A stretch of DNA of 64,000 bases from contig DASQHX010000011.1 in the NCBI GenBank assembly GCA_035631875.1, forward strand, positions 124,001-188,000. The letters run 5' to 3'. A model generated the notes under the pieces. That model did no database searches. It was not told the origin of the DNA and worked only from the letters and a program-made list of their open reading frames with translations. This stretch comes from Nitrosopumilaceae archaeon (GTDB taxonomy: Archaea; Thermoproteota; Nitrososphaeria; Nitrososphaerales; Nitrosopumilaceae). Below, in pieces: positions 1 through 64,000 of the stretch (its first letter is position 1; every line of letters begins with the position of its first letter). Both the position numbers and the translations under genes were made by a program.

Positions 1-833
1 TAGGACTTGATATTGGTACAGCTTTTGTCAAGTGCGTCTCTGATACCAAGAAGATAAAATTCCCATCGCTTTACGCATACAAGTTGGTCCACGAGTGGGA
101 CAAGAAAGGAAAGCTAGTAGAAGGTGTAGGAGAAGAGGCAGTAAAATTATCACAGGACCCTGATACTATACTTATCAAACCAGTGATGCTTGGCAGGCCA
201 GTCCATGAAGAGGCCTTTGCCAAGCTTGTCAGACATGCAGTAGTATTATCATCAGAGAAGAGAGATGCAATAGGCTCCAAGCCTGATGATATGGCATTTG
301 CGATTGGACTGCCATATGATGCCGCAGCACATCGTGGTACCATACAAAAAATGATTGCAAGGCTTTACAGGCCAAAGGCATGTGATGTTGTACCGCAGGT
401 TCTAGGAACCCTAGTAGATGCAGAAAAGTCCAGCGGTATAGTGATGAGTATAGGTCAGGGAACAACCGAGATCGTGGCCTTTGTAAACAACAAGGCAATT
501 CGCGGTATCTCGGTACACCATGCTGTGGGATACATTAGCTCAAGGCTTGGTAGTGAGATGGCATATCTTGATGATACCATATACTCGAGTCCAAAAACGG
601 GTCAGTTGGTAGCAATGCTTGCAGATTCACTTCTCAATAAACTGCATATGATAAGACAGGACCTTGAAAAGCTGCCAGTAATTGTATCAGGTGGTGGGAT
701 ACTTGTGCCTGGGATGCAAGAGGCAGTGATGGCCAAGCTTGGTGATATGACAGTACCGCAGGACCCTGTCATGTCAAACGCTCAGGGGCTGTACAAGATC
801 GCTTCATGGTATAGTATCCAAGAGAAATGCTAA
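1..833 (+). CDS. Actin-like ATPase (MreB/ParM/archaeal actin superfamily), 5' end cut off
   Basis: The reading frame is open from the first complete codon (position 3), so the start lies outside the window; the TTG at 84 is internal. Just inside the edge is DIGTAFVK, a phosphate-1 loop of the actin/Hsp70 fold. SIGQGTTEIVAF (near 445-480) fits phosphate-2, and VSGGGILVPGM (near 688-720) fits the adenosine motif close to the C-terminus. Actin-like proteins of this type form filaments or act in plasmid segregation or cell shape; which applies here cannot be told. The next gene overlaps it by 7 bases, so the pair is probably co-transcribed and functionally linked. The superfamily is clear, the subfamily is not. 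Confidence 0.8.
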   Translation, partial: GLDIGTAFVKCVSDTKKIKFPSLYAYKLVHEWDKKGKLVEGVGEEAVKLSQDPDTILIKPVMLGRPVHEEAFAKLVRHAVVLSSEKRDAIGSKPDDMAFAIGLPYDAAAHRGTIQKMIARLYRPKACDVVPQVLGTLVDAEKSSGIVMSIGQGTTEIVAFVNNKAIRGISVHHAVGYISSRLGSEMAYLDDTIYSSPKTGQLVAMLADSLLNKLHMIRQDLEKLPVIVSGGGILVPGMQEAVMAKLGDMTVPQDPVMSNAQGLYKIASWYSIQEKC

Positions 834-1123
834 GCAAGACTGAACGAGAATTTTTAGCATGCAGGGCCGTATTCTCAAAAAGGCATGCAAGACAGTACAG
901 GTATACAATCAAGAAGAGAGTATACAAGTCTCTTGATGATTTACGATTCATTATAGAAAATAATGAATTTGTTGGTCTTGATCTCAAAGAGCTTGAAACA
1001 GAGCTTGAGCAAATCGTGGTCTTGATTGGTTCTACATACATTTTACATTCTGGAAAAGCGTCATCACATACCCAGACATCGACCAATCCTTTTTCTGCAA
1101 TAAATTCTGGCTGGGGTACGTAA
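827..1123 (+). CDS. Small conserved-type hypothetical protein, partner of the actin-like gene
   Basis: 98 residues. The ATG at 827 overlaps the stop of the actin-like gene, which suggests translational coupling. The first 75 residues are charged and predicted helical (LSKTEREFLA near the start, DLKELETELEQI near residue 65), as in a small DNA-binding or adaptor protein; the last 25 are Ser/Thr/Asn-rich and low in complexity. I do not recognise the family. By analogy with two-gene actin/adaptor segregation modules it could be the adaptor of the filament, but this rests on position only. The opposite strand is also open across the tail, so the extent of the C-terminus is less certain than the start. 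Confidence 0.55.
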   Translation: MLSKTEREFLACRAVFSKRHARQYRYTIKKRVYKSLDDLRFIIENNEFVGLDLKELETELEQIVVLIGSTYILHSGKASSHTQTSTNPFSAINSGWGT

Positions 1124-1403
1124 CTCCTTAAAAACATCCCAAATCTTACTTGTGAGCTACTAAAACTTAAACACAAAATTCCTGCATTTGCACACAGGCA
1201 ACATCACCACCAACTATACAGTATTGTTGATTTGTTTACAATTGTACCAAACTATACAACTAGAAAAGTTTCTGATTTGTTCGGAATTGTCATGATATGT
1301 TATGACATCTGGTGCTCTTTGGTATGATTGATGATACAATACAATATGCAGACAGTCAATCAAGGCGTAAACTCTCTCCTCAAATCTATCACAACAATAC
1401 CTA
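1124..1403. other. Noncoding stretch before the AbrB-like gene
   Basis: No convincing gene is seen. It contains an inverted repeat, TGTCAT (1288-1293) and ATGACA (1302-1307) with an 8-base spacer, and the nonamer AACTATACA twice (about 1212 and 1250). A TATA-like tract (GATACAATACAATATG, near 1332-1349) could serve the mini-gene downstream. Confidence 0.4.
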
Positions 1404-1580
1404 GTGTTGGAAATTGTACTGCAAAAGCAAAGGTCTAGGAACTACAAAGATACCAACTACAAGTACCGTATCACAATACCTACACAAATTGTAGAACAGC
1501 TTGAACTAGAAGGAAGAAAAAAGCTTAAGATCTTTGTTGTGGAAGATGCAATTGTAATCAGGAAGATCCCTAACACATGA
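1404..1580 (+). CDS. AbrB/SpoVT-like swapped-hairpin DNA-binding mini-protein
   Basis: A 58-codon gene read directly from the sequence. The frame opens after a TAA at 1368; GTG 1404 or TTG 1407 are the usable starts, and the stop is TGA 1578-1580. The product has the AbrB/SpoVT pattern: a basic N-terminus, then YRITIPTQIVEQLEL (about residues 22-36), matching the family's 'rvtIPkeir..L.l..Gd' core, then KLKIFVVEDAIVIRKI, matching the closing beta hairpin. Such proteins are dimeric DNA binders, often antitoxins or autoregulators. No toxin gene is recognisable next to it; the neighbour on the other strand is a decayed gene. Recognition rests on pattern alone. Confidence 0.6.
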   Translation: MLEIVLQKQRSRNYKDTNYKYRITIPTQIVEQLELEGRKKLKIFVVEDAIVIRKIPNT

Positions 1581-1601
1581 AAAATCACATCAAAAATCTA
1601 T

Positions 1602-2082
1602 CTAATCCTCAGGTTCTTTGCTCCCCATATCTTTTATTCCTTCCTTTCTTTTTTTCTTTAATAATTTTTTTAGACTGTCTAACGACGTTTTCTTTTTACA
1701 AACTTTCTTGATCAGTATTTTTCTTTGTTATTTCTTCCGGTGTTACTATCATTCTTAGCTATCTTGATATCATTTCAACTGCACTAAGGTAATCTTTACT
1801 TTTCTTGCAATACTAAATTATATCAATCATCATAACTTTACAAATTCTAGTAATGATTATTCCCTTTCAAATTCTTTCAGCCATGTAACTTTTAAAACAA
1901 TAAATCCATCTCATTTTCAACTTAATTTTGCAGTTATATTTTACCAAACTATTTTCTTTGCTATGATGAAAGTAATTTTGTTTCCATTTATCAAAAACCA
2001 CTGTTTTATACTCTACATGTCTGCCTTGCCAACTAATCCTTTAGAATCAATGAATATCCCAGTCTTGTCAAACTATATTCTA
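1602..2082 (-). pseudogene. Decayed reverse-strand gene with several frameshifts
   Basis: The reverse complement reads as consecutive protein-like blocks in shifting frames. In order these are TGIFIDSKGLVGKADM (about 2067-2020), then VEYKTVVFDKWKQNYF and onward to SYMAERI (about 2019-1873), then KKSKDYLSAVEMISR (about 1810-1766), then MIVTPEEITKKNTDQESL (1752-1697), then SLDSLKKLLKKKRKEGIKD ending at TAG 1604-1602. Blocks are separated by single stops or frame changes. Composition is lysine- and isoleucine-rich like the neighbouring genes, and the plus strand is correspondingly T-rich. No block alone is long enough for a gene and I do not recognise the family. The alternative is chance open stretches in AT-rich DNA. 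Confidence 0.4.
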
Positions 2083-2149
2083 CTCAACGTATATTCTGAT
2101 AAGCATATATACTGTATAGCATATATTCCAGACAGCATATGATAGTAGG
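2070..2149 (+). repeat. 16-bp-period iterated motif (iterons) running into the ATPase start
   Basis: The heptamer TATATTC/TATATAC occurs at 2074, 2090, 2106 and 2122, exactly 16 bp apart. The longer half-unit AGCATAT occurs at 2102, 2118 and 2134, also at 16-bp steps, and the last copy contains the ATG of the next gene. Aligned 16-mers start at 2070, 2086, 2102, 2118 and 2134. This regular spacing resembles iterons of replicon initiators or a multi-site operator for autoregulation. Some units also resemble TATA boxes, so promoter function may overlap. Confidence 0.65.
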
Positions 2150-3293
2150 TAAACCGCCTAAAGATGTTGTAGACAGAAAAGAGGAAGTAGGAAAAATAGT
2201 AAACACTATGCTTGATACAAAAGCCAATGTGAACTATGCCTTGATCGGGCATAGAAGGATCGGAAAGTCAACCATATTGGGAGAAGTAAGGCGTCAAATA
2301 GGTAAGAAACTTATCACAGTATACGTAGATTTTGGAGAATTTCGATACTCACCAGTTGACCTTGCCGAGAAATTAACTGAGGAACTGACACATGCGTATT
2401 ACAATACACTACCTACCACGTCAAAGATTGCATCCAAAGTAAAATCTGCATTAACACAGCTAAGTGAAATAAAGCGAGTCCGTGCAAGATTTATCGCAGG
2501 CATTGACGAACAGGGCAGTCCAATAATAGCAATAGACCCGTACGTCAAAGACAGGGATGAAAACTATCGCAAGGCGTTAACAGACGTCTTCGAGTATGCA
2601 AACAAGATATCTGAGGCTTCTGGTCGTAGAGTCGTAATCATAATAGATGAATTCCAGCACATTATAGAATACAAAAAATTCTCTGATCTAAAAAATATTC
2701 TTGATGTCATTCGAGCTATCCTTGAGCGCAGAAAGAATGTCTCCTTTATAGTAAGCGGTTCAAGAATACATTATCTGAGAAATATTCTGGCAGAAGGAGG
2801 CAGTCCACTCTTTGGTCATTTTATCATACTAGAGATAAAGGAATTGGCAAAAATCTATGCGGTAGAATTATTTCTAAAGTCTCAGCCTGCTGCAAGCAAG
2901 CAAGATGCCGAGCGAGCATTTGATCTTGTTGGAGGACATCCATTTTATCTTGTAATGCTTGGACATGCATACAAAAAGACAGAGTCGTTGACAGATACAT
3001 ATCAAGAGTTGCTTACAAGTACTACAGGAGCACTGTACATCTATGTCAATTATATTGTAACAGAAGACTTGGGCTCTGATTACAAGAGTACTGCATACTG
3101 GAAGATACTTGTCTCGCTGTCTACAGGAGAAAAGACAGTGTCTGATATTGCAAAGGATGCTTCTCTTAAAATGACAGGCCTGCCCAAGTTTTTGACTAAA
3201 TTGATAGAGTACGACTTGGTTCAAAAAACTGAAGGAAAGTACAGTATAACAGACAAGATAATTCGAGACTTTTTTAACAGTTACTGGGTATGA
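2139..3293 (+). CDS. Archaeal STAND-type ATPase (Arch_ATPase family) with C-terminal winged helix
   Basis: 384 residues. Walker A is GHRRIGKST (residues 37-45), Walker B is VVIIIDEFQH (about 166-175), followed by a sensor strand FIVSGSR; an HPFYLVMLG segment (about residue 270) matches the GxP-type module of this family. The C-terminus (LPKFLTKLIEYDLV, then a beta wing) looks like a winged helix. This is the ATPase group expanded in archaea, often on mobile or plasmid DNA, with a proposed role as an NTP-driven regulator or adaptor. The start ATG lies in the last unit of a 16-bp repeat array, suggesting autoregulation or an initiator-like role. It stands alone, with no operon partner. Confidence 0.85.
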   Translation: MIVGKPPKDVVDRKEEVGKIVNTMLDTKANVNYALIGHRRIGKSTILGEVRRQIGKKLITVYVDFGEFRYSPVDLAEKLTEELTHAYYNTLPTTSKIASKVKSALTQLSEIKRVRARFIAGIDEQGSPIIAIDPYVKDRDENYRKALTDVFEYANKISEASGRRVVIIIDEFQHIIEYKKFSDLKNILDVIRAILERRKNVSFIVSGSRIHYLRNILAEGGSPLFGHFIILEIKELAKIYAVELFLKSQPAASKQDAERAFDLVGGHPFYLVMLGHAYKKTESLTDTYQELLTSTTGALYIYVNYIVTEDLGSDYKSTAYWKILVSLSTGEKTVSDIAKDASLKMTGLPKFLTKLIEYDLVQKTEGKYSITDKIIRDFFNSYWV

Positions 3294-3730
3294 AGTGAAT
3301 TAGTATTTTCCTGTCTCTCTCCCTTCTCTCAAACTTTTTTTACTGATAAAGTCGCGTCTTGGCCACAGACTCCTAACAGAGTATCATCCTAGCATAATTT
3401 TTTTTATGCTAGGATGATACCATAGAAAGAACCCCAAAGAATAGTGCAATTCTCTCTCAAATTTGTGTCTGGACTTGCAAGATTCGAATCTTATTATGTT
3501 TTTAAAGTGAGGGAACTAAACTAACTGAACAATTCCCATAGTGGAACCCAATTTTTTTATTAAATTTGATCGCATTCTTGTACATGTAATTTCTACACAA
3601 TACTTATCGATCTATTTTTTAAAAATAAATTCAAACCAATAATAGAACGAGATCAATTCTGTAGTCTAGATAGAATACATGCGCAATATTTTATAGATAA
3701 GCACATCAACGATCATACGAGTTGTGAAAC
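3294..3730. other. Noncoding stretch with hairpin and palindrome
   Basis: No gene is seen. It holds the long hairpin at 3381-3420, a perfect 14-bp palindrome AAGATTCGAATCTT (3479-3492) and the 16-mer GAGGGAACTAAACTAA (3509-3524), which recurs with one change at 6427-6442. Confidence 0.5.
3381..3420. terminator. Perfect 17-bp hairpin with T6 loop
   Basis: The arms GTATCATCCTAGCATAA (3381-3397) and its exact reverse complement (3404-3420) are separated by six T residues. It lies about 90 bp after the ATPase stop. It could be a bidirectional transcript end, a site bound by a protein, or the footprint of a mobile element. Archaeal termination normally relies on T-runs rather than hairpins, so the terminator label is provisional. 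Confidence 0.45.
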
Positions 3731-3994
3731 ATGGAAGTCGTGGAGATGGCGCCTAGTACAAAAAATATCAACGTAGACGTGATGAATAGGATACTGAAGG
3801 TATTGTATGAGCAGAGCCCAATAAAGCTGACAAACCTTGCAATGGCTTCAGGCCTGAACTACAACACATGCAAAAGATATTTGCATTTGATGAAAATCTT
3901 TGGCTGGATAGAAACTTCAAGTGAGGACGATGTTACCATGGCTAGAATTACAGAAGCAGGCGGAAAAATTCATAGTACGTTGAATGATCAATAG
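3731..3994 (+). CDS. Small winged helix-turn-helix transcription regulator
   Basis: 87 residues. Residues about 13-80 form a compact winged helix: VMNRILKVLYEQSP, then the HTH KLTNLAMASGLNYNTCKRYLHLM (given here as its landmarks SPIKLTNLA and NYNTCKRYL), then a wing and the closing MARITEAGGKI. This is a common archaeal small regulator type that binds DNA as a dimer. The start could be the ATG at 3731 or the Met at codon 6. It stands alone between noncoding stretches, upstream of a secreted-protein gene it might control; no ligand domain is present. Confidence 0.75.
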   Translation: MEVVEMAPSTKNINVDVMNRILKVLYEQSPIKLTNLAMASGLNYNTCKRYLHLMKIFGWIETSSEDDVTMARITEAGGKIHSTLNDQ

Positions 3995-3999
3995 TTCAA

Positions 4000-4182
4000 A
4001 CTAGATTTTCATTTTGTCACTGCTTTATGCATTTAGAAATAAAAGTTTTACATAATTGTTACTCACGATTGTTACTGATTGTGTAATGCTTATTCGTTGA
4101 TATTTACTGAACAGGACTTATCAGTTAATGCTTATCAGCTCGTGAGCGTAACTTATTAGATATTTCCACATATGGAAATACA
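4000..4182 (+). promoter_or_regulatory. Repeat-rich leader of the surface-protein gene
   Basis: Short repeats are packed here: ATTGTTACT twice (near 4056 and 4069), AATGCTTAT twice (near 4085 and 4126) and CTTATCAG twice. Just before the start codon is the symmetric TTTCCA-CATA-TGGAAA (4163-4178). These could be operator sites; nothing identifies the regulator. Confidence 0.35.
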
Positions 4183-5946
4183 ATGACTTTGAATAACTCA
4201 TCCATAACGTTCGCATCAATACTTGCCGTGGCATTATTTGCGAGTCCAATGTTGGTCTTTGCACAAACAACGCCAATTCAGAACAGTGAACAGATTAGCG
4301 TAAAATTGGATAAGAACATCTACCAATATGGAGATACAATCCATCTAACTATACATGATGTAAACGCGGGTCCAAAACAAGTTATCACTGCGTTTAAAAA
4401 TAATTATGCAGGCATTAATGGTCCATGTGGAGTACAATACTTTGATTTTGCATTTCTTAGTGGAGATCAAACAAAAATCCAAAATTACGATGACCTTGTA
4501 GCTGTAAAAACAAATGCGTTGAATGTAATATATGCAAATCCATATGATATGGTTCTTTGTCCTAGAGGTTACACGGATCATCTGGATAAAATGAGCGTGA
4601 ATAACAACAGTGATGATGTAACAATTACCACGATAAAATCAAATGGAGATTCTGTTACTTTGCAGGACAATCTAATATCAAAATATGAAATTAGCAAAGT
4701 ATATGGCAATACATTATACAAACAAATAGACCAGAATACCACACTTGAATACAAAGAGAGTAAGACATTACCTGCTGGAAAATATACTGTCATTGCCTTT
4801 ACTTTGTCAGGTCAGATAAGCAAACCTACACTAATTGAAATAGTGAACAGTAGTACTTCAGCTACAAGCTTTACTCCGTCTGACTCCAAAGGTCTGCAAA
4901 CAGTATTTTCATCAGGCACAAATCTTTGGCTAGCATCACTATTTACAGCACCAGCATTATTTGGAGGCTTTATGGCATTAGGTCGCAAAACCGGCAAAAA
5001 GTTTTCAAATTTTGCAACTGCAATAGTTATGACAATAATAGTTTCCAGTGCTTTTGCAACATCTGAACAAAATAATGCTTTTGCCACCTACAATGTTAGT
5101 TCACAGGGAGTTGAAGAGCATAGTACAACTAGTACCTTTAAAACTCCATCAGTCCAAGTTGGATTTGAAGGAGTTGTAACTGGAACTGGAACTGGTAGTG
5201 GATTAAGCGTCCAAAACAACCACTTCATTCATGGTTTTAGTGTTGGTACTGGTTATTTGTGGGCACAGTCGATAGTACAACAAGAAATACCCACTAGTGC
5301 AACTTACAATTCTCATTCATGTACCACTCAAGCCGGATCATATACTTGCAAGTTGCCATCCTCAGTGACTATACGTGGACTAGACAATTACTGGACTAAC
5401 AAAGACATTTTCGGAGGCTGTCCCAGCGGATGGACTCTATTAAGTCCTGATTGTTATTTTGTTCCAACACCGGGTAATTGGAATACAGTCACCCTGTCAT
5501 CATCTAGTACCAGAATTGACGAGTACACATACCAAAATATCGACAGTAGTGGAAACCTTAACCTGATACAAAAGTACAGAACTTGTACCAGTTCATGTAC
5601 AGGATATACACAGTTAGATTCTGACACACGTGCCTATGCTACATCCAGTTCCTATTATGATCTGACCACCTACTTTGGTGGTACAACATATGGGGTTGAA
5701 GCTGTGGTAGGTGAGTGTGGCACTTGCGGTGGTGGAACAGGAAAAGTAACCTTCTCTGATGGAACATATGGAACAGAAACATACACACTGGACAGCAGTG
5801 GTTCTCCCGCATATAGGGCATCAGGAGCTACTACCTACCCCGCAGAAAACAATGTCGATCTGTGTTGGTGGAGCAGTATAGGTAATACTGGTGGAAGCAA
5901 CCCTACACTTACTGCAACAGCAAAATATGGTACATGTAGTAGTTAA
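4183..5946 (+). CDS. Large secreted/membrane protein with two exported domains
   Basis: 587 residues. A classic signal peptide (residues 1-27, ending VFAQ) is followed by an Ig-like domain (about 33-230, KLDKNIYQYGDTIHL). A hydrophobic segment (about 246-264), a basic turn GRKTGKK and a second signal-like helix FATAIVMTIIVSSAFA (about 276-291) follow, so the remaining 290 residues should also be outside. That C-terminal part is Ser/Thr/Gly/Tyr-rich with ten cysteines, suggesting disulfides. The stretch LSVQNNHFIHGFSV...YLWAQSIV faintly resembles thermopsin-type (A5) or G1 peptidase sequences, but I cannot identify catalytic residues. Probably a cell-surface protein of unknown function; possibly a fusion of two secreted proteins. 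Confidence 0.7.
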   Translation: MTLNNSSITFASILAVALFASPMLVFAQTTPIQNSEQISVKLDKNIYQYGDTIHLTIHDVNAGPKQVITAFKNNYAGINGPCGVQYFDFAFLSGDQTKIQNYDDLVAVKTNALNVIYANPYDMVLCPRGYTDHLDKMSVNNNSDDVTITTIKSNGDSVTLQDNLISKYEISKVYGNTLYKQIDQNTTLEYKESKTLPAGKYTVIAFTLSGQISKPTLIEIVNSSTSATSFTPSDSKGLQTVFSSGTNLWLASLFTAPALFGGFMALGRKTGKKFSNFATAIVMTIIVSSAFATSEQNNAFATYNVSSQGVEEHSTTSTFKTPSVQVGFEGVVTGTGTGSGLSVQNNHFIHGFSVGTGYLWAQSIVQQEIPTSATYNSHSCTTQAGSYTCKLPSSVTIRGLDNYWTNKDIFGGCPSGWTLLSPDCYFVPTPGNWNTVTLSSSSTRIDEYTYQNIDSSGNLNLIQKYRTCTSSCTGYTQLDSDTRAYATSSSYYDLTTYFGGTTYGVEAVVGECGTCGGGTGKVTFSDGTYGTETYTLDSSGSPAYRASGATTYPAENNVDLCWWSSIGNTGGSNPTLTATAKYGTCSS

Positions 5947-6030
5947 ATAAGTGACTATACATTACCACCTAAATTTTTTATTTTGGTATGTGGTAAATAA
6001 TTTTGAACAAAATTTGAAAGTGAGAAAATA

Positions 6031-6279
6031 ATGGAAAATAAAAAATCAATTACAAAAATTCTTCTTATTAGTGGTGTAGGTTTGATTGCAATTGGACTTG
6101 TAATGTCTCAACTAAGAATTCCTTTAACAAAGGAAGAGTCTGATGCGCTTTTCAAAAACTGCATTGAATGTAAAGCTCCACCTACATATAGAAACATAGA
6201 TCCAAATATTTACTATGCTACTATTTTTGTTGGAATTCCAGTAACTTGTAGTTCAGCAATCATAAGATTTGTACTATGA
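6031..6279 (+). CDS. Small two-helix membrane protein
   Basis: 82 residues, unknown family. An N-terminal transmembrane helix (about 8-27, ILLISGVGLIAIGLVMS) is followed by a short hydrophilic loop with a CxxC pair (NCIECKAPP) and a second hydrophobic helix (about 60-80). The size and layout resemble the many small membrane proteins of thaumarchaea. It follows the large surface protein by 84 bp on the same strand, so shared transcription is possible. Confidence 0.55.
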   Translation: MENKKSITKILLISGVGLIAIGLVMSQLRIPLTKEESDALFKNCIECKAPPTYRNIDPNIYYATIFVGIPVTCSSAIIRFVL

Positions 6280-6334
6280 ATATCAAATGTAGTCATTAAG
6301 ACATTTTAGGAAGTGAAATTAAAATAAAAAGGGA

Positions 6335-6467
6335 AAGGTGCTCACTACAACAGTTCTGACTGGTTCCATCGAGCCCGCACCTAGATGTAGGCAAAAAACT
6401 ACACCTAGTCTACATATCTCTTTAGAGAGGGTACTAAACTAAGTAGACATAACACCTCAAGGGTGTT
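6335..6467 (+). ncRNA. Candidate structured RNA (weak)
   Basis: Several short complementary segments follow each other. GGTGC (6336-6340) can pair with GCACC (about 6377-6381), enclosing a GGTTC-CATC-GAGCC stem; CCTAGATGTAGG forms a four-base stem; TGTAG and CTACA pair across a GCAAAAAA loop; AACACC-TCAAG-GGTGTT (6451-6467) closes the series. No known RNA family is recognised, and covariation is untested. Could be chance. Confidence 0.25.
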
Positions 6468-6484
6468 GCTTTGACTAAGTGCAA

Positions 6485-6533
6485 AATTTTGTTCATTGTG
6501 GGATTCCAAAATGTTTATACGCCCTCTCTGCGC
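6485..6533 (+). repeat. 49-bp direct repeat, copy 1
   Basis: Matches 9012-9060 at 47 of 49 positions in the same orientation. The repeat contains CAAAATGTTTATACGCCC, which looks like a BRE plus TATA box, and ends in CTCTCTGCGC. The two copies bracket the propeller and following secreted gene. Confidence 0.8.
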
Positions 6534-6929
6534 CAGAATTTATAAAGACTTAAAAAATTTGCAGGTTTTAGGTTTTAATTTCATACTTATAGGTTTTTGA
6601 AATAAACTACAACTGAATTCTAAAGAAAAAAAATTCTGTATTGAGCGCTACTGGTTTTACAAATTTGATCAAAAGAGAACCATCACACCATGATTCTTTG
6701 ATACAGGAATTATATTTGAAAAATATTTTGATTCATATTTTTTGATCTCTCATTTCTCTTCTGCTTGGATCCTTTTCACGATATTGTGATTGTGATCTAT
6801 ATCTCATTGAGATAGTTCTCTCTATTTCTCAAGGAATGTATTTATCAGTTTGGTGAAATTCCTATGTATTGATCTTAGTCAGAAATGTTACTGTCTCCTG
6901 TAGTGAGCGCGGCTTAATAGCAAGTTGTC

Positions 6930-6940
6930 CTATAAAAGAA
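6930..6940 (+). promoter_or_regulatory. TATA box of the propeller gene
   Basis: CTATAAAAGAA fits an archaeal TATA box. Transcription about 25 bases downstream would begin near 6958, after the ATG at 6949, which favours ATG 6988 as the translation start. Confidence 0.5.
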
Positions 6941-6987
6941 GCATTACAATGAAGTTCACTCAAACAAAAATAGCTGAGGTCTTACAA

Positions 6988-8028
6988 ATGAAAAAAATAT
7001 TTACATTTAATTCTAGTAAAATCACCATGATGCTGGTAATGACATTGTTGATATTCTCTTTAGAAAATCCTCTTCTTGTTCTTGCTACTAATACTGCCAC
7101 CTGCTCTACAGGTGTAGGCTCAAGTCCAAAAGGTGATAGAATGGACAGTACATCTTCAAATGTTTGGATAGGATTGTCTGGCACTCATCAGCTTGGACAT
7201 TCCTCTACTAGTAGCACTAGTAGTTGCTCAGTAAGTACTAATACTGCACAAAACGATCCAACTAATGTAGCCTTTGCAGGAAATGGTTATCTCGCATTTA
7301 CTCAAAAAGGAACTGGTGGTTCTTCTCAAAGTTGTATCAGTTCTTATAATACGGCAACAAGTACAATAGTGAAGACCTCTTGCATAAGTGGAGCTGGTGC
7401 TGATGATGTTGATAAAGATCCAACAAATTCCAACATGGTTTGGTCAAGTTGGTATTACAACGGCTATGTAGGTAAGTTCGATACGTCATTAGGTAACTTA
7501 AGCACCTTTTTGCCACCAAGTTGTGGTGTAACCTCAAACTTAGAAGGATTAAGAGTAGATAGTAGTGGAAACGTATGGGCAGCTGATGAAGCATGTAACA
7601 AACTCTGGAAATATGTACCTTCTTCAAACACATGGACCTCATATACTATTAGCGGATTTTTGCCGTGGTATTTGTCCATTGATAATAGCGCAAGCCACAT
7701 CTGGATCACATCACAAAGTAATACACTAAAAGCATTAGCAGATTTCAATATTAGCACAGGAACAGCAGCAACTATTTCATATCCAGGGTCAGCTCAGGGT
7801 GCTACTGAAGTAGCGCAAGATCCTGCTAATAGGATAACATTTGTAGCTTTTCAAAATGGATATGTAAATGAATATTATAACAGCTTGGGCAGTTGGCAAT
7901 GTACCGGTTCTGGCGATAGTTATTCTAATGGTACGCCATTTGGAATTAGTTACTCTCAAAGTGGAGGAGTGGACTACTATTGGGCTACTCTATACGGAAA
8001 CAGTCAGTTAGTAGTGGGGCATTGTTAG
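6988..8028 (+). CDS. Secreted beta-propeller protein (Vgb/NHL-like repeats)
   Basis: From ATG 6988 the product has about 346 residues. I chose this start because it follows a GAGG sequence by about 9 bases, because a TATA box at 6930-6940 would place the RNA 5' end after the ATG at 6949, and because it gives a proper signal peptide (MKKIFTFNSSKIT, then a hydrophobic core). The mature part has repeated blade-like units such as GLRVDSSGNVWAADEACNKLWKY, given here by its landmarks NVWAAD, HIWITSQ and YYWATLY, as in streptogramin-lyase-type propellers. Such proteins bind ligands or partners outside the cell. The stop is 3 bases before the next gene, so the two form an operon inside the 49-bp repeat pair. 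Confidence 0.7.
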   Translation: MKKIFTFNSSKITMMLVMTLLIFSLENPLLVLATNTATCSTGVGSSPKGDRMDSTSSNVWIGLSGTHQLGHSSTSSTSSCSVSTNTAQNDPTNVAFAGNGYLAFTQKGTGGSSQSCISSYNTATSTIVKTSCISGAGADDVDKDPTNSNMVWSSWYYNGYVGKFDTSLGNLSTFLPPSCGVTSNLEGLRVDSSGNVWAADEACNKLWKYVPSSNTWTSYTISGFLPWYLSIDNSASHIWITSQSNTLKALADFNISTGTAATISYPGSAQGATEVAQDPANRITFVAFQNGYVNEYYNSLGSWQCTGSGDSYSNGTPFGISYSQSGGVDYYWATLYGNSQLVVGHC

Positions 8029-8031
8029 GAG

Positions 8032-8781
8032 ATGACTATGATAAAAAAAATTAAAATAAACTTCAAATCACCAAAAAGAATATTGGCATTTACTTTACCA
8101 GTGTTGCTCATTTTTGCCATGTTTCCTCTCTATCACATTACACAAGTGCAATCTAACGAACCAACAAACACTGATGTTATGAACATGGTGGGGAAAATGA
8201 TGCATCCTTATGTTACAGTACTGGGCGCGCAGAATGCTAGTACAATAAACATACCATTAACAAAAGTGGGTTCTTCATCTACTGGTGAGGCGGTCACTAC
8301 AAAAACAGGTTCAAGTTTTCCACAGGTTATACAGGATAATAATCACTTAATGTTAACACTCTACGAGGGCAAATTTGCAAATGGTACAAGTGTATTGGCT
8401 CTTACCTCTACCAACTCAGGCTCAGAAAAGCTTACCATAAATCAGATGAGCGTTGATGGATCAATCCCAGGTTATGATAAGACCAACAGTACCATAAACA
8501 TATTGCAAGCAGATGTAATAGGATGTACAAATGATTTTGCTTTTGTGGAAAATGTAAATACAATTTACCAGAATGGTACCAGTAAATCTCATCCTGAGAC
8601 AATGAAGTATATTTGCCAGAATCCAGCACCAGTTGGTAGTGTAACGTTAGAGTCAGGGCAATCATTTACTGCGTATATTAAAGGTAATTTTGTAGCTGCC
8701 AATATTCCTATTAGTATCTTCAATGGAAATGCTGGATATATTGTAGAAGGCACAAATCATCTTTTCTTCGTTAGGGTCTGA
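8032..8781 (+). CDS. Secreted/anchored hypothetical protein, operon partner of the propeller protein
   Basis: 249 residues. A basic N-terminus is followed by a hydrophobic helix (about residues 17-36, ILAFTLPVLLIFAMFPLY), i.e. a signal peptide or anchor. The rest is a beta-rich extracytoplasmic domain with several N-x-S/T sites and two cysteines (GCTN, YICQN). It starts 3 bases after the propeller gene; an internal ATG at 8038 preceded by GGAG is an equally good start. I do not recognise the family. The pairing suggests both products work together at the cell surface. Confidence 0.65.
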   Translation: MTMIKKIKINFKSPKRILAFTLPVLLIFAMFPLYHITQVQSNEPTNTDVMNMVGKMMHPYVTVLGAQNASTINIPLTKVGSSSTGEAVTTKTGSSFPQVIQDNNHLMLTLYEGKFANGTSVLALTSTNSGSEKLTINQMSVDGSIPGYDKTNSTINILQADVIGCTNDFAFVENVNTIYQNGTSKSHPETMKYICQNPAPVGSVTLESGQSFTAYIKGNFVAANIPISIFNGNAGYIVEGTNHLFFVRV

Positions 8782-9011
8782 TTATCAAGATCTAATGGTA
8801 TCAAAAGAAGTGTTTATTAAACTAATTTAGTAAACCAACCCAGTATTTTACACATTTAAGATTAGATAACAAAAAATACTAAATTATTGAAATAGTTATG
8901 ATGTAATTTCTCAAAATCTATCTTTAAGATTTTACCATCGATCTAGATACATTTAGAACTGCATACCTACAACTGCATTTCATTAGGGTCTAAGATTCAC
9001 CTTTTTTACTC

Positions 9012-9060
9012 AATTTTGTTCATAGTGGGATTTCAAAATGTTTATACGCCCTCTCTGCGC
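9012..9060 (+). repeat. 49-bp direct repeat, copy 2
   Basis: Same orientation as 6485-6533, with two mismatches. It ends two bases before the 3' end of rfcS, so that gene is left intact, as expected for a chromosomal attachment-type site or a duplicated gene-end sequence. Confidence 0.8.
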
Positions 9061-9062
9061 TA

Positions 9063-10016
9063 TTATTTTCCTATTTTCCCAAGTTCTGCTAAAAGTGCAG
9101 ATAGCTGAATTTCTGGATTTGCACCAATAATTAATCTGTAATCGTATTTTGCTATTGATTCCAATATTTCAGAAAGATGAGTGGTTTTAATTTTGTACGC
9201 ATATTCATTCAAATATTTTAAAAAGTCTGATTCTGACATTCCATAGACTTTGATTAATTCAATCATTTTGTTTCTAGCATCAGATAATTTTCCTTCTATG
9301 GCAAGACTCAAGATCTCGCCAACATCATTTGTCTTTGTGAGGCCAGATGCTGCTTTTACATTTGATTCATTTACTATTCCAAGACTTGCTGTTGCTTGTA
9401 ATATGTTGATGGAATGACGCATGTCTCCTTCAGAATATTCATGTATAGTTTCAAGTCCATTTTTATCAAATTTTATTTTTTCTTTTTTACAAATTTCCTC
9501 TAGATGTGATATAATGTCCTCTTCAGATATTCTTGTAAACTTGAAAACAGCACATCTACTCTGAAGTGGGTCTATAATTTTTGATATGTTATTTGCAATT
9601 AAGATAAACCTACAATATCTAGCAGTATCTTCTATAATCCTACGTAAGGCCGTTTGTGCATCAGAGGTCATTTCATCCGCCTCGTCTAAAATTATTAATT
9701 TGAATGGAATTTTTGTATCAAGTCCTGAAAAACGTGCAAATTTTTTTACTCTATCTCTTACCATGTTTATGCCACGTTCATCTGAGGCATTCAGCTCAAG
9801 TGTGTGATCTTTCCAATTATCCCCTAGAATTTCTCTTGCTAGACATAATGCTGTAGTAGTTTTGCCAACTCCAGCAGATCCAGAAAACATAAGGTGTGGC
9901 ATTTCAGCGGCATTTTTCAAAAGAGATTTCAGACTACCAATTATATCTTTTTGGTTTATTATAGAAGACAGCTTCGTAGGCCGGTACTTTTCTACCCACA
10001 TGGAAGTTTCAGTCAT
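9063..10016 (-). CDS. rfcS: Replication factor C small subunit
   Basis: 317 residues, the usual length. An AAA+ clamp-loader subunit: WVEKYRP at the N-terminus, Walker A SGSAGVGKTT (about 45-54), Walker B LIILDEADEM (about 108-117), and the SRC arginine-finger motif in DPLQSRC (about 150). With the large subunit (rfcL at 31055) it forms the RFC complex that loads PCNA on primed DNA. It is divergent from the GINS-mcm-hel308 operon across about 120 bp, so replication genes share a control region. Confidence 0.97.
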   Translation of the reverse strand: MTETSMWVEKYRPTKLSSIINQKDIIGSLKSLLKNAAEMPHLMFSGSAGVGKTTTALCLAREILGDNWKDHTLELNASDERGINMVRDRVKKFARFSGLDTKIPFKLIILDEADEMTSDAQTALRRIIEDTARYCRFILIANNISKIIDPLQSRCAVFKFTRISEEDIISHLEEICKKEKIKFDKNGLETIHEYSEGDMRHSINILQATASLGIVNESNVKAASGLTKTNDVGEILSLAIEGKLSDARNKMIELIKVYGMSESDFLKYLNEYAYKIKTTHLSEILESIAKYDYRLIIGANPEIQLSALLAELGKIGK

Positions 10017-10139
10017 AGGCTGTTACGTTTCTCTCTCACTAATAAAATTACGGCTAAGATCAAATGATCAAAGCAAGTTGTTAACAGAATTGATCGATCG
10101 CATTAGTTAAATGCTTGAACGGAGCATGCTTGACGCATA
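10017..10139. promoter_or_regulatory. Divergent promoter region, rfcS versus GINS-mcm
   Basis: 123 bp between divergent replication genes. It contains the symmetric GATCA-AA-TGATC and GATCGATC sequences, which could bind a shared regulator. No TATA box stands out clearly on the plus side. Confidence 0.35.
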
Positions 10140-10655
10140 TTGAATATATTGGATTTGACTCAACTTCATACCATCGGATATCGTCTACAAGACGTTAAGG
10201 TTACCTTTAATCACGATATAAAGATCGATACACCAGATGTATCAATAGAAGCAAAACATGGTGAAATTTTGAGCATATCACGTTGGGTAGCTGAAGTATT
10301 AGCATCAGAGAAAATTGTAGATATTCAAGATACTGACATGATTGTTGCTTTGAAACAAGCACTAGTAAAGGAAAATGTACAAGGCGACTTTGATTTATCT
10401 ACTCTTGAGTCTGATTTTTATATTAAACTGAATTCATACATACAAAGGCTTCCACAACAAGATCGTGATAAAGTAGAAAGTATGTTAAATACTCTTATGA
10501 GAAAACGACAAGGAAAAATAATTAGACTTGCAGACTCTTCAAAGATGACGTCTGATCTTTCAAAAAAACTATCAATAGAAGAACGCGCTTTATTTAATGC
10601 GATACATTTACAGAGCGTTGATTTTAACAAACAAATCTTAGGTGACAAGAAATAA
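10140..10655 (+). CDS. GINS complex subunit (Gins51/Gins15-like)
   Basis: 171 residues from a TTG start at 10140. The sequence fits archaeal GINS proteins: a helical A-domain with DLSTLESDFYIKLNSYIQRL (about 93-112) and a basic helix NTLMRKRQGKIIRLA (about 127-141) before SIEERALFNAI. GINS joins MCM and the Cdc45/RecJ-like protein in the replicative CMG helicase. The gene abuts mcm, sharing one base (TAATG at 10653-10657), an arrangement known in archaea, and this supports the call. Which GINS paralogue it is cannot be fixed by eye. Confidence 0.8.
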   Translation: MNILDLTQLHTIGYRLQDVKVTFNHDIKIDTPDVSIEAKHGEILSISRWVAEVLASEKIVDIQDTDMIVALKQALVKENVQGDFDLSTLESDFYIKLNSYIQRLPQQDRDKVESMLNTLMRKRQGKIIRLADSSKMTSDLSKKLSIEERALFNAIHLQSVDFNKQILGDKK

Positions 10656-12736
10656 TGGCACAATCTGAATCAATACATTCTAAAGAAAATCGTACAGACC
10701 GGGTAAAAGAATTTCTTACTCAATTCAAGGACAAATCTGGCGCTTACAAATATGTAGAAGAAATAGATCAGATGATGGCAAAAAAAATACAGTATCTTGT
10801 AGTTGATTATAATGATCTAGTATCTGTTCCAGAGATTGAATCTATTTTTAATACTGATCCAGATGAAATTCTAGCCATGTTTGCTGCTGCAATAAAAGAT
10901 ATTCTTAAGGAGAGATTTCCACAATACGCAGAAAAAATTAGACATGATGTTAGAGTAAGAATTGCAAACTATCCTGCACAACGTAGCTTGCGTGAGATAA
11001 ACGCAGAAGTCATTGGAAAAATGACTAGTGTGTCTGGAATGGTTGTAAGATCATCTGAAATAAAACCACTTGCAAAAGAACTTGTATACATTTGTCCCGA
11101 CGCTCACGAAACTCATATAGTTCAAGAAAAAGGGCTAGAGTTTAATGCACCATTGAAATGTAGTAATGGAAAATGTACTCATAGGGACTTGGAAATTAGT
11201 CCTGAAAAGAGTCGCTTCATAGATTTTCAAATGGTAAGACTACAAGAATTGCCAGAAGATCTGCCACCTGGGCAGCTACCGCATTATGTAGATGTTACAG
11301 TATTACAGGATCTAGTTGATAATGCAAGACCTGGGGATCGTGTAATTCTTACAGGATTAGTACGAATTGAACAAGAACACATTCCATCAATGCGCGGAAA
11401 AACTGGAATCTATAGATTGCGAATACAGGGAAACAATATAGAATTTCTTGGAGGAAGAGGTGGCAAAACTTCTAGAAGTACAGAAAGAGAAGAAATTTCA
11501 CCAGATGAAGAAAAAATAATTAAATCTCTTGCAACAAATACTGATATTTATGATAGGTTGGTGGCATCATTTGCACCTCACATACATGGACATGAAATAA
11601 TTAAAGAATCAATTTTGCTTTTAATTGTTGGCTCTACTCAAAGAGTGCTTGCTGACGGCGCCAAGATTCGTGGCGACATTAACATCTTTCTTGTGGGAGA
11701 TCCAGGTACTGCAAAAAGTGAAATGCTAAAATTTTGTGCAAGAATAGCTCCAAGAGGTCTGTATACATCTGGTAGAGGTTCTACCGCAGCTGGACTTACA
11801 GCAGCAGTAGTACGTGATAAAATTGGTATCATGATGCTAGAAGCAGGTGCAGTTGTTCTTGGTGATCAGGGCCTTGTATGTATTGATGAATTTGATAAAA
11901 TGAAACCAGAAGATAGAAGTGCACTCCATGAAGTAATGGAACAACAATCTGCTAGTATTGCAAAAGGTGGAATTGTTGCTACGCTAAATGCTAGGACTTC
12001 GATTTTAGCAGCAGCAAACCCCATGTATGGAAAATATGATCCTTTCAAGAATATTACAGAAAATGTAAATCTCCCAATCCCTCTTCTTACTAGATTTGAT
12101 CTCATTTTTGTTGTACGCGATATACCATCTAAAGAGAGAGATAATAGAATAGCTAGACACATTCTTAGTCTTCATCGTATTTCTGGTGCTGATACAAAAT
12201 CACTAATTGACGTGGATATTCTCACAAAATATCTCTCATATGCTAAAAGAATTGAACCGGTAATTACTCCCGAGGCAGAGGAAAAAATCTTAGAATATTA
12301 TATGAAGATGAGAAATGTTGAATCAGAAGGAATGATAACAGTAACCCCAAGACAGCTTGAAGGCTTGGTAAGATTAGCAACAGCAAGGGCTAGGTTGTTG
12401 ATGAAGACCCAAGTAGAAGTAGAAGATGCTGAAAGGGCTATCTTTTTGATACAAAGTATGCTTGAAGATGCTGGAGTAGATGTTAATACTGGGCAAGTTG
12501 ATCTTGGAGTTCTACAGGGAAGACCACACAGTGAAGTATCAAAGATGCAGTTGTTTATGGACGTCATGAAATCACTTGAAGGGGACGAAAAAAGACCAGT
12601 TGAAGAAAAGACATTTGTTAAAGAATTGGTAAAGACTGGCAAATTTACAGAAGAAGAAGCTCGTAAATATCTCAAAAAATTGCAACGAGAGTCAGCTATT
12701 TATGAATCAAAACCCGGTCATTATAACCGTGTATGA
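10655..12736 (+). CDS. mcm: Replicative DNA helicase MCM
   Basis: 693 residues. The N-terminal domain includes a Cys/His region (ICPDAHETH, LKCSNGKCTH; about 145-176), which probably binds zinc. The AAA+ domain has Walker A GDPGTAKSE (about 348-356), Walker B CIDEFDKM (about 408-415) and the arginine finger LTRFD (about 477). A winged helix closes the C-terminus (VEEKTFVKELVKTGKF, then YESKPGHY). It unwinds DNA at the replication fork as a homohexamer. Translational coupling to the GINS gene upstream and a 4-base overlap with hel308 downstream show one operon. Confidence 0.98.
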   Translation: MAQSESIHSKENRTDRVKEFLTQFKDKSGAYKYVEEIDQMMAKKIQYLVVDYNDLVSVPEIESIFNTDPDEILAMFAAAIKDILKERFPQYAEKIRHDVRVRIANYPAQRSLREINAEVIGKMTSVSGMVVRSSEIKPLAKELVYICPDAHETHIVQEKGLEFNAPLKCSNGKCTHRDLEISPEKSRFIDFQMVRLQELPEDLPPGQLPHYVDVTVLQDLVDNARPGDRVILTGLVRIEQEHIPSMRGKTGIYRLRIQGNNIEFLGGRGGKTSRSTEREEISPDEEKIIKSLATNTDIYDRLVASFAPHIHGHEIIKESILLLIVGSTQRVLADGAKIRGDINIFLVGDPGTAKSEMLKFCARIAPRGLYTSGRGSTAAGLTAAVVRDKIGIMMLEAGAVVLGDQGLVCIDEFDKMKPEDRSALHEVMEQQSASIAKGGIVATLNARTSILAAANPMYGKYDPFKNITENVNLPIPLLTRFDLIFVVRDIPSKERDNRIARHILSLHRISGADTKSLIDVDILTKYLSYAKRIEPVITPEAEEKILEYYMKMRNVESEGMITVTPRQLEGLVRLATARARLLMKTQVEVEDAERAIFLIQSMLEDAGVDVNTGQVDLGVLQGRPHSEVSKMQLFMDVMKSLEGDEKRPVEEKTFVKELVKTGKFTEEEARKYLKKLQRESAIYESKPGHYNRV

Positions 12737-14859
12737 AAGTATCGCAAATTGATCTTCCAAAACAATTCACTGAATTTCTTTCCTCTATAGGCTATGAAAC
12801 ACTTTATCCTGCACAGGAATCTAGTATAGAAGCAGGACTGTTAGAAGGAAAAAGTATCCTTGTTTCAGCACCCACTGCTAGCGGAAAGACGCTTATTGCT
12901 TTACTTGCTATATTGGATCATATTTACAAGAAAAAAGGAAAAATAGTTTATCTTAGTCCTCTTAAAGCTTTAGCATCAGAAAAGTTTTCTGAATTTAAAA
13001 AACTTGAATCAATTGATTTAGGTAAAAAAATACAAGTAGAAATATCAACTGGTGATTTTGATTTAACGGACAAAAATCTTGGAAAAAATGATATTCTTGT
13101 TATGACTAATGAAAAAATGGATTCCATTATTCGTCATGGAGCTGAATGGATAAATGATATCTCACTTGTGATAGCTGATGAAGTTCATCTTCTTGGAGAT
13201 CAAGATAGAGGACCTACACTTGAGATTATATTGACAAAATTGAAATTGTTAGAACAAAAACCTCAGATACTTGCTTTAAGTGCCACCGTTACAAATGCAT
13301 ACGAGATTTCTTCATGGTTAGATTCTGAGTTAGTAGAAAGTGACTGGAGGCCAGTGCCTCTTTGGGAAGGTGTGTATGATCAGGGCATCGTAACAATGCA
13401 AAATGGGAAAAAATTTGAAATAGAAACGAGCATGAGGGGACCACCTGTAGATCTTGGAATTGACTCTTTAAAAAACGGGGGTCAGGCAATTTTATTTGCA
13501 GAAACAAGGGCACGTTCTGCTTCACTTGCTGCAAAAGCATCTGATGTTATAGGAAAGAGTCTTCCAGAAGAGGAAAAAAAAGAACTAGACAAGATATCAC
13601 AAAAAATTCTTGATGATAACGAACATACTGATCTAATCAAAAACCTAGCTACACTAGTGAAAAAAGGAGTAGCGTTTCATCATGCAGGACTTAACCAGAA
13701 TTGTCGTGAGACAATAGAATCTGAATTTAGAAATGGGAAAATAAAATTAATTGCGTCAACTCCCACATTGGCAGCAGGAGTGAATCTTCCAGCAAGACGT
13801 GTTATTATCTCTAACATAAACAGATATGACACAAAATTTGGAGGAAATAAACCAATAAGTGTTCTGGAATACAAACAGCTTTGTGGTAGAGCTGGAAGAC
13901 CACAATATGATAGTTATGGGGAAGCAATTATTGTAGGAAATTCAAATCGTACAGAGTTAGTTGATTACTACATTAACGGAACACCAGAACCCATAAAATC
14001 AAAATTAACTGATGATAAAGCACTAAGAACTCATGTTCTAAGTTTAATATCTATAAATCCAGGAATAAAGAAAAATGAAATAATAGAATTTTTTTCAGAA
14101 ACATTGTCTGGTTCTCAAGACAGAAAATCTACGATAAAATTTAAAATCCAAATAACCTTAGACTATCTTGAGCTAGAAAATCTAATAAAAGAAAAAGGTG
14201 AGAGATTTGTAGCAACTGAATTTGGGAAAAAGACATCTATGTTATACATAGATCCACTCACTGCAGTTTACTTTAAAAAATCATTACAAAAAATCTCAAA
14301 ACGAAAAAATCACACACTTGGCTTTTTACATCTTATTACAAGCTCGGAGGATTTCTTCCCAAAATTCTCATTACGAAACAAAGACTATGAAATGGTAGGA
14401 ACACTTCTTGAGAATAATGCTTCTGAACTAATTGAAAATATCTCAGAGTATGATTGTTCACGAAGCTTACTTGCAGTGCATGCTTGGATAAATGAATCAA
14501 GCGAGATCTTTCTTTCAGACAATTTAGGCATAGAATCTGGTGATATGCATAGAATGGTAGAAAATGCAGATTGGCTTGTACATTCATTATATGAGATAGC
14601 AAAACTTGAAACTCGAGATGACATTCTAGATGAATTGAATATTATACGTCAGAGAATATCATATGGAATAAAAGAAGAACTTGTTGAATTGGTAAAGATA
14701 CGTGGGATAGGAAGAATTCGTTCAAGAATTCTTTACAAGAACGGTATACAAAACCTGTATGATTTGTCTGAAATTCCAGTTAAAAAACTAGCTAACATAG
14801 ATAAAATAGGTTCCATCATTGCAGAAAACATAAAGATACAGCTACAAAAGGTAAGATGA
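12733..14859 (+). CDS. hel308: Hel308-type Ski2-like DNA helicase
   Basis: 708 residues. Superfamily 2 motifs: Walker A APTASGKT (about 47-54), DEVH box in IADEVHLL (about 149), ALSATVTN (motif III) and QLCGRAGRP (motif VI, about 381-389). A winged helix and ratchet domain follow, and a helix-hairpin-helix lies at the end (VKIRGIGRIRSRILY). Hel308 acts on stalled forks. The ATG overlaps the mcm stop by four bases (ATGA), and the gene after it overlaps too, so it belongs to the replication operon. Confidence 0.93.
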   Translation: MKVSQIDLPKQFTEFLSSIGYETLYPAQESSIEAGLLEGKSILVSAPTASGKTLIALLAILDHIYKKKGKIVYLSPLKALASEKFSEFKKLESIDLGKKIQVEISTGDFDLTDKNLGKNDILVMTNEKMDSIIRHGAEWINDISLVIADEVHLLGDQDRGPTLEIILTKLKLLEQKPQILALSATVTNAYEISSWLDSELVESDWRPVPLWEGVYDQGIVTMQNGKKFEIETSMRGPPVDLGIDSLKNGGQAILFAETRARSASLAAKASDVIGKSLPEEEKKELDKISQKILDDNEHTDLIKNLATLVKKGVAFHHAGLNQNCRETIESEFRNGKIKLIASTPTLAAGVNLPARRVIISNINRYDTKFGGNKPISVLEYKQLCGRAGRPQYDSYGEAIIVGNSNRTELVDYYINGTPEPIKSKLTDDKALRTHVLSLISINPGIKKNEIIEFFSETLSGSQDRKSTIKFKIQITLDYLELENLIKEKGERFVATEFGKKTSMLYIDPLTAVYFKKSLQKISKRKNHTLGFLHLITSSEDFFPKFSLRNKDYEMVGTLLENNASELIENISEYDCSRSLLAVHAWINESSEIFLSDNLGIESGDMHRMVENADWLVHSLYEIAKLETRDDILDELNIIRQRISYGIKEELVELVKIRGIGRIRSRILYKNGIQNLYDLSEIPVKKLANIDKIGSIIAENIKIQLQKVR

Positions 14860-15851
14860 TGCTAGACAAAATCATTCTTGCCATCCTAGTTTCAGCTATT
14901 GCCTTTTTTTCTGTTTACATAACAACTCCATTTCTAATAAAAAGATTAGAAAAAAAGAATCTTACAGTAAAAGATTACAATAGAGTTGGAGGAGCAATGG
15001 TGCCAAGACCTGGAGGTCCTTCTATACTTGTCGGAATTTTAGTATCTGAATTCACTTTGTATACTTTTTTTCCTACTACTGAAATATTGGCCATCCTAAT
15101 TACAACATCACTTGCCTTTATAGTAGGACTAATAGATGATCGAAAAGTTCTTGGTGGATGGTTTAAACCTGTTGCACTTGCAATCTCTGCAATCCCGATT
15201 ATTTTGCTCGGAACGTATGATCCACATCTCTCGTTTCCACTCTTCGGTTCTGTTAGAATTCCTGAGCTGTATGTTGCACTAGTAATTTTCATGATTCCAG
15301 TTACTGGCAATACCGTAAATTCAATTGATGTTCTAAATGGTGTGGCAAGCGGATTTATGACTATTGCAAGTTTTGCCCTTACCATATCACTATTCATAAT
15401 TCATAATTATGACATTGCTCTTGCAAGTCTTCCATTAGGATTTGTTTCATTAGCATTTTACAAATATCATAAATTTCCAAGTAGAATATTTCCAGGTGAC
15501 TCGGGAGCACTTACTCTTGGTGCAATGTATGGAGTTTTAGCAATAGTTGGCCATGTGGAAATAATAGCGGCGGTTGCATTATTGCCAGCAGTGATAAACT
15601 CATTTCTATTTTTATCAAGTGTTAAACGTATTATTGAACATAGACAGATAAAATCAAATCCAGTTACTCATACTGATGACTTTAGGCTTATGGCTACTAC
15701 AGACAAAGATGCACCCATCACACTAGTAAGATTGATTCTGGCAGGTGGACCAATGACAGAAAAACAAGTTGGACTTGTAATTTTTAGGCTAGCTATATTT
15801 TCTGCAATACTTGCGATAGTGACTGCCTTTATGATGAGTGTAAAAATATGA
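14856..15851 (+). CDS. Glycosyl-1-phosphate transferase of the Alg7/MraY family
   Basis: 331 residues with about ten transmembrane helices. Family motifs are present: the DD pair in GLIDDRK (94-95), NTVNSIDVLNG (about 149-159) and FPGDSGAL (about 213-220), which bind Mg2+ and the nucleotide sugar. Members pass a sugar-1-phosphate, usually GlcNAc-1-P from its UDP form, to a polyprenyl phosphate in the membrane. In archaea this is the first step of N-glycan assembly (AglH/Alg7). It overlaps hel308 by four bases. Exact sugar specificity cannot be read. Confidence 0.88.
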   Translation: MMLDKIILAILVSAIAFFSVYITTPFLIKRLEKKNLTVKDYNRVGGAMVPRPGGPSILVGILVSEFTLYTFFPTTEILAILITTSLAFIVGLIDDRKVLGGWFKPVALAISAIPIILLGTYDPHLSFPLFGSVRIPELYVALVIFMIPVTGNTVNSIDVLNGVASGFMTIASFALTISLFIIHNYDIALASLPLGFVSLAFYKYHKFPSRIFPGDSGALTLGAMYGVLAIVGHVEIIAAVALLPAVINSFLFLSSVKRIIEHRQIKSNPVTHTDDFRLMATTDKDAPITLVRLILAGGPMTEKQVGLVIFRLAIFSAILAIVTAFMMSVKI

Positions 15852-16081
15852 AAGGGACTCAAATTTTTTTATTTGTATTTGTCATGTGGGTTTTAATTAT
15901 TGTGGGAGGTGGATTATTGATTTCAATTATTGCTCCATTGACAATTAATGGACATGGTAAATTCGATTCAATCTTAGATTCTGGAGTCAAAGCGCTTATT
16001 GCAATGATATTGGTGGTTGTTTGGATTTTTATTCTTTCAAAAATAAAAAATTGGATCTTCCACAAACAGATAAAAAATTAA
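15848..16081 (+). CDS. Small two-helix membrane protein
   Basis: 77 residues. Two hydrophobic helices (about 5-28 and 48-65) are joined by a short polar loop and followed by a basic tail KIKNWIFHKQIKN. The ATG overlaps the stop of the transferase gene (ATGA), so it is the last gene of the replication/glycosylation operon. Unknown family. Its end overlaps by four bases the convergent gene on the other strand. Confidence 0.6.
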   Translation: MKGTQIFLFVFVMWVLIIVGGGLLISIIAPLTINGHGKFDSILDSGVKALIAMILVVVWIFILSKIKNWIFHKQIKN

Positions 16082-16572
16082 CTACTTTCCCACTTTTTCT
16101 TCTTTTCATCATATTCTTCTCTAGAATATTTGATTTTAGCAGGCACTCCTACTACTACAGTATTAGAAGGTACATCTTTTGTAACAACAGCTCCCATCGC
16201 AACAACGCTGTTCTTTCCAACAGTAACTCCTGCTTTTATTACGGCACGCGAACCAATCACCACCCCATCTTCTATGGTGACACCAATCATCTTTTTACTT
16301 GCAGGGTATGGGTCATTTGTAAGAGCAGCAGCAGGACCAATGAATACATTTTTTCCTATTCTTGAAAGGGGTGGGATGTAAACCATCCCTTCAATCATGG
16401 TGTTTTCTCCTATCTTTACGTTATAATCAACATGTGCAAGTGAACCGATTTTCACATTATCACCGATTTCTGTATTATCACCAACATATGCAAAATGCCA
16501 TATTCTGACATTCTTTCCTATCTTTGCTTTTTCTGAGACAAAGTTTGTTACCAAGGCTATCACAAGTGCCAC
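16078..16572 (-). CDS. Left-handed beta-helix acyltransferase (WbpD/WlbB-like)
   Basis: 164 residues made mostly of hexapeptide repeats ([LIV]Gxxxx), e.g. IGDNVKIGSLAHV and IGKNVFIGPAAALTND. The segment GPAAALTNDPYPA and the end VVVGVPAKI are typical of sugar N-acetyltransferases acting on UDP-2-acetamido-3-amino sugars. The GTG at 16572 is the first start. The oxidoreductase two genes upstream would supply the keto step in such a pathway (WbpB-like), supporting a role in modifying a surface sugar. The aminotransferase of that pathway is not obvious here. Acceptor specificity is inferred. Confidence 0.82.
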   Translation of the reverse strand: MALVIALVTNFVSEKAKIGKNVRIWHFAYVGDNTEIGDNVKIGSLAHVDYNVKIGENTMIEGMVYIPPLSRIGKNVFIGPAAALTNDPYPASKKMIGVTIEDGVVIGSRAVIKAGVTVGKNSVVAMGAVVTKDVPSNTVVVGVPAKIKYSREEYDEKKKKWESS

Positions 16573-16829
16573 GGTGATGCCTGTTTAATTATTTTTTCAG
16601 GCAACTTTGATTGATTTCTTTTTAGAAATTCAATATCTTGATCCTTGTTTCTCAACTCATCAGGCAACATTATTGGAATTTCTTCTATTATAGGATAAAA
16701 TCTAGAACATTTTGAGCAATATATGGCACCTTCTAATACTAACTGTTCTTTTGAATTTGATTCAAAAATTTCTAGAGGAAAGTGTTTGTCTATGGGACAT
16801 GCCAACATTTCCATCATTTTTTTGTTCAT
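16560..16829 (-). CDS. Trm112/UPF0434-type small zinc protein
   Basis: 89 residues. MLACPIDK and IYCSKCSRFYPI supply four Cys-type ligand positions (CPID, CSKC), followed by EEIPIMLPDELR; this is the signature of the Trm112/UPF0434 family. Family members activate methyltransferases or sit in lipid/sugar pathways. Its ends overlap both neighbours by a few bases, so it is translated with the oxidoreductase and the acetyltransferase. Which partner it serves is not visible. Confidence 0.8.
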   Translation of the reverse strand: MNKKMMEMLACPIDKHFPLEIFESNSKEQLVLEGAIYCSKCSRFYPIIEEIPIMLPDELRNKDQDIEFLKRNQSKLPEKIIKQASPWHL

Positions 16830-17761
16830 TTGAGATCTAGATAAATTGGAGTTCCTTTTTGACTAGATAAAAGTGCCGCTTCTGCAACCTTTGTTGTATT
16901 TACTGCATGTTCAGGTTTTACTATTATCTTTTCTTTACCTTCAGATGCAGCAAGAAAATTTTTTATTTCTAAAAGAAGAGGTTCCTCAACTTCTTTTCTT
17001 GGAATTTCTGTACCATGATTAGTTTCAATCTTTATTTCCTGTGAAATAAAATCTGATGATATTATAGCATCACTACACACCGCACTAAATTTTCTTACTC
17101 TTGTTGGAGTTATCCAATTTGAGGCAATAACTGCTACTTTGTTATCCTTGAAACCAAGCATTATGGTTGCAAAATCCTCATGCTCATGTCTTATCTTTCC
17201 TGATCTTGCAAATACAACTTCTGGGGTATCATCAAAAAACCACATTGCTGTATCAATATCATGCACTGAAGTATCATAGATTATTCCTACATCCTTTATG
17301 TGAAGAGGCATTCTATTTTCACGATGGAATTCTAACATTATGAGTTCTCCATATTTTTTTGATTTAACATATTCTTTGACCAAAGCAACTGCTGGATTGA
17401 ATCTTTCAATATACCCACACGTCAAAACTACTTTATTTTTTTCTGCAAGATTTTGAAGTTCTTCTCCCTCATGAGAAAGATATGTCATAGGTTTTTCGAC
17501 AAAAACATTTTTCTTTTGTTCTAATAGCGTTTTTGCAATTTTAAAATGTGTAGAAGTTGGTGTACAAACAAAAGCGCCATCAAATTTTTCTGAATCTAAT
17601 AACATATCTAAAGACGAATAATGATTTACAGAGTATTTTGTTCCAATTTCTTTTGCTTTGGTTGAATCTGCATCACAAACTGCACAAAGTACTCCCAATT
17701 GTGATAGAATTCTTGTATGATTTTTACCCCATCCACCAGTTCCTATCTGAACAATTCTCAA
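16826..17761 (-). CDS. Gfo/Idh/MocA-family sugar oxidoreductase
   Basis: 311 residues. The N-terminal Rossmann fold starts with VQIGTGGWGKNH and has the family motif VEKPMTY (about 92-98), whose Lys is catalytic. GIIYDTSVHDIDTAMWFF (about 157-174) holds the usual H-D-I-D active-site segment. These enzymes oxidise or reduce sugars with NAD(P). With the acetyltransferase downstream it suggests a WbpB-like step making a 3-amino sugar. It is one base from ilvE, forming a reverse-strand operon. Confidence 0.88.
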   Translation of the reverse strand: MRIVQIGTGGWGKNHTRILSQLGVLCAVCDADSTKAKEIGTKYSVNHYSSLDMLLDSEKFDGAFVCTPTSTHFKIAKTLLEQKKNVFVEKPMTYLSHEGEELQNLAEKNKVVLTCGYIERFNPAVALVKEYVKSKKYGELIMLEFHRENRMPLHIKDVGIIYDTSVHDIDTAMWFFDDTPEVVFARSGKIRHEHEDFATIMLGFKDNKVAVIASNWITPTRVRKFSAVCSDAIISSDFISQEIKIETNHGTEIPRKEVEEPLLLEIKNFLAASEGKEKIIVKPEHAVNTTKVAEAALLSSQKGTPIYLDLK

Positions 17762-17762
17762 G

Positions 17763-18689
17763 TTAGTACACCGAAGTTATCCAATTGGAGTATTTTTCAT
17801 TTCTGCCCATGACTATTTCTGAATACGTTGAACGTAATTGTTTTGCTATATTTCCAGCTTTTCCAATTCCAATCTTTTTACCATCAACAGAAATAATAGG
17901 TGTAATTTCTGCAGCAGTACCAGTAAGAAAAATCTCATCTGCTAGATAAAGTTCAGTACGTGTAACTTCTCTTTCTATAACATCGTATCCTAAATCTTGT
18001 GCAATTTTTATTACTGAATCTTTTGTTATTCCTTCAAGTGCAGATGAGCTTGCTGGAGGGGTTATCAGTTTGTTGTTTCTTACAAGAAACACGTTTTCTC
18101 CTGGAGCCTCACTCACATTTCCTAATTGATCCAACATGATTGCTTCATCATATCCACTTCGTTTACATTCTTGTGTGGCCAAAATTGAGTTTAGATAATT
18201 CCCACCCATTTTAGCTAGAGGGGGTGTTGATATGTCATGAATTCGTCTCCAAGAAGATACACCAGCTTTTATTCCATTTTTGTTAAATAAATCGCCAAAA
18301 GGAAACATGATTATAGCTGTATGTGTAGGAGTGTTTTCTGTTACATGCAAGTTTATGCCATATCTACCAACAAAATAAAATGGTCTTATGTAACATGCTT
18401 GTTTTACTGCATTTTTCTTACAGAGATTAATTATTGCACTAGTAATTTCTTTATTTGTAAATTTTAAAGAAATTGAATAAATTCTGCCTGAATTTCTGAA
18501 TCTTTTGATATGATCATCTAGTCTGAATATGTAGAGATTTTTTGAATTCCAATATCCTCTGAGTCCTTCAAATACTGAGGTTCCATAATGTATTGCATGA
18601 GTCATAACAGAAACTTTTGCTTCACTATCTTTCACAAATTTGCCGTCAAACCAAACAAATTCTGGACTAAAAGATTTCATATAAAACAT
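17763..18689 (-). CDS. ilvE: Branched-chain amino acid aminotransferase
   Basis: 308 residues, PLP fold-type IV. The Schiff-base lysine is K160 in PLAKMGGNYLNS. IRPFYFVGRYG and LGNVSEAPGENVFLV, then TGTAAEITPI, are characteristic of IlvE. It transaminates Val, Leu and Ile with 2-oxoglutarate. The first Met may be M1 or M4. It lies upstream of the sugar oxidoreductase with a single-base gap, although the two functions are unrelated. Confidence 0.93.
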   Translation of the reverse strand: MFYMKSFSPEFVWFDGKFVKDSEAKVSVMTHAIHYGTSVFEGLRGYWNSKNLYIFRLDDHIKRFRNSGRIYSISLKFTNKEITSAIINLCKKNAVKQACYIRPFYFVGRYGINLHVTENTPTHTAIIMFPFGDLFNKNGIKAGVSSWRRIHDISTPPLAKMGGNYLNSILATQECKRSGYDEAIMLDQLGNVSEAPGENVFLVRNNKLITPPASSSALEGITKDSVIKIAQDLGYDVIEREVTRTELYLADEIFLTGTAAEITPIISVDGKKIGIGKAGNIAKQLRSTYSEIVMGRNEKYSNWITSVY

Positions 18690-18715
18690 CGAAGCCGTCT
18701 GTAATTAATCTATTT

Positions 18716-19336
18716 CTACCAGAATCCGTTACTTGGGAATTTCATTCCAAGAATTCTATAGGTATAATCTTTGGAGGATGCATATTTTTTTACAATATCC
18801 CAATTCTCTTGAATTATCTTTACGACTTCTGGCGAAACATAGCTTTCCCAATCTGTATCTTTTCCAAGAGCTGCTTCAAACATCTTTTGTTTTACAAAAG
18901 AGGCGGAGGTGGTTTTTCTTGTTCCAACTCTAGGGTTAAGTCCATAAAGTTTTAGCACAAATCCTTCAGCTTTGTCCCCAGTGTAAGTGAAATAATCATC
19001 TATTAAACCTCCTAGAATTTGTTTTTTTATTCTCCAAGAAAATGGAGAAAGAAGTGGCGGCATGTATTTTGCAAAGGGTGCATAAAATGAGTAATTTGAT
19101 AATATGGAAATAGAATTACCAAATACTGATTGAAGCATCTTTTTTCGTAATTCAAATATAAATGGAAAACTTCTACTATTGATCTCTTTGTCTTTATTGA
19201 TAAATATTACAGGCATGACTCGAACTTCATTTTTTTCTTTTAATTCTTCAATTATCTCTACATGTGCTTTTGTAACAGGATTCAGATGAGCTAGGTAAAT
19301 TGCAATAGTCAATATACTTCTTACAAATATTGTCAT
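18716..19336 (-). CDS. Cytidylyl/nicotinamide-nucleotide transferase-like protein
   Basis: 206 residues. The N-terminus IAIYLAHLNPVTKAHVEII carries the (H/T)xxH nucleotidyltransferase signature (TKAH, with A in place of the usual G). A basic segment SRSFPFIFELRKKM follows. A later RVGTRKTTSASFVKQKMF (about 135-152) could be the nucleotide-binding ISSTxIR counterpart. Such enzymes transfer AMP or CMP to a phosphate-bearing acceptor; the acceptor here is unknown. No close partner gene except ilvE on the same strand, 27 bp downstream. Confidence 0.55.
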   Translation of the reverse strand: MTIFVRSILTIAIYLAHLNPVTKAHVEIIEELKEKNEVRVMPVIFINKDKEINSRSFPFIFELRKKMLQSVFGNSISILSNYSFYAPFAKYMPPLLSPFSWRIKKQILGGLIDDYFTYTGDKAEGFVLKLYGLNPRVGTRKTTSASFVKQKMFEAALGKDTDWESYVSPEVVKIIQENWDIVKKYASSKDYTYRILGMKFPSNGFW

Positions 19337-19434
19337 ATTTCAATGCTGATACAATTTTACAAAATGACAAATACGTTAATGAATTGTATTTGAAACTTTA
19401 CTAGAAAAATAACTTACTCTAATTTCTCAATAAA

Positions 19435-19509
<75 letters not shown>

Positions 19510-19560
19510 GTAGACCCGCCAATAATATTCAATATTATCTTTTCAATAGAAGTTTTTGAT

Positions 19561-20400
19561 TTAACCGTATGACTCGTACTTTATTTCAAAGCTTTTGTCT
19601 GGTCTCTTATTTCTTTCAGTTACAAAACCCTTTGGTGTGAGAACATCCATGCATCCGTCTATAGTTCCTTGCCACCCGCAAATGAAAAAGACTGTATTAT
19701 CAGCGGTGATTTTTTCACCTACGAGCTTCTCAAGAGGAGATGGCTCTCCATCTTTTGATTGCAAGAATGTTTCTACTCTTCCTTTTTGCCCATTCCATGA
19801 TCTGTTAAACCATTCTTGTGGTCTGCTTATTGATGCTCTGTATCTGAAATTCCATTTATTTTTACCTCTATCAAGACTTTCTTCTTCCATCTTTGTCAAA
19901 AGATCTCTGTAACCTAGTTCATCAACATAGCTTGCTCCATGTAGCACTACAATCTCTCTATTGCTTCCAGTATCATGTAGATGTTGAGCATAACTCACAA
20001 AAGGTGCAAGTCCAGTTCCTCCACCCAAACAAACTATTCTTCTATTGTCTGGTTCGCCATTTGGTTTTTTCTCCTCAATTGTAAAAGCACCAGTAGGTTT
20101 TACCCAAATTATTTCATCTCCCTCCTTTGCACTAAATAGTTGTGTAGTAAGACGTCCTGGAAGGGGTTTTCTTACCCATCTGATGTATAACTCCACATAT
20201 TTTCTATTTTCAGGATGGGATGCAATTGAATATGCCCTTCTTATAATTTTATTTTCACTTGGAACATGTGCTCCTAATGTTATGAATTGACCAGATTTGT
20301 ATTGTGGTACCTCTCCTTCTTTTGGTACTATTCTAAAAACTGCCAGATCTTCTTTTTGAATTTGGACATAAGTAATAACTGCTTTATTATCTACAACCAC
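19561..20400 (-). CDS. Ferredoxin-NADP reductase-family flavoprotein
   Basis: 279 residues from GTG 20400. FAD binding is shown by RRAYSIAS (about 54-61), and the NAD(P) site by CLGGGTGLAPFVSYA (about 125-139). A C-terminal FFICGWQGTIDGCMDVL segment fits the family's C-G-x-x-x-M motif. It moves electrons between NAD(P)H and a ferredoxin or similar carrier, and is soluble. Single gene between two tRNAs. The partner protein is not identified in the window. Confidence 0.88.
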   Translation of the reverse strand: MVVDNKAVITYVQIQKEDLAVFRIVPKEGEVPQYKSGQFITLGAHVPSENKIIRRAYSIASHPENRKYVELYIRWVRKPLPGRLTTQLFSAKEGDEIIWVKPTGAFTIEEKKPNGEPDNRRIVCLGGGTGLAPFVSYAQHLHDTGSNREIVVLHGASYVDELGYRDLLTKMEEESLDRGKNKWNFRYRASISRPQEWFNRSWNGQKGRVETFLQSKDGEPSPLEKLVGEKITADNTVFFICGWQGTIDGCMDVLTPKGFVTERNKRPDKSFEIKYESYG

Positions 20401-20534
20401 GCGAAAAGTTCTGTATTTGATAGTTAAATATCTTATGTTGATTTGGTTGAGCTAATTTCTTGAACCATCTAAACGTTAATAACCTCACAAAAAAAGTTAA
20501 TGCAAATCAGAATGCCACTCTGATTGTAAAAGTT

Positions 20535-20608
20535 GGGCCGGTCGTCTAGCCCAGTAGGATACGCCCTTGGCATGGGTGAGATCGTGGGTTCAAATCCCAC
20601 CCGGTCCA
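20535..20608 (+). tRNA. tRNA-Ala (GGC)
   Basis: Acceptor GGGCCGG/CCGGTCC contains the G3-U70 wobble pair that marks alanine tRNAs. D stem GTCT/GGAT, anticodon stem CGCCC/GGGTG with loop TTGGCAT (anticodon GGC), T arm GTGGG-TTCAAAT-CCCAC, discriminator A. CCA is not encoded; no intron. Confidence 0.95.
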
Positions 20609-20797
20609 CTTTTTTAATAATTTAACGTAAACAATCATCTCATCTGGTAGTTATATTCCTGCGGAAAAATTTCAGTGGACAAAAATTTCTTCTAATTTAT
20701 TTTCAGAATCAAAGGATAATGATAGGTAATTATTTTTTATAAAAACTAGAATGAATAACTAAAATTTACTAAACAACTGTTTGAAGACTGCCTCTAA

Positions 20798-21205
20798 TCA
20801 TGTTACTGTTATGGGAAATGAAGATTTTGGGGCTAACGCATCAATGTCTCGTAAGTTATCCCATACAAAAGTCTCAATTTTATAATTTCCTGCAGAGTGA
20901 GGTGTCCATGAAAGTGCGGCTGTTAATGTTTGATTTTTTTCAAAAGATCCTGTTGCAAAATTTAGATCTATTATAGCTCCATTAGAATCAATTATTTGTA
21001 CAATATATGCCCAGTTGATATTTTTGTCACTGATGTTTTTAAGTGAGGTTTGCAAACTAAGCTGTTGATCTACTACTGGTGATTTGATATCTTCTCCTAA
21101 CGAATTGACTATCTTAAAATCAGATGTAGAAACTTCGCCGTATCCATAGACGGAACCAAATCCGATCATAAAAAAAGACAGAAAAAAAGGTATAGTAAAA
21201 TTCAT
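20798..21205 (-). CDS. Secreted Ig-like (CARDB-type) small protein
   Basis: 135 residues. A signal peptide (about 1-20, ending VYGYG) precedes a single beta-sandwich with SPVVDQQLSLQTSLKNISDKNIN and LTAALSWTPHSAGNYKIETFVWD (landmarks SLQTSLKN and SWTPHSAGNY). This is the layout of CARDB or similar Ig-like extracellular domains, widely used in thaumarchaeal envelopes. Function unknown. It is divergent from alba across about 55 bp. Confidence 0.65.
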   Translation of the reverse strand: MNFTIPFFLSFFMIGFGSVYGYGEVSTSDFKIVNSLGEDIKSPVVDQQLSLQTSLKNISDKNINWAYIVQIIDSNGAIIDLNFATGSFEKNQTLTAALSWTPHSAGNYKIETFVWDNLRDIDALAPKSSFPITVT

Positions 21206-21259
21206 CGAATCACGTGTTTCATTCTTAGATTTAAATTATCCTAACATGTAGAATGCCAC

Positions 21260-21544
21260 ATGTCCGAGTCTAGAGAGACAATCTACATAGGCAAAAAACC
21301 ACTGATGGCGTATGTAACTTCTACGCTAATTCAGTTGGCAAACCAACCAAAAATATCTATCAAGGCAAGAGGACTCAGTATTGGGCGAGCTGTTGACGTT
21401 GCACAAATAATTGCACGTAAAACAGAAAATGCTGGGTATTCTATTGGAAACATCACAATCGGCTCAGAAATGCTAAAATCAACAGACGGGCGAGACAGGA
21501 ATGTTTCTACTATAGAAATCGAAGTAAAAAGAAACAATACTTAG
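21260..21544 (+). CDS. albA: Chromatin protein Alba
   Basis: 94 residues. IYIGKKPLMAYVTS (about 8-21), IKARGLSIGRAVDVAQII (about 34-51) and the C-terminal TIEIEVKR match Alba; the conserved Lys in the loop GKKPL contacts DNA. Alba is a dimeric, abundant nucleic-acid-binding protein of archaeal chromatin. Another ATG at 21253 is out of frame. Single-gene unit. Confidence 0.95.
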   Translation: MSESRETIYIGKKPLMAYVTSTLIQLANQPKISIKARGLSIGRAVDVAQIIARKTENAGYSIGNITIGSEMLKSTDGRDRNVSTIEIEVKRNNT

Positions 21545-21582
21545 ATAACTTGACTTGGAGGATTTTTCTCCTTTTTGTTATT

Positions 21583-22446
21583 TTATATTTTTGATACGTA
21601 ATTCCTTTCCATTTTCTTGAATTTTGTAAGGTCTACAATCTCATTAAACTGATCAAAATTGACAACATTTTTCTTTAATCTAGATGTGGTTCCTGATCTT
21701 CTAAGTTCATGTAATATTTTCATAGATGCAAAAGCATTTGCAAAAAGAACTGAGAGCGGATATAGAATAAGCTTAAACCCCATCTTGTGTAATACTTCAG
21801 AAGAAATTAGAGGTGTTGCACCTCCTTCTATCATGTTTGCAACTAGAGGAGCTTTAATTGATCTTCCAATTTTTTTCATCTCCTCAATAGATTTTGGGGC
21901 TTCTATGAAAATTGCATCAGCTCCAATTTTTTTATACTGAAGTCCACGTTCAATTGCAGCATCCAATCCTTCTGGTGCTCTTGCATCAGTTCTTGCTACT
22001 ATGATGAAGTCTTTACTTTTTCTTGCATCTAACGCAGCCTGTAATTTCTGAGAATATTCTTCCTTTGGAATGACTTCTTTTCCTGACATATGCCCACATC
22101 TTTTTGGCCATTTTTGATCCTCAAGAAAAATCCCTGCTGCTCCTACTGCTTCTAACTCAGTTACTAGCTTCCATACACTAAGCGGATTTCCGTAACCAGT
22201 ATCTGCATCCACAATTACAGGAACAGATACTGCCCTACAAATCCTACGTGCATTCTCTGTTGTTTCTGTTGCTCCAATAAACCCATAATCCGGTAGTCCA
22301 AGTAAAGTTGCAGATGTTCCATAACCTGTTTGGAACATGGCTTCAAAACCAGCCTTTTGAGCAATTTTTGCTCCTATTGCATCATAGACGCCTGGAACCA
22401 CAAGAGGTTTTGAATTATCAAAAAGTAATTTTCGAAGATTTGGCAA
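21583..22446 (-). CDS. Isocitrate lyase/PEP mutase-family enzyme
   Basis: 287 residues. VDADTGYGNPLSV (about 84-96) binds Mg2+, the catalytic loop KRCGHMSGKEVI (about 119-130) carries the active Cys, and VARTDARAPEGLDAAIERG (about 149-167) completes the site. These fit the 2-methylisocitrate lyase/oxaloacetate decarboxylase branch. The substrate cannot be decided: C-C lyase on a 2-methylisocitrate- or isocitrate-like acid is most likely. No propionate-cycle partners are adjacent. A PadR regulator lies just upstream on the same strand and may control it. Confidence 0.82.
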   Translation of the reverse strand: MPNLRKLLFDNSKPLVVPGVYDAIGAKIAQKAGFEAMFQTGYGTSATLLGLPDYGFIGATETTENARRICRAVSVPVIVDADTGYGNPLSVWKLVTELEAVGAAGIFLEDQKWPKRCGHMSGKEVIPKEEYSQKLQAALDARKSKDFIIVARTDARAPEGLDAAIERGLQYKKIGADAIFIEAPKSIEEMKKIGRSIKAPLVANMIEGGATPLISSEVLHKMGFKLILYPLSVLFANAFASMKILHELRRSGTTSRLKKNVVNFDQFNEIVDLTKFKKMERNYVSKI

Positions 22447-22479
22447 TCGTTGATATTGATATTTACAATTATTTATGGC

Positions 22480-22986
22480 TTAACTGACTTTGATTTCCTT
22501 ACCGCGTCTTTTTTCAGCTGTTTCTATTTTTTGAAGTTCAGATTCCAGAAACTTCTTGTATTTTCCAGTTTCTTCTTTTGTCATATTTGATATATTGGAA
22601 CTAAGCGAATTTCCTATACTTGTTACACGTTCTAAAAGATCCATGGCTACAAATTTGCCTACGTTACCTATCCTGAACATTACATCCATTTGGTTTTTTA
22701 CAATTTTATTCAGGGTTTCAAGATCATCTGCAATCAATCTGCCCTTTTTGGTTATCTGATATTTCCCATCTTTTGCCTCCTCAATTAAATTCTCATCTAA
22801 AAGTCTACCAAGTAGAGGATAAATTAGACCAGGTGAAGGTTTCCATCTGCCGCCACTTTGTGTTGTTGCATTGTCTATGATCTCTTTACCAGTACTTGGA
22901 TTTTTTTCTAGTACTTCGAGTATGAAATACCTAGAAAATCCTCTTGGGACTGAACTGCCAACTCGTTGCACCCATTGTGAGATCAT
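22480..22986 (-). CDS. PadR-family transcription regulator
   Basis: About 168 residues from ATG 22986. This start is chosen over the GTG at 23001 because a TATA box at 23006-23016 places transcription start at about 22986 (leaderless). The winged helix runs through GFSRYFILEVLEKNPSTGKEII (landmarks FILEVLEKN), then GGRWKPSPGLIYPLLGRLLDENLI (landmarks SPGLIYPLLGRL), then the wing KDGKYQITKKG; SPGLIYPLL is a PadR hallmark. The C-terminal helical part should dimerise. A perfect 16-bp palindrome at its own start suggests autorepression. Confidence 0.88.
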   Translation of the reverse strand: MISQWVQRVGSSVPRGFSRYFILEVLEKNPSTGKEIIDNATTQSGGRWKPSPGLIYPLLGRLLDENLIEEAKDGKYQITKKGRLIADDLETLNKIVKNQMDVMFRIGNVGKFVAMDLLERVTSIGNSLSSNISNMTKEETGKYKKFLESELQKIETAEKRRGKEIKVS

Positions 22987-22988
22987 CA

Positions 22989-23004
22989 CTAGTGATATCA
23001 CTAG
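22989..23004. promoter_or_regulatory. Palindromic operator at the PadR promoter
   Basis: CTAGTGATATCACTAG is a perfect 16-bp palindrome. It overlaps a second one, ATCACTAGTGAT (22985-22996). Both lie between the TATA box (23006-23016) and the expected RNA start (22986), where a bound protein would block transcription. The likely binder is the PadR protein itself. Confidence 0.65.
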
Positions 23005-23031
23005 CGATATATATTAATGATTCGAAATAAA

Positions 23032-23068
23032 GTTCTGCTGCGAAAATCAGCCTTTCACGCAGCAGAAC
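23032..23068. repeat. Inverted repeat between padR and sdhA
   Basis: Perfect 11-bp arms GTTCTGCTGCG (23032-23042) and CGCAGCAGAAC (23058-23068), with a 15-base loop, are flanked on both sides by CGAAATAAA. It lies between the divergent PadR gene and sdhA, so it may be a regulator site for one of them. Confidence 0.55.
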
Positions 23069-23136
23069 TCGAAATAAAATTGCACAAATTCTTCACAAGA
23101 CATATTTATCTAATTTGAAAAGGAAGATGTCTAAAC

Positions 23137-24846
23137 ATGGTTGATACGATTGAACATGATCTGCTAATTGTTGGTTCTGGTCTTGCAGGTCTAAGAGCTG
23201 CAATTCAAGCTGCAAAAACTAGCTCAAATATCAAGATTGCAGTAATTTCAAAATTACAAGTAATGCGTTCACATTCTGTTTCTGCAGAAGGTGGAACAGC
23301 TGCTGTACTTTTTCCAGAGGAAGGAGATAGCATAGAATCACATGTCTATGATACTGTAAAAGGAAGTGATTTTCTTGGAGACCAAGACGTAATTGAAAAA
23401 TTAGTAGATGAAATGCCTTCTGAAATATATCAACTAGAACATTGGGGAATGCCTTGGTCAAGAAGAGAAGATGGAAAAATTGGTCAAAGAAATTTTGGTG
23501 GTTATAGTTATCCACGTGCAACATTTGCTCAAGATAAAGTGGGATTTTATGAAATGCAAACTCTGTATGACACATGTCAGAAATTTGACAATATTGAATT
23601 TTACAATGAATGGTTTACTACCTCAGTAATACATGATGGACAAAAGTTTTGTGGCATTACGGCCATTGAGCTTTCTTCTGGAACATTTTATACAATAAAA
23701 GGTAAAGCGCTGATTATAGCAACAGGTGGAGCCGGGAGACTTTACAGCTATTCTACATACTCTCTCTCTTCAACCCCTGATGGTCTTGATATGGCATATC
23801 GAGCTGGCATGGCATTAAAAGACATGGAATTTGTTCAATTCCACCCTACAGGAATATTACCATCAGGAATTCTCATTACTGAAGGTGCACGCGGCGAAGG
23901 AGGATATCTTTTAAATAAAGATGGAGATAGATTTATGAAAAAATATGCACCTAGCAAATTAGAGCTTGCATCACGAGATGTAGTGTCTCGTGCTATGATG
24001 ACAGAAATAAATGAAGGTCGTGGTTTTAAGCACGAAACAGGTGTAGATTGCCTAAAGCTGGACCTGCGACATCTTGGTAATGAGCTAATAATAAAAAAAT
24101 TACCAGCAATTAGAGAAATTTCACTAAAGTTTTCAGGTATAGATCCAGCTAAGGAGCCTATTGATGTAAGACCTGTATCTCATTATATGATGGGTGGTAT
24201 TCATACCGACATAGATGGTGCAACAGAAATTCAAGGAATCTGGGCTGCTGGTGAAGCTGCATGTAATAGTGTACATGGTGCAAATAGATTAGGCGCAAAT
24301 TCCACAGCTGAGTGTCTTGTATGGGGAAAAATAACTGGTGATCTTGCAGCAAAATATGTTTTAGAAGCTAAATCTCCACAATTTCCATTACATCTTGTAT
24401 CTGCAGAAGAAAAAAGAATCTATGATGGAATATTTCGTGGTAGTGGTAGTGTGAATCCTTACGAAATAAGACAAGATCTAACTGACATGATGAATGAAAA
24501 AGCATATGTCTTTAGAAATGAAAACGATTTGGTAGATGGTTTGAAAAAACTGCGTGAACTAAAACAAAAAACATGGAAACATGTAGACGATAAGGCTAAA
24601 GAATATAATACAAACTTTTCAAACGTTATGGAATTAGATTCTATGTTTCGTGTTGCCGAAGTTATTCTTGTTGGGGCAATAACAAGAAAAGAATCAAGAG
24701 GTGCACATGCAAGAACTGATTATCCTGATAGAGATGACAAGAACTTTTTACATCATACACTAGTATACTATGATACAAAAGAACCTATTATCAAAAAACA
24801 TCCTGTCACTATTACTAAATACAAGCCAGTGGAGAGAAAATACTGA
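23137..24846 (+). CDS. sdhA: Succinate dehydrogenase flavoprotein subunit
   Basis: 569 residues. FAD-binding IVGSGLAGLRAA (about 10-21), and the covalent-FAD His in MRSHSVSAEGGTAAV (about 44-58). HPTGILPSG and EGARGEGGYL (about 234-255) are the substrate site. It oxidises succinate to fumarate and passes electrons to SdhB. First of a four-gene operon sdhACDB; it overlaps sdhC by one base. A TATA-like TATTTATC at about 23103 gives a very short leader. Confidence 0.96.
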   Translation: MVDTIEHDLLIVGSGLAGLRAAIQAAKTSSNIKIAVISKLQVMRSHSVSAEGGTAAVLFPEEGDSIESHVYDTVKGSDFLGDQDVIEKLVDEMPSEIYQLEHWGMPWSRREDGKIGQRNFGGYSYPRATFAQDKVGFYEMQTLYDTCQKFDNIEFYNEWFTTSVIHDGQKFCGITAIELSSGTFYTIKGKALIIATGGAGRLYSYSTYSLSSTPDGLDMAYRAGMALKDMEFVQFHPTGILPSGILITEGARGEGGYLLNKDGDRFMKKYAPSKLELASRDVVSRAMMTEINEGRGFKHETGVDCLKLDLRHLGNELIIKKLPAIREISLKFSGIDPAKEPIDVRPVSHYMMGGIHTDIDGATEIQGIWAAGEAACNSVHGANRLGANSTAECLVWGKITGDLAAKYVLEAKSPQFPLHLVSAEEKRIYDGIFRGSGSVNPYEIRQDLTDMMNEKAYVFRNENDLVDGLKKLRELKQKTWKHVDDKAKEYNTNFSNVMELDSMFRVAEVILVGAITRKESRGAHARTDYPDRDDKNFLHHTLVYYDTKEPIIKKHPVTITKYKPVERKY

Positions 24847-25298
24847 TGGCAGAAAGAATGTCAAATAGAGAAGGTTTGAGAGGAATGGCAAATCCATCTC
24901 GTTATGGATTAGAGCGAGTTGCTTATTGGTTACAGCGATTAAGTGGATTAGGATTACTTGCATATTTGATAGGGCATATTTATGAAACAAGCTCCATAGT
25001 CAACGGTAAAGTGGCATGGGATAAAATGTTGGAATTAACTCAGACTACGCAAGGACATCTTATACTTACTTTGGTAATTGGAATGTGTGTATTTCATACT
25101 GCAAATGGAATCAGGGTTATGTTAGGACATGGTGGAGTTGGAGTTGGAAAACCCGGTCAACCTGAATACCCATATGATAAATCACAAAGGTCTGCTACAG
25201 GTAGCCTGAATTACAAACAAAGACTTTGTATCTGGGTTTCAATTGCACTTGCAGCTCTTGCAATGATGTACGGCATGGCAGTTTTATTTGGTGATTAA
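24846..25298 (+). CDS. sdhC: Succinate dehydrogenase membrane subunit C
   Basis: 150 residues with three transmembrane helices. RYGLERVAYWLQRLSGLGLLAYLIGHIYE (landmarks RLSGLGLLAYLIGH) and VFHTANGIRVMLGH carry the conserved Ser, Arg and His positions for quinone and haem in type C subunits. With SdhD it anchors the complex in the membrane. It shares one base with sdhA (TGATG) and is one base from sdhD. Haem content is not certain from the sequence. Confidence 0.85.
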   Translation: MAERMSNREGLRGMANPSRYGLERVAYWLQRLSGLGLLAYLIGHIYETSSIVNGKVAWDKMLELTQTTQGHLILTLVIGMCVFHTANGIRVMLGHGGVGVGKPGQPEYPYDKSQRSATGSLNYKQRLCIWVSIALAALAMMYGMAVLFGD

Positions 25299-25299
25299 A

Positions 25300-25644
25300 A
25301 TGCGTGAAAGCATAATAATGAAAATACATTATGGTACTGCTCTTGGAGCAGTAGCGCTAGTAGCAATACATATTCTATTTCGAATGACACAGAATTTTTC
25401 AGAATCTCTACAATACCAAAATGTAATTGCAAATTATCATTTACTTCCTTATGCTTTAATGCTTGAAGTAGTATTGATTTTGCTTTCAGTTCATGGATTT
25501 AATGGATTGCGTGTTATACTTTTAGAACTAAAACAAGGTATCATGTATGAAAAAATGATTAACTATGGTTCTATTGGTGCAATGGCAGCACTTATTGCAT
25601 ATGGTTCAAGAACTATATTGATGGCAGGAATGGGAATGTCATAA
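25300..25644 (+). CDS. sdhD: Succinate dehydrogenase membrane subunit D
   Basis: 114 residues from ATG 25300, one base after the sdhC stop; the TTG at 25288 would overlap sdhC and is less likely. Three transmembrane helices, with IHILFRM in the first and LSVHGFNGLRVI in the second, echoing the H-x-x-N-G-x-R pattern of SdhC. It completes the membrane anchor. Low similarity is normal for this subunit, and the operon position decides the call. Confidence 0.82.
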   Translation: MRESIIMKIHYGTALGAVALVAIHILFRMTQNFSESLQYQNVIANYHLLPYALMLEVVLILLSVHGFNGLRVILLELKQGIMYEKMINYGSIGAMAALIAYGSRTILMAGMGMS

Positions 25645-25645
25645 A

Positions 25646-26410
25646 ATGGCCGTTGAAACAATTTCAAAGACACCCGAAGTTTCTGTACCTGTTTCATCTG
25701 ACTTTATAATCCTCAGAATATCGAGATTTAATTCAGAGACTGATTCGTCCCCAACATTTGCAGAGTTTAAGGTTCCTGTTCAAAAATGGACTACAGTTTT
25801 AGAAGCAATTCTATTTGTAAAACAAAATTTAGATCATTCTGTTGCAGTAAGATATTCTTGTAGACAAGCTTCATGTGGTTCTTGTGGGATGCAGATTAAC
25901 GGCAAGCCTTCACTTGCATGTTATACAAAAATCTCTGAATTGAACTCAAATATAGTGACTGTTGAGCCAATGCATAATTTTCCAATAATTCGAGATTTAG
26001 CAGTTGATTTTAAGCAGATGTTTGCAACTCATAAAAAAATGAAACCATACATAATAAGGAAAGATTCAGAAATAACTTCGGGAACCAAAGAATTTTTGCA
26101 AACTCCTGAAGATGTAGAAAAATACCTACAATTTTCTTATTGTATAAAATGCGGATTGTGTAATTCATCATGTCCAACTATGGCTACAGATACTTCTTTT
26201 ATCGGACCACAAGGTCTTGCACAGGCTTATCGATATGTGGTAGATAACCGTGATGATGGTAAAAAAGAACGACTCAAAATAATAGACCAGTCACACGGGA
26301 TTTGGAGATGTCACTTTGCAGGTTCTTGTAGTCATGTTTGTCCAAAAGGTGTTGATCCAGCTATGGCAATACAACTTTTGAGAGGCTATCTCCTAGGATT
26401 TAGAAAGTAA
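25646..26410 (+). CDS. sdhB: Succinate dehydrogenase iron-sulfur subunit
   Basis: 254 residues. The [2Fe-2S] site is CRQASCGSCG...C (about 72-92). The second domain has CIKCGLCNSSCP ([4Fe-4S], about 170-181) and CHFAGSCSHVCPKG (about 219-232), which fits the family's third cluster. It carries electrons from SdhA to the quinone site. Last gene of sdhACDB, starting one base after sdhD. Confidence 0.95.
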   Translation: MAVETISKTPEVSVPVSSDFIILRISRFNSETDSSPTFAEFKVPVQKWTTVLEAILFVKQNLDHSVAVRYSCRQASCGSCGMQINGKPSLACYTKISELNSNIVTVEPMHNFPIIRDLAVDFKQMFATHKKMKPYIIRKDSEITSGTKEFLQTPEDVEKYLQFSYCIKCGLCNSSCPTMATDTSFIGPQGLAQAYRYVVDNRDDGKKERLKIIDQSHGIWRCHFAGSCSHVCPKGVDPAMAIQLLRGYLLGFRK

Positions 26411-26414
26411 AATC

Positions 26415-26735
26415 TTAAGGCTTTTTCGGATTTGGACTAGCGTTTACCTGATTGTTTATTGCCTCTGCCATGAAATGATTAGAGACATTTAACTTTACAT
26501 CGTCAACTCCATCAATTTTTAGCAAATAATCATGTATGTCCTGTGCTATTTTAAAACCAAAAATAGCTGGACAAAAAGGACTGGTAAGATGTATGTCTAC
26601 TTTAACTGTAGAATCTGCAATGTCTATGTTGTCTATAAGCTCAAGTTCCATTATGGATACATTGATCTCAGGATCCACAATTTTTGTTAGCTCATCAAAA
26701 ATCATTCTTCTTAATCCTTGAGTTTCTTGTGCCAC
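26415..26735 (-). CDS. MIP18/DUF59-family Fe-S assembly protein
   Basis: 106 residues from GTG 26735. IVDPEINVSIMELELI (about 19-34) and the conserved TSPFCPA motif (about 51-57) define the DUF59/MIP18/PaaD family, which works in iron-sulfur cluster assembly (SufT-like). It is convergent with sdhB, four bases away, and divergent from argH across one symmetric TATA box. A role in maturing the Fe-S subunits nearby is plausible but inferred. Confidence 0.85.
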   Translation of the reverse strand: MAQETQGLRRMIFDELTKIVDPEINVSIMELELIDNIDIADSTVKVDIHLTSPFCPAIFGFKIAQDIHDYLLKIDGVDDVKLNVSNHFMAEAINNQVNASPNPKKP

Positions 26736-26754
26736 AACAAAAAACCGTCTATGC

Positions 26755-26762
26755 TATATATA
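26755..26762. promoter_or_regulatory. Symmetric TATA box shared by two divergent genes
   Basis: TATATATA reads the same on both strands. It is 22-29 bases upstream of the argH ATG (26784) and 20-27 bases upstream of the DUF59 start (26735). Both distances fit leaderless transcripts, so one element may serve both genes. Confidence 0.6.
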
Positions 26763-26783
26763 ACCATTCTAATTCCTAAATTG

Positions 26784-28247
26784 ATGTATAGAGCAAGTAG
26801 ACTCAACGATAAGCTAGATGAAACAACTTTAGATTTTCTCTCATCAATTTCTGAAGATAAAGAAATTGCAATTTATGATATCTTAGGTAGCCAAGCTCAC
26901 GTCTTAATGCTTTTTGAAAATAAAATTATTACAAAAAATGAGACTTCAAAAATTTTATCAGCACTTGAAAAATTAAAAAAAGAAAATTTTTCAATAAAAT
27001 CAGAATCCGAGGATATTCACGAGCTAATAGAATACCTAGTAATAAAAAAAGCTGGAATAAATGCAGGTGGGAAAATGCATACTGCACGTTCTAGAAATGA
27101 TCAGATCTCACTTGACATTCGTATGAAAATTCGTGATGACATTAATGTTTTATGTTCTTGTCTTCTAGGTGTGATAGAGACTTTTATCTCATTGGCAGAA
27201 AAAAATCAAAATACTGTAATGCCTCTTTATACGCATCTACAGCAGGCTCAGATTGGTTCATTTTCGCATGTTTTACTTGCATATACTGATTCCTTGTTTA
27301 GAGATCTGGACAGATTTTATGTTACTTATGGTAGAGTAAATGAATCACCATTGGGGGCTGGACCAATTGGTGGAACAAGCTTACACATTGACAGACAAAG
27401 TACTTCCAAAATGCTTGGGTTCAAAGGCTTAATAGAAAATTCTATTGATGCAACTGGATCTCGTGATTTTGTTGCAGAGTATGTTGGACAAATATCAATT
27501 CTTATGACAAACTTGAGCCGAATGGCAGAAGATCTAATTATTTGGTCTACCTCAGAATTTTCATTTATTGAACTTTCAGACAAATTTGCATCTACATCGA
27601 GTGTGATGCCGCAAAAAAAGAATCCCGATATACTGGAACTCATTCGAGGAAAGACAGCTCAGGTAATTGGATATCAAATGGGAATACTTTCAAACTTGAA
27701 AGGTCTTCCATCCGGATATAACCGAGATTTACAACAAATCAAAGTCTCAATATGGCCTGCTTCCAACATTGCAATATCCTCACTTTTAGTGATTAATGCA
27801 GTATTCAAAACAATGAAAATAAACGATCAGAAAATGAAAAAGGCTATAGATTCTGGTTATTCTACTGCACTTGATATAGCAGAACATCTTGTAAAAAGAG
27901 GAATCCCATTTAGGACTGCTCATAAGATAGTTGGGCAATTGGTACAGACAGCTTCAAACTCAAAAAAATCACTTTTAGCACTTTCTGTTCAAGAAATAAA
28001 GAACTCCGTAAAGGAAGATGTAATCAAAATCAACGATCTATACAAAATAATTCATTCTAGTACTATCGCTTCTTCTCTTACTCTGAGAATCTCTCAAGGC
28101 TCATCAGGTAGATCAGAACAAAAACGCATGATTTCAGATAGGAAAAAGAAAATTCAGGCGTATCGTATAGGAATCAGCAAAAGAACAAATGAGATTAATC
28201 TCACATTTGAAAATCTTACTAAGAAGATAAAAACCATAATAAAATAA
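26784..28247 (+). CDS. argH: Argininosuccinate lyase
   Basis: 487 residues from ATG 26784; longer in-frame upstream versions would start before the RNA does, given the TATA box at 26755-26762. MYRASRLNDKLD is the usual N-terminus. AGGKMHTARSRNDQISLD holds the HTARSRND motif (about 98-105), and the signature SSVMPQKKNPD (about 272-282) includes the active-site loop Ser and Lys. It splits argininosuccinate to arginine and fumarate. Single-gene unit. Confidence 0.96.
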   Translation: MYRASRLNDKLDETTLDFLSSISEDKEIAIYDILGSQAHVLMLFENKIITKNETSKILSALEKLKKENFSIKSESEDIHELIEYLVIKKAGINAGGKMHTARSRNDQISLDIRMKIRDDINVLCSCLLGVIETFISLAEKNQNTVMPLYTHLQQAQIGSFSHVLLAYTDSLFRDLDRFYVTYGRVNESPLGAGPIGGTSLHIDRQSTSKMLGFKGLIENSIDATGSRDFVAEYVGQISILMTNLSRMAEDLIIWSTSEFSFIELSDKFASTSSVMPQKKNPDILELIRGKTAQVIGYQMGILSNLKGLPSGYNRDLQQIKVSIWPASNIAISSLLVINAVFKTMKINDQKMKKAIDSGYSTALDIAEHLVKRGIPFRTAHKIVGQLVQTASNSKKSLLALSVQEIKNSVKEDVIKINDLYKIIHSSTIASSLTLRISQGSSGRSEQKRMISDRKKKIQAYRIGISKRTNEINLTFENLTKKIKTIIK

Positions 28248-28385
28248 GGGAAAATCAGAACTAAACCATGATTTTTCTAAATTTATGAACAGAAAAACAT
28301 GATTTTAATGTAGTAATCTTGACTTTTCTATTGATTTTGATTCACATGGCTGCAGATAAAAAGTTCTCGTAATGAGATAAACAGT

Positions 28386-28595
28386 ATGTATCAATTCGTA
28401 CAACCACAATCCGACAAACCTAACTACACTGCAGGCCAAACCTGGGGGGCGTTAAAAAAAGCATGGAGAGGTTACAAAATTGCCAAAGTGCAATCAGATG
28501 CCTCAAAAATGACCGAGTACGCTAAAAAAATAAGAACCCTTCAGCATGATTTGGGAGTAAAACAAGCAGAATTTCCAGAATTAAACCTGAGTTAG
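28386..28595 (+). CDS. Small conserved-type hypothetical protein
   Basis: 69 residues, charged, predicted helical. TWGALKKAWRGYKIAKVQSD (about 19-38) suggests one long amphipathic helix followed by a second (MTEYAKKIRTLQHDL). No family recognised. Codon use and composition are like those of flanking genes. Single gene between argH and tRNA-Lys. Confidence 0.6.
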   Translation: MYQFVQPQSDKPNYTAGQTWGALKKAWRGYKIAKVQSDASKMTEYAKKIRTLQHDLGVKQAEFPELNLS

Positions 28596-28708
28596 TTAGA
28601 CCTCCTTTTATTTTTGGATTGATAGAGTAACTCATGTTATTTGAAAAAAAATCCAAACAAATGACTTGAAGCATTTTTCAAACGTTCTACTTGATAATTA
28701 TAAAAAAG

Positions 28709-28782
28709 CGGGTTCGCGGGGATTCGGACCCCGGACAGCCGGATTAAAAGTCCGGTACTCTACCTGGCTGAGCTACGAACCC
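28709..28782 (-). tRNA. tRNA-Lys (TTT)
   Basis: Reverse-strand cloverleaf: acceptor GGGTTCG/CGAACCC, anticodon stem CCGGA/TCCGG with loop CTTTTAA (anticodon TTT), T arm CGGGG-TCCGAAT-CCCCG, discriminator G. No intron; CCA not encoded. Confidence 0.95.
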
Positions 28783-28880
28783 ATAGCGAAGGTTGACAGA
28801 TGTGTATAATTTAGTCTTTTACAAAATTTTTTGATTAAAGGAAACCTTTAAACTCGGATTTTCGTCCAAAATATTCCGAC

Positions 28881-28989
28881 GCCCTTGTAGTATAGAGGGG
28901 TATGGAGAAATCCATTCCTCGTAAAACCCGGTCTAGAATGGGGCCCTGTCACGGCCTCGACGCGTGTTCAAATCCCGCCAAGGGCGCCA
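28881..28989 (+). tRNA. tRNA-Asp (GTC) with an intron in the D region
   Basis: Acceptor GCCCTTG (28881-28887) pairs with CAAGGGC (28979-28985), discriminator G, and CCA is encoded (28987-28989). The anticodon arm is GGGCC-CTGTCAC-GGCCT (anticodon GTC). The D-arm region is about 30 bases too long: it is interrupted between GTATAGA and CCCGGTCTAGAATG by roughly 28897-28926, which folds as a stem ATGGA-GAAA-TCCAT. Exact splice points cannot be fixed by eye. The T stem GCGTG/CCCGC has a T52-C62 mismatch. A TTTAAA box lies near 28849. Confidence 0.85.
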
Positions 28990-29046
28990 TAACTTTTAAT
29001 TTTAAAAATTATTCAATCTTGAGATAATATCTGAATCAATAACTGA

Positions 29047-29853
29047 TTATTCGCTGATTTTTAGTTTTTTTACAATATCATCCAAAAATTCTTTATTTGC
29101 AGCAGCAATGAATGATATTCTACTTTCATAACTCAGATCTGAATCCAAAAATTTTCCGGATTCATCTATGATATGTCCTCCTGCTTCTAATGCAATTAAA
29201 TATCCTGCAGCAACATCAGTGATTCTTAATTTGTCCCTTAAATCTACAAAAACATCTACTAATCCACGTGCAAATATTGCAAGTTCAAGTGCAACAGCAC
29301 CAAAATGTCGTATATGATTTGATGCTGAAATTATTGGAGCTAGTCTTTGAAGCGAATCCTGAGAAATTCCTGACATGTCAAGACCAACTACAAAATAGAG
29401 ATTATTTTTTTCATTAGTATGAATTCTTTTCTCATTCAAAAATGCGCCTTTGCCTTTTGTTGCATGATACATTTCTCCATTAGATAGATCCATTACAACA
29501 CTATCTGTTATGGAACTAAGCTTATTGTCAGTTGCAAACGCAAGGGAACAGCAAAAAAATGGAATTCCTCTTACAGCATTTGTTGAACCGTCTATTGCAT
29601 CCATGATGATAAACCCTTTTGGATTTTTAGAAAGTTCAACACGGCCACATTCTTCACCAAGAACCGTGCAATCAAATTTAATTTCTTTAAGATAATCTAA
29701 AACTGTTTTTTCTGCTACTATATCTATTTTCCTTGATATATCTCCACCAGCACCTCTTCCAAAATCTCCACCAGACTCTTCGGTTCCTGCTAGGTGTTTT
29801 ACATTGTTATAAACTCTTAACGATGCTTCCTGTAAAACTTCTATTACTCTCAC
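29047..29853 (-). CDS. Inositol monophosphatase/fructose-1,6-bisphosphatase family enzyme
   Basis: 268 residues. Metal-binding motifs: GEECG (about 67), DAIDGSTNAVRGIPFF (about 85-100), and near the C-terminus DVAAGYLIALEAGG (about 212-225). Archaeal members hydrolyse inositol-1-phosphate and often also fructose-1,6-bisphosphate, so it may serve gluconeogenesis. Cytosolic, Mg2+-dependent. Monocistronic; divergent from the clamp-loader operon. Substrate preference cannot be read from the sequence. Confidence 0.9.
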   Translation of the reverse strand: MRVIEVLQEASLRVYNNVKHLAGTEESGGDFGRGAGGDISRKIDIVAEKTVLDYLKEIKFDCTVLGEECGRVELSKNPKGFIIMDAIDGSTNAVRGIPFFCCSLAFATDNKLSSITDSVVMDLSNGEMYHATKGKGAFLNEKRIHTNEKNNLYFVVGLDMSGISQDSLQRLAPIISASNHIRHFGAVALELAIFARGLVDVFVDLRDKLRITDVAAGYLIALEAGGHIIDESGKFLDSDLSYESRISFIAAANKEFLDDIVKKLKISE

Positions 29854-29939
29854 AAATTTTCTATTTTTTGTCCTAATTTATTTCAAATAAATCACAAAGG
29901 AGCTCAATGCATAAATAGCAAAGTAAGATTTGCCATTAT

Positions 29940-31058
29940 GTGAGTAGTAAAGATAATTCAATTTTTAGTAAAGAAGCACTTTTGAGCACAAAACCTGGAA
30001 AGGAAATAGTAAAACAGGCTCTATTCAAAAGTAAAGGCTACAAACAATTTGACAAGTACAAAAAAGAAGCAGAAGAAGAATTTCCAAATTTTGTCAAAAG
30101 ATTCACTAATGATCTATTAAAAGAAATTAAGTCAGATTCTTCTCCTTTTGAAACACAACAAAAGTTTTCAGAAGAAATTGGCTCTTCTGATATTATACTT
30201 GACAAATCACAGATAGATAGTGTCAAATCAAGACTTGAAAACTATGAAACGTTACAAGACAGGGTTTCAAGAATTCTTAATTCTAATTTTGTTAAAATGA
30301 CATTTCCTGTCTTTAGTGCTCTTTATGATGCATCTTCTGAATATTTTAAAGATAAACAAGATGCACAATTACGGACAGATATCATTGATGGGCATATTAT
30401 TGCCATAGATTTGAGTGAACCCATGGACAGAATAATGGATAAGGATGAAGATTTGGAATATCTGGATGACTATAAACTGATGAATCCATATCTGCTAAGA
30501 CTTGCAAGAAATAAAATTGCAAAAGGAGGTGCTGTAGTTCTTGAAGAATTTGAACATGGTTTTAAGGATGCGCGAATTGGTCAATATCTTGATTTCAAAC
30601 TAAAAACAAAACCAACCAAAATATCTGAAGAAGAAATGATACAATGCTACAAAAAATATCGCGCAGTTATGGGAACTGCAGGAAGAAATATGGCACTGGC
30701 ACGATTTCCACTTGGTGAAGTATTTCATCTTGGAATGGCAAAGGCAGCAGAATCAGTAGGATGCGGAAATGAGATAGAAGACTCAATAAAAAACAAATTT
30801 GTCAAAATTCCTTCATGGCCCCTTTACTATGGTCTACTTGTGAGAGATGTAAAGAAAGGATTTGATATGACCATGAAAAAAAGTGATCTTTATCTAAGTG
30901 AAGCTAGGATGGCATTAGAATTATTGCCTGATGACTTTTCGCATAGGAATTTTCTTGAGTTTTTATTTTTAACTGTAGAGCATTACAACATTTTCTGGTT
31001 TAACCAATTAGAAAAGGAAAATCTCTGGCAAACATTCTCTGAAAACTTGCCCAAGTGA
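29940..31058 (+). CDS. Unrecognised protein at the head of the rfcL operon
   Basis: 372 residues from GTG 29940 (an ATG two bases earlier runs into a stop). Mostly helical and charged, with two cysteines (IQCYKK, VGCGNE). There are no transmembrane segments and no nucleotide-binding motif. Landmarks: LMNPYLLRLARNKIAKGGAVVL (as LLRLARNKI, about 181-189), MGTAGRNMALARFPLGE (about 241-257). I considered the primase large subunit, since it neighbours rfcL, but the four-Cys Fe-S pattern is absent. It overlaps rfcL by four bases, so it is translated with it and may act in replication. Confidence 0.75.
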   Translation: MSSKDNSIFSKEALLSTKPGKEIVKQALFKSKGYKQFDKYKKEAEEEFPNFVKRFTNDLLKEIKSDSSPFETQQKFSEEIGSSDIILDKSQIDSVKSRLENYETLQDRVSRILNSNFVKMTFPVFSALYDASSEYFKDKQDAQLRTDIIDGHIIAIDLSEPMDRIMDKDEDLEYLDDYKLMNPYLLRLARNKIAKGGAVVLEEFEHGFKDARIGQYLDFKLKTKPTKISEEEMIQCYKKYRAVMGTAGRNMALARFPLGEVFHLGMAKAAESVGCGNEIEDSIKNKFVKIPSWPLYYGLLVRDVKKGFDMTMKKSDLYLSEARMALELLPDDFSHRNFLEFLFLTVEHYNIFWFNQLEKENLWQTFSENLPK

Positions 31059-32224
31059 TCAAAATGATGTGGTCAGAAAAATATAGGCCAAAAAATTTGC
31101 TTGATATGATTGGTAATGAAGAAGCAAAAGAAGCGATAATAAATTGGCTTGGTAAATGGATGAAAGGAAGTAAACCCATTCTACTTGTAGGTCCTCCAGG
31201 AATTGGAAAAACAACGCTTGCAACAATCTGTGCAAAGCAATTTGGATATGATCTCATAGGGCTAAATGCCAGTGACATACGCAATAAACAAAGAATTCAA
31301 GAAATACTAGGACCTATACTTGGTAATGCTAGTGTCCTTGGCAAACCGATGATTTTTGTAGACGAAGTAGATGGCATACATGGACGATCTGACTATGGAG
31401 GAGTTGAAACACTAATTGACATTCTAAAAGAGCCAACAGTGCCAATAATTTTAGCCGCAAATGGTGATAAATCTGATAAAATGAAAAGTATCAAGAAAGT
31501 CACAAAACTAATACAAATGAAACCCATTCCGCCAAGACTTTTACAATTTTATCTTGAATCAATTCTCAAAAAAGAAGGAGTAACCATCAGTTTGGGTACA
31601 ATTGTAAAACTTGTCATACAATCACGCGGTGATATTAGATCAATACTAAATTCTGCACAGGCACATGTCATGGGATTTGAACCGCAGATTGACAAATCCT
31701 TTGTGATACTAGATATCGAAGAGACAGTAAATGCGTTCTTTAAAGCTAAATCTGCTGATGAAGCGCGAGCTATCTTATTTTCTCTTAGAATTGATCCAAG
31801 AGAGAAAATAGACGCATTTTATTCAAGTGTCATAACAAGTTCACTTGACAAAGAAGATATGCAAAAAATGTTAGAAATCATCTCAGAGGCTGACATGTTA
31901 TATGGTAAAATAATGAAAACTCAAGAATGGAGGCTTTTGAGATATCTTGATTCTATACTGGTTGGATTGTATAAAGAAGGAACATCAGTACGATATTCAC
32001 AATTTAATTTATCATGGCCAATTATTAACAGATTAAGATGGGATGGTAGAGCGATAAAATCACTAGCTTCCATTTTATCAAAAAAAATGCATGTTTCACG
32101 AAGTGATTTTGCTACTTTTTATTTCCCATATGTTTTGTTTTGTATGAAGAATAAAACACTGGATTTGGAACTTGATGAATCTGGTAATGAAATTTTGCAA
32201 AAGGAGATTGCTATGTTAAAATGA
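31055..32224 (+). CDS. rfcL: Replication factor C large subunit
   Basis: 389 residues. WSEKYRPKNLLDMIGN at the start, Walker A GPPGIGKTT (about 46-54), Walker B MIFVDEVDGIHG (about 100-111). Archaeal large subunits lack the small subunit's SRC motif, and none is seen. With rfcS (9063) it forms the PCNA loader. The start may be M1, M4 or M5. It overlaps the genes on both sides by four bases. Confidence 0.95.
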   Translation: MIKMMWSEKYRPKNLLDMIGNEEAKEAIINWLGKWMKGSKPILLVGPPGIGKTTLATICAKQFGYDLIGLNASDIRNKQRIQEILGPILGNASVLGKPMIFVDEVDGIHGRSDYGGVETLIDILKEPTVPIILAANGDKSDKMKSIKKVTKLIQMKPIPPRLLQFYLESILKKEGVTISLGTIVKLVIQSRGDIRSILNSAQAHVMGFEPQIDKSFVILDIEETVNAFFKAKSADEARAILFSLRIDPREKIDAFYSSVITSSLDKEDMQKMLEIISEADMLYGKIMKTQEWRLLRYLDSILVGLYKEGTSVRYSQFNLSWPIINRLRWDGRAIKSLASILSKKMHVSRSDFATFYFPYVLFCMKNKTLDLELDESGNEILQKEIAMLK

Positions 32225-32538
32225 GCTGGAGAACAATGTCGATGAAGTTTCCAGGTACTTGTATAGTTTGTAAAAAGAAAATTGAAATAAATGAAATAGG
32301 ATTGTGGGCAAAGGGCATTGGAGTAAAACATCAAGCATGTGCAGACTTGGTAGAACTACGATGTGCGGTATGTGGTGGACCTGCTGGATGCCCAAAGTGT
32401 GAGTTTGCAGATGACTGTGATCTTACAAAGGTTTCACAACTATGTATATGTAAAAAATGCAATGATGACAAGGATGCCTTTATTTCATATCAAAAGGCCA
32501 TTGCCAAGAAATTTCCAATACTAAATCTTAAAATTTAA
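32221..32538 (+). CDS. Multi-cysteine zinc-binding protein coupled to rfcL
   Basis: 105 residues with at least eleven cysteines: CIVC, HQACADL, CAVCGGPAGCPKC, DDCDL, LCICKKC. The first CxxC with H-x3-C looks like a PARP-finger or LIM-like zinc site, and the second CxxC-x5-CxxC like a zinc ribbon. The ATG overlaps the rfcL stop (ATGA). Unknown function; a nucleic-acid or protein contact role in replication is a guess from position. The start could also be M6 or M8. Confidence 0.7.
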   Translation: MSWRTMSMKFPGTCIVCKKKIEINEIGLWAKGIGVKHQACADLVELRCAVCGGPAGCPKCEFADDCDLTKVSQLCICKKCNDDKDAFISYQKAIAKKFPILNLKI

Positions 32539-32557
32539 CTAAAAACAGGGAAAACTG

Positions 32558-32830
32558 ATGTCTGATAACACTACCAAAATTACACCCTTAGATCCAGAAT
32601 ATCATGGGGAATCTAACTATGAGGTTGGATTGGAAGATCTTCTAGCACAAACAAAAGAAAAACTGATGAAAATGCAGTCTGATCCAACAGTAACTAAGGA
32701 GCAATTAAGGCTAGTTGAAGAGGATTTACAGACTTTGGAAACATTGTGGGAAAACTATCACATAGGAATGAATGTGTTTAGAAATGCCAAAGGCGGCCAC
32801 GATGGATTAAGAGAAGTAAAAACTGATTAA
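32558..32830 (+). CDS. Small acidic helical hypothetical protein
   Basis: 90 residues, negatively charged. A long helix (LEDLLAQTKEKLMKMQ, then KEQLRLVEEDLQTLETLWENY, landmarks RLVEEDLQTL) could form a coiled coil. No family recognised. It sits between the rfcL operon and the carboxylase genes with short gaps on both sides, and could belong to either. Confidence 0.6.
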   Translation: MSDNTTKITPLDPEYHGESNYEVGLEDLLAQTKEKLMKMQSDPTVTKEQLRLVEEDLQTLETLWENYHIGMNVFRNAKGGHDGLREVKTD

Positions 32831-32867
32831 ATTAATATAGGTTGAGACTTGTTTCTAATTCGCAATC

Positions 32868-34415
32868 ATGCACTCTGATAAGATAAAAAATTTTTTACAT
32901 AAAAAAAGAGAAGCAAATCAAAGTGGCGGGCAGGATAAAATTTTATCACAACATGAAAAAGGCAAACTTACTGCTCGTGAAAGAATAGATCTTTTACTAG
33001 ATGAAGGAAGTTTTACAGAAATTGATGGACTTACAACTCATCATTATCATGAGTTTGACATGCAAGACAAAAAATTCTTTGGAGACGGAGTAATTACAGG
33101 ATACGGAAACATCAACGGACGACAAGTGTTTCTTTTTGCGTATGATTTTACTGTATTGGGAGGAACTCTAAGTGAAATGGGGGCTAAAAAAATAACCAAG
33201 GCGATGGATCATGCGGTAAGAGTTGGATGTCCAGTCATAGGAATTATTGACTCTGGTGGAGCTAGAATTCAAGAAGGCATTCTTAGTCTTGACGGATTTT
33301 CAGATATTTTTTATCATAACCAACTTGCGTCTGGTGTCATACCGCAAATTACTGCAAGCATTGGTCCTTCTGCAGGTGGTGCTGTATATTCTCCAGCAAT
33401 GACAGACTTTGTAATAATGGTTGACAAGTTGGCAACTATGTTTGTCACTGGACCTGAAGTAGTAAAAACAGTTCTTGGTGAAGAAGTATCATTTGATGAA
33501 CTTGGTGGTGCAATGTCTCATGCTAAAAATAGTGGTGTTGCTCATTTTGTAGCAAAAAATGAATATCAATGCATGGATTATGTGAAGACTCTTCTATCAT
33601 ATATCCCACAAAACAATACTGAAGGGCCCCCTATTGTATTAACAAATGATGATCCAAATAGACTTGATAGTAATCTAATAAACATAATTCCAGAAAATCC
33701 ATTACAGCCTTACGACATGAAAGAGATAATTTATTCAATTGTGGATAACCACATGTTTTTCGAAATTCATGAATTGTTTGCACAAAATATTGTTGTTGGA
33801 TTTGGACGATTGAATGGTAGAACTGTAGGTATAGTAGCAAATCAACCAATGTCACTTGCTGGTGCTTTAGATATTGATTCATCTAACAAAGCGGCAAGAT
33901 TTGTTAGATTCTGTGATTGTTTTAACATACCAGTAATTACTCTGGTGGATACACCAGGATACATGCCAGGAACTAATCAAGAACATAATGGTATCATCAG
34001 ACATGGAAGTAAGCTTTTGTATGCATACTGTGAAGCGACCGTTCCAAAAATAACCATAATAATTGGTAAGGCTTATGGAGGTGCTTACATTGCTATGGGC
34101 AGCAAAAATCTAGGAACTGATATGAATTATGCTTGGCCAACTGCTCAGATTGCTGTACTTGGATCTGAGGCCGCGGTAAAAATAATGAACAGAAAAGAGA
34201 TTGCAAATGCAAAAGATCCTGAAGCTCTGAAAAAACAACTTGTAGATAATTTTACTGAAAAATTTGCTAATCCCTATGTTGCAGCATCATATGGTACCAT
34301 TGATTCCGTGTTAGATCCTGCTGAGACAAGACCTGTTTTAATCAGAGCATTAGAAGCACTTGCTAACAAGAGAGAAAAAAGGATACCACGTAAACACGGA
34401 AACATTAATCTCTAA
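32868..34415 (+). CDS. Acyl-CoA carboxylase carboxyltransferase (beta) subunit
   Basis: 515 residues, full length. GKLTARERIDLLLD (about 30-43), IIDSGGARIQEGI (about 126-138, oxyanion region) and the second-domain VDTPGYMPGTNQEHNGIIRHGSKLL (landmarks TPGYMPG and GIIRHG, about 361-384) are typical of propionyl/acetyl-CoA carboxylase. It moves CO2 from biotin to acetyl- or propionyl-CoA. With the next two genes it forms the bifunctional carboxylase of the 3-hydroxypropionate/4-hydroxybutyrate cycle, a role inferred from the organism type. Confidence 0.93.
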   Translation: MHSDKIKNFLHKKREANQSGGQDKILSQHEKGKLTARERIDLLLDEGSFTEIDGLTTHHYHEFDMQDKKFFGDGVITGYGNINGRQVFLFAYDFTVLGGTLSEMGAKKITKAMDHAVRVGCPVIGIIDSGGARIQEGILSLDGFSDIFYHNQLASGVIPQITASIGPSAGGAVYSPAMTDFVIMVDKLATMFVTGPEVVKTVLGEEVSFDELGGAMSHAKNSGVAHFVAKNEYQCMDYVKTLLSYIPQNNTEGPPIVLTNDDPNRLDSNLINIIPENPLQPYDMKEIIYSIVDNHMFFEIHELFAQNIVVGFGRLNGRTVGIVANQPMSLAGALDIDSSNKAARFVRFCDCFNIPVITLVDTPGYMPGTNQEHNGIIRHGSKLLYAYCEATVPKITIIIGKAYGGAYIAMGSKNLGTDMNYAWPTAQIAVLGSEAAVKIMNRKEIANAKDPEALKKQLVDNFTEKFANPYVAASYGTIDSVLDPAETRPVLIRALEALANKREKRIPRKHGNINL

Positions 34416-34421
34416 TTGGAT

Positions 34422-35915
34422 ATGATTGAAAAAATTCTGATAGCAAATAGAGGAGAGATCGCCATAAGAGTTATCAAGACATGTCAAGCTCTGGGAATAA
34501 AATCTGTCGCAGTTTATTCTGATGAGGACATTAACTCAAGACATGTCAAAATGTCATCTGAGGCTTATCATATTGGAGAAGCTTCTCCATCACGAAGCTA
34601 TCTTAACATGGAAAAAATTGTCGAAGTTGCACTAAAGTCTGGCGCAGATGCAATTCACCCAGGTTATGGATTTCTTTCAGAGAATGCCGACTTTGCAGAT
34701 CTCTGTGAAAAAAAGAATCTAAACTTTATCGGACCGTCGGGAAAATCGATGCGACTCTGTGGTGATAAAATGTTATGTAAAGATGCAATGGCAAAAGCAA
34801 AAGTACCAACCGTACCAGGAAGTCCTGGAATAGTTGAAGAAGTAGAAAACGCTCTTGATATTGCTCATAAAATTGGTTATCCTGTATTGTTAAAGTCAGT
34901 ATTTGGAGGCGGTGGTAGAGGAATACGATTAGTACACGATGAAAAAGAACTCAAACAAGCCTTTGAGCTTGCATCTGGAGAATCAAAAGCAGCATTTGGA
35001 AAATCTGCACTCTTTGTAGAAAAATTCTTGCCAAAGATTAGGCACATCGAGTTTCAATTAGCTCGAGATAGTCATGGAAATACAGTGCATATCTTTGAGA
35101 GAGAATGTTCCATTCAACGACGACATCAAAAACTCATCGAAATGTCACCGTCTCCGGTAGTTGATCAAAAAACACGTGACGAAATAGGACAGCTTGCCGT
35201 AAAAGCAGCGATAGCAGTAGATTATAAAAATGCAGGAACTGCAGAATTCTTACGACTTGACGATGGAACGTTTTACTTTATCGAAATAAATGCAAGACTT
35301 CAAGTTGAACATCCAGTAACAGAGCTTGTTTCAGGTCTAGATCTTGTAAAACTACAAATTGATATAGCAAATGGAAAAGAGATTCCATTCAAACAAAAAG
35401 ACTTGAAAGTAAATGGTTGCGCAATAGAATGTAGAATAAATGCAGAAGATACATTTCTTGATTTTGCACCGTCAACAGGATTAATTTCAAATGTAAATAT
35501 TCCATCTGGCCCTGGTGTAAGAGTGGATACCTATCTTTTCTCAGGATGCACCGTTTCACCATACTATGATTCTCTGATGGGAAAGCTCATCACTTGGGGT
35601 GAATCTTTTGAGGAATCCAGAGAAAGAATGCGAATTGCACTATCAGACTTTTACATTGAAGGTGTTGAAACTGCAATTCCTCTCTATAAAACAATACTTG
35701 ACACTAAAGAATTCATCAAAGGAGATCTATCAACAGATTTTCTTGACAGATTCAAAATTTTGGATAGACTACGTGATGATATGTCAAAGGAAATTTTAGA
35801 AAAAACTGATGCCGCTCTTGCTGCTGGAATTATTCACTCAGAATTCCTAAAAAACAAAATTAAAACACAAAAAGATCATGGAATTGGTTGGAAATCACAA
35901 CTGGGTATGACATAA
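34422..35915 (+). CDS. accC: Biotin carboxylase subunit
   Basis: 497 residues from ATG 34422, which gives the standard MIEKILIANRGEIAIR; a TTG six bases earlier is possible. ATP-grasp domain: GYPVLLKSVFGGGGRGIR (landmark GGGGRGIR, about 161-168), FVEKFLP, ECSIQRRHQKLIE (about 228-240), and EINARLQVEHPVTE (about 286-299) with the catalytic Glu/Arg residues. It makes carboxybiotin from bicarbonate and ATP. Two to six bases after the beta subunit. Confidence 0.95.
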   Translation: MIEKILIANRGEIAIRVIKTCQALGIKSVAVYSDEDINSRHVKMSSEAYHIGEASPSRSYLNMEKIVEVALKSGADAIHPGYGFLSENADFADLCEKKNLNFIGPSGKSMRLCGDKMLCKDAMAKAKVPTVPGSPGIVEEVENALDIAHKIGYPVLLKSVFGGGGRGIRLVHDEKELKQAFELASGESKAAFGKSALFVEKFLPKIRHIEFQLARDSHGNTVHIFERECSIQRRHQKLIEMSPSPVVDQKTRDEIGQLAVKAAIAVDYKNAGTAEFLRLDDGTFYFIEINARLQVEHPVTELVSGLDLVKLQIDIANGKEIPFKQKDLKVNGCAIECRINAEDTFLDFAPSTGLISNVNIPSGPGVRVDTYLFSGCTVSPYYDSLMGKLITWGESFEESRERMRIALSDFYIEGVETAIPLYKTILDTKEFIKGDLSTDFLDRFKILDRLRDDMSKEILEKTDAALAAGIIHSEFLKNKIKTQKDHGIGWKSQLGMT

Positions 35916-35917
35916 AA

Positions 35918-36430
35918 ATGGAATTTAAAATTGAAAATCAAGAAAAAAAACTTGACGCAGAGATTCTTAAAATTTCTAACAATTCTGAATATCTGTTAAA
36001 AATACAAGGCAAAGAACGAAATCTTAAGATTCTTAACATGACGGCTGAGGGAATCGAGTTTATGTTGGATAATACATATCATTTTGCAAAATATCTTGAG
36101 AATACAACTGCAAAGATGACACTAGTTGTGGATGGTGTAAAGATAACATTTGATAAGCATTCAGAGTTGGATAAAATCGTCTACAAAAACTCTGGTGTAG
36201 AGTCAGGTGTGGACTCTCAAATATCTCTCAAGAGTCAGATTCCAGGAAGAGTTGTATCAATTAATGTAGCAGTGGGAGATAATGTAAAAAAAGGAGATGT
36301 GATATGCGTTTTAGAATCAATGAAAATGCAGGTATCTATCAAATCACACAAAGATGGTATTATTAAGACAATGAAGATTAAACAAGGAAATTCTGTTGCA
36401 AAGAACGACGTTCTTGTTGAGATTGAATAG
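35918..36430 (+). CDS. Biotin carboxyl carrier protein subunit
   Basis: About 170 residues from ATG 35918, two bases after accC; the earlier in-frame TTG (35888) overlaps accC and is less likely. The C-terminal lipoyl/biotinyl domain has PGRVVSINVAVGDNVKKGDV and the biotin motif LESMKMQ (Lys about 136). The N-terminal 90 residues are a less conserved beta-rich part that likely docks to the other subunits. Third gene of the carboxylase operon. Confidence 0.93.
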   Translation: MEFKIENQEKKLDAEILKISNNSEYLLKIQGKERNLKILNMTAEGIEFMLDNTYHFAKYLENTTAKMTLVVDGVKITFDKHSELDKIVYKNSGVESGVDSQISLKSQIPGRVVSINVAVGDNVKKGDVICVLESMKMQVSIKSHKDGIIKTMKIKQGNSVAKNDVLVEIE

Positions 36431-36474
36431 AAAATATTCTAGTTTAAATTTAGTACAAATTTAAAATAAAGAAA

Positions 36475-36948
36475 TTAATTTCCTTTTTTGAGGAAATCCA
36501 TTATCTCTTGATAGTTTGGTTCAATCAGAGGATTGTCAGAAACCCATTTGTATACCACATTACCTTTTTCATCAACAATAAAGACTGAACGTTTTGCTGC
36601 ATCATATCCCTTTACATGTAAGAGATCTGGCATCAGTACATCATAATCACGTATTGTTTGGCTCTTGTAGTCTCCAAGAATTGGAAAGTTAAGGTGATGT
36701 ATCTCTGCAAAAGCTTTGTTTGCAAATGGTCCATCATTACTAATACCAATTACTTGAGCACCTAGTTTTGATATTTGATCCCACGAATCCCTGAAAGTAC
36801 ACATTTCTTTTGTACAAACTGGTGAGCTTGCTGCAACAAAAAATGATAGTACTACTTTTTTGCCCTTGAACTCATCAAGACTTCGCATTTTCAAATCTGT
36901 ATCTACCAAGATAAAACTTGGAGCTTTGTCTCCTATGCTAATAGTCAT
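36475..36948 (-). CDS. Peroxiredoxin (AhpC/TSA, BCP/AhpE-like)
   Basis: 157 residues from ATG 36948, which is placed for a leaderless RNA from the TATA-like TGATATATGA at about 36968-36977; a longer form from 36978 is possible. Thioredoxin fold with the peroxidatic Cys in SSPVCTKEMCTFRD (C45); C50 could be the resolving Cys. YDAAKRSVFIVDEKGNVVY is the usual strand with the conserved Arg. It reduces peroxides with thiols. Convergent with the carboxylase operon. Confidence 0.92.
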   Translation of the reverse strand: MTISIGDKAPSFILVDTDLKMRSLDEFKGKKVVLSFFVAASSPVCTKEMCTFRDSWDQISKLGAQVIGISNDGPFANKAFAEIHHLNFPILGDYKSQTIRDYDVLMPDLLHVKGYDAAKRSVFIVDEKGNVVYKWVSDNPLIEPNYQEIMDFLKKGN

Positions 36949-36950
36949 AA

Positions 36951-36970
36951 TGACAGATTTATCACTGTCA
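36951..36970. promoter_or_regulatory. Inverted repeat at the peroxiredoxin promoter
   Basis: TGACAG (36951-36956) and CTGTCA (36965-36970) are exact reverse complements with an 8-base spacer. The site fills the space between the TATA-like element and the start codon, where binding would block transcription. A redox-sensing repressor is a reasonable guess; none is identified. Confidence 0.5.
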
Positions 36971-37016
36971 TATATCAATCATTAAGATTTTTAATATTTC
37001 TACATACGTATCAATA

Positions 37017-37028
37017 AATACCGGTATT
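37017..37028. promoter_or_regulatory. Palindrome at the zinc micro-protein promoter
   Basis: AATACCGGTATT is a perfect 12-bp palindrome overlapping the end of a TATA-like AATAAATA (37013-37020). Transcription from it would start about 37040, at the ATG (37042). A second palindrome, ATACGTAT, lies at 37004-37011. It looks like an operator site. Confidence 0.45.
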
Positions 37029-37041
37029 ATGGAGTACTCTC

Positions 37042-37185
37042 ATGACAAGTATGAAATGTGTATCCTGCGGAATTGGATTCTTTTCTGCAACTGGATCTGA
37101 TAAATGTTCAAGATGTACAGAAAAAGATTCACACACAATGGCAGAAGACCACCATGACTCGTGTGGTTGTGGACATAGTCACTAG
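37042..37185 (+). CDS. Zinc-ribbon micro-protein, 47 residues
   Basis: Read directly: ATG 37042 to TAG 37183-37185. MTSMKCVSCGIGFFSATGSD is followed by KCSRCTEKD, giving two CxxC pairs about 17 residues apart, a rubredoxin-like zinc ribbon. The tail DHHDSCGCGHSH is rich in His and Cys and could bind an additional metal ion. The promoter has a TATA-like element and a palindrome. No family name is known to me. Possibly a metal-handling or stress micro-protein; that is inference from the ligands. Confidence 0.7.
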   Translation: MTSMKCVSCGIGFFSATGSDKCSRCTEKDSHTMAEDHHDSCGCGHSH

Positions 37186-37291
37186 CCAATTTTTATAATT
37201 CAACACTAGAAGTTTCGATTATATGGATATTTGAAGAATTTTTATAAATTCGATAAAAAATAATTCTATCTTAAAATAGCGATCACAAAAG

Positions 37292-37708
37292 GTGGATAGC
37301 TTTTTATATTCTCCGGATGGCTTGTTAGCTGCTTTGGTAGGAGAGGTAGCCGGTAGCTTTAGCCCAATTTTACTGATGTTTGGATTTGCAATAGTAGCGA
37401 CAGGACCGGCTCTTATTTTATCTAGAATGATTGCACCAAGGCGAACAAGTAACCCCGTCAAATTTCTGCCAATGGAATCTGGCCAAGTTCCATCAGGAGA
37501 AGGTAGAACTCACTTTATGATGCAATATTATGCATATGTGTTGATGTTTGTGGTTTTTGACGTCATGTCAATTTTTCTGTATGCCTGGGGAAGTACAATA
37601 ATTAATCTTCCAAAAGCAGCCACGCTTCCAATTATAGGATTCTTGGCAATAATGTTTGCATCATTTGCATATGCATTATATCAATCAGGGAGGAAAAATA
37701 TTTGGTAA
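37292..37708 (+). CDS. nuoA: NADH dehydrogenase-like complex I subunit A
   Basis: 138 residues from GTG 37292. Three transmembrane helices. The loop LPMESGQVPSGEGRTHFMMQYYAYVLMFVVFDV (landmarks MESGQVPSGEGR and FVVFDV) has the conserved acidic Glu and Asp residues of NuoA. Start of the eleven-gene complex I operon. A TATA-like TTTATAAATT lies at about 37240-37249. Confidence 0.93.
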   Translation: MDSFLYSPDGLLAALVGEVAGSFSPILLMFGFAIVATGPALILSRMIAPRRTSNPVKFLPMESGQVPSGEGRTHFMMQYYAYVLMFVVFDVMSIFLYAWGSTIINLPKAATLPIIGFLAIMFASFAYALYQSGRKNIW

Positions 37709-37751
37709 CTTTTAAATCAAATACACGATACGTCCGAGGTAGGGAAGAAAA

Positions 37752-38279
37752 TTGCTAAAAGAACTACTTACACCAGAAACAACAGCACATGCCACAAATG
37801 TACTAGTTGGAAAATTAGGAGACGTTCTTGTGAGAGCAATAGGCAAACCACTTGATTATGCCATTAATTGGGGAAGACTTTGGTCGCTTTGGCCAGTTCA
37901 CTTAGAGACAGCCTGTTGTAGTGTAGAGTTTGGAGCTGCATCTAGTCCAAGATATGATGTCGAAAGATTTGGAATCATTGAGGCTTTTGGTTCTCTTAGA
38001 CAATGCGACTTGATTGTAGTAATGGGAACAATTACACGAAAAATGGCTCCACGATTAAGAATGGTATATGATCAGATGGCAGATCCAAAATATGTAATTG
38101 CAATGGGTGCATGTGCAATTACTGGAGGACTTTATTTTGATTCATACAATGTATTACCAGGAATTGATGGAGTTCTTCCGGTAGATGTCTATGTTCCAGG
38201 TTGTCCACCTAGACCTGAAACTCTAATACAAGGATGTATGCTACTTCAAGAAAAAATTAAACGTATGAAGGCGGCATAA
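37752..38279 (+). CDS. nuoB: Complex I subunit B (N2 cluster)
   Basis: 175 residues from TTG 37752. The N2 [4Fe-4S] ligands are visible: tandem CC in ETACCSVEFGA, C in IAMGACAITGG, and C in VPGCPPRPE. It passes electrons to the quinone at the junction with NuoD. Hydrophilic, peripheral arm. Confidence 0.96.
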   Translation: MLKELLTPETTAHATNVLVGKLGDVLVRAIGKPLDYAINWGRLWSLWPVHLETACCSVEFGAASSPRYDVERFGIIEAFGSLRQCDLIVVMGTITRKMAPRLRMVYDQMADPKYVIAMGACAITGGLYFDSYNVLPGIDGVLPVDVYVPGCPPRPETLIQGCMLLQEKIKRMKAA

Positions 38280-38281
38280 TA

Positions 38282-38962
38282 ATGGGCTCTAAAAAAAAAG
38301 TGGATAAAGAATCCAGTGAAACTAACATTGACGCAACAGAATTAGAAAATGATCAAAATAATGAATCAGATGATGACTCTACGAAACTGACAAAAGAAGA
38401 AGCCAAGAAGTATTATGAAGAAAAAGGTATTGATTTATCGCATGATGTTCCAATTCGTGCCCAACCTATACCACCATTTGAAAAATCTATGGCTGATAAG
38501 ATCGTCTCCAAATTTGGACAAAAGGTGGTTGTTGATTATGTAAGACCAAATAGAATAAGAGTGAGTACAAAAAGAGAAGATATTCTAGATATTGCCTATT
38601 TTATTCGTGATGAGCTAAAATTTGATCATGCTGAATCTGTAGGAGGTGTTGACTATCCAGACTCAAAAGAAATTGAGGTTGTTTATCATTTAGGATCATA
38701 TACCGATGAACAACTTGGAAATAAAATATTGTCTTTAGCAACTAGAGTTCCTAGGGAAGATATTCCAAATCCAGGAAATGATAGTACCAGAACGCCATCT
38801 TTACGAGATGTATTTTATAGCGTAGAATTTCATGAAAGAGAATGCTTTGAGATGTTTGGTGTATTTTTTGAAGGTCATCCAGATAATAGAAGATTACTTT
38901 TGCCAGAGGACTGGGCAGATATTCCACCATTTAGAAAAGACTTCAAGATAAAGGGGAGATAA
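38282..38962 (+). CDS. nuoC: Complex I subunit C
   Basis: 226 residues. The first 45 residues are strongly acidic and of low complexity (ELENDQNNESDDDSTKLTKE), an unusual extension for NuoC. The conserved domain follows, ending in SVEFHERECFEMFGVFFEGHPDNRRLLLPEDW (landmarks FHERECFEMFG and RRLLLPEDW), the family signature with the ERE and LLPEDW motifs. It forms the peripheral arm with NuoD. Two bases after nuoB and two before nuoD. Confidence 0.95.
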   Translation: MGSKKKVDKESSETNIDATELENDQNNESDDDSTKLTKEEAKKYYEEKGIDLSHDVPIRAQPIPPFEKSMADKIVSKFGQKVVVDYVRPNRIRVSTKREDILDIAYFIRDELKFDHAESVGGVDYPDSKEIEVVYHLGSYTDEQLGNKILSLATRVPREDIPNPGNDSTRTPSLRDVFYSVEFHERECFEMFGVFFEGHPDNRRLLLPEDWADIPPFRKDFKIKGR

Positions 38963-38964
38963 AA

Positions 38965-40098
38965 ATGACAACACAATTACCGCCAGGTATTCAACTAGAA
39001 ACAGTAGACGACAGAATAATGACTCTAAATGTTGGACCACAACATCCAGGGTCTGGTCATATGAGACTTATCGTAAAAGTTGATGGGGATTACATTGTTT
39101 CCTGCGATCCAGATCCTGGATATGTACATCGCGGAGAAGAAAAAATGGCGGAATATAGAAACTACATACAAAATATTCCACATCTTGAAAGACCAGTAAT
39201 TCATGATTCTTGTAATATTTTATATCCATATTGTCTTGCAGTAGAAGATCTTTTGGGAATTGAAGTTCCAGAGAGAGCAAAATATATCAGAGTAATCGCT
39301 TCGGAACTTAACCGTTGCATCTATACATTATACTGGCTTGCTATTTACGGAATTTTCTTAGGCCATTCAACAATGTTTATGTGGCCAGCAGGAGACCGTG
39401 AACTGTTTATAGATCTGTTAGAAGCTATGTCTGGCGCAAGAGTAACACATGCATATTTTGTCCCAGGTGGTGTAAGAAATGATTTACCAGCTAACTTTGA
39501 AGAAAGATGTCTTAGACAAGTAAATTATTTTGAAAAACGAATAAAGGAATATGAAGCCATTTTCTACCAAAACCCGGTTTTAAAACAAAGAACAGAGGGA
39601 ACTGGTATCTTATCAAGAATGGATGCAATACGACTTGGAACAACAGGCTCTGTACTCCGTGCTTCTGGTGTAGATTTTGACTTACGAAAAAAAGAACCAT
39701 ATGATGTTTATGAGAATCTTGATTTTGAAACTCAAGTTATGAAAGAAGGGGATTCTTACGCAAGATCACGTATTCCATATCTTGAGATGTTTGAAAGTTG
39801 TAGAATAATAAAGGACGCATTAAGAAAAATGCCAAAATCGGGCTCTGTGAGAACCAAGCTAAAACCAAATCCAAAGGGTGGAAATGATGAATCTTATCGA
39901 AGAGTGGAATCTGGAAGGGGATCCTTAGGATTCCATGTTATATCTAACAATAGACCAGAACCATATAGAGTAAAGATAAGTGTTGGTTCATTTAGAAATT
40001 TGATCTGTATTCCATACTTATTAAAAGGTGAGAAGCTTGGAAACATGCCATCTGTTTATTGGAGTTTGAATTACTGGCCTGTGGAGGCTGATAGATAA
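38965..40098 (+). CDS. nuoD: Complex I 49-kDa-type subunit D
   Basis: 377 residues. LNVGPQHPGSGHMRL (about 21-35) holds the quinone-binding His of NuoD; GYVHRGEEKMAEYRNY (about 50-65) and CNILYPYCLAVEDLLG follow. It is related to the large subunit of [NiFe] hydrogenases but lacks their Ni-binding cysteines. It houses the quinone site with NuoB. Confidence 0.96.
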   Translation: MTTQLPPGIQLETVDDRIMTLNVGPQHPGSGHMRLIVKVDGDYIVSCDPDPGYVHRGEEKMAEYRNYIQNIPHLERPVIHDSCNILYPYCLAVEDLLGIEVPERAKYIRVIASELNRCIYTLYWLAIYGIFLGHSTMFMWPAGDRELFIDLLEAMSGARVTHAYFVPGGVRNDLPANFEERCLRQVNYFEKRIKEYEAIFYQNPVLKQRTEGTGILSRMDAIRLGTTGSVLRASGVDFDLRKKEPYDVYENLDFETQVMKEGDSYARSRIPYLEMFESCRIIKDALRKMPKSGSVRTKLKPNPKGGNDESYRRVESGRGSLGFHVISNNRPEPYRVKISVGSFRNLICIPYLLKGEKLGNMPSVYWSLNYWPVEADR

Positions 40099-41400
40099 AT
40101 GTCAACAATTGCACCAGAGTTTAGATTAAGTAGATTCATTGCTTCTCTAACTGATATTATATTTTGGATTCTTCTAATTTTCTCGATTGTTGGATTACCA
40201 CTTGTTTTCATTATACTTTTTTACATTAAACTACCAGTAATCAACGGTCAACTTCTTACACCGTATCTTGCACTGACTTGGATGGCTAATCCTGCAAATA
40301 CGGTCCCTATTATAAAATCATTAATTCATACAGAATTTTTCAGAATTATTGCTTTTCCTGGATTTGGATTTGCAGCTCTTCTTGCAGCAGCAACAATTTT
40401 CGTTGAAAGGAAATTTCTTGCAAAAATACAGCTTCGAGTAGGACCGCTTTATTGTGGGAAGATTGAAGGAATCTTACAACTCATGGGTGATGGATTAAAA
40501 TTAATTTCAAAAGAAATAATCATTCCTGCAAAAGCAGACAAGCCTATCTTCTGGGTTGCACCATTGCTTTTTGTAGGAACCGCTGCCGCATTTGCGTCTC
40601 TAATTCCTGTTGCATCAGGTTGGGTTGTATCAAATCCCAATGTAGGATTATTGGCAGTTTTTGCGACAATTGGATTCTTTCCTATAATTACAGTGCTTTC
40701 ATCATGGTCTGCAAATAGCAAGTGGCCGTTTATTGGTGGAATAAGGGCACTGCACCAAATGATTTCATTTGAAATCCCACTAATACTCTCTCTTCTGGGT
40801 ATTGTCATTTTGACAGGAACTTTAAACCTGACAGAAATTGTAGAATCACAACAACATTACTGGTGGATTGTGTTTATGCCAATAGGTGCAATTGTATTTT
40901 TCACTACAATTTTAGCAGAATTAGAAAGAATCCCATTTGACTTACCAGAAGCAGAAAGTGAAATTGTTGCAGGTTGGTTAACTGAATTTTCTGGTATGAT
41001 GTATGGGCTTATTCAACTAGGAACTTATCTGAAACTATATGCTTTTGCTGGTTTGTTTACAGTATTATTTTTAGGAGGATGGAATGGTCCTATGATCTGG
41101 CCACCATTCCCAGCAGATATCATAACAAATGGAATTACAATTGGTCCAGTAACTGCACATATTGCAGGTCTTCCTCTTTTTGATCAAGACATGCTTAATG
41201 GTACACTTTGGTTTGTAATCAAGACAGTTGGTGTGATACTAGTAATTTTGTTGCCAAGAGGTGTATTCCCAAGAATTAGAATAGATCTGCTATTACATAC
41301 TGGATGGTACAAGCTAATTGGGCTAGCATTCATTAACATCTTTATAGCTCTCGGATTGTTATATGCAGGTGTCTTGGGACACGGAGGATTGATACAATGA
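40099..41400 (+). CDS. nuoH: Complex I membrane subunit H
   Basis: 433 residues, about nine transmembrane helices. ATIFVERKFLAKIQLRVGPLYCGK (landmarks ERKFLAKIQLRVGP) and LAELERIPFDLPEAESEIVAGW (landmarks RIPFDLPEAESE) are the classic NuoH motifs around the quinone channel. N-terminal extension of about 60 residues before the first family motif. Starts directly after the nuoD stop. Confidence 0.96.
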   Translation: MSTIAPEFRLSRFIASLTDIIFWILLIFSIVGLPLVFIILFYIKLPVINGQLLTPYLALTWMANPANTVPIIKSLIHTEFFRIIAFPGFGFAALLAAATIFVERKFLAKIQLRVGPLYCGKIEGILQLMGDGLKLISKEIIIPAKADKPIFWVAPLLFVGTAAAFASLIPVASGWVVSNPNVGLLAVFATIGFFPIITVLSSWSANSKWPFIGGIRALHQMISFEIPLILSLLGIVILTGTLNLTEIVESQQHYWWIVFMPIGAIVFFTTILAELERIPFDLPEAESEIVAGWLTEFSGMMYGLIQLGTYLKLYAFAGLFTVLFLGGWNGPMIWPPFPADIITNGITIGPVTAHIAGLPLFDQDMLNGTLWFVIKTVGVILVILLPRGVFPRIRIDLLLHTGWYKLIGLAFINIFIALGLLYAGVLGHGGLIQ

Positions 41401-41894
41401 GTACTGCAGGTGGAATAATACGAGCTTTGAATTCTGGTGTAAAACACCTTGCCGTGAAGCGATTTACATTACGATATCCAGAACAGAAATTGAAGTTTGT
41501 AGGCGATGGCTTCCAATTCGATCCACAGACAGGTGTAGGAATTGCTGGCCTTAGGGGACGACACATATTGTTTCATGACAAATGTACAGGTTGCCAGCTA
41601 TGTTCTGTTGCATGTGAGGGGATTGCAGAAGCCATTGGTATGGTGAAAGTGAATGAGACTTGGAAACAAAACAAGAAAGCAATAATGCCACAGATCGATT
41701 ATGGAAAATGTGTTTTCTGTGGATTGTGTGTAGATGCATGTCCATTTTATGCCCTCTACATGACAAATGACTACGAGCTTTCTTCATTTACCAAATCTGC
41801 TTTGATCTATACCCCGAGCCAGCTTGCTGTAAAACCAAACATATCCCAAGACGTAGAGATAAAGATTGGCAAACGGGGTGCGACACATGGTTGA
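41397..41894 (+). CDS. nuoI: Complex I ferredoxin-like subunit I
   Basis: 165 residues. Two [4Fe-4S] motifs: CTGCQLCSVACEG (about 62-74) and CVFCGLCVDACPF (about 103-115). The first lacks the usual Pro after the last Cys. With no NuoEFG in this operon, NuoI or the edge next to it is the likely entry for electrons, perhaps from reduced ferredoxin. Overlaps nuoH by four bases. Confidence 0.95.
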   Translation: MSTAGGIIRALNSGVKHLAVKRFTLRYPEQKLKFVGDGFQFDPQTGVGIAGLRGRHILFHDKCTGCQLCSVACEGIAEAIGMVKVNETWKQNKKAIMPQIDYGKCVFCGLCVDACPFYALYMTNDYELSSFTKSALIYTPSQLAVKPNISQDVEIKIGKRGATHG

Positions 41895-42399
41895 TTCTGT
41901 CTTTTTAGCTGTATCTGTTTTAACAATTGGTTCTGCAATTGCTGCACTTGAAATTCGTTCATTGATTTATGGTTCAATAGCTCTTATGATCACACTTTCT
42001 GGAATTGCAGGATTTTTCTTACTCTTAGATGCTCCATTTGTAGCAATGTTTCAACTTTCAGTTTATGTTGGTTCAATTGCAGTTCTCATACTATTTACTG
42101 TGATGCTTGTAAGACGTGAATTAATTTTTAACAAGATAGAAGATCACCGTAGAAGATATGCTGGCATAGGTTTGATGATAATCATAATGCTAGGAATTGG
42201 AACTATAATAATTGGATCTGGATTAAAGACAATGGAAACTAATACTCAAACCATAGATTATAGAAAAATAGGAGAAGATTTTCTTACATATTATTCGCCA
42301 GCACTAATTGTGATGGCACTTATTCTGACATCGTCAGTTATTGGTGCTCTGGCATTAGCAAGAAGGGAGGATGTTACAAATGAGCAACGGACTGATTGA
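41887..42399 (+). CDS. nuoJ: Complex I membrane subunit J
   Basis: 170 residues from ATG 41887, overlapping the end of nuoI; a TTG at 41866 would extend it. Five transmembrane helices. The segment FQLSVYVGSIAVLILFTVML (landmarks VYVGSIAVLILF) is the conserved third helix of NuoJ. Confidence 0.94.
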   Translation: MVDSVFLAVSVLTIGSAIAALEIRSLIYGSIALMITLSGIAGFFLLLDAPFVAMFQLSVYVGSIAVLILFTVMLVRRELIFNKIEDHRRRYAGIGLMIIIMLGIGTIIIGSGLKTMETNTQTIDYRKIGEDFLTYYSPALIVMALILTSSVIGALALARREDVTNEQRTD

Positions 42400-42685
42400 T
42401 TTTGTTCTAGTCTCAGTGGCGCTTTTGGCCATCGGGATATATGGCCTATCTGTAAAAAGAAATGCAATAAGGATGCTTTTTGCTATAGAGATGATTGTTA
42501 ATTCCGCAAACCTAAACTTGGTTGCTTTTGCTCGATTTATTCCAAATAGTCAAGGACAAACACTCGCACTATTTTCTATAGCTATTGCTGCAGCGGAAGT
42601 AGCTGTTGGACTTGCATTAATTATTGTTGCCTATAGAATGTACAGAAATATCGATATCGCAGACTTTAGGAGTTTGAAAGGATAG
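42380..42685 (+). CDS. nuoK: Complex I membrane subunit K
   Basis: 101 residues from ATG 42380, chosen over ATG 42371 because GGGAGG at 42365-42370 lies at a normal Shine-Dalgarno distance from it. Three transmembrane helices. MLFAIEMIVNSANLNLVAFAR and AIAAAEVAVGLALIIVAYR (landmarks FAIEMIVNSANLN and AAAEVAVGLAL) carry the conserved glutamates for proton transfer. Confidence 0.94.
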   Translation: MSNGLIDFVLVSVALLAIGIYGLSVKRNAIRMLFAIEMIVNSANLNLVAFARFIPNSQGQTLALFSIAIAAAEVAVGLALIIVAYRMYRNIDIADFRSLKG

Positions 42686-44247
42686 TGGAACATATTTTGT
42701 TACAAGCGGTCTTTTTACCGCTGCTACTGTCACCTGTAGCGTATTATCTTGGCAAAAAATCAGGACCAAATGCAGCAGCTTGGTTTACCTTTGGTTTGTT
42801 GCTTTATTGCACAACCATAATGATAGTACCTGTATTTTCAGGAACATATGAAGAACATTATCCTTGGACTAAACTGTTTGGGGAATTTGGATTCTTACTT
42901 GACGGATTAGCATCACCTTTTGCAATTATAATCTATGTAATATCAACAGTACTTGTATTATTTTCAAAACCATACATGGTTGCAAAAATAACTTCACAAT
43001 TTGAAGAAAGAATGAATAAACAAAAGCAAGTAGTAGGAGATAGAAGTTCTACTGCGATGATTGAATCATCATCACTGAAAGGATATCTCAATCATCAGAT
43101 CGGAGTTTACTTTGCACTATTTCTTGTAATGGCAATGGGAATGTTAGGCACTGTACTTGCAACAAACTTGATTGAATTTTATGTTTTCTTTGAGGTTATG
43201 CTTATTCCAGCTTTCTTTATGCTTGCATTTTGGGGATACGAAGAAAAAAGAAGAGTAGCACTGCTATTCCTTTTCTGGACACATGTTGGTGCAGTTGTCT
43301 TACTTTTAGGATTTCTAGCCATTGGACTGAATGTTGGAAGTTTTAATTTTGTAGACATTAAAGAACATGGAATTCCGCCAAATATTCTCTCACTTGCGGC
43401 AGTTGCAATAATCATTGGCCTTGGTGTAAAAATGGCAGCGTTTGTTCTTCATATTTGGTTACCTCATGTTTATCGCGCGGCTCCAACTCCTCTGAACGCA
43501 CTTTCTTCTGGTGCAATGCTTGGAGTGGGAGCATACGGATTTTTCAGATTATTAATTGTACTTCTACCAGGTCAATATGATCACTTTGCACTCTATCTGA
43601 ATTTGTGGGGTCTTATTACAATGATTTATGCCGGTGTTATGGCATTGATGCAAGATGACCTTAGAAAATTGCTTGCTTATTCCAGCATAAGCCAGATGGG
43701 ATACCTTATGTTTGGAATAGGATCCTCATCAGTGCTAGGACTTTCTGGAGCAGAGATGTTGTTTGTTTCACATAGTCTTGGAAAGGTTTTACTTTTCATG
43801 ATGGTAGGAGCCATTATTTTGCAAGTTGGCACAAGAAGCATAACAAAGATGGGTGGACTTGCAGGGAAAATGCCAATTACTGCAGTTTGTGCATTTATTG
43901 GTGCACTTACTATAATGGGCATTCCTCCAACTAGCGGATTCATGGCGGAATGGACTATGTTTTATGGTGCATTACAAACTGCAATACAACAAGGTTCAAC
44001 GATAAGGATGATTGCCTTTGGTTTGGGATTGGTAGCTACTGTTATTACAATGGCGTATATTTTGTGGATGATAAAAAGAGTATTTTTCGGTAAACTTCCA
44101 GAACATCTTGAAAATACAAAAGAAGCAAGCTGGTACGTTACAGCTCCTATGATGGTATTAGCAGGATTTACAATTGTAGTTGGAATATATCCTGATATTT
44201 TCTTTAATCAAATAATTCCGTTTATGAAAGGAGTAATGGGAGTTTAG
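42685..44247 (+). CDS. nuoM: Complex I antiporter-like subunit M
   Basis: 520 residues from GTG 42685, sharing one base with the nuoK stop. About 14 helices. FFEVMLIPAFFMLAFWGYE holds the conserved Glu of the pump channel; LHIWLPHVYRAAPTPLNALSSG (landmarks WLPHVYRAAPTP) and QDDLRKLLAYSSISQMGY (landmarks LRKLLAYSSISQ) match NuoM. Proton-pumping part. Confidence 0.95.
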   Translation: MEHILLQAVFLPLLLSPVAYYLGKKSGPNAAAWFTFGLLLYCTTIMIVPVFSGTYEEHYPWTKLFGEFGFLLDGLASPFAIIIYVISTVLVLFSKPYMVAKITSQFEERMNKQKQVVGDRSSTAMIESSSLKGYLNHQIGVYFALFLVMAMGMLGTVLATNLIEFYVFFEVMLIPAFFMLAFWGYEEKRRVALLFLFWTHVGAVVLLLGFLAIGLNVGSFNFVDIKEHGIPPNILSLAAVAIIIGLGVKMAAFVLHIWLPHVYRAAPTPLNALSSGAMLGVGAYGFFRLLIVLLPGQYDHFALYLNLWGLITMIYAGVMALMQDDLRKLLAYSSISQMGYLMFGIGSSSVLGLSGAEMLFVSHSLGKVLLFMMVGAIILQVGTRSITKMGGLAGKMPITAVCAFIGALTIMGIPPTSGFMAEWTMFYGALQTAIQQGSTIRMIAFGLGLVATVITMAYILWMIKRVFFGKLPEHLENTKEASWYVTAPMMVLAGFTIVVGIYPDIFFNQIIPFMKGVMGV

Positions 44248-44249
44248 GA

Positions 44250-46322
44250 ATGGCTATTTTACCTTTTGATTTATCCTCTAGTTCTCTTAGCGTATGGGCC
44301 ATTTGGATTTTACCGTTTATTGCAGCTCTAATAATACCAGCAGTTGCAAAAATTTCAAAAAGAGCTACTGGTGGAGTTGCTGTGGCATTTGCTTTAGCAA
44401 GTGCAATTTCTGCAGCTACACTTTTGCCACTTGCACTAGGAAACCATGAAATTCATAATCAAGTTTCATGGATTTCATCAATCGGATTAAAGGCAGGAAT
44501 TCTGGCTGATCCTCTTGCCATTATAATGGCAAACGTAGTTGGATGGATCTCATTTTTGATTTTTGTATATAGTACGGGTTACATGAAGGGCGATAAAGAC
44601 ATCACAAGATTCTGGTTCTGGATGACATTCTTTGTTGGATCAATGCAGCTGATTGTTCTTTCAGATAACTTTTTGCAGCTCTTCTTTGGATGGGAAGGAG
44701 TAGGATTAGCTTCTTACGCCTTAGTAGGTTTCTGGTATAGAGATAAAAAGAAAGATCATGTTGGAATTGAAGGACGTAAGGTTCTGGGACTAGTAGACTA
44801 CTATTCACCAACACATTCAGGAATAAAGGCATTCATCATGACAAAAGTTGGAGACGTAATGATGTTATCTGGAATGTTTTTGATTTTTGCATTTGCTGGT
44901 ACATTTGGATTTAGAGAATTAACTCAACATACAGAATGGGCTACGGCAATGTCAGCACAACATCTTTTGATTCCAGCAGCAGTTTTGCTTTTTGGTGGCG
45001 CAGTAGGAAAATCAGCACAATTTCCACTTAATGAATGGCTACTTGAGGCCATGACTGGTCCTACCGCAGTTTCAGCTTTGATACATGCTGCAACAATGGT
45101 TAAGGCCGGAGTATTTTTAGTGGCAAGATTAGGACCATTATTCTTTGCATTAGCTGCTATTGGTATTAACATGGATCAATTCTTTGAAGTTGTTGCTTGG
45201 GTAGGTGCAATTACAGCACTACTGCTTGCAACTCAAGGAATGGTTCATCCAGAAATTAAGAAAGTTCTTGCATATTCAACAGGTTCACAGATTGGTTATA
45301 TGATGATGGCACTTGGTGTGGCAGGATTGTCAAGACAATTTGTTGATGGTTATACTGCTGGGTTCTTCCATCTTATATCTCACGCAATGTTCAAGGCATC
45401 GCTTTTCATGGCTGCAGGTTCACTATTACACATTGTAGGTTCTCGATTCATGACAGATATGGGGGGATTAAGAAAATACATGAAGAAAACATATGCGTTC
45501 ATGTGGGCTGCAGGACTTGCACTAATGGGTGCCCCATTTATCACTACTGGATTTTGGAGTAAAGATGCAATCTTTGCAGCTGTATATGAATCTGGAAATA
45601 CATGGGCATTACCGATATTTGTAATTGCACTCGTCACTGCAGTAATTACTGCATTTTATACTACCAGAATGATTGGTATGGTCTTCTTTGGAAATAAGAG
45701 TAAACATGTAGAAAATATGGAAAAAGAAGGTCATCATATTCATGAAGCAAGTGCCTCAATGTGGATACCATATGGTATACTTGCAGTACTTACAATAGGC
45801 ATAGGTATCATAGGATTATCATTTGAACATGAAATACATAGAATCTTTACAGATTATCTTAGTACTTATTTTGGAATAAAATCAGGAATTGTTGCTATAG
45901 AATCACAATCAGTTCTAGGTGGATTTTTGAACGGAGTTAACCCTATTGCACTTACTGCATCACTCGCTGCATTTGGAATTGGATTTGGATTAGGGTATAT
46001 CTTCTATATAGGAAGATTTGCAGATCCTGTAAAATTTGTAAATTCTAATTTATTTTTCTATTCTATACATAAATTCTTCCTAAATAGATGGTATCTTAAC
46101 TCCTTGATCTACTGGGCTTTTGTAATTGGACCGCTATATTTTGGAAGGGGTGTGTACAGATACTTTGAAAATGTTGTAATCGAAGGTTTTAACACAGGTC
46201 CACAAAAAGCAGTTGCTGTTGGTGCACGAATATTGCAAGGATCTCAAACTGGAATTTCTCAATCATATTTGTATGTATTTGGAGCTGGAATACTATTTGT
46301 AGTACTCCTTTTGTTAATTTAG
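44250..46322 (+). CDS. nuoL: Complex I antiporter-like subunit L
   Basis: 690 residues, about 16 helices. FFGWEGVGLASYALVGFWY (about 146-164) and EWLLEAMTGPTAVSALIHAATMVKAGVFL (landmarks MTGPTAVSALIHAATMVKAG) are NuoL signatures, and the C-terminus carries the long extra helix region that ties the membrane arm. The operon order is M, L, N instead of L, M, N. Confidence 0.95.
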   Translation: MAILPFDLSSSSLSVWAIWILPFIAALIIPAVAKISKRATGGVAVAFALASAISAATLLPLALGNHEIHNQVSWISSIGLKAGILADPLAIIMANVVGWISFLIFVYSTGYMKGDKDITRFWFWMTFFVGSMQLIVLSDNFLQLFFGWEGVGLASYALVGFWYRDKKKDHVGIEGRKVLGLVDYYSPTHSGIKAFIMTKVGDVMMLSGMFLIFAFAGTFGFRELTQHTEWATAMSAQHLLIPAAVLLFGGAVGKSAQFPLNEWLLEAMTGPTAVSALIHAATMVKAGVFLVARLGPLFFALAAIGINMDQFFEVVAWVGAITALLLATQGMVHPEIKKVLAYSTGSQIGYMMMALGVAGLSRQFVDGYTAGFFHLISHAMFKASLFMAAGSLLHIVGSRFMTDMGGLRKYMKKTYAFMWAAGLALMGAPFITTGFWSKDAIFAAVYESGNTWALPIFVIALVTAVITAFYTTRMIGMVFFGNKSKHVENMEKEGHHIHEASASMWIPYGILAVLTIGIGIIGLSFEHEIHRIFTDYLSTYFGIKSGIVAIESQSVLGGFLNGVNPIALTASLAAFGIGFGLGYIFYIGRFADPVKFVNSNLFFYSIHKFFLNRWYLNSLIYWAFVIGPLYFGRGVYRYFENVVIEGFNTGPQKAVAVGARILQGSQTGISQSYLYVFGAGILFVVLLLLI

Positions 46323-46331
46323 GAGAAAAAA

Positions 46332-47819
46332 ATGATCGAATTCACATCAACACCAATCATTCTAACTATACTATTGGGATCAGTAGGAGTAATACTTCCA
46401 GTTATTAGTATAATAAGAAAAGAACGAGGTTCATCACTATATGGAGGAATAGCATTTGGAGCTTTAATTGCAGCAATTTGTTTTGTTGCATATCAAATTC
46501 TTTTAAAGCACATCATGCCAGCAGCAATCTTTTCAAAAAATGTTCTTGTTGATGATACCTTTGGTTCATTTTTTGCAATTGCTATGCTTATTGTTAGCAT
46601 AATGACAACAGTTAGTTCATTTAATTACATGCGGGGAAGATCTAATCCTGCAGTATACTATTCTTTGATACTTCTTGCATCCATCGGAATGGTGCTTATT
46701 GCATATTCTACTGATTTAGTAATGTTGTTTGTAGCTTGGGAGCTCATGAGTATTCCAACTTACGTTCTTGCAGGATTTAATAAAAAAGATCCATCATCAA
46801 ACGAAGCTGCAATCAAATACTTTTTGTTTGGTGCTTTATCGTCAGGAATTATAATCTATGGAATATCCATTGCATATGGACTTACAGGCTCAACTAACAT
46901 AGGAGTTGTAATTTCAGGATTCTCAAAACTTGGACCAGATATGATGCCATTAGCACTTTTAGCAGTAGGCATGTTCATTGCCGGATTTGGATTTAAAATT
47001 GGTCTTGTACCATTTCATATGTGGCTTCCTGATACATACGAAGGTTCTCCACCTACTATTGCTGGACTTTTAGCAGCAGGTACAAAGAAGGCAGGGTTTG
47101 CTGCGGCTTTGCGTGTAATAATAATGGGTACAATTGCCTTAAACGTTGATTGGGCTTTTGCACTCGGAATAATTGCTATTATAACAATGACTGTAGGCAA
47201 CTTGGCTGCAATAATGCAAAAGAATCTCACTAGAATGCTTGCATATTCCAGTATAGCTCATGCCGGATACATACTAATTGGATTAAGTGTTGCACCTTTT
47301 TCGCAAATTGGTATTCAAGCATCGCTCTTTCACATATTAAATCATGCAGTAATGAAGGCAGCTGCCTTTATTGCAGCAGCTGGAATAATCACTACACTGG
47401 CAGTCTCACACATTGACAAGTTACGCGGTTTAGGAAAAAGAATGCCAATAACATCACTTGGATTGGTGATTTCATTACTTGCACTAGCAGGTGTTCCTCC
47501 GCTAAATGGATTCTGGAGTAAACTCATGTTGTTTGGTGCAGCTATCAATGCTGGCTCTGTCGCACCATGGGCTCCTTATCTTGCAGTTGCAGGTGTTCTA
47601 AACAGCGCACTCTCTCTTGGATACTATGGTTGGATAATAAGAAAGATGTATTTTGAAGAAGGCGAATCAGACAAGAGAGTAAAAGAACCAAAATCTATAA
47701 TTGCCGTTATGATATTCTCAATTATATTTATGGTAGGAATAGGAGTCTATCCTGATCCAATAATTGAATTTGCAAAATCTGCTGTTCCAAACCTTAGTGC
47801 ACTTTCTACTATACACTAA
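46332..47819 (+). CDS. nuoN: Complex I antiporter-like subunit N
   Basis: 495 residues, about 14 helices. FVAWELMSIPTYVLAGF, then LVPFHMWLPDTYEGSPPTIAGLLA (landmarks FHMWLPDTYEGSP) and LTRMLAYSSIAHAGY match NuoN. Last gene of the nuoABCDHIJKMLN operon. Its end overlaps by 11 bases the convergent prenyl synthase. Confidence 0.95.
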   Translation: MIEFTSTPIILTILLGSVGVILPVISIIRKERGSSLYGGIAFGALIAAICFVAYQILLKHIMPAAIFSKNVLVDDTFGSFFAIAMLIVSIMTTVSSFNYMRGRSNPAVYYSLILLASIGMVLIAYSTDLVMLFVAWELMSIPTYVLAGFNKKDPSSNEAAIKYFLFGALSSGIIIYGISIAYGLTGSTNIGVVISGFSKLGPDMMPLALLAVGMFIAGFGFKIGLVPFHMWLPDTYEGSPPTIAGLLAAGTKKAGFAAALRVIIMGTIALNVDWAFALGIIAIITMTVGNLAAIMQKNLTRMLAYSSIAHAGYILIGLSVAPFSQIGIQASLFHILNHAVMKAAAFIAAAGIITTLAVSHIDKLRGLGKRMPITSLGLVISLLALAGVPPLNGFWSKLMLFGAAINAGSVAPWAPYLAVAGVLNSALSLGYYGWIIRKMYFEEGESDKRVKEPKSIIAVMIFSIIFMVGIGVYPDPIIEFAKSAVPNLSALSTIH

Positions 47820-48672
47820 ACATTGTAAGATCTACAAGATTCACTAGATTAGATTTTGCAGGACAATCTTTGATTTTTCTTAACCCCATTTTTGATTTTT
47901 GAGAATAATCTTTTAGCAAGAAATCCATGTGATTAAAGATATTACGTGGATCTGAACTCTTTTTTATTAAAGCATTAAATAATTTATCCTCATTATTCCA
48001 ATCCTGCAGATCATCATGAATTTGATAAGCAATTCCTACATTTTTTCCATATTCTGCAAGAGCAAGTATTTGATCTTCTGTTCCGCCCCCAAGTATGGCG
48101 CCAATTTTTGAAGCAGCTTCAAAAGCTGTTGCAGTTTTATACTCGATTACCTTAAGATAATCATCAAAAGTAACATCTTCACTTGATTCTAATCTTGTCT
48201 CAATCATCTCACCATCGCTCATCATCATTGCGGTATTAGCAAGCTCACTTGCAATTCTAGGATTATTCAATCTTGATGATATATTTAAAATCAAGCCTAG
48301 AACAAAATCACCTGTAATTATGCTCGTATTATAGCCATATTTTATATGAAATGGATCTTTTCTCCTTCTTAAAATCTCATTATCAATTATATCATCATGT
48401 ATCACTGATTCTGTATGTAATAATTCAACCGCACAAGAAGCAACATATGCATTTTCATCACAACTTCCTACGCTTTCTGCAGATAATAGAAGAATAATAG
48501 GTCTAATTCTTTTTCCTCCATCAAGAGCATATTGAAGAGGTTCAACAAATTCAGAAGCGGAATAAAGTTCTAATTCATGTTTTAATGCAGCATTTATTTT
48601 ATCTACATATTGTTTGTAGTCTTTTAACAATGGGTTAATTTCAAGATTTTTTCTATCCAAAAATCTGCACAC
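47809..48672 (-). CDS. Polyprenyl diphosphate synthase (GGPP/FPP-type)
   Basis: 287 residues. The first Asp-rich motif is HDDIIDNEILRRR (about 91-103); the second is YQIHDDLQDW (about 217-226), with D at the usual magnesium positions. It elongates allylic diphosphates with IPP; in archaea the C20 product feeds membrane ether lipids. The chain length depends on residues before the first Asp motif (CAVELLHTESVI), which fit a short- to medium-chain enzyme, but the exact product is not certain. Confidence 0.9.
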   Translation of the reverse strand: MCRFLDRKNLEINPLLKDYKQYVDKINAALKHELELYSASEFVEPLQYALDGGKRIRPIILLLSAESVGSCDENAYVASCAVELLHTESVIHDDIIDNEILRRRKDPFHIKYGYNTSIITGDFVLGLILNISSRLNNPRIASELANTAMMMSDGEMIETRLESSEDVTFDDYLKVIEYKTATAFEAASKIGAILGGGTEDQILALAEYGKNVGIAYQIHDDLQDWNNEDKLFNALIKKSSDPRNIFNHMDFLLKDYSQKSKMGLRKIKDCPAKSNLVNLVDLTMFSV

Positions 48673-48709
48673 AGCTTAACCTTGTATTACAATATTAATG
48701 CTTTTGTAG

Positions 48710-48800
48710 TGCTCCAGCCGGGATTTTCATCAAATAGAATTTGAACCCGGGTCGGTGGATTGAAAGTCCACCATGCTTGACCGGTCTACACCACTGGAGC
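48710..48800 (-). tRNA. tRNA-Glu (TTC) with a 16-nt intron in the T loop
   Basis: Reverse-strand cloverleaf: acceptor GCTCCAG/CTGGAGC, D stem GTGT/GCAT, anticodon arm GTGGA-CTTTCAA-TCCAC (anticodon TTC), T stem CCGGG/CCCGG, discriminator A. Between the T loop TTCAAAT and the 3' strand of the T stem lies an extra 16 bases (48723-48738 on the plus strand), which must be removed as a noncanonical intron about position 59/60. CCA is not encoded. Confidence 0.92.
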
Positions 48801-48883
48801 CCAAATTGCATCCGGTTTTCTGTCCATAAAATCCTTTTGAAGTGATTCAAAAGATTTTTTTATTGGCTGATTTCATAAATCGC

Positions 48884-49519
48884 ATGAAATCTCTTGTAAC
48901 ACGAATCGATCAGTTAATAGAAAAACAAAGTTTGTTGAAGCATAAATTTTATGTTATGTGGAATGAAGGAACACTAACACATGAATCTCTTAACGGTTAT
49001 TCAAAAGAATATTTTCAGCTTGTTAAAGCAGTACCCACGTTTGTAAATATGATTATGGATGGTGCACCTCATGGTAAAGATACAATTGCAGCAAATCAAA
49101 AAGAAGAATCTGAACATATAGTACTTTGGATGAAGTTTGCTGGTTCATTAGGTGTATCTAAAATAGAATTGGAAGAATATGATGGTCTTGAAAAGACAAG
49201 ACAGGCTGTCTCAAATCTTTCAAAACTTATGACTGTATTTGAAGGTGGTGCCGCTGCAATGTATACTCTTGAACAAGAAATTCCAAAAATAAGCTCATCA
49301 AAAATTGATGGACTAAGAAAGTTCTATAATATAACAACTGATGATGCAATTGAATATTTTAGACTGCATATAGAAGCTGATATACGACATGCTGCATTAT
49401 GGAGAAAAATTCTCGAAAAAACACCAATAGAAAATGAAGAAGAATTATTTAATATTGCAAGTAAATCAATTGCGGCGCAGAATATGTTACTTGATAGTTG
49501 TTACGAAGCTTACTGCTAA
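48884..49519 (+). CDS. CADD/PqqC-like diiron protein (possible p-aminobenzoate synthase)
   Basis: 211 residues from ATG 48884; GTG 48842 would add 14 residues. An all-helical haem-oxygenase-like fold (TenA/PqqC superfamily). The metal ligand set of the chlamydial CADD protein is all present: Glu and His in KEESEHIVLW, Glu in YTLEQEIP, and His-Asp-His in RLHIEADIRHAALW. CADD-type enzymes make the p-aminobenzoate ring from a tyrosine of their own; whether this one does is not known. Single-gene unit between two tRNAs. Confidence 0.75.
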   Translation: MKSLVTRIDQLIEKQSLLKHKFYVMWNEGTLTHESLNGYSKEYFQLVKAVPTFVNMIMDGAPHGKDTIAANQKEESEHIVLWMKFAGSLGVSKIELEEYDGLEKTRQAVSNLSKLMTVFEGGAAAMYTLEQEIPKISSSKIDGLRKFYNITTDDAIEYFRLHIEADIRHAALWRKILEKTPIENEEELFNIASKSIAAQNMLLDSCYEAYC

Positions 49520-49560
49520 CTCTATACTATTTTATACTGCATGCAAAATTGTTTGTGCGG

Positions 49561-49634
49561 GGGCCCATAACTCAGCTTGGTAGAGTAACCGGCTCATAAC
49601 CGGTGAGCCAAGGGATCGAAGCCCTTTGGGCCCA
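49561..49634 (+). tRNA. tRNA with CAT anticodon (elongator Met, or Ile2)
   Basis: Acceptor GGGCCCA/TGGGCCC, D stem ACTC/GAGT, anticodon arm ACCGG-CTCATAA-CCGGT, T arm AAGGG-ATCGAAG-CCCTT, discriminator A; no intron. G1-C72 rules out a typical archaeal initiator. Elongator Met and Ile2 (C34 modified to agmatidine) share this anticodon and cannot be separated here. The T loop starts with A instead of T54. Confidence 0.93.
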
Positions 49635-49870
49635 CTATTTTTTGATTATAGATACAAACTTGCAGTAAATTACCTCATTCTTTGTAATGATATACTCGTT
49701 AATTTGATCAAATGGAATAATTTTCTACATGGTTATATGCACGGTTAACATGACATATAGGAAACCAAATGAAAATTATGTTTGTTTTTTGATTTTTATG
49801 ATAAAAACTATAATCATAAAATGATTAGTCGCTGCCACTAGTTTTAAAATAAGCAAATACTGATTTTCAA

Positions 49871-49938
49871 TAGGCCGCAATGAAGAATCAGAGTTATATC
49901 TGAATCATATGATGTGAAGGCATTTGTCTGAGCTGCCT
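49871..49938 (+). ncRNA. Box C/D guide sRNA
   Basis: In order: terminal stem TAGGCCGC (pairing with GCTGCCTA, one mismatch), C box ATGAAGA (49880-49886), a 13-nt guide, D' box CTGA (49900-49903), C' box ATGATGT (49909-49915), a 12-nt guide, D box CTGA (49928-49931). Box order and guide lengths match archaeal 2'-O-methylation guides. TTTTAAAAT lies 25 bases upstream and a T7 run follows at about 49944, so it is its own transcription unit. The targets would be complementary to ATCAGAGTTATAT and GAAGGCATTTGT. Confidence 0.75.
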
Positions 49939-50009
49939 AAAACAATTTTTTTAAATTAGAAAGAATTTAATAAATTTGATAAAATATGTTTATAGTAAAA
50001 GGTTACAGG

Positions 50010-50033
50010 TATATATAAAGCCCTTATATAAAG
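50010..50033 (+). promoter_or_regulatory. Doubled TATA element before tbp
   Basis: TATATAAAG occurs twice, at 50012-50020 and 50025-50033, 13 bp apart. The upstream copy is correctly placed for transcription starting at the ATG (50041). The second copy overlaps the start region, where TBP binding would interfere. Confidence 0.6.
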
Positions 50034-50040
50034 AAAAAAA

Positions 50041-50604
50041 ATGCCTCAAACAAAGCCAATTGTCAGCATAGAAAATGTTGTGGCCTCGGCATCGGTGGAT
50101 CAAAGAATTGATCTCAATGTAATCACGCAAACTTTTCCTGATGTTGAGTATCATCCTGATCAATTCCCAGGTTTAGTCTTCAGACTGAAATCCCCAAAAA
50201 CTGCAACATTGATTTTTAGTTCTGGTAAGATGGTTTGTACCGGTGCAAAATCAGAAGAACAGGCTATCAAAGCAGTAAGAAGTGTAGTACAAAAACTTCG
50301 AAAGGGCGGTATCAAAATAAAAAAAGACGCCGTCATAGTTATTCAAAATATAGTGGCATCTGCAAGCCTTGGAGGAAAAATTCACTTAGAACAGGCTGCA
50401 AGAACTCTTCCACGAAGTATGTATGAACCGGAACAATTTCCTGGTTTAATACATAGAATGCTTGATCCCAAAACAGTAATCTTACTTTTTGCGTCAGGAA
50501 AACTTGTTTGTACTGGTGCAAAAAAAGAAGCAGAAGTCTATAGGGCAGTACATAATTTGCACACCTTGCTAGAGGAAAAAGAACTAATGATCTACGAAAG
50601 CTAA
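50041..50604 (+). CDS. tbp: TATA-box-binding protein
   Basis: 187 residues made of two similar halves. VSIENVVASASVDQRIDL and VIQNIVASASLGGKIHL begin each repeat, and QFPGLVFR with SGKMVCTGAK, then QFPGLIHR with SGKLVCTGAK end each, including the DNA-intercalating region. It sets transcription start with TFB. Two TATA elements just upstream hint at autoregulation. Confidence 0.98.
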   Translation: MPQTKPIVSIENVVASASVDQRIDLNVITQTFPDVEYHPDQFPGLVFRLKSPKTATLIFSSGKMVCTGAKSEEQAIKAVRSVVQKLRKGGIKIKKDAVIVIQNIVASASLGGKIHLEQAARTLPRSMYEPEQFPGLIHRMLDPKTVILLFASGKLVCTGAKKEAEVYRAVHNLHTLLEEKELMIYES

Positions 50605-50626
50605 CTCTGTAAGCCTTTTTTTGGCT

Positions 50627-51235
50627 TCAGATTAGACCTATTTGTTTTTTAATTCGCTCAAAAATCTCATCATCAAGCAAATTTGCTTCATGTAATATCG
50701 AGCTTAATGCAATGATATCTGTAATTTCGTACAATCTTACATTTTCAGATGCTAAAAGCTCCCTTGCACCTTCGAATCTATTTATTATTGTAAACGCATC
50801 TGTCACAATCATTTTTGCAGCTTTGAGTGCTTTGATGGTATTTAGTAGAGAAAGACCAGTTGTTCCAACATCATCAACAAGTAAGATTCTGGAACCTTCT
50901 ACTATTTTTCCTTCTATTACATTCTCAGTACCATAATCTTTTGGTTTTTGTCTTATGTATATGAGAGGTTTCACAGTTTCAATAGCAAGAGCTGATGCAA
51001 TCACAAGTCCAGAGGTAGGAACAGAAGCAATACAATCAAAATTGTCAAATCCTATCTTTTCAGATATAGAATTTTGAAGGGTTTTTATCATTTTACGAAA
51101 TTGGTGTGGAAAACTTGGTACAACCCTTAGATCAATATAATAAGGACTGTCTTTACCACTTGAAAGTTTAAAATTTCCAAATTTGATTGCACCATTTTGG
51201 TACAAAAAAGTTGCAAATTCTTTGACAAACTCCAC
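50627..51235 (-). CDS. pyrE: Orotate phosphoribosyltransferase
   Basis: 202 residues from GTG 51235. FKLSSGKDSPYYIDLR (about 21-36) and the PRPP loop RILLVDDVGTTGLSLL (about 117-132) are characteristic. It joins orotate and PRPP to OMP in pyrimidine synthesis. Convergent with tbp, divergent from the next gene. Confidence 0.95.
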   Translation of the reverse strand: MEFVKEFATFLYQNGAIKFGNFKLSSGKDSPYYIDLRVVPSFPHQFRKMIKTLQNSISEKIGFDNFDCIASVPTSGLVIASALAIETVKPLIYIRQKPKDYGTENVIEGKIVEGSRILLVDDVGTTGLSLLNTIKALKAAKMIVTDAFTIINRFEGARELLASENVRLYEITDIIALSSILHEANLLDDEIFERIKKQIGLI

Positions 51236-51285
51236 AGCAAAATTAACTGAACTAGATTTATTTTAATTGTCCTATCGGTAGTCTT

Positions 51286-52371
51286 ATGCCAGAAATTTGG
51301 CTTAGTTATGGGCCTACAGACATTGTATTAGATATACGAGCTGAAAATCTTGACAAAAAAATAGAGGTAGGAGGAACAAATCTGACAGATCTTGAAATCT
51401 CTTCAAAACTTGAACAAATTGATCTTACAAAACCAACTGAACTTGTAATTCTAGAATATTCTAAATCTGTAAAAAAAATAATTTCTATATTATTAGAAAA
51501 ATGTAATCAAAAATCAATTCCAAAACCAAAAATTCTAGTTGACAAATCTAATTTTCATGTATTAAAAAACATTTTTTCAGATCCTACCTTGATAATTTCA
51601 GAATTTGGCATGTCACAACTTTCAAACTCTAATTTGGTTTTTATTGGTGAAATGGAATTTGATGGGCTCTTTGGATTTAATACCATATCGACAAAATTAA
51701 TAAGAAGATTTGGAAAAGATCATATGCTTTCTGCATATGAGAAAAGAAAAGGAAATCTACCTGCTCCTGGAGAAGATCTTCAAACATACACAGTAGCTCA
51801 GAAATTTACAGATACTTTTGATATCTCTGCAATAGAGATTGTTGCAAATTCATTGGGTGTGGTAGATTTATTCGTTGGTCATCCATCCACTACATCCTCA
51901 ATATCCAAATCTCTTTCTTCAATTGCAATAAATGAGATAGGAAAACACCGTACAATGATTATTAGTACCGGAAAAGAAAGTAGCGACCAAACATTTGGTA
52001 GATCACTTTCTTCTTTATGGAATTGTTCTGAAGCAATTAAGGAAGAAGGTTTAGCTATTCTTCTAGCAGAATGTCGTAATGGTATAGGTTCTGAGGCAAT
52101 ACAACAATATGTTGAGGGAAGAATGAGTTTAGACAGGTTACAAAATCCAGCAAAATATGTGGATGGAATGGAAGATCTCTTATTTTTAACTGAAACTAGA
52201 AAAAAATTTCAGATAGGAATAGTTTCTATTTTGCCAGAATTCTATACTAAAAAGCTTGACATATCATCATTTGGTGGCATAAAACACACAATGGATTATA
52301 TTTTAAAAACACAAGGTGCTAGACAAAAAATATCTATTGTTTCTGATGGTTCCCATGTATTGTTAAGATAA
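51286..52371 (+). CDS. LarA/DUF2088-like protein
   Basis: 361 residues. The start MPEIWLSYGPTDIVLDIRAENL and the C-terminal segment EEGLAILLAECRNGIGSEAIQQYVE (landmarks LLAECRNGIGSEA, about 262-274) look like the lactate-racemase (LarA) superfamily, where the latter is a common ...AECreGxG... motif. The usual N-terminal nickel-pincer Lys region and both metal His residues cannot be placed with confidence, so a racemase role is not claimed. Single gene, convergent with the M50 protease. Function unknown. Confidence 0.55.
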   Translation: MPEIWLSYGPTDIVLDIRAENLDKKIEVGGTNLTDLEISSKLEQIDLTKPTELVILEYSKSVKKIISILLEKCNQKSIPKPKILVDKSNFHVLKNIFSDPTLIISEFGMSQLSNSNLVFIGEMEFDGLFGFNTISTKLIRRFGKDHMLSAYEKRKGNLPAPGEDLQTYTVAQKFTDTFDISAIEIVANSLGVVDLFVGHPSTTSSISKSLSSIAINEIGKHRTMIISTGKESSDQTFGRSLSSLWNCSEAIKEEGLAILLAECRNGIGSEAIQQYVEGRMSLDRLQNPAKYVDGMEDLLFLTETRKKFQIGIVSILPEFYTKKLDISSFGGIKHTMDYILKTQGARQKISIVSDGSHVLLR

Positions 52372-53436
52372 TATAGAAAACGGAAGTGGAGCACATAGAA
52401 ATGCAAGAATCATTACAAGAACAAACAGTTTTTTTCGTTTATTTGAAAGTGGAGAAATATCATCAAGTGGTTTTACATCAGGACTTCTCATACTGAACAT
52501 CAATACAAAAATTGCCATGATATAGTATCCAACAGCTGCAAGTATTCCTATACTTACATATGTCATAATTTGATGTGTCTTTTTACCAAAAGTTGCGCGA
52601 GCAATATGACCTCCATCTAATTGCCACGCCGGAAGAAGATTGAGAAATGTTATCAGAAACCCAAACCATGCTGCGTATAATATCGGTGACATTATCAATT
52701 CTTTTCCAATTACATGTTTGCCTACTAGGAGAATTGTTGCATCCATGAATATACTTGAATGTACATCTATAAGCCCAGAATTAGAAAGGGCATCTGCTTG
52801 TGCGCTAGGAATTAACGGAGAAAGATATGCACCATATGTTGAAACAACAACTGCTATAATTAATCCAGCGATAGGTCCAGAAATTCCAATATCAAATAAT
52901 GTATCTCTGTTTATTGTAAAACTTCGTGACATGATGAGCGCCCCAAATGTGGGAAATCCGAAAACTGGAATTCCTGGAATAAAATACGGCCAATTTATCT
53001 TGATTTTATGTATTTTTGAAGCTATCATGTGACCAAGTTCATGTATACCGAGTATTCCCATTAGAGAAATTGTAAAAAGTACAGCTATCTGGAAGGGATT
53101 GCCTATGTATGTTATAGAGTTTGTAGAAACTGTATGATAATACCCATCAATCATTACCATTACTATGGTTGCTGCGAACAGAGCTCTTGGAATCCAAACT
53201 CGTCGTGGCTTGGGTGATTGAAATCTTGATATGATTACAAATGTTCTACTATCATTCTTCTCAAGCCTAGCAACAAGATTTTTAGATTCTATTTGTTTTA
53301 CTAGTTGAGCAAATTTTTGTTTGAATTCTTCATTTTCTATTTCAATCTGGAGTGCATTTACACTTTGATTCACTCCTTTTATCTGAAATACAGCAGAAAC
53401 AATTGATATTACTTCTTCTACAGTTGGTTCACTCAA
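52363..53436 (-). CDS. Site-2-protease-family membrane metalloprotease (M50)
   Basis: 357 residues. A soluble N-terminal domain (about 1-85) precedes several helices. ILGIHELGHMIASKI (about 148-162) is HExxH, and NLLPAWQLDGGHIARA (about 273-288) carries the NxxPxxxLDGG motif with the third Zn ligand. It cleaves substrates within the membrane, e.g. anti-sigma-like or regulatory anchors. The substrate is unknown. Its 3' end overlaps the LarA-like gene by nine bases. Confidence 0.93.
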   Translation of the reverse strand: MSEPTVEEVISIVSAVFQIKGVNQSVNALQIEIENEEFKQKFAQLVKQIESKNLVARLEKNDSRTFVIISRFQSPKPRRVWIPRALFAATIVMVMIDGYYHTVSTNSITYIGNPFQIAVLFTISLMGILGIHELGHMIASKIHKIKINWPYFIPGIPVFGFPTFGALIMSRSFTINRDTLFDIGISGPIAGLIIAVVVSTYGAYLSPLIPSAQADALSNSGLIDVHSSIFMDATILLVGKHVIGKELIMSPILYAAWFGFLITFLNLLPAWQLDGGHIARATFGKKTHQIMTYVSIGILAAVGYYIMAIFVLMFSMRSPDVKPLDDISPLSNKRKKLFVLVMILAFLCAPLPFSILS

Positions 53437-53517
53437 TTGAGGTACGTGTGATTAGCGCCCATTAATTCCTTTATTTGACTAAAGTTAAATAATTACACCA
53501 TTCCAAATATTTTCGGA

Positions 53518-54018
53518 TTGCAAGTAGCATTAAGAGAAATTGGTAACTGCATTATTAGAAGATGTGAACCAGAGGATATCATCCCAGTAATGGAAATAAA
53601 TATGAAAACACTCCCTGAACATTATTCTGATTATTTCTACGAAAGCCTGCTTTCAGAACTACCAGAATCATTTATTGTTGCAGAGATAGATAAGAAACTT
53701 GTTGGATATATTATGTGTAAAATTGAATATGGATTTTCAAATTTTAAAAAACTTGGATTTGTAAAAAAAGGACATGTTGTTTCAGTAGCAGTATTAGAAG
53801 AATACAGGAAAAAGGGAATTGGGCGAGTTTTAGTAGAAGAAGCAATATCTGGAATTAAAATCAAAAAATCAGATGAACTTTATCTTGAGGTTCGTTGTAG
53901 CAATAATGAAGCTGTGAGACTATATGAAAAAATTGGGTTTATTATCAAACAACGTTTGAAGGCATATTACAGAGACGGTGAAGATGCCTACTTGATGGCA
54001 ATTGAATTTGTTTACTAG
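53518..54018 (+). CDS. rimI: GNAT N-acetyltransferase (RimI/Ard1-like)
   Basis: 166 residues from TTG 53518. ILVEEAIS-type helix preceded by VSVAVLEEYRKKGIGRVLVEEA (landmarks EEYRKKGIGRVL, the acetyl-CoA site Q/RxxGxG/A), then LYLEVRCSNNEAVRLYEKIGF (landmarks NNEAVRLYEKIGF), the RimI/Ard1 signature. It acetylates protein N-termini. Archaeal members act on many proteins, not only ribosomal S18. First of two forward genes. Confidence 0.88.
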   Translation: MQVALREIGNCIIRRCEPEDIIPVMEINMKTLPEHYSDYFYESLLSELPESFIVAEIDKKLVGYIMCKIEYGFSNFKKLGFVKKGHVVSVAVLEEYRKKGIGRVLVEEAISGIKIKKSDELYLEVRCSNNEAVRLYEKIGFIIKQRLKAYYRDGEDAYLMAIEFVY

Positions 54019-54054
54019 ATTCACATAAATTACTCCAGAAAAGATTTTAGCTTA

Positions 54055-54279
54055 ATGAACAGACAGCGTAACGTAGGAATCACGATCTTTGTTTTATCTA
54101 TAGGCGGTTTCTTCGTGTATGCGTATCTGTTGATGCTTTCTGAATGGAGCCCAATTGTATTGCAACTTTCTGTGCTTATGGCAGTTGGAGGAATATTAGG
54201 TGTGATTTCTTGGATTGGCTATAACATGGCAACATCGAGACCATCACCATCATCTTTAGTTTCTGATGATAAAAAGTAA
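54055..54279 (+). CDS. Small two-helix membrane protein
   Basis: 74 residues. Helices at about 8-27 (VGITIFVLSIGGFFVYAYLL) and 35-56, then a Ser/Pro-rich cytoplasmic-type tail RPSPSSLVSDDKK. No family recognised. It ends one base before the convergent trm5 gene. Confidence 0.6.
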   Translation: MNRQRNVGITIFVLSIGGFFVYAYLLMLSEWSPIVLQLSVLMAVGGILGVISWIGYNMATSRPSPSSLVSDDKK

Positions 54280-55113
54280 CTAAAACAATTTAGCATCTAC
54301 TACAGCTTGATAAAATCTTGGTCCAACAGGTCTTACTATTTTAGAACCAAGAACTTCGACTTTAGTTTTCATTACCTCCAAAAAGTGTTCTTTTGCAAGT
54401 TTACTTACTTCATTTTTTTTGTCACCATGTACATGACAATAATAATGAATTATGCCATTTTTTTTCACAGCCTTTATTGCAGAGTCTAAAAACTCGTCTG
54501 ATCTCTCAGGTAAAAGCATGAGAATTCTATCACCAATTCCTGTCAATCTATCTTCTATGATTTTTGTAGCATCACCTGTTATTGATTCGACTTCGCCTAC
54601 AAGCTTGTTTAGATTGATATTTTGTTCACATAGTCTTGAGGCATTTGGATTTATGTCAATGTTGTATACCGTGCATTTTTTTCTCTTTGCAGCAATAATG
54701 GAAAACATTCCCACTCCGCCAAACATGTTGATGACAGTTTCTCCATCTTGTATTAAATTTGCAATCCTGTCTCGTTCTGTCGAAAGTCTAGGTGAAAAAA
54801 ATGCTTTTTCAACATCTACTATGAATCTACAACCATGTTCTTTATACTCCGTTTCTGTTTTATCTTCTCCAGCAAGTAATTCTAATTTTCTTGTTCTAAA
54901 ATCACCACTTACAGGAGAAGACTGGTAAAAAACTGATTTTGCGGTTTTTACCTTTTCTAACAGAACATTTCCAATTATTTCTTTTTTCGATACTAGCGAA
55001 TCTGGTATTCTAAGTATTATGATATCTCCTATCTGATCAAAGGCTCCATACAAATCTTCTATCTCTTTTTCAGATAGTATTCCTGTCACTGCTTCTTTTA
55101 ACATTCGAGTCAA
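54280..55113 (-). CDS. Trm5-like tRNA (guanine37-N1)-methyltransferase
   Basis: 277 residues. A short N-terminal domain is followed by a Rossmann methyltransferase: VINMFGGVGMFSIIAA (SAM site, about 148-163), VYNIDINPNASRLCEQNI (about 170-187), DRILMLLPERSDEFL (about 217-231) in the place of the family's NxP-type motif, and HYYCHVHGDKKNE. This fits the Met-10+/Trm5/Taw2 family. Which of m1G37 formation or wybutosine side-chain transfer it makes is uncertain. It overlaps abce1 by four bases, so it is translated with it. Confidence 0.85.
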   Translation of the reverse strand: MTRMLKEAVTGILSEKEIEDLYGAFDQIGDIIILRIPDSLVSKKEIIGNVLLEKVKTAKSVFYQSSPVSGDFRTRKLELLAGEDKTETEYKEHGCRFIVDVEKAFFSPRLSTERDRIANLIQDGETVINMFGGVGMFSIIAAKRKKCTVYNIDINPNASRLCEQNINLNKLVGEVESITGDATKIIEDRLTGIGDRILMLLPERSDEFLDSAIKAVKKNGIIHYYCHVHGDKKNEVSKLAKEHFLEVMKTKVEVLGSKIVRPVGPRFYQAVVDAKLF

Positions 55114-56894
55114 TTTCTATAATAAAAATGACCAGACTGTTTTTGATCTCTGTCAAGTCTACTGTCAGTTTTGTTTACCCGTGGTCGAAGACTCGTCTCG
55201 TCTCGTCTATACGTCATATCTAGAGATTTTAGAAATCGATTCATTCCCTCCGCTTTTGATTTGGGTGACGTTGCATATCCTTCTTTTCCAGGGATTCCCT
55301 CAAAAATTACTATCGAATCCGAAATTAAATCCATAAGCTGAATGTCATGGTCAATTATGATCGCAGTTTTGCCGTAAGAACGGACAAATCGCTGAATCAT
55401 CTTTGCAATAGTAATTCTGTCTTCCACATCTAAAAATGCAGAAGGCTCGTCAAGTGCATAAAGATCAACTTTTTGTAAAAGACAAGCGGCGATAGCAACT
55501 TTTTGCAACTCTCCACCTGACAAATTTTTTATTGATTTGTTGTATAACTTTTTTATCTTAATTGGATCAATAATCTGCTCTTCTTCAGTGGTACCCTCTA
55601 ATCCGCCATTGTTGGCTTTCTCTAAAAGTGAAATTACTTCTATATCAAAATCATTTGTAAGATATTGTGGTTTGTATGATATTTTCACCTTAGTTTCAAG
55701 ATTACCAGAGTCAGGTTTTTCAACTCCCGCAATCATTTTCATCATAGTTGTTTTTCCTAAGGCATTTGCACCAACAATGCCCAAAACTTCATTTTTTCTT
55801 ACTCTTCCAGCATCTATTGAAAGCGAAAAAGAAGGATATTTTTTCTGTAATACTGGATATTCAATAATAGTATCAGTCATAACAAACTCATCTGTAGAAG
55901 TTGAGGCATCGAATCTAAATGCAGTATCGCGAAATCTAACATTTTCATTTGGCAGATAACCGTCTAAAAATGCATTGATACCAACTTTAGTTGAGAGTAT
56001 ATTTGCTACAATACCATATGCAGCAGGTTCACCATATAGTATTTCTATAAAATCACTAATGTAATCTAATACTGTAAGATCATGCTCTACAACCATGACA
56101 CTTTTTTCAAGTTTGGCCAGACCATGAATTACTTTTGCTACTCCAATTCTCTGAAATACATCATTATATGATGATGGCTCATCAAAGAAATAAAAATCTG
56201 ATTCTTTTGAAGCAGCTACCGCAATGGCTAATCTCTGTAGCTCACCCCCACTAAGTTCATCAAGTCTGTTTTCCATCGAGTTTTCTAATCCTAAATCTCT
56301 TACTAATTCTGATACCACATTACGCTCATCAAATTTTTCTAAAAGTTCTTTTGCAGTACCGTTAAATGCCTTTGCTAAATTATATACTTGCTGTGGTTTT
56401 ATGGATGCTTTAATTTCACCATTTGAAATTTTTTCAAAATGCGATTTCAATTCGGTTCCATGAAAATTTTTTAAAATATCTACCCATTCTGGTGGTGATT
56501 CATAATTTCCAAGATTTGGTTTTAGATTTCCAGATAAAATACTGATAATTGTGCTCTTACCCATACCATTTCTGCCAAGTAAGCCCATTACCTGACCTTT
56601 TTTTAAAGTAGGAATCTTGTATAATCGAAACGAATTCATTCCATACTGATGAATTTTTTCGGTACTCAACTCTTCTGCTAGATTTACAATTGTTATTGCA
56701 TCAAAGGGGCATACCTTAACACATATGCCGCAACCATTGCAAATATTTTCATCAATCTGGGCTTTAGCAGTTTCCTCATTAAGGACTATACAATCAGCTC
56801 CTGATTTGTTTACTGGGCAATATTTGATACACTCAAGACCGCATTTTTTTGTTTGGCATGATTCCTTATCGAGAACCGCAACTCTATGAGTCAT
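55110..56894 (-). CDS. Ribosome recycling ATPase ABCE1 (Rli1)
   Basis: 594 residues. N-terminal Fe-S domain CQTKKCGLECIKYCPVNKSGADC and CNGCGICVKVCPFDAI (landmarks, about 13-77). Two ABC domains: Walker A GRNGMGKST and GANALGKTT; signatures LSGGELQRLAIA and LSGGELQKVAIA; Walker B YFFDEPSSYNDV and YALDEPSAFLDV. It splits 30S and 50S after termination. It leads an operon with trm5. Confidence 0.97.
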   Translation of the reverse strand: MTHRVAVLDKESCQTKKCGLECIKYCPVNKSGADCIVLNEETAKAQIDENICNGCGICVKVCPFDAITIVNLAEELSTEKIHQYGMNSFRLYKIPTLKKGQVMGLLGRNGMGKSTIISILSGNLKPNLGNYESPPEWVDILKNFHGTELKSHFEKISNGEIKASIKPQQVYNLAKAFNGTAKELLEKFDERNVVSELVRDLGLENSMENRLDELSGGELQRLAIAVAASKESDFYFFDEPSSYNDVFQRIGVAKVIHGLAKLEKSVMVVEHDLTVLDYISDFIEILYGEPAAYGIVANILSTKVGINAFLDGYLPNENVRFRDTAFRFDASTSTDEFVMTDTIIEYPVLQKKYPSFSLSIDAGRVRKNEVLGIVGANALGKTTMMKMIAGVEKPDSGNLETKVKISYKPQYLTNDFDIEVISLLEKANNGGLEGTTEEEQIIDPIKIKKLYNKSIKNLSGGELQKVAIAACLLQKVDLYALDEPSAFLDVEDRITIAKMIQRFVRSYGKTAIIIDHDIQLMDLISDSIVIFEGIPGKEGYATSPKSKAEGMNRFLKSLDMTYRRDETSLRPRVNKTDSRLDRDQKQSGHFYYRN

Positions 56895-56973
56895 AGACTT
56901 TAGGAGCTTTTTTCTTAATTTATATCTCTACTCAAGTAAGCTTAATACAGAACATTATCAAAACATCTTACAA

Positions 56974-57087
56974 GCCGGCCATAGCGTTGGGGTCCGACCC
57001 GGTCCCATACCGAACCCGGAAGTCAAACCCAATGTCGCTGCTGTGTTACTAAGGTGCGAGAGCTCTTGGGAAGCAGTAGTGCTGGCA
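56974..57087 (+). rRNA. rrf: 5S ribosomal RNA
   Basis: About 114 bases. Helix I GCCGGC (56974-56979) pairs with GCTGGC (57081-57086). The loop region GGTCCCATACCGAACCCGGAAGT is the standard 5S core (landmarks CCATACCGAAC and GGAAGTCAA), with GGGAAGCAGTAGTGC near the end. A T run follows. It stands alone, away from any 16S/23S operon. Ends are set by the helix and may be off by a base or two. Confidence 0.95.
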
Positions 57088-57091
57088 CTTT

Positions 57092-57349
57092 TTACTCTAA
57101 AGCTACACTGTTGGGTCTAGCTTTCCATACTGCATGAGTTTCAATTTCTCTGCTTATCCCGCGTTTTGTCGCATCATGAGGAAAATACTCGATATATTCT
57201 GTAACTAGTCTGCTTATACTTCTATCAATCTCTTCAATTTTTTTAGCGTCGGTAAAAAGATATGGAATTTCATTACAGGCAATAGTATATCCTTCTTGAC
57301 TAGGAGTGATAGAAAATGAAATCTTTGGTAATTTTGGATTTTTTTCCAT
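57092..57349 (-). CDS. HicB/DUF1902-like small protein, without a HicA partner
   Basis: 85 residues. ISFSITPSQEGYTIACNEIPYLFTDAKKIEEIDRSISRLV (landmarks EGYTIACNEIPYLFTD) has the strand-strand-helix pattern of HicB partial RNase-H folds. HicB is usually an antitoxin; no HicA double-stranded-RNA-binding toxin is seen on either side, so it may be an orphan or a housekeeping relative. It ends a few bases from the 5S gene. Confidence 0.55.
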   Translation of the reverse strand: MEKNPKLPKISFSITPSQEGYTIACNEIPYLFTDAKKIEEIDRSISRLVTEYIEYFPHDATKRGISREIETHAVWKARPNSVALE

Positions 57350-57400
57350 ACTGTATATTCTACAACAAAGCCTAAAAAGATCGCGATATAAAACAAGTTT

Positions 57401-57529
57401 ATGAATAACTGTGCAATTTGTGGAGAAAAATTTTTTGACGATATCAGGTTTTTAAACCACATGATGGAAAAACACGGTTTTAGAAATCCAAATAATTCTA
57501 CTCCTGATAGAAATAGCAGAGGATACTAA
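57401..57529 (+). CDS. C2H2 zinc-finger micro-protein, 42 residues
   Basis: Read directly: ATG 57401 to TAA 57527-57529. NNCAICGEKFFDDIRFLNHM (then MEKHGF) has CxxC, two aromatic/hydrophobic spacers and H-x4-H, a single classical C2H2 finger; the tail is Asn/Ser/Arg-rich. One-finger proteins of this kind occur in archaea and may bind DNA or RNA. The 5' end overlaps noncoding DNA only. An in-frame stop just before supports the start. Confidence 0.7.
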   Translation: MNNCAICGEKFFDDIRFLNHMMEKHGFRNPNNSTPDRNSRGY

Positions 57530-57565
57530 ATTTATAAAAGATTGTTTGATTGGGTGTATGCTATC

Positions 57566-57970
57566 CTATTTTATCATAATTTTTTCACTGTTTGAAAAGA
57601 GACTTTTTGTTCTCAGAAAAACAGACTTGGGTGTTTTACAGTTCGCATCACAAGAAGATAATACATCATACTGAATGGAAGATTTGATTTTGGACTTTAA
57701 AATACATGAGATGAGAGGAAGGATTGCTGCTCTCCCACCATATGCAGTTTTATCCATAACAAACCAGAACATCTTTGTTGGATCATAATTGTTAGAAAAG
57801 ATTTCCGCCTTTATTTTCATACCAAAATCTGTATAGTGTCCTACTATGAGGAATTTCTTTTTTGCAAAAACACTGACAATTTTTGCAAACTTTGCACAAA
57901 GATAGCACCTGTCATCATAAATCATTAAAGGCAATATTCTCGTAATATCCACACGTTTCTTTATACTCAT
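57566..57970 (-). CDS. DCC-family (DUF393) thiol-disulfide protein
   Basis: 134 residues. LMIYDDRCYLCAKFAKIV (about 15-32) has the DxxCxxC motif that names the family, with a thioredoxin-like domain after it. The C-terminal part has CDANCK, a further Cys pair. Redox role likely, partner unknown. Monocistronic; divergent from the pentose-phosphate operon. Confidence 0.75.
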   Translation of the reverse strand: MSIKKRVDITRILPLMIYDDRCYLCAKFAKIVSVFAKKKFLIVGHYTDFGMKIKAEIFSNNYDPTKMFWFVMDKTAYGGRAAILPLISCILKSKIKSSIQYDVLSSCDANCKTPKSVFLRTKSLFSNSEKIMIK

Positions 57971-58077
57971 TCAAATTAAAATTTTGTGAAATAACTTTTT
58001 ATTTGCTCCAAATGTGTTAAAATAATGAATATGTATTTAGTTTTGAATATCATTAGGCTTCACATTTTGGAAAAGAC

Positions 58078-59745
58078 ATGGGCCTAAATTACTATCATAT
58101 TTTAAAAAGTATTCGTGAAGCACGCAAACTTGTCATAAGAGGAACTGTTGCTGCAGGTTCTGGTCATCCTGGGGGTTCATTTTCAATGGCAGAAATTATG
58201 GGGTGTGTATTTTTCAAATTCCTAAGATATGATCCAAAAAACCCATTATGGGAGGATAGAGACAGATTAGTTCTTTCAAAAGGACATGCATCACCGGGGC
58301 TTTTTTCAAACCTTGCGGTTGCTGGCTATTTTGACAAATCAGAAATTGAAACTCTACGAAAATTTGAAAGTAGACTACAAGGTCATCCTGACTTTAAATG
58401 TCCGGGAGTGGAGTTCTGTGGAGGTTCCTTGGGTATTGGTCTCTCATTTTCTATAGGTATGGCACTTGCCGCAAGAGTTGATGGAAAAACTCACCGAGTT
58501 TATACAATAATAGGTGATGGCGAATCAGACGAGGGACAAGTTTGGGAAGCTGCTATGACTGCATCTAAATACAAACTTGATAATCTTACCGCATTTTTGG
58601 ATAGAAATTTCATACAACAAGATGATTACACTGAAAGAGTAATGCCACTTGATGAAGAGCTAACAGGTGATGATATTTCAGAGATGTGGAAAAATGCCGC
58701 AAGATGGAAAACAGGAGACAAATGGAGATCTTTTGGATGGAATGTTTTAGAAATAGATGGCCATAGAATTGAACAAATAATCAAAGCAATTAGATCTGTT
58801 CAACAAACCAAAGGAACACCATCAATAGTTGTAGCTCGTACTATCAAAGGAAAAGGTGTTGAACACATGGAAGATAATCCAAAATGGCATGGGGTTGCAC
58901 CAAATCCAAAAATTGCACCTATAATTGACCTTGAACTTGATTGTCAGTTTCTAATTGCTCCATCAATAATTGCAGGTGATATGACAAATCTAGAAAATGA
59001 AGTAAAACGAGCAGCTCAAGGACGTGCTGATTTTATTCATCTTGACGTGATGGATGGATTGTTTGTTCCAAACAAGACTTTTGATCATAATAAAGTAAAA
59101 GAACTAAGACCAATTACTTCAATACCCTTTGATTCACATTTGATGATAGCTGATCCAGTAAAACATGTTAGAGATTATGTTGAAGCTGGAAGCGACATTA
59201 TCACTGTACATGCTGAAGTATGCGATGAATCAAGTTTTGGTGAGATTCATGATATCTTACGAACAAACGAAGTAAGTGTTGGACTTGCAATAAACCCAGA
59301 TACCGAACTTCCCCAATGGGCTAATAAATTCATCTCTGACCTAGATCAACTCATACTCATGTCGGTAATTCCTGGAAAATCAGGTCAAAAATACATTGAA
59401 TCATCTCATGAGAAAACTCATAGGATAGCTGAATTATTAGCAGAAAAAAATTTTTCAGGATTTATAGAATCCGATGGTGGTGTTGACCTTTCAAACGTAG
59501 AATCTTGCTTTTTAGATGGGGCACGAGTCTTTGTAGGTGGTAGTGCTATAATAGGTCAAAAAGATGTCAGAGCTACCATAACTGAATTTAGGAAAAAAAT
59601 CTTACATGCACGAAGAAAACTCTTGATACAAAAGGCACATAGTCTTGGTGGTACAGAACTCGTAAACAAATGGATAGATCTACACGAAGTAGGGAAGAAA
59701 AAATCAGAACTATTACAAATTGCAAAGGAGGCGGGCTTTGTTTGA
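58078..59745 (+). CDS. Transketolase N-terminal subunit fused to ribulose-phosphate 3-epimerase
   Basis: 555 residues. Residues about 1-285 are the thiamine-diphosphate half of transketolase: SGHPGGSFS with the catalytic His, SKGHASPGLFSNLA, GDGESDEGQVWEAAM. Residues about 292-510 are a complete epimerase barrel: LIAPSIIAGDMTNLE, ADFIHLDVMDGLFVPNKT, FDSHLMIADP and FIESDGGVDLSNV. A tail of about 45 charged residues ends it. The epimerase phosphate loop reads SVIPGKSGQ, while most have VNPGFGGQ. Epimerase makes xylulose-5-P, a substrate of transketolase. Overlaps the C-half gene by four bases. Confidence 0.9.
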   Translation: MGLNYYHILKSIREARKLVIRGTVAAGSGHPGGSFSMAEIMGCVFFKFLRYDPKNPLWEDRDRLVLSKGHASPGLFSNLAVAGYFDKSEIETLRKFESRLQGHPDFKCPGVEFCGGSLGIGLSFSIGMALAARVDGKTHRVYTIIGDGESDEGQVWEAAMTASKYKLDNLTAFLDRNFIQQDDYTERVMPLDEELTGDDISEMWKNAARWKTGDKWRSFGWNVLEIDGHRIEQIIKAIRSVQQTKGTPSIVVARTIKGKGVEHMEDNPKWHGVAPNPKIAPIIDLELDCQFLIAPSIIAGDMTNLENEVKRAAQGRADFIHLDVMDGLFVPNKTFDHNKVKELRPITSIPFDSHLMIADPVKHVRDYVEAGSDIITVHAEVCDESSFGEIHDILRTNEVSVGLAINPDTELPQWANKFISDLDQLILMSVIPGKSGQKYIESSHEKTHRIAELLAEKNFSGFIESDGGVDLSNVESCFLDGARVFVGGSAIIGQKDVRATITEFRKKILHARRKLLIQKAHSLGGTELVNKWIDLHEVGKKKSELLQIAKEAGFV

Positions 59746-60710
59746 CTGAGATGACAGATATGCGTACTGCATATGGCGAAACTCTTATCAAAATTGGGGA
59801 AAAAAATCCTAACGTGGTGGTAGTAGGTGCAGATACTACTGATTCATTAAAGACAAAGCCGTTTGGAAAAAAATTTCCAAATAGATTTTTTAATGTAGGT
59901 ATAGCGGAAGCAAATCTGGTTTCTATTGCGGCTGGTCTAGCAAATGAAGGAAAAATTCCATTTGCTAGTACATATGCAATATTTTTGCCTGGTCGTTGTG
60001 TAGATCAAATACGAAATGCAATAGCATATCCATCAAGAAATGGTAAAAAAGGACTAAATGTAAAAATGGTAGTTTCGCATGGTGGTCTAAGTGTTGGAGC
60101 TGATGGAGGTTCACATCAACAAATTGAAGATATCGCAATTATGAGAGTAATTCCAAATGTCAATGTTTTGATTCCTGCTGATACTATTGCAGTTTCCAAA
60201 TTGATTTGGATCATCTCTCAAATTCATGGTCCGTTTTATATGAGAATGGCAAGATCAAAGACTCCACTCATACATTCTGAATCTCAGGAATTTGAAATTG
60301 GAAAAGGAATTGTATTGCGAGATGGTTCTGACTGTACTATTGCAGCGTGTGGAATTACAGTTCAAATGGCATTAGACGCTGCAGATTCTCTTAAACAAGA
60401 GGGTATCTCATGTAGAGTTTTGGATATGTTCTCAATAAAACCAATTGATTCATCACTAATAGAAAAGGCCGCACGTGAGACTGGAGGAATTGTAACCTGT
60501 GAAGAACATAATGTACTAGCTGGATTTGGTTCAGCTGTATCAGAGGTAGTTACTGAAACATATCCTGTACTGATGAGACGAATTGGAGTTCAGGATAAAT
60601 TTGGTGAGTCAGCACGAGATAGTGAAGTTCCACTATTGCTACAAAAACATGGTATTACATCAATTAATATAGCTAATTCAGTGAAAGATATCAGGAGTAA
60701 AACAAGATGA
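59742..60710 (+). CDS. Transketolase C-terminal subunit
   Basis: 322 residues from TTG 59742 (TTGA overlap, AAGGAGG about 10 bases upstream); ATG 59751 is the alternative. Pyrimidine-binding half: FNVGIAEANLVSIAAGLA (landmark GIAEANL), STYAIFLPGRCVDQIRN, HGGLSVGADGGSHQQIEDIA (landmark GADGGSHQ). With the preceding protein it makes an active transketolase; in archaea the enzyme is often split into two genes. Confidence 0.93.
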   Translation: MTEMTDMRTAYGETLIKIGEKNPNVVVVGADTTDSLKTKPFGKKFPNRFFNVGIAEANLVSIAAGLANEGKIPFASTYAIFLPGRCVDQIRNAIAYPSRNGKKGLNVKMVVSHGGLSVGADGGSHQQIEDIAIMRVIPNVNVLIPADTIAVSKLIWIISQIHGPFYMRMARSKTPLIHSESQEFEIGKGIVLRDGSDCTIAACGITVQMALDAADSLKQEGISCRVLDMFSIKPIDSSLIEKAARETGGIVTCEEHNVLAGFGSAVSEVVTETYPVLMRRIGVQDKFGESARDSEVPLLLQKHGITSINIANSVKDIRSKTR

Positions 60711-61372
60711 AAATATTCCTTGACACTGCAAATCTTGCTGCAATAAAAATGTACAACGAAATGGGTCTTGTTGATGGCATTACTACAAACCCTTCACTTT
60801 TAGCAAAAGAAGGCGGTGATCCGCAAAAAACAATGGAAGAAATTGTACGAATAATAAAAGGAGACGTTAGCTTAGAAGTTGTAAGTACAGAAACTTCGGG
60901 CATGATTGATGAAGGGCACAGACTACGAAAATATGGAAACAATGTAGTTGTTAAATGCCCAATGACTTCTGAAGGTCTAAAAGCTTGTAGGAACTTAACC
61001 AAAGAAGGAATACCAGTTAATGTGACATTGGTATTTTCAGTAAATCAGGCGATATTAGCTGCAAAAGCAGGAGCAAAATATGTTAGCCCGTTTATAGGAA
61101 GACTAGATGATAATGGACAAGATGGTATGCATTTGATAAAAGAGATACACGAAGTATTCCAAAATTACAAATTTAATACACAAATTTTGGTTGCAAGCAT
61201 TAGACACCCAATGCATGTAGTTGATGCTGCAAAGATTGGTGCTGATGTTGTGACGTTACCACCAGATGTACTTGGAAAGATGCTTAAACATCCGCTAACT
61301 GATGTTGGCCTAAAGAACTTTTTAGCTGACTGGGAAAAACTCAAGAAAGAAAATCCTAGTATTAGAATTTAA
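60707..61372 (+). CDS. tal: Transaldolase (small TalC/FSA family)
   Basis: 221 residues. IFLDTANLAAIKMYNEMGLVDGITTNPSLL (landmarks FLDTANL and GITTNPSLL) and NVVVKCPMTSEGLKA with the Schiff-base Lys (about 85); VASIRHPMHV follows. It transfers dihydroxyacetone units between sugar phosphates. Four-base overlap with the transketolase gene completes a non-oxidative pentose-phosphate operon, probably the source of ribose-5-P, as no oxidative branch is seen here. Confidence 0.94.
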   Translation: MKIFLDTANLAAIKMYNEMGLVDGITTNPSLLAKEGGDPQKTMEEIVRIIKGDVSLEVVSTETSGMIDEGHRLRKYGNNVVVKCPMTSEGLKACRNLTKEGIPVNVTLVFSVNQAILAAKAGAKYVSPFIGRLDDNGQDGMHLIKEIHEVFQNYKFNTQILVASIRHPMHVVDAAKIGADVVTLPPDVLGKMLKHPLTDVGLKNFLADWEKLKKENPSIRI

Positions 61373-61445
61373 AAAATACAAATAAACAATTTCTATAACA
61401 ATATAAGTTGATTTGATTTTTAATATCTGATGTTCTAAATCATAT

Positions 61446-61826
61446 TTATTTGGAATCTTTAGTAATTTTAGATAAATCTGATTTTAGTGAACTTTCTGAT
61501 TTTTCTTGTTTTTCAATAAGCATGTTGATCTTTTTGTTTAATTCTACTATGGTATTAAGAGTAGTATCATGACGCAGATCAAAATCCTCTAATTTTTTCA
61601 AAATTCTGTCATGACTTTCATCTAATTCTTTTATTCTATTTAATGCAGACTCCTGCATGTCTGCAGTTTTCTTTTGGCGATTATAGATCCACCAGCTCAC
61701 GACAGCGCCTATTACAGCTCCTCCTGCAATGCCAAGGTATGTACTTGATGCATTCGTCATATCTTGACAGTCTTTTGTAATTTCTGGAATGCACCCCCAA
61801 ATATAGAAAAAGTAAGACCATAACAT
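61446..61826 (-). CDS. Membrane-anchored coiled-coil protein
   Basis: 126 residues. A single transmembrane helix (about 29-47, YLGIAGGAVIGAVVSWWIY) with a long charged coiled coil after it (about 50-125, DESHDRILKKLEDF, ELNKKINMLIEKQEKSE). The start could be later, at MTNASSTYLG (M23). Unknown family; looks like a structural or tethering protein. Confidence 0.6.
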   Translation of the reverse strand: MLWSYFFYIWGCIPEITKDCQDMTNASSTYLGIAGGAVIGAVVSWWIYNRQKKTADMQESALNRIKELDESHDRILKKLEDFDLRHDTTLNTIVELNKKINMLIEKQEKSESSLKSDLSKITKDSK

Positions 61827-61870
61827 GATTAGTTATTTTTATAATGTTTTATAACAATTTTTGGTTTTTG

Positions 61871-62326
61871 TTAATGTCTTCCTATCCACTGATATCTGTG
61901 TTCTTCATCAAATAATTCTAATTTTATATCGTTTTCTTTTATAGTTGATTTTAATTTAACATCAAAAAATCCTAGTCTTCCTTTGTAAGGTATTGGTACA
62001 CGAAGTTCTTTTGGATTTCTTAGTAAAAATCCGTATTTATGATGAAGGAATTCCTCTGACCCAAAATGTTTTTTATAATCCTTTTTGAGTTCTGAAATAA
62101 AACTATATTTTTTCACATCATAAATTTCAACTCTACCTAAAATGACTCCAGTTCTAAGTTTTGTTTCATCGACATGCATCTTCTTACAAACATCTGTTTT
62201 TATTTTAGATGGAGCATGAATTAAAAATTCTCCTCTAAATTTTGTGTTCCATGTTCTAAGCTCAATTGTTTTTTTGCCTTTAATGATAAGATCTGCGTAT
62301 GGTTGTGAAACTGAAAGACATTTCAT
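61871..62326 (-). CDS. ASCH-domain protein
   Basis: 151 residues. KCLSVSQPYADLIIKGKKTIELRTW (landmarks SVSQPYADLI and TIELRTW) is the ASCH signature, with the RGEFLIHAP strand after it. ASCH folds bind RNA or modified nucleosides; some hydrolyse N4-acetylcytidine. It lies one base after the VWA gene on the same strand, so the two are probably co-transcribed. Confidence 0.82.
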   Translation of the reverse strand: MKCLSVSQPYADLIIKGKKTIELRTWNTKFRGEFLIHAPSKIKTDVCKKMHVDETKLRTGVILGRVEIYDVKKYSFISELKKDYKKHFGSEEFLHHKYGFLLRNPKELRVPIPYKGRLGFFDVKLKSTIKENDIKLELFDEEHRYQWIGRH

Positions 62327-62327
62327 A

Positions 62328-63893
62328 CTAATTTCTTCCTAACACATTCAAGACTCTATTTGGAATATCATTTAATCTACTTACTGCAAGTGTGCTTTCA
62401 TATCCTAAATGTTTTAAATTATTTGCAATTATTGTTGCAGCTGTGGTATCAGGACCTACTCCTATTGCTACCATCCTTATGCCCAAGAATTTGAATGAAG
62501 TCACCATAGAACGAACTGCATCAGGATCAGATGGTTCGCCGTCTGTCAAAGTGAGGAAGATATCTGGTTTTTTTGAACGTAGTCCCGGAAACATTATTGA
62601 ATAAACTTCTGCTAAAGGCGTTCCTCCGTTTGCTTTTATTTGAGCTAGTCTTTTTGCAGCCACATTATTCCATTTGATATTCTCTGGTTTCACTAACCAA
62701 CAAGTAACTTGTTTTTGTTCAGTATTGAAAGCATATACAGTGAATTTTACTTTTAAAAATGAAAGTACTTCGCAAAGGGCAAGAGTTGCCTTTTTGTATT
62801 GAAGTTCTTCGTTTGCTATGCTTGAAGAATGATCTAATAAAATAACAATTTTTGTTTTAATGGAAATCTTTTGATCTGTAAGAAAGGGCTTGTGTCCTTC
62901 CACGTATGTTTCTTCATCAAATTCATCTCCAGCAATAACATGTTGTTCCTTCCACCCAGTTTTCCAGTCTTTGAATTTTGCTTTAAGATTACTTATTAGA
63001 TCCTCGTCATATATTCTGGTTTCATCTACATTTGTTGAAGAAGGAATACTAATTCCGATTGATTCAGGACTTAAACCTCGATTCTCATTTTTCTTGGTCT
63101 CTTGTAACAATACCTTAAATTCCTCAAAAACTGATTTTCCTTCAATAATTCGTTTTGGATCAAGTTCCCCAAAATCACTTTCACGAAATTTGGTTATCTT
63201 ACCTATGGTTTTGATAAAATCACTGTCTGATATTGCAATTCCAGAACTGATTTTTGGGATTGATATTGGGATAGTTAGTAGTGGATCAATTTCCAAAATT
63301 TTTATTATTTCAGAAATCTTTGTTTCTAGCCAATCTGTACTATAATTATTATTTACCGCTTGTTTTACTGCTTCGTTTGCAACTTCTATAGCTTTTTTAA
63401 TTTTTTCAAATGAGCTTGGTGTGATTTCACCTTTAATGTCACCAAGCAAAAAATACTGAGAGAAACCCTCAACAATCCTTGATTTCCCATATAGCGAATT
63501 CAATAAAGGTCTGTAAAGCCAAGCAAATCCGTAATTGAATATGATTTCTTCATCCATTCCACGCCATTCTTTTCTGCCTATACTTTCAATTCTTCTTGTT
63601 TCTAACGTGTTTAATAGAAAACCAAAAGCGTGATCATTACTTAGAATTTTGCTACTGTGTTTTAATCTCATGGATTCATACCATAAAGCGGTTCTAAATT
63701 GTCTATATTTTTGAAAATCAATACCATAAAAACGATCTAAAGGTAACATGATAACCTTATTTTCTTTCAATTTGGTTTGAATTTCTTGTTGGTCTGCAAT
63801 ACCTACAGTTATTTTTTGTTTTTCAGACCAACGTCTAACAAGAAATGTGGCAATTTCAAGTAGAGTGTCATTTCTGAGATGAATAGATTGCAT
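62328..63893 (-). CDS. VWA-domain protein (CoxE/CobT/BatA-like)
   Basis: 521 residues. The C-terminal von Willebrand A domain has a complete metal site: DHSSS (about 353-357), GGTPLAE and LTDGEPSD (about 456-463). The N-terminal 330 residues are helical and conserved-looking, with no family I can name. VWA proteins of this kind usually pair with a MoxR-type AAA+ ATPase; the overlap with the next upstream gene (TAATG) supports such a pair. Possible role in maturation of a metal enzyme. Confidence 0.8.
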   Translation of the reverse strand: MQSIHLRNDTLLEIATFLVRRWSEKQKITVGIADQQEIQTKLKENKVIMLPLDRFYGIDFQKYRQFRTALWYESMRLKHSSKILSNDHAFGFLLNTLETRRIESIGRKEWRGMDEEIIFNYGFAWLYRPLLNSLYGKSRIVEGFSQYFLLGDIKGEITPSSFEKIKKAIEVANEAVKQAVNNNYSTDWLETKISEIIKILEIDPLLTIPISIPKISSGIAISDSDFIKTIGKITKFRESDFGELDPKRIIEGKSVFEEFKVLLQETKKNENRGLSPESIGISIPSSTNVDETRIYDEDLISNLKAKFKDWKTGWKEQHVIAGDEFDEETYVEGHKPFLTDQKISIKTKIVILLDHSSSIANEELQYKKATLALCEVLSFLKVKFTVYAFNTEQKQVTCWLVKPENIKWNNVAAKRLAQIKANGGTPLAEVYSIMFPGLRSKKPDIFLTLTDGEPSDPDAVRSMVTSFKFLGIRMVAIGVGPDTTAATIIANNLKHLGYESTLAVSRLNDIPNRVLNVLGRN

Positions 63894-64000
63894 TAATTAC
63901 CAAACATAGATGTAATGATGTCGTTGACTTTTTGATATTCAACATTTCCCCACTGTGAATATATGTTTGCAAAGATGATCTCTGCAGCATGTCTTGGTTT
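63893..64000 (-). CDS. C-terminal end of a gene coupled to the VWA protein (probably MoxR-type AAA+ ATPase)
   Basis: Only the last 35 codons are in the window; the frame is open to the edge and ends at TAA 63895-63893, sharing one base with the ATG of the VWA gene. The visible helix HAAEIIFANIYSQWGNV...YQKVNDIITSMFG is amphipathic. The MoxR identity is inferred from the usual MoxR-VWA gene pairing, not from a motif. Confidence 0.5.
   Translation of the reverse strand, partial: KPRHAAEIIFANIYSQWGNVEYQKVNDIITSMFGN

Follow-up and report, generated by a model that had tools for sequence, protein, structure and literature searches.

A phased array of 16-bp dyad units over the promoter of an archaeal STAND-type ATPase gene as a candidate autoregulatory operator

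A 64,000-nucleotide stretch of DNA from an ammonia-oxidising Nitrosopumilaceae archaeon (hereafter the window) carries a tandem array of 16-bp dyad units that lies over the promoter of a gene encoding an ATPase with a C-terminal winged helix. The array is conserved among orthologues, is restricted to this gene in their genomes, is replaced by arrays of other sequence in remote homologues and recurs together with the gene at unrelated genomic locations. We consider the array a likely private operator, to which the ATPase would bind with its own winged helix so as to repress its own gene. The ATPase as the binder, repression as the effect and a guarded, possibly antiviral switch as the role are what we infer for this system.

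The array, the promoter and the ATPase gene

In the window, TATATTC starts at positions 2074, 2090 and 2122 and TATATAC at 2106, all at steps of exactly 16 bp, while copies of AGCATAT are found at 2102, 2118 and 2134 and the ATG of the ATPase gene (2139) falls within the final AGCATATG. These positions and steps, as well as the start codon inside the last copy, had been described in an earlier sequence-only reading and were borne out by our recount. Written as 16-mers, the array reads TATATTCTACTCAACG / TATATTCTGATAAGCA / TATATACTGTATAGCA / TATATTCCAGACAGCA / TATG (Table 1). The consensus unit, AG[C/A]ATATATTCT followed by a 4-bp spacer, is a 16-bp dyad present in three to four units from 2074 to the ATG; this symmetry is an addition to the earlier description. 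Both AGAATATATTCT and the junction TATATTCT-nnnn-AGAATATA are self-complementary, indicating that the half-sites flip orientation every 8 bp. The pattern TATATNC-N9-TATATNC had four matches in the 64 kb, all of them in the array, when 0.02 were expected from shuffled sequences. Similarly, the 150 nt upstream of the ATG reached a tandem score of 24 against a maximum of 14 in 5000 shuffles. The runner-up score anywhere in the window was 13, which makes the array the strongest periodic signal of the 64 kb, and it was also called by Tandem Repeats Finder.

Table 1. Features of the array-bearing locus (window coordinates) and array units of related genes.
Feature	Position	Strand	Remark
Minimal shared gene-plus-array unit	2005..3319		93% identity with L002, neighbourhood otherwise unrelated
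Array unit 0, TATATTCTACTCAACG	2074..2089	+	Lineage-specific 5' extension; degenerate in L002/L003, missing in L004-L006
Array unit 1, TATATTCTGATAAGCA	2090..2105	+	Near-invariant across six aligned orthologues, one position C or A
Array unit 2, TATATACTGTATAGCA	2106..2121	+	TATATA centre at -30.5 from ATG
Array unit 3, TATATTCCAGACAGCA	2122..2137	+	Between TATA box and start codon
Last half-site, AGCATAT	2134..2140	+	Overlaps start codon at 2139
Conserved operator core (-49..-1)	2090..2138		Three units plus ATG-proximal half-site
ATPase gene, 384 aa	2139..3293	+	ATPase_2 plus C-terminal winged helix
Walker A / P-loop GHRRIGKS, residues 37-44	2247..2270	+	G37, R39, R40, I41, G42, K43 invariant in 12 homologues
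Walker B IIDEFQ, residues 168-173	2640..2657	+	D170, E171, F172, Q173 invariant in 12 homologues
C-terminal winged helix, residues 319-372	3093..3254	+	HTH_45 E 9e-7; proposed array-binding domain
Array unit of L009, TGATATATATATCA			
Array unit of L010, L019, L021, GTATATATAC			
Array unit of L020, L022, L024, CTTATATATAAG			
Array unit of L078, L082, ACATATATGT			Nitrososphaera-type orthologues
Example family arrays			AGTTCCGGTGCGGAACTA x2, AACTACCACGGTGGTAGTG x2, ATTACGGCGGCGTAATT x2, ACTAATCATGATTAGT x2

TATA-like hexamers peaked at -24 to -31 before the ATG in 207 ORFs of these genomes, which is the mark of leaderless promoters. The TATATA centre of unit 2, at -30.5, occupies the TATA-box position expected for a leaderless transcript, and the array therefore spans the TATA box together with the likely start site and the ATG itself, which the unit at -14 and the final half-site cover. 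Occupancy of the array should block initiation. As in operator arrays, conserved dyad sites lie over the TATA box and start of the gene's own promoter, accompany the gene in homologues and do not occur elsewhere in the genome.

The encoded protein scored 52.8 bits against the PF01637 ATPase_2 profile (cut-off 33.2), which together with the Walker A and B motifs makes it a member of that family, and 29.2 bits against HTH_45 (cut-off 25.5) in a C-terminal winged helix that follows the lid. The AlphaFold model (mean pLDDT 75.7) comprised an ATPase core, a lid and a winged helix, the latter with helices at residues 319-327, 334-340 and 345-357 plus two strands, mostly at block mean pLDDT values of 80-94. 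A profile search against solved structures returned 2FNA (SSO1545) and 2QEN (PAB2304) with E-values of 2e-16 and 2e-14. Foldseek also placed 2QEN and 2FNA as the top two matches, followed by ORC2/Cdc6, plant NLRs, CED-4 and Avs3, and listed TnsC as a remote structural match. SSO1545 and PAB2304 have the same fold and the same domain order (ATPase core, helical lid, C-terminal winged helix) at about 20% identity to the window ATPase in structural alignments. Profiles and model place the protein in the STAND/MNS clade and the ATPase_2 family; it is neither an Orc1/Cdc6 protein nor a plasmid Rep. A winged-helix ATPase of STAND type, as proposed in the sequence-only reading, is upheld by both profile matches, the structure matches and the model.

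Other features were noted around the gene. Roughly 90 bp past the ATPase stop codon, at 3381-3420 and outside the region common to orthologous loci, there is an inverted repeat of two perfectly matching 17-bp arms around a 6-nt loop (GTATCATCCTAGCATAA / TTATGCTAGGATGATAC), perhaps a terminator. An actin-like gene without a Pfam match (3-833) had matches of E 1e-40 or better in only 2 of 61 relatives, and an actin-like gene (MreB_Mbl, E 5e-8) also lies shortly upstream of the ATPase at locus L004. The segment 1580-1930 is non-coding and AT- and pyrimidine-rich, and pieces of it are 73-86% identical in L003 (410-597 and 1369-1514) and L004 (5517-5567); these pieces are dispersed intergenic repeats.

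Conservation among orthologues and arrays across the family

Orthologues with 82-94% identity are present in other Nitrosotalea-type genomes, and the promoters of six orthologues were aligned and compared between two subclades. The 49 nt before the ATG were 81% identical between subclades; three 16-nt blocks farther upstream showed 22%, 29% and 31% identity in a simple position comparison, and both the aligned upstream DNA and the fourfold sites showed about 52%. AGmATATATTCT was retained with a constant 16-bp phase, and AG, ATAT and the following TC were in register across orthologues. In units 2 and 3 the 4-bp spacer varied among orthologues, and the 5'-most copy (2074) was not conserved in the more distant ones. 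The sequence-only reading had named a search for the same array before orthologues as a check, and orthologues without the array did not turn up.

The specificity of the array was analysed by scanning 13 genomes for the pattern TATATTCT-NNNN-AGMATATA. Exact matches occurred in seven of them, all with an orthologue and solely in front of it, and there was no exact match in the six genomes having only remote homologues. Sites with one or two mismatches were scattered in the scanned genomes, at counts that fluctuated around the reversed-pattern control. A regulon is unlikely because none of the seven genomes with an orthologue has a further zero-mismatch site, and a regulon box was discarded as a candidate since such sites lay nowhere else in the 13 genomes. 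The array thus appears to be a private site of the ATPase gene.

Homologues at 34-37% protein identity had dyad arrays with a 16-bp step in the corresponding position, and the flanks around TATATA were different (Table 1). The same operator type mostly went with similar recognition-helix segments, such as the VPY-EL shared by L020, L022 and L024, an association that is confounded with phylogeny. We then extended the comparison to 143 archaeal ATPase_2 genes, with 293 ORFs of the same genomes or of related ones as controls, scoring tandem units of 13-21 bp within 150 nt upstream and clustering the ATPases at 60% identity. Tandem units passed in 21 of 48 ATPase clusters and in 4 of 293 control promoters (Fisher p about 1e-16), a control rate that is approximate because the control ORFs were naively called. 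The lags of the passing clusters were mostly 14-19 bp, chiefly 16. When compared to unit-permuted sequence, 13 of the 21 array units were individually palindromic and none of the four control repeats was; the window's own family gave p = 0.14 in this test, and AT-only units are partly TATA-like, which inflates the apparent symmetry. Array bearers included ATPase_2 proteins with a winged helix and ATPase_2 proteins with DUF234, and a large Thermoproteia subfamily was mostly without arrays. The view that nearly all ATPase_2 genes have arrays is thus too strong, and arrays characterise some parts of the family. Since many PF01637 genes lack arrays, the array is dispensable for ATPase function as such. 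In two haloarchaeal plasmids (L264 and L265), remote ATPase_2 genes are also preceded by short tandem repeats with a step of 15 bp (GTTAGTAAAATCGAG and TATTATAGCCCAGGC), hinting that the arrangement extends beyond Thermoproteota.

Candidate binders of the array

In the explanation that we favour, the winged helix of the STAND/MNS-clade ATPase would bind the AGAATAT half-sites, and dimers or an ATP-driven oligomer would align side by side along the DNA at 16-bp steps. Such a row of protein would cover the TATA box in unit 2 as well as the start site and ATG, excluding TBP/TFB and RNA polymerase. The ATPase gene would be held low until the ATPase changes state and releases, the switch being its nucleotide or oligomeric state, although the effect of the array may be activation instead of repression. 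Winged helix and array would change together in diverged lineages, so that each family member regulates only itself. The sequence-only reading had envisaged an ordered protein array and a self-regulated ATPase; this part of it fits the conservation among orthologues, the exclusivity within genomes and the new arrays of remote homologues, and is retained here as a prediction.

A more ambitious reading, to which we give considerably less credence, is that each lineage of these single-gene mobile immune-type ATPases possesses its own hypervariable DNA address, read only by its own winged helix. The array would then act as a self-sensing leash on which the ATPase is parked. The protein would be freed when its DNA-bound state is lost or outcompeted, as might occur upon infection, host takeover of transcription or its arrival at a new TATA box. 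Protein and array would co-diversify, allowing related copies to coexist in one genome without cross-talk.

Alternatively, another host factor (AbrB/MazE-like, Sso10a-like or of TBP type) might bind the array and the ATPase gene would merely be its target, which seems unlikely. Two small DNA-binding proteins do neighbour the ATPase, a MazE/AbrB-like frame of 59 residues (1401-1577) and an 87-aa HTH_45/Sso10a-like winged helix (3731-3994), but both are absent from the other array-bearing loci, including the orthologous ones. A host regulator should moreover have other sites, whereas zero-mismatch sites were found only at the ATPase gene, and the sequence of the array differs between ATPase lineages. 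The TATATA in the units resembles a TBP site, yet TBP leaves the conserved AG..CT flanks unexplained.

Mobility of the unit, defence links and significance

The ATPase was the sole gene common to all array-bearing loci, whose other neighbours differed. Homology between loci started 50-290 bp before the ATG and stopped no more than about 150 bp past the stop codon, in unrelated neighbourhoods. The window and L003 shared scattered blocks in the left flank, for which reason we do not treat the two as clearly independent sites. In L005 and L006 the gene occupies the same location, beside tRNA-Gly and upstream of rps6e, and in 12 of 12 relatives examined that location lacked it. L006 contains a 1766-bp insert (L006:3692-5487) with only the array and the ATPase, bordered twice by AACATTATATAGTTT, which occurs once in the empty site; this 15-bp target duplication lies over the TATA-type sequence that separates tRNA-Gly(ccc) from a divergent gene. 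The insert also carries 41-bp subterminal direct repeats. Such repeats of L005 and L006 were considered as att sites and rejected, as the comparison with the empty site puts the ends farther out, at the 12-15-bp duplication. Neither terminal inverted repeats nor a transposase or recombinase were seen in the mapped 1766-bp insert, which accordingly does not qualify as a transposon or IS element. An empty site for the window's own copy was looked for and none was found. These comparisons show that the gene and its array, with the promoter, move as one autonomous unit of about 1.8 kb.

This mobility raises the possibility, in our judgement a slim one, that the array is a recombination site at which the ATPase assembles so that its own 1.8-kb unit can move, perhaps with TATA boxes as targets. 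The L006 insertion, duplicating a TATA-type promoter sequence where 12 relatives show an empty site, is consistent with it, as is the remote structural match to TnsC, one of the AAA+ ATPases that guide transposition. However, the array is located inside the unit beside the gene and not at the unit ends, which vary from copy to copy and showed no terminal inverted repeats. The unit also lacks a recombinase gene, and a further insertion with a matching empty site could not be mapped.

The sequence-only reading had also proposed that the array consists of iterons, the ATPase being a replication initiator at the origin of an integrated replicon. Iteron-type plasmid initiators do have direct repeats about 1.5-2 turns apart beside the gene of the presumed binder. 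The place of archaeal ORC2/Cdc6 after 2QEN and 2FNA in the Foldseek results, the mobility of the gene-plus-array unit and the AT-rich region before the array would agree with such a role. Nevertheless, the protein belongs to ATPase_2 plus HTH_45, with no match to a Rep or Orc1/Cdc6 family, and the sole Cdc6_C match in the genome is on another contig (C9) and not near the array. The 1.77-kb insert has no polymerase, primase, integrase or second gene, and the array overlies the promoter and the start codon themselves. No viral or phage homologue was found in the collections searched, and plasmid matches were only remote. As for the GC skew, its local minimum near 2.1 kb coincides with the AT- and pyrimidine-rich non-coding DNA at 1600-2100 and alone is no origin signal. 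We therefore abandon the integrated replicon as very improbable. Short TATA repeats are common in AT-rich composition, but a chance or neutral minisatellite is hardly credible given the selection on the 16-bp phase across subclades, the absence of the array from shuffles and the recurrence of arrays before homologues, and the conservation contradicts a neutral repeat.

A role in defence or conflict, likewise put forward from the sequence, has gained some links, but they are weak. PDC-S27, a candidate defence family enriched in Archaea (PMC12988326), was the best PADLOC match of the ATPase (E 3e-10, covering positions 82-302 of the 474-position profile) and of its homologues (E 3e-10 to 7e-18 overall), the matches being of partial length and weak to moderate. 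We found no test of PDC-S27 defence activity in the literature searched. One Nitrososphaera-type orthologue lies directly beside seven CRISPR repeats at 75-77-bp spacing (L228:1-560) and another beside a single CRISPR repeat (L227:9394-11537), with a divergent cas6 (Pfam Cas6_C match) and cas3, cas5 and cas7 assigned by reading of the ORFs; in both, the operator array starts about 8-11 bp past the last repeat. At L003, hsdM is directly downstream of the ATPase, and such neighbours were not seen at the other loci. A defence role of the ATPase is plausible.

In the literature searched, we found no report of operator arrays before archaeal ATPase genes, including those of the SSO1545/PAB2304 type, which does not prove their absence. 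Stf76 of pSSVx is described as recognising two sites in its own promoter (PMC4027180). Like Stf76 and phage repressors, the window ATPase is predicted to bind at sites in its own promoter; it differs from them in that the presumed regulator is a STAND-type ATPase and that the array is continuous and phased across TATA box, start site and ATG and has a sequence proper to its lineage. A looser precedent is the mycobacterial IniR, whose ATPase domain has been likened to that of SSO1545 and which binds a promoter directly in vivo (PMC5760070). This signal-transduction ATPase activates another operon, its sensor domain is MalT-like, and its DNA-binding domain, which differs from that of the window ATPase, has been likened to SdiA (PMC5760070). 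The array also stands apart from the sites of iteron initiators in lying on the promoter itself, with no replicon around it.

Archaeal ATPase_2-type ATPases are abundant and often present in multiple copies. If a large share of the family (21 of 48 clusters) has its own dyad array, these arrays would give a direct handle on the targets of the winged helices. On that condition, the many protein/operator pairs would also constitute a ready-made recognition code, and there would be a testable model for the silencing of NLR-like switches in archaea. The arrangement would also explain how the ATPase gene can move alone, as its own regulated promoter comes along.
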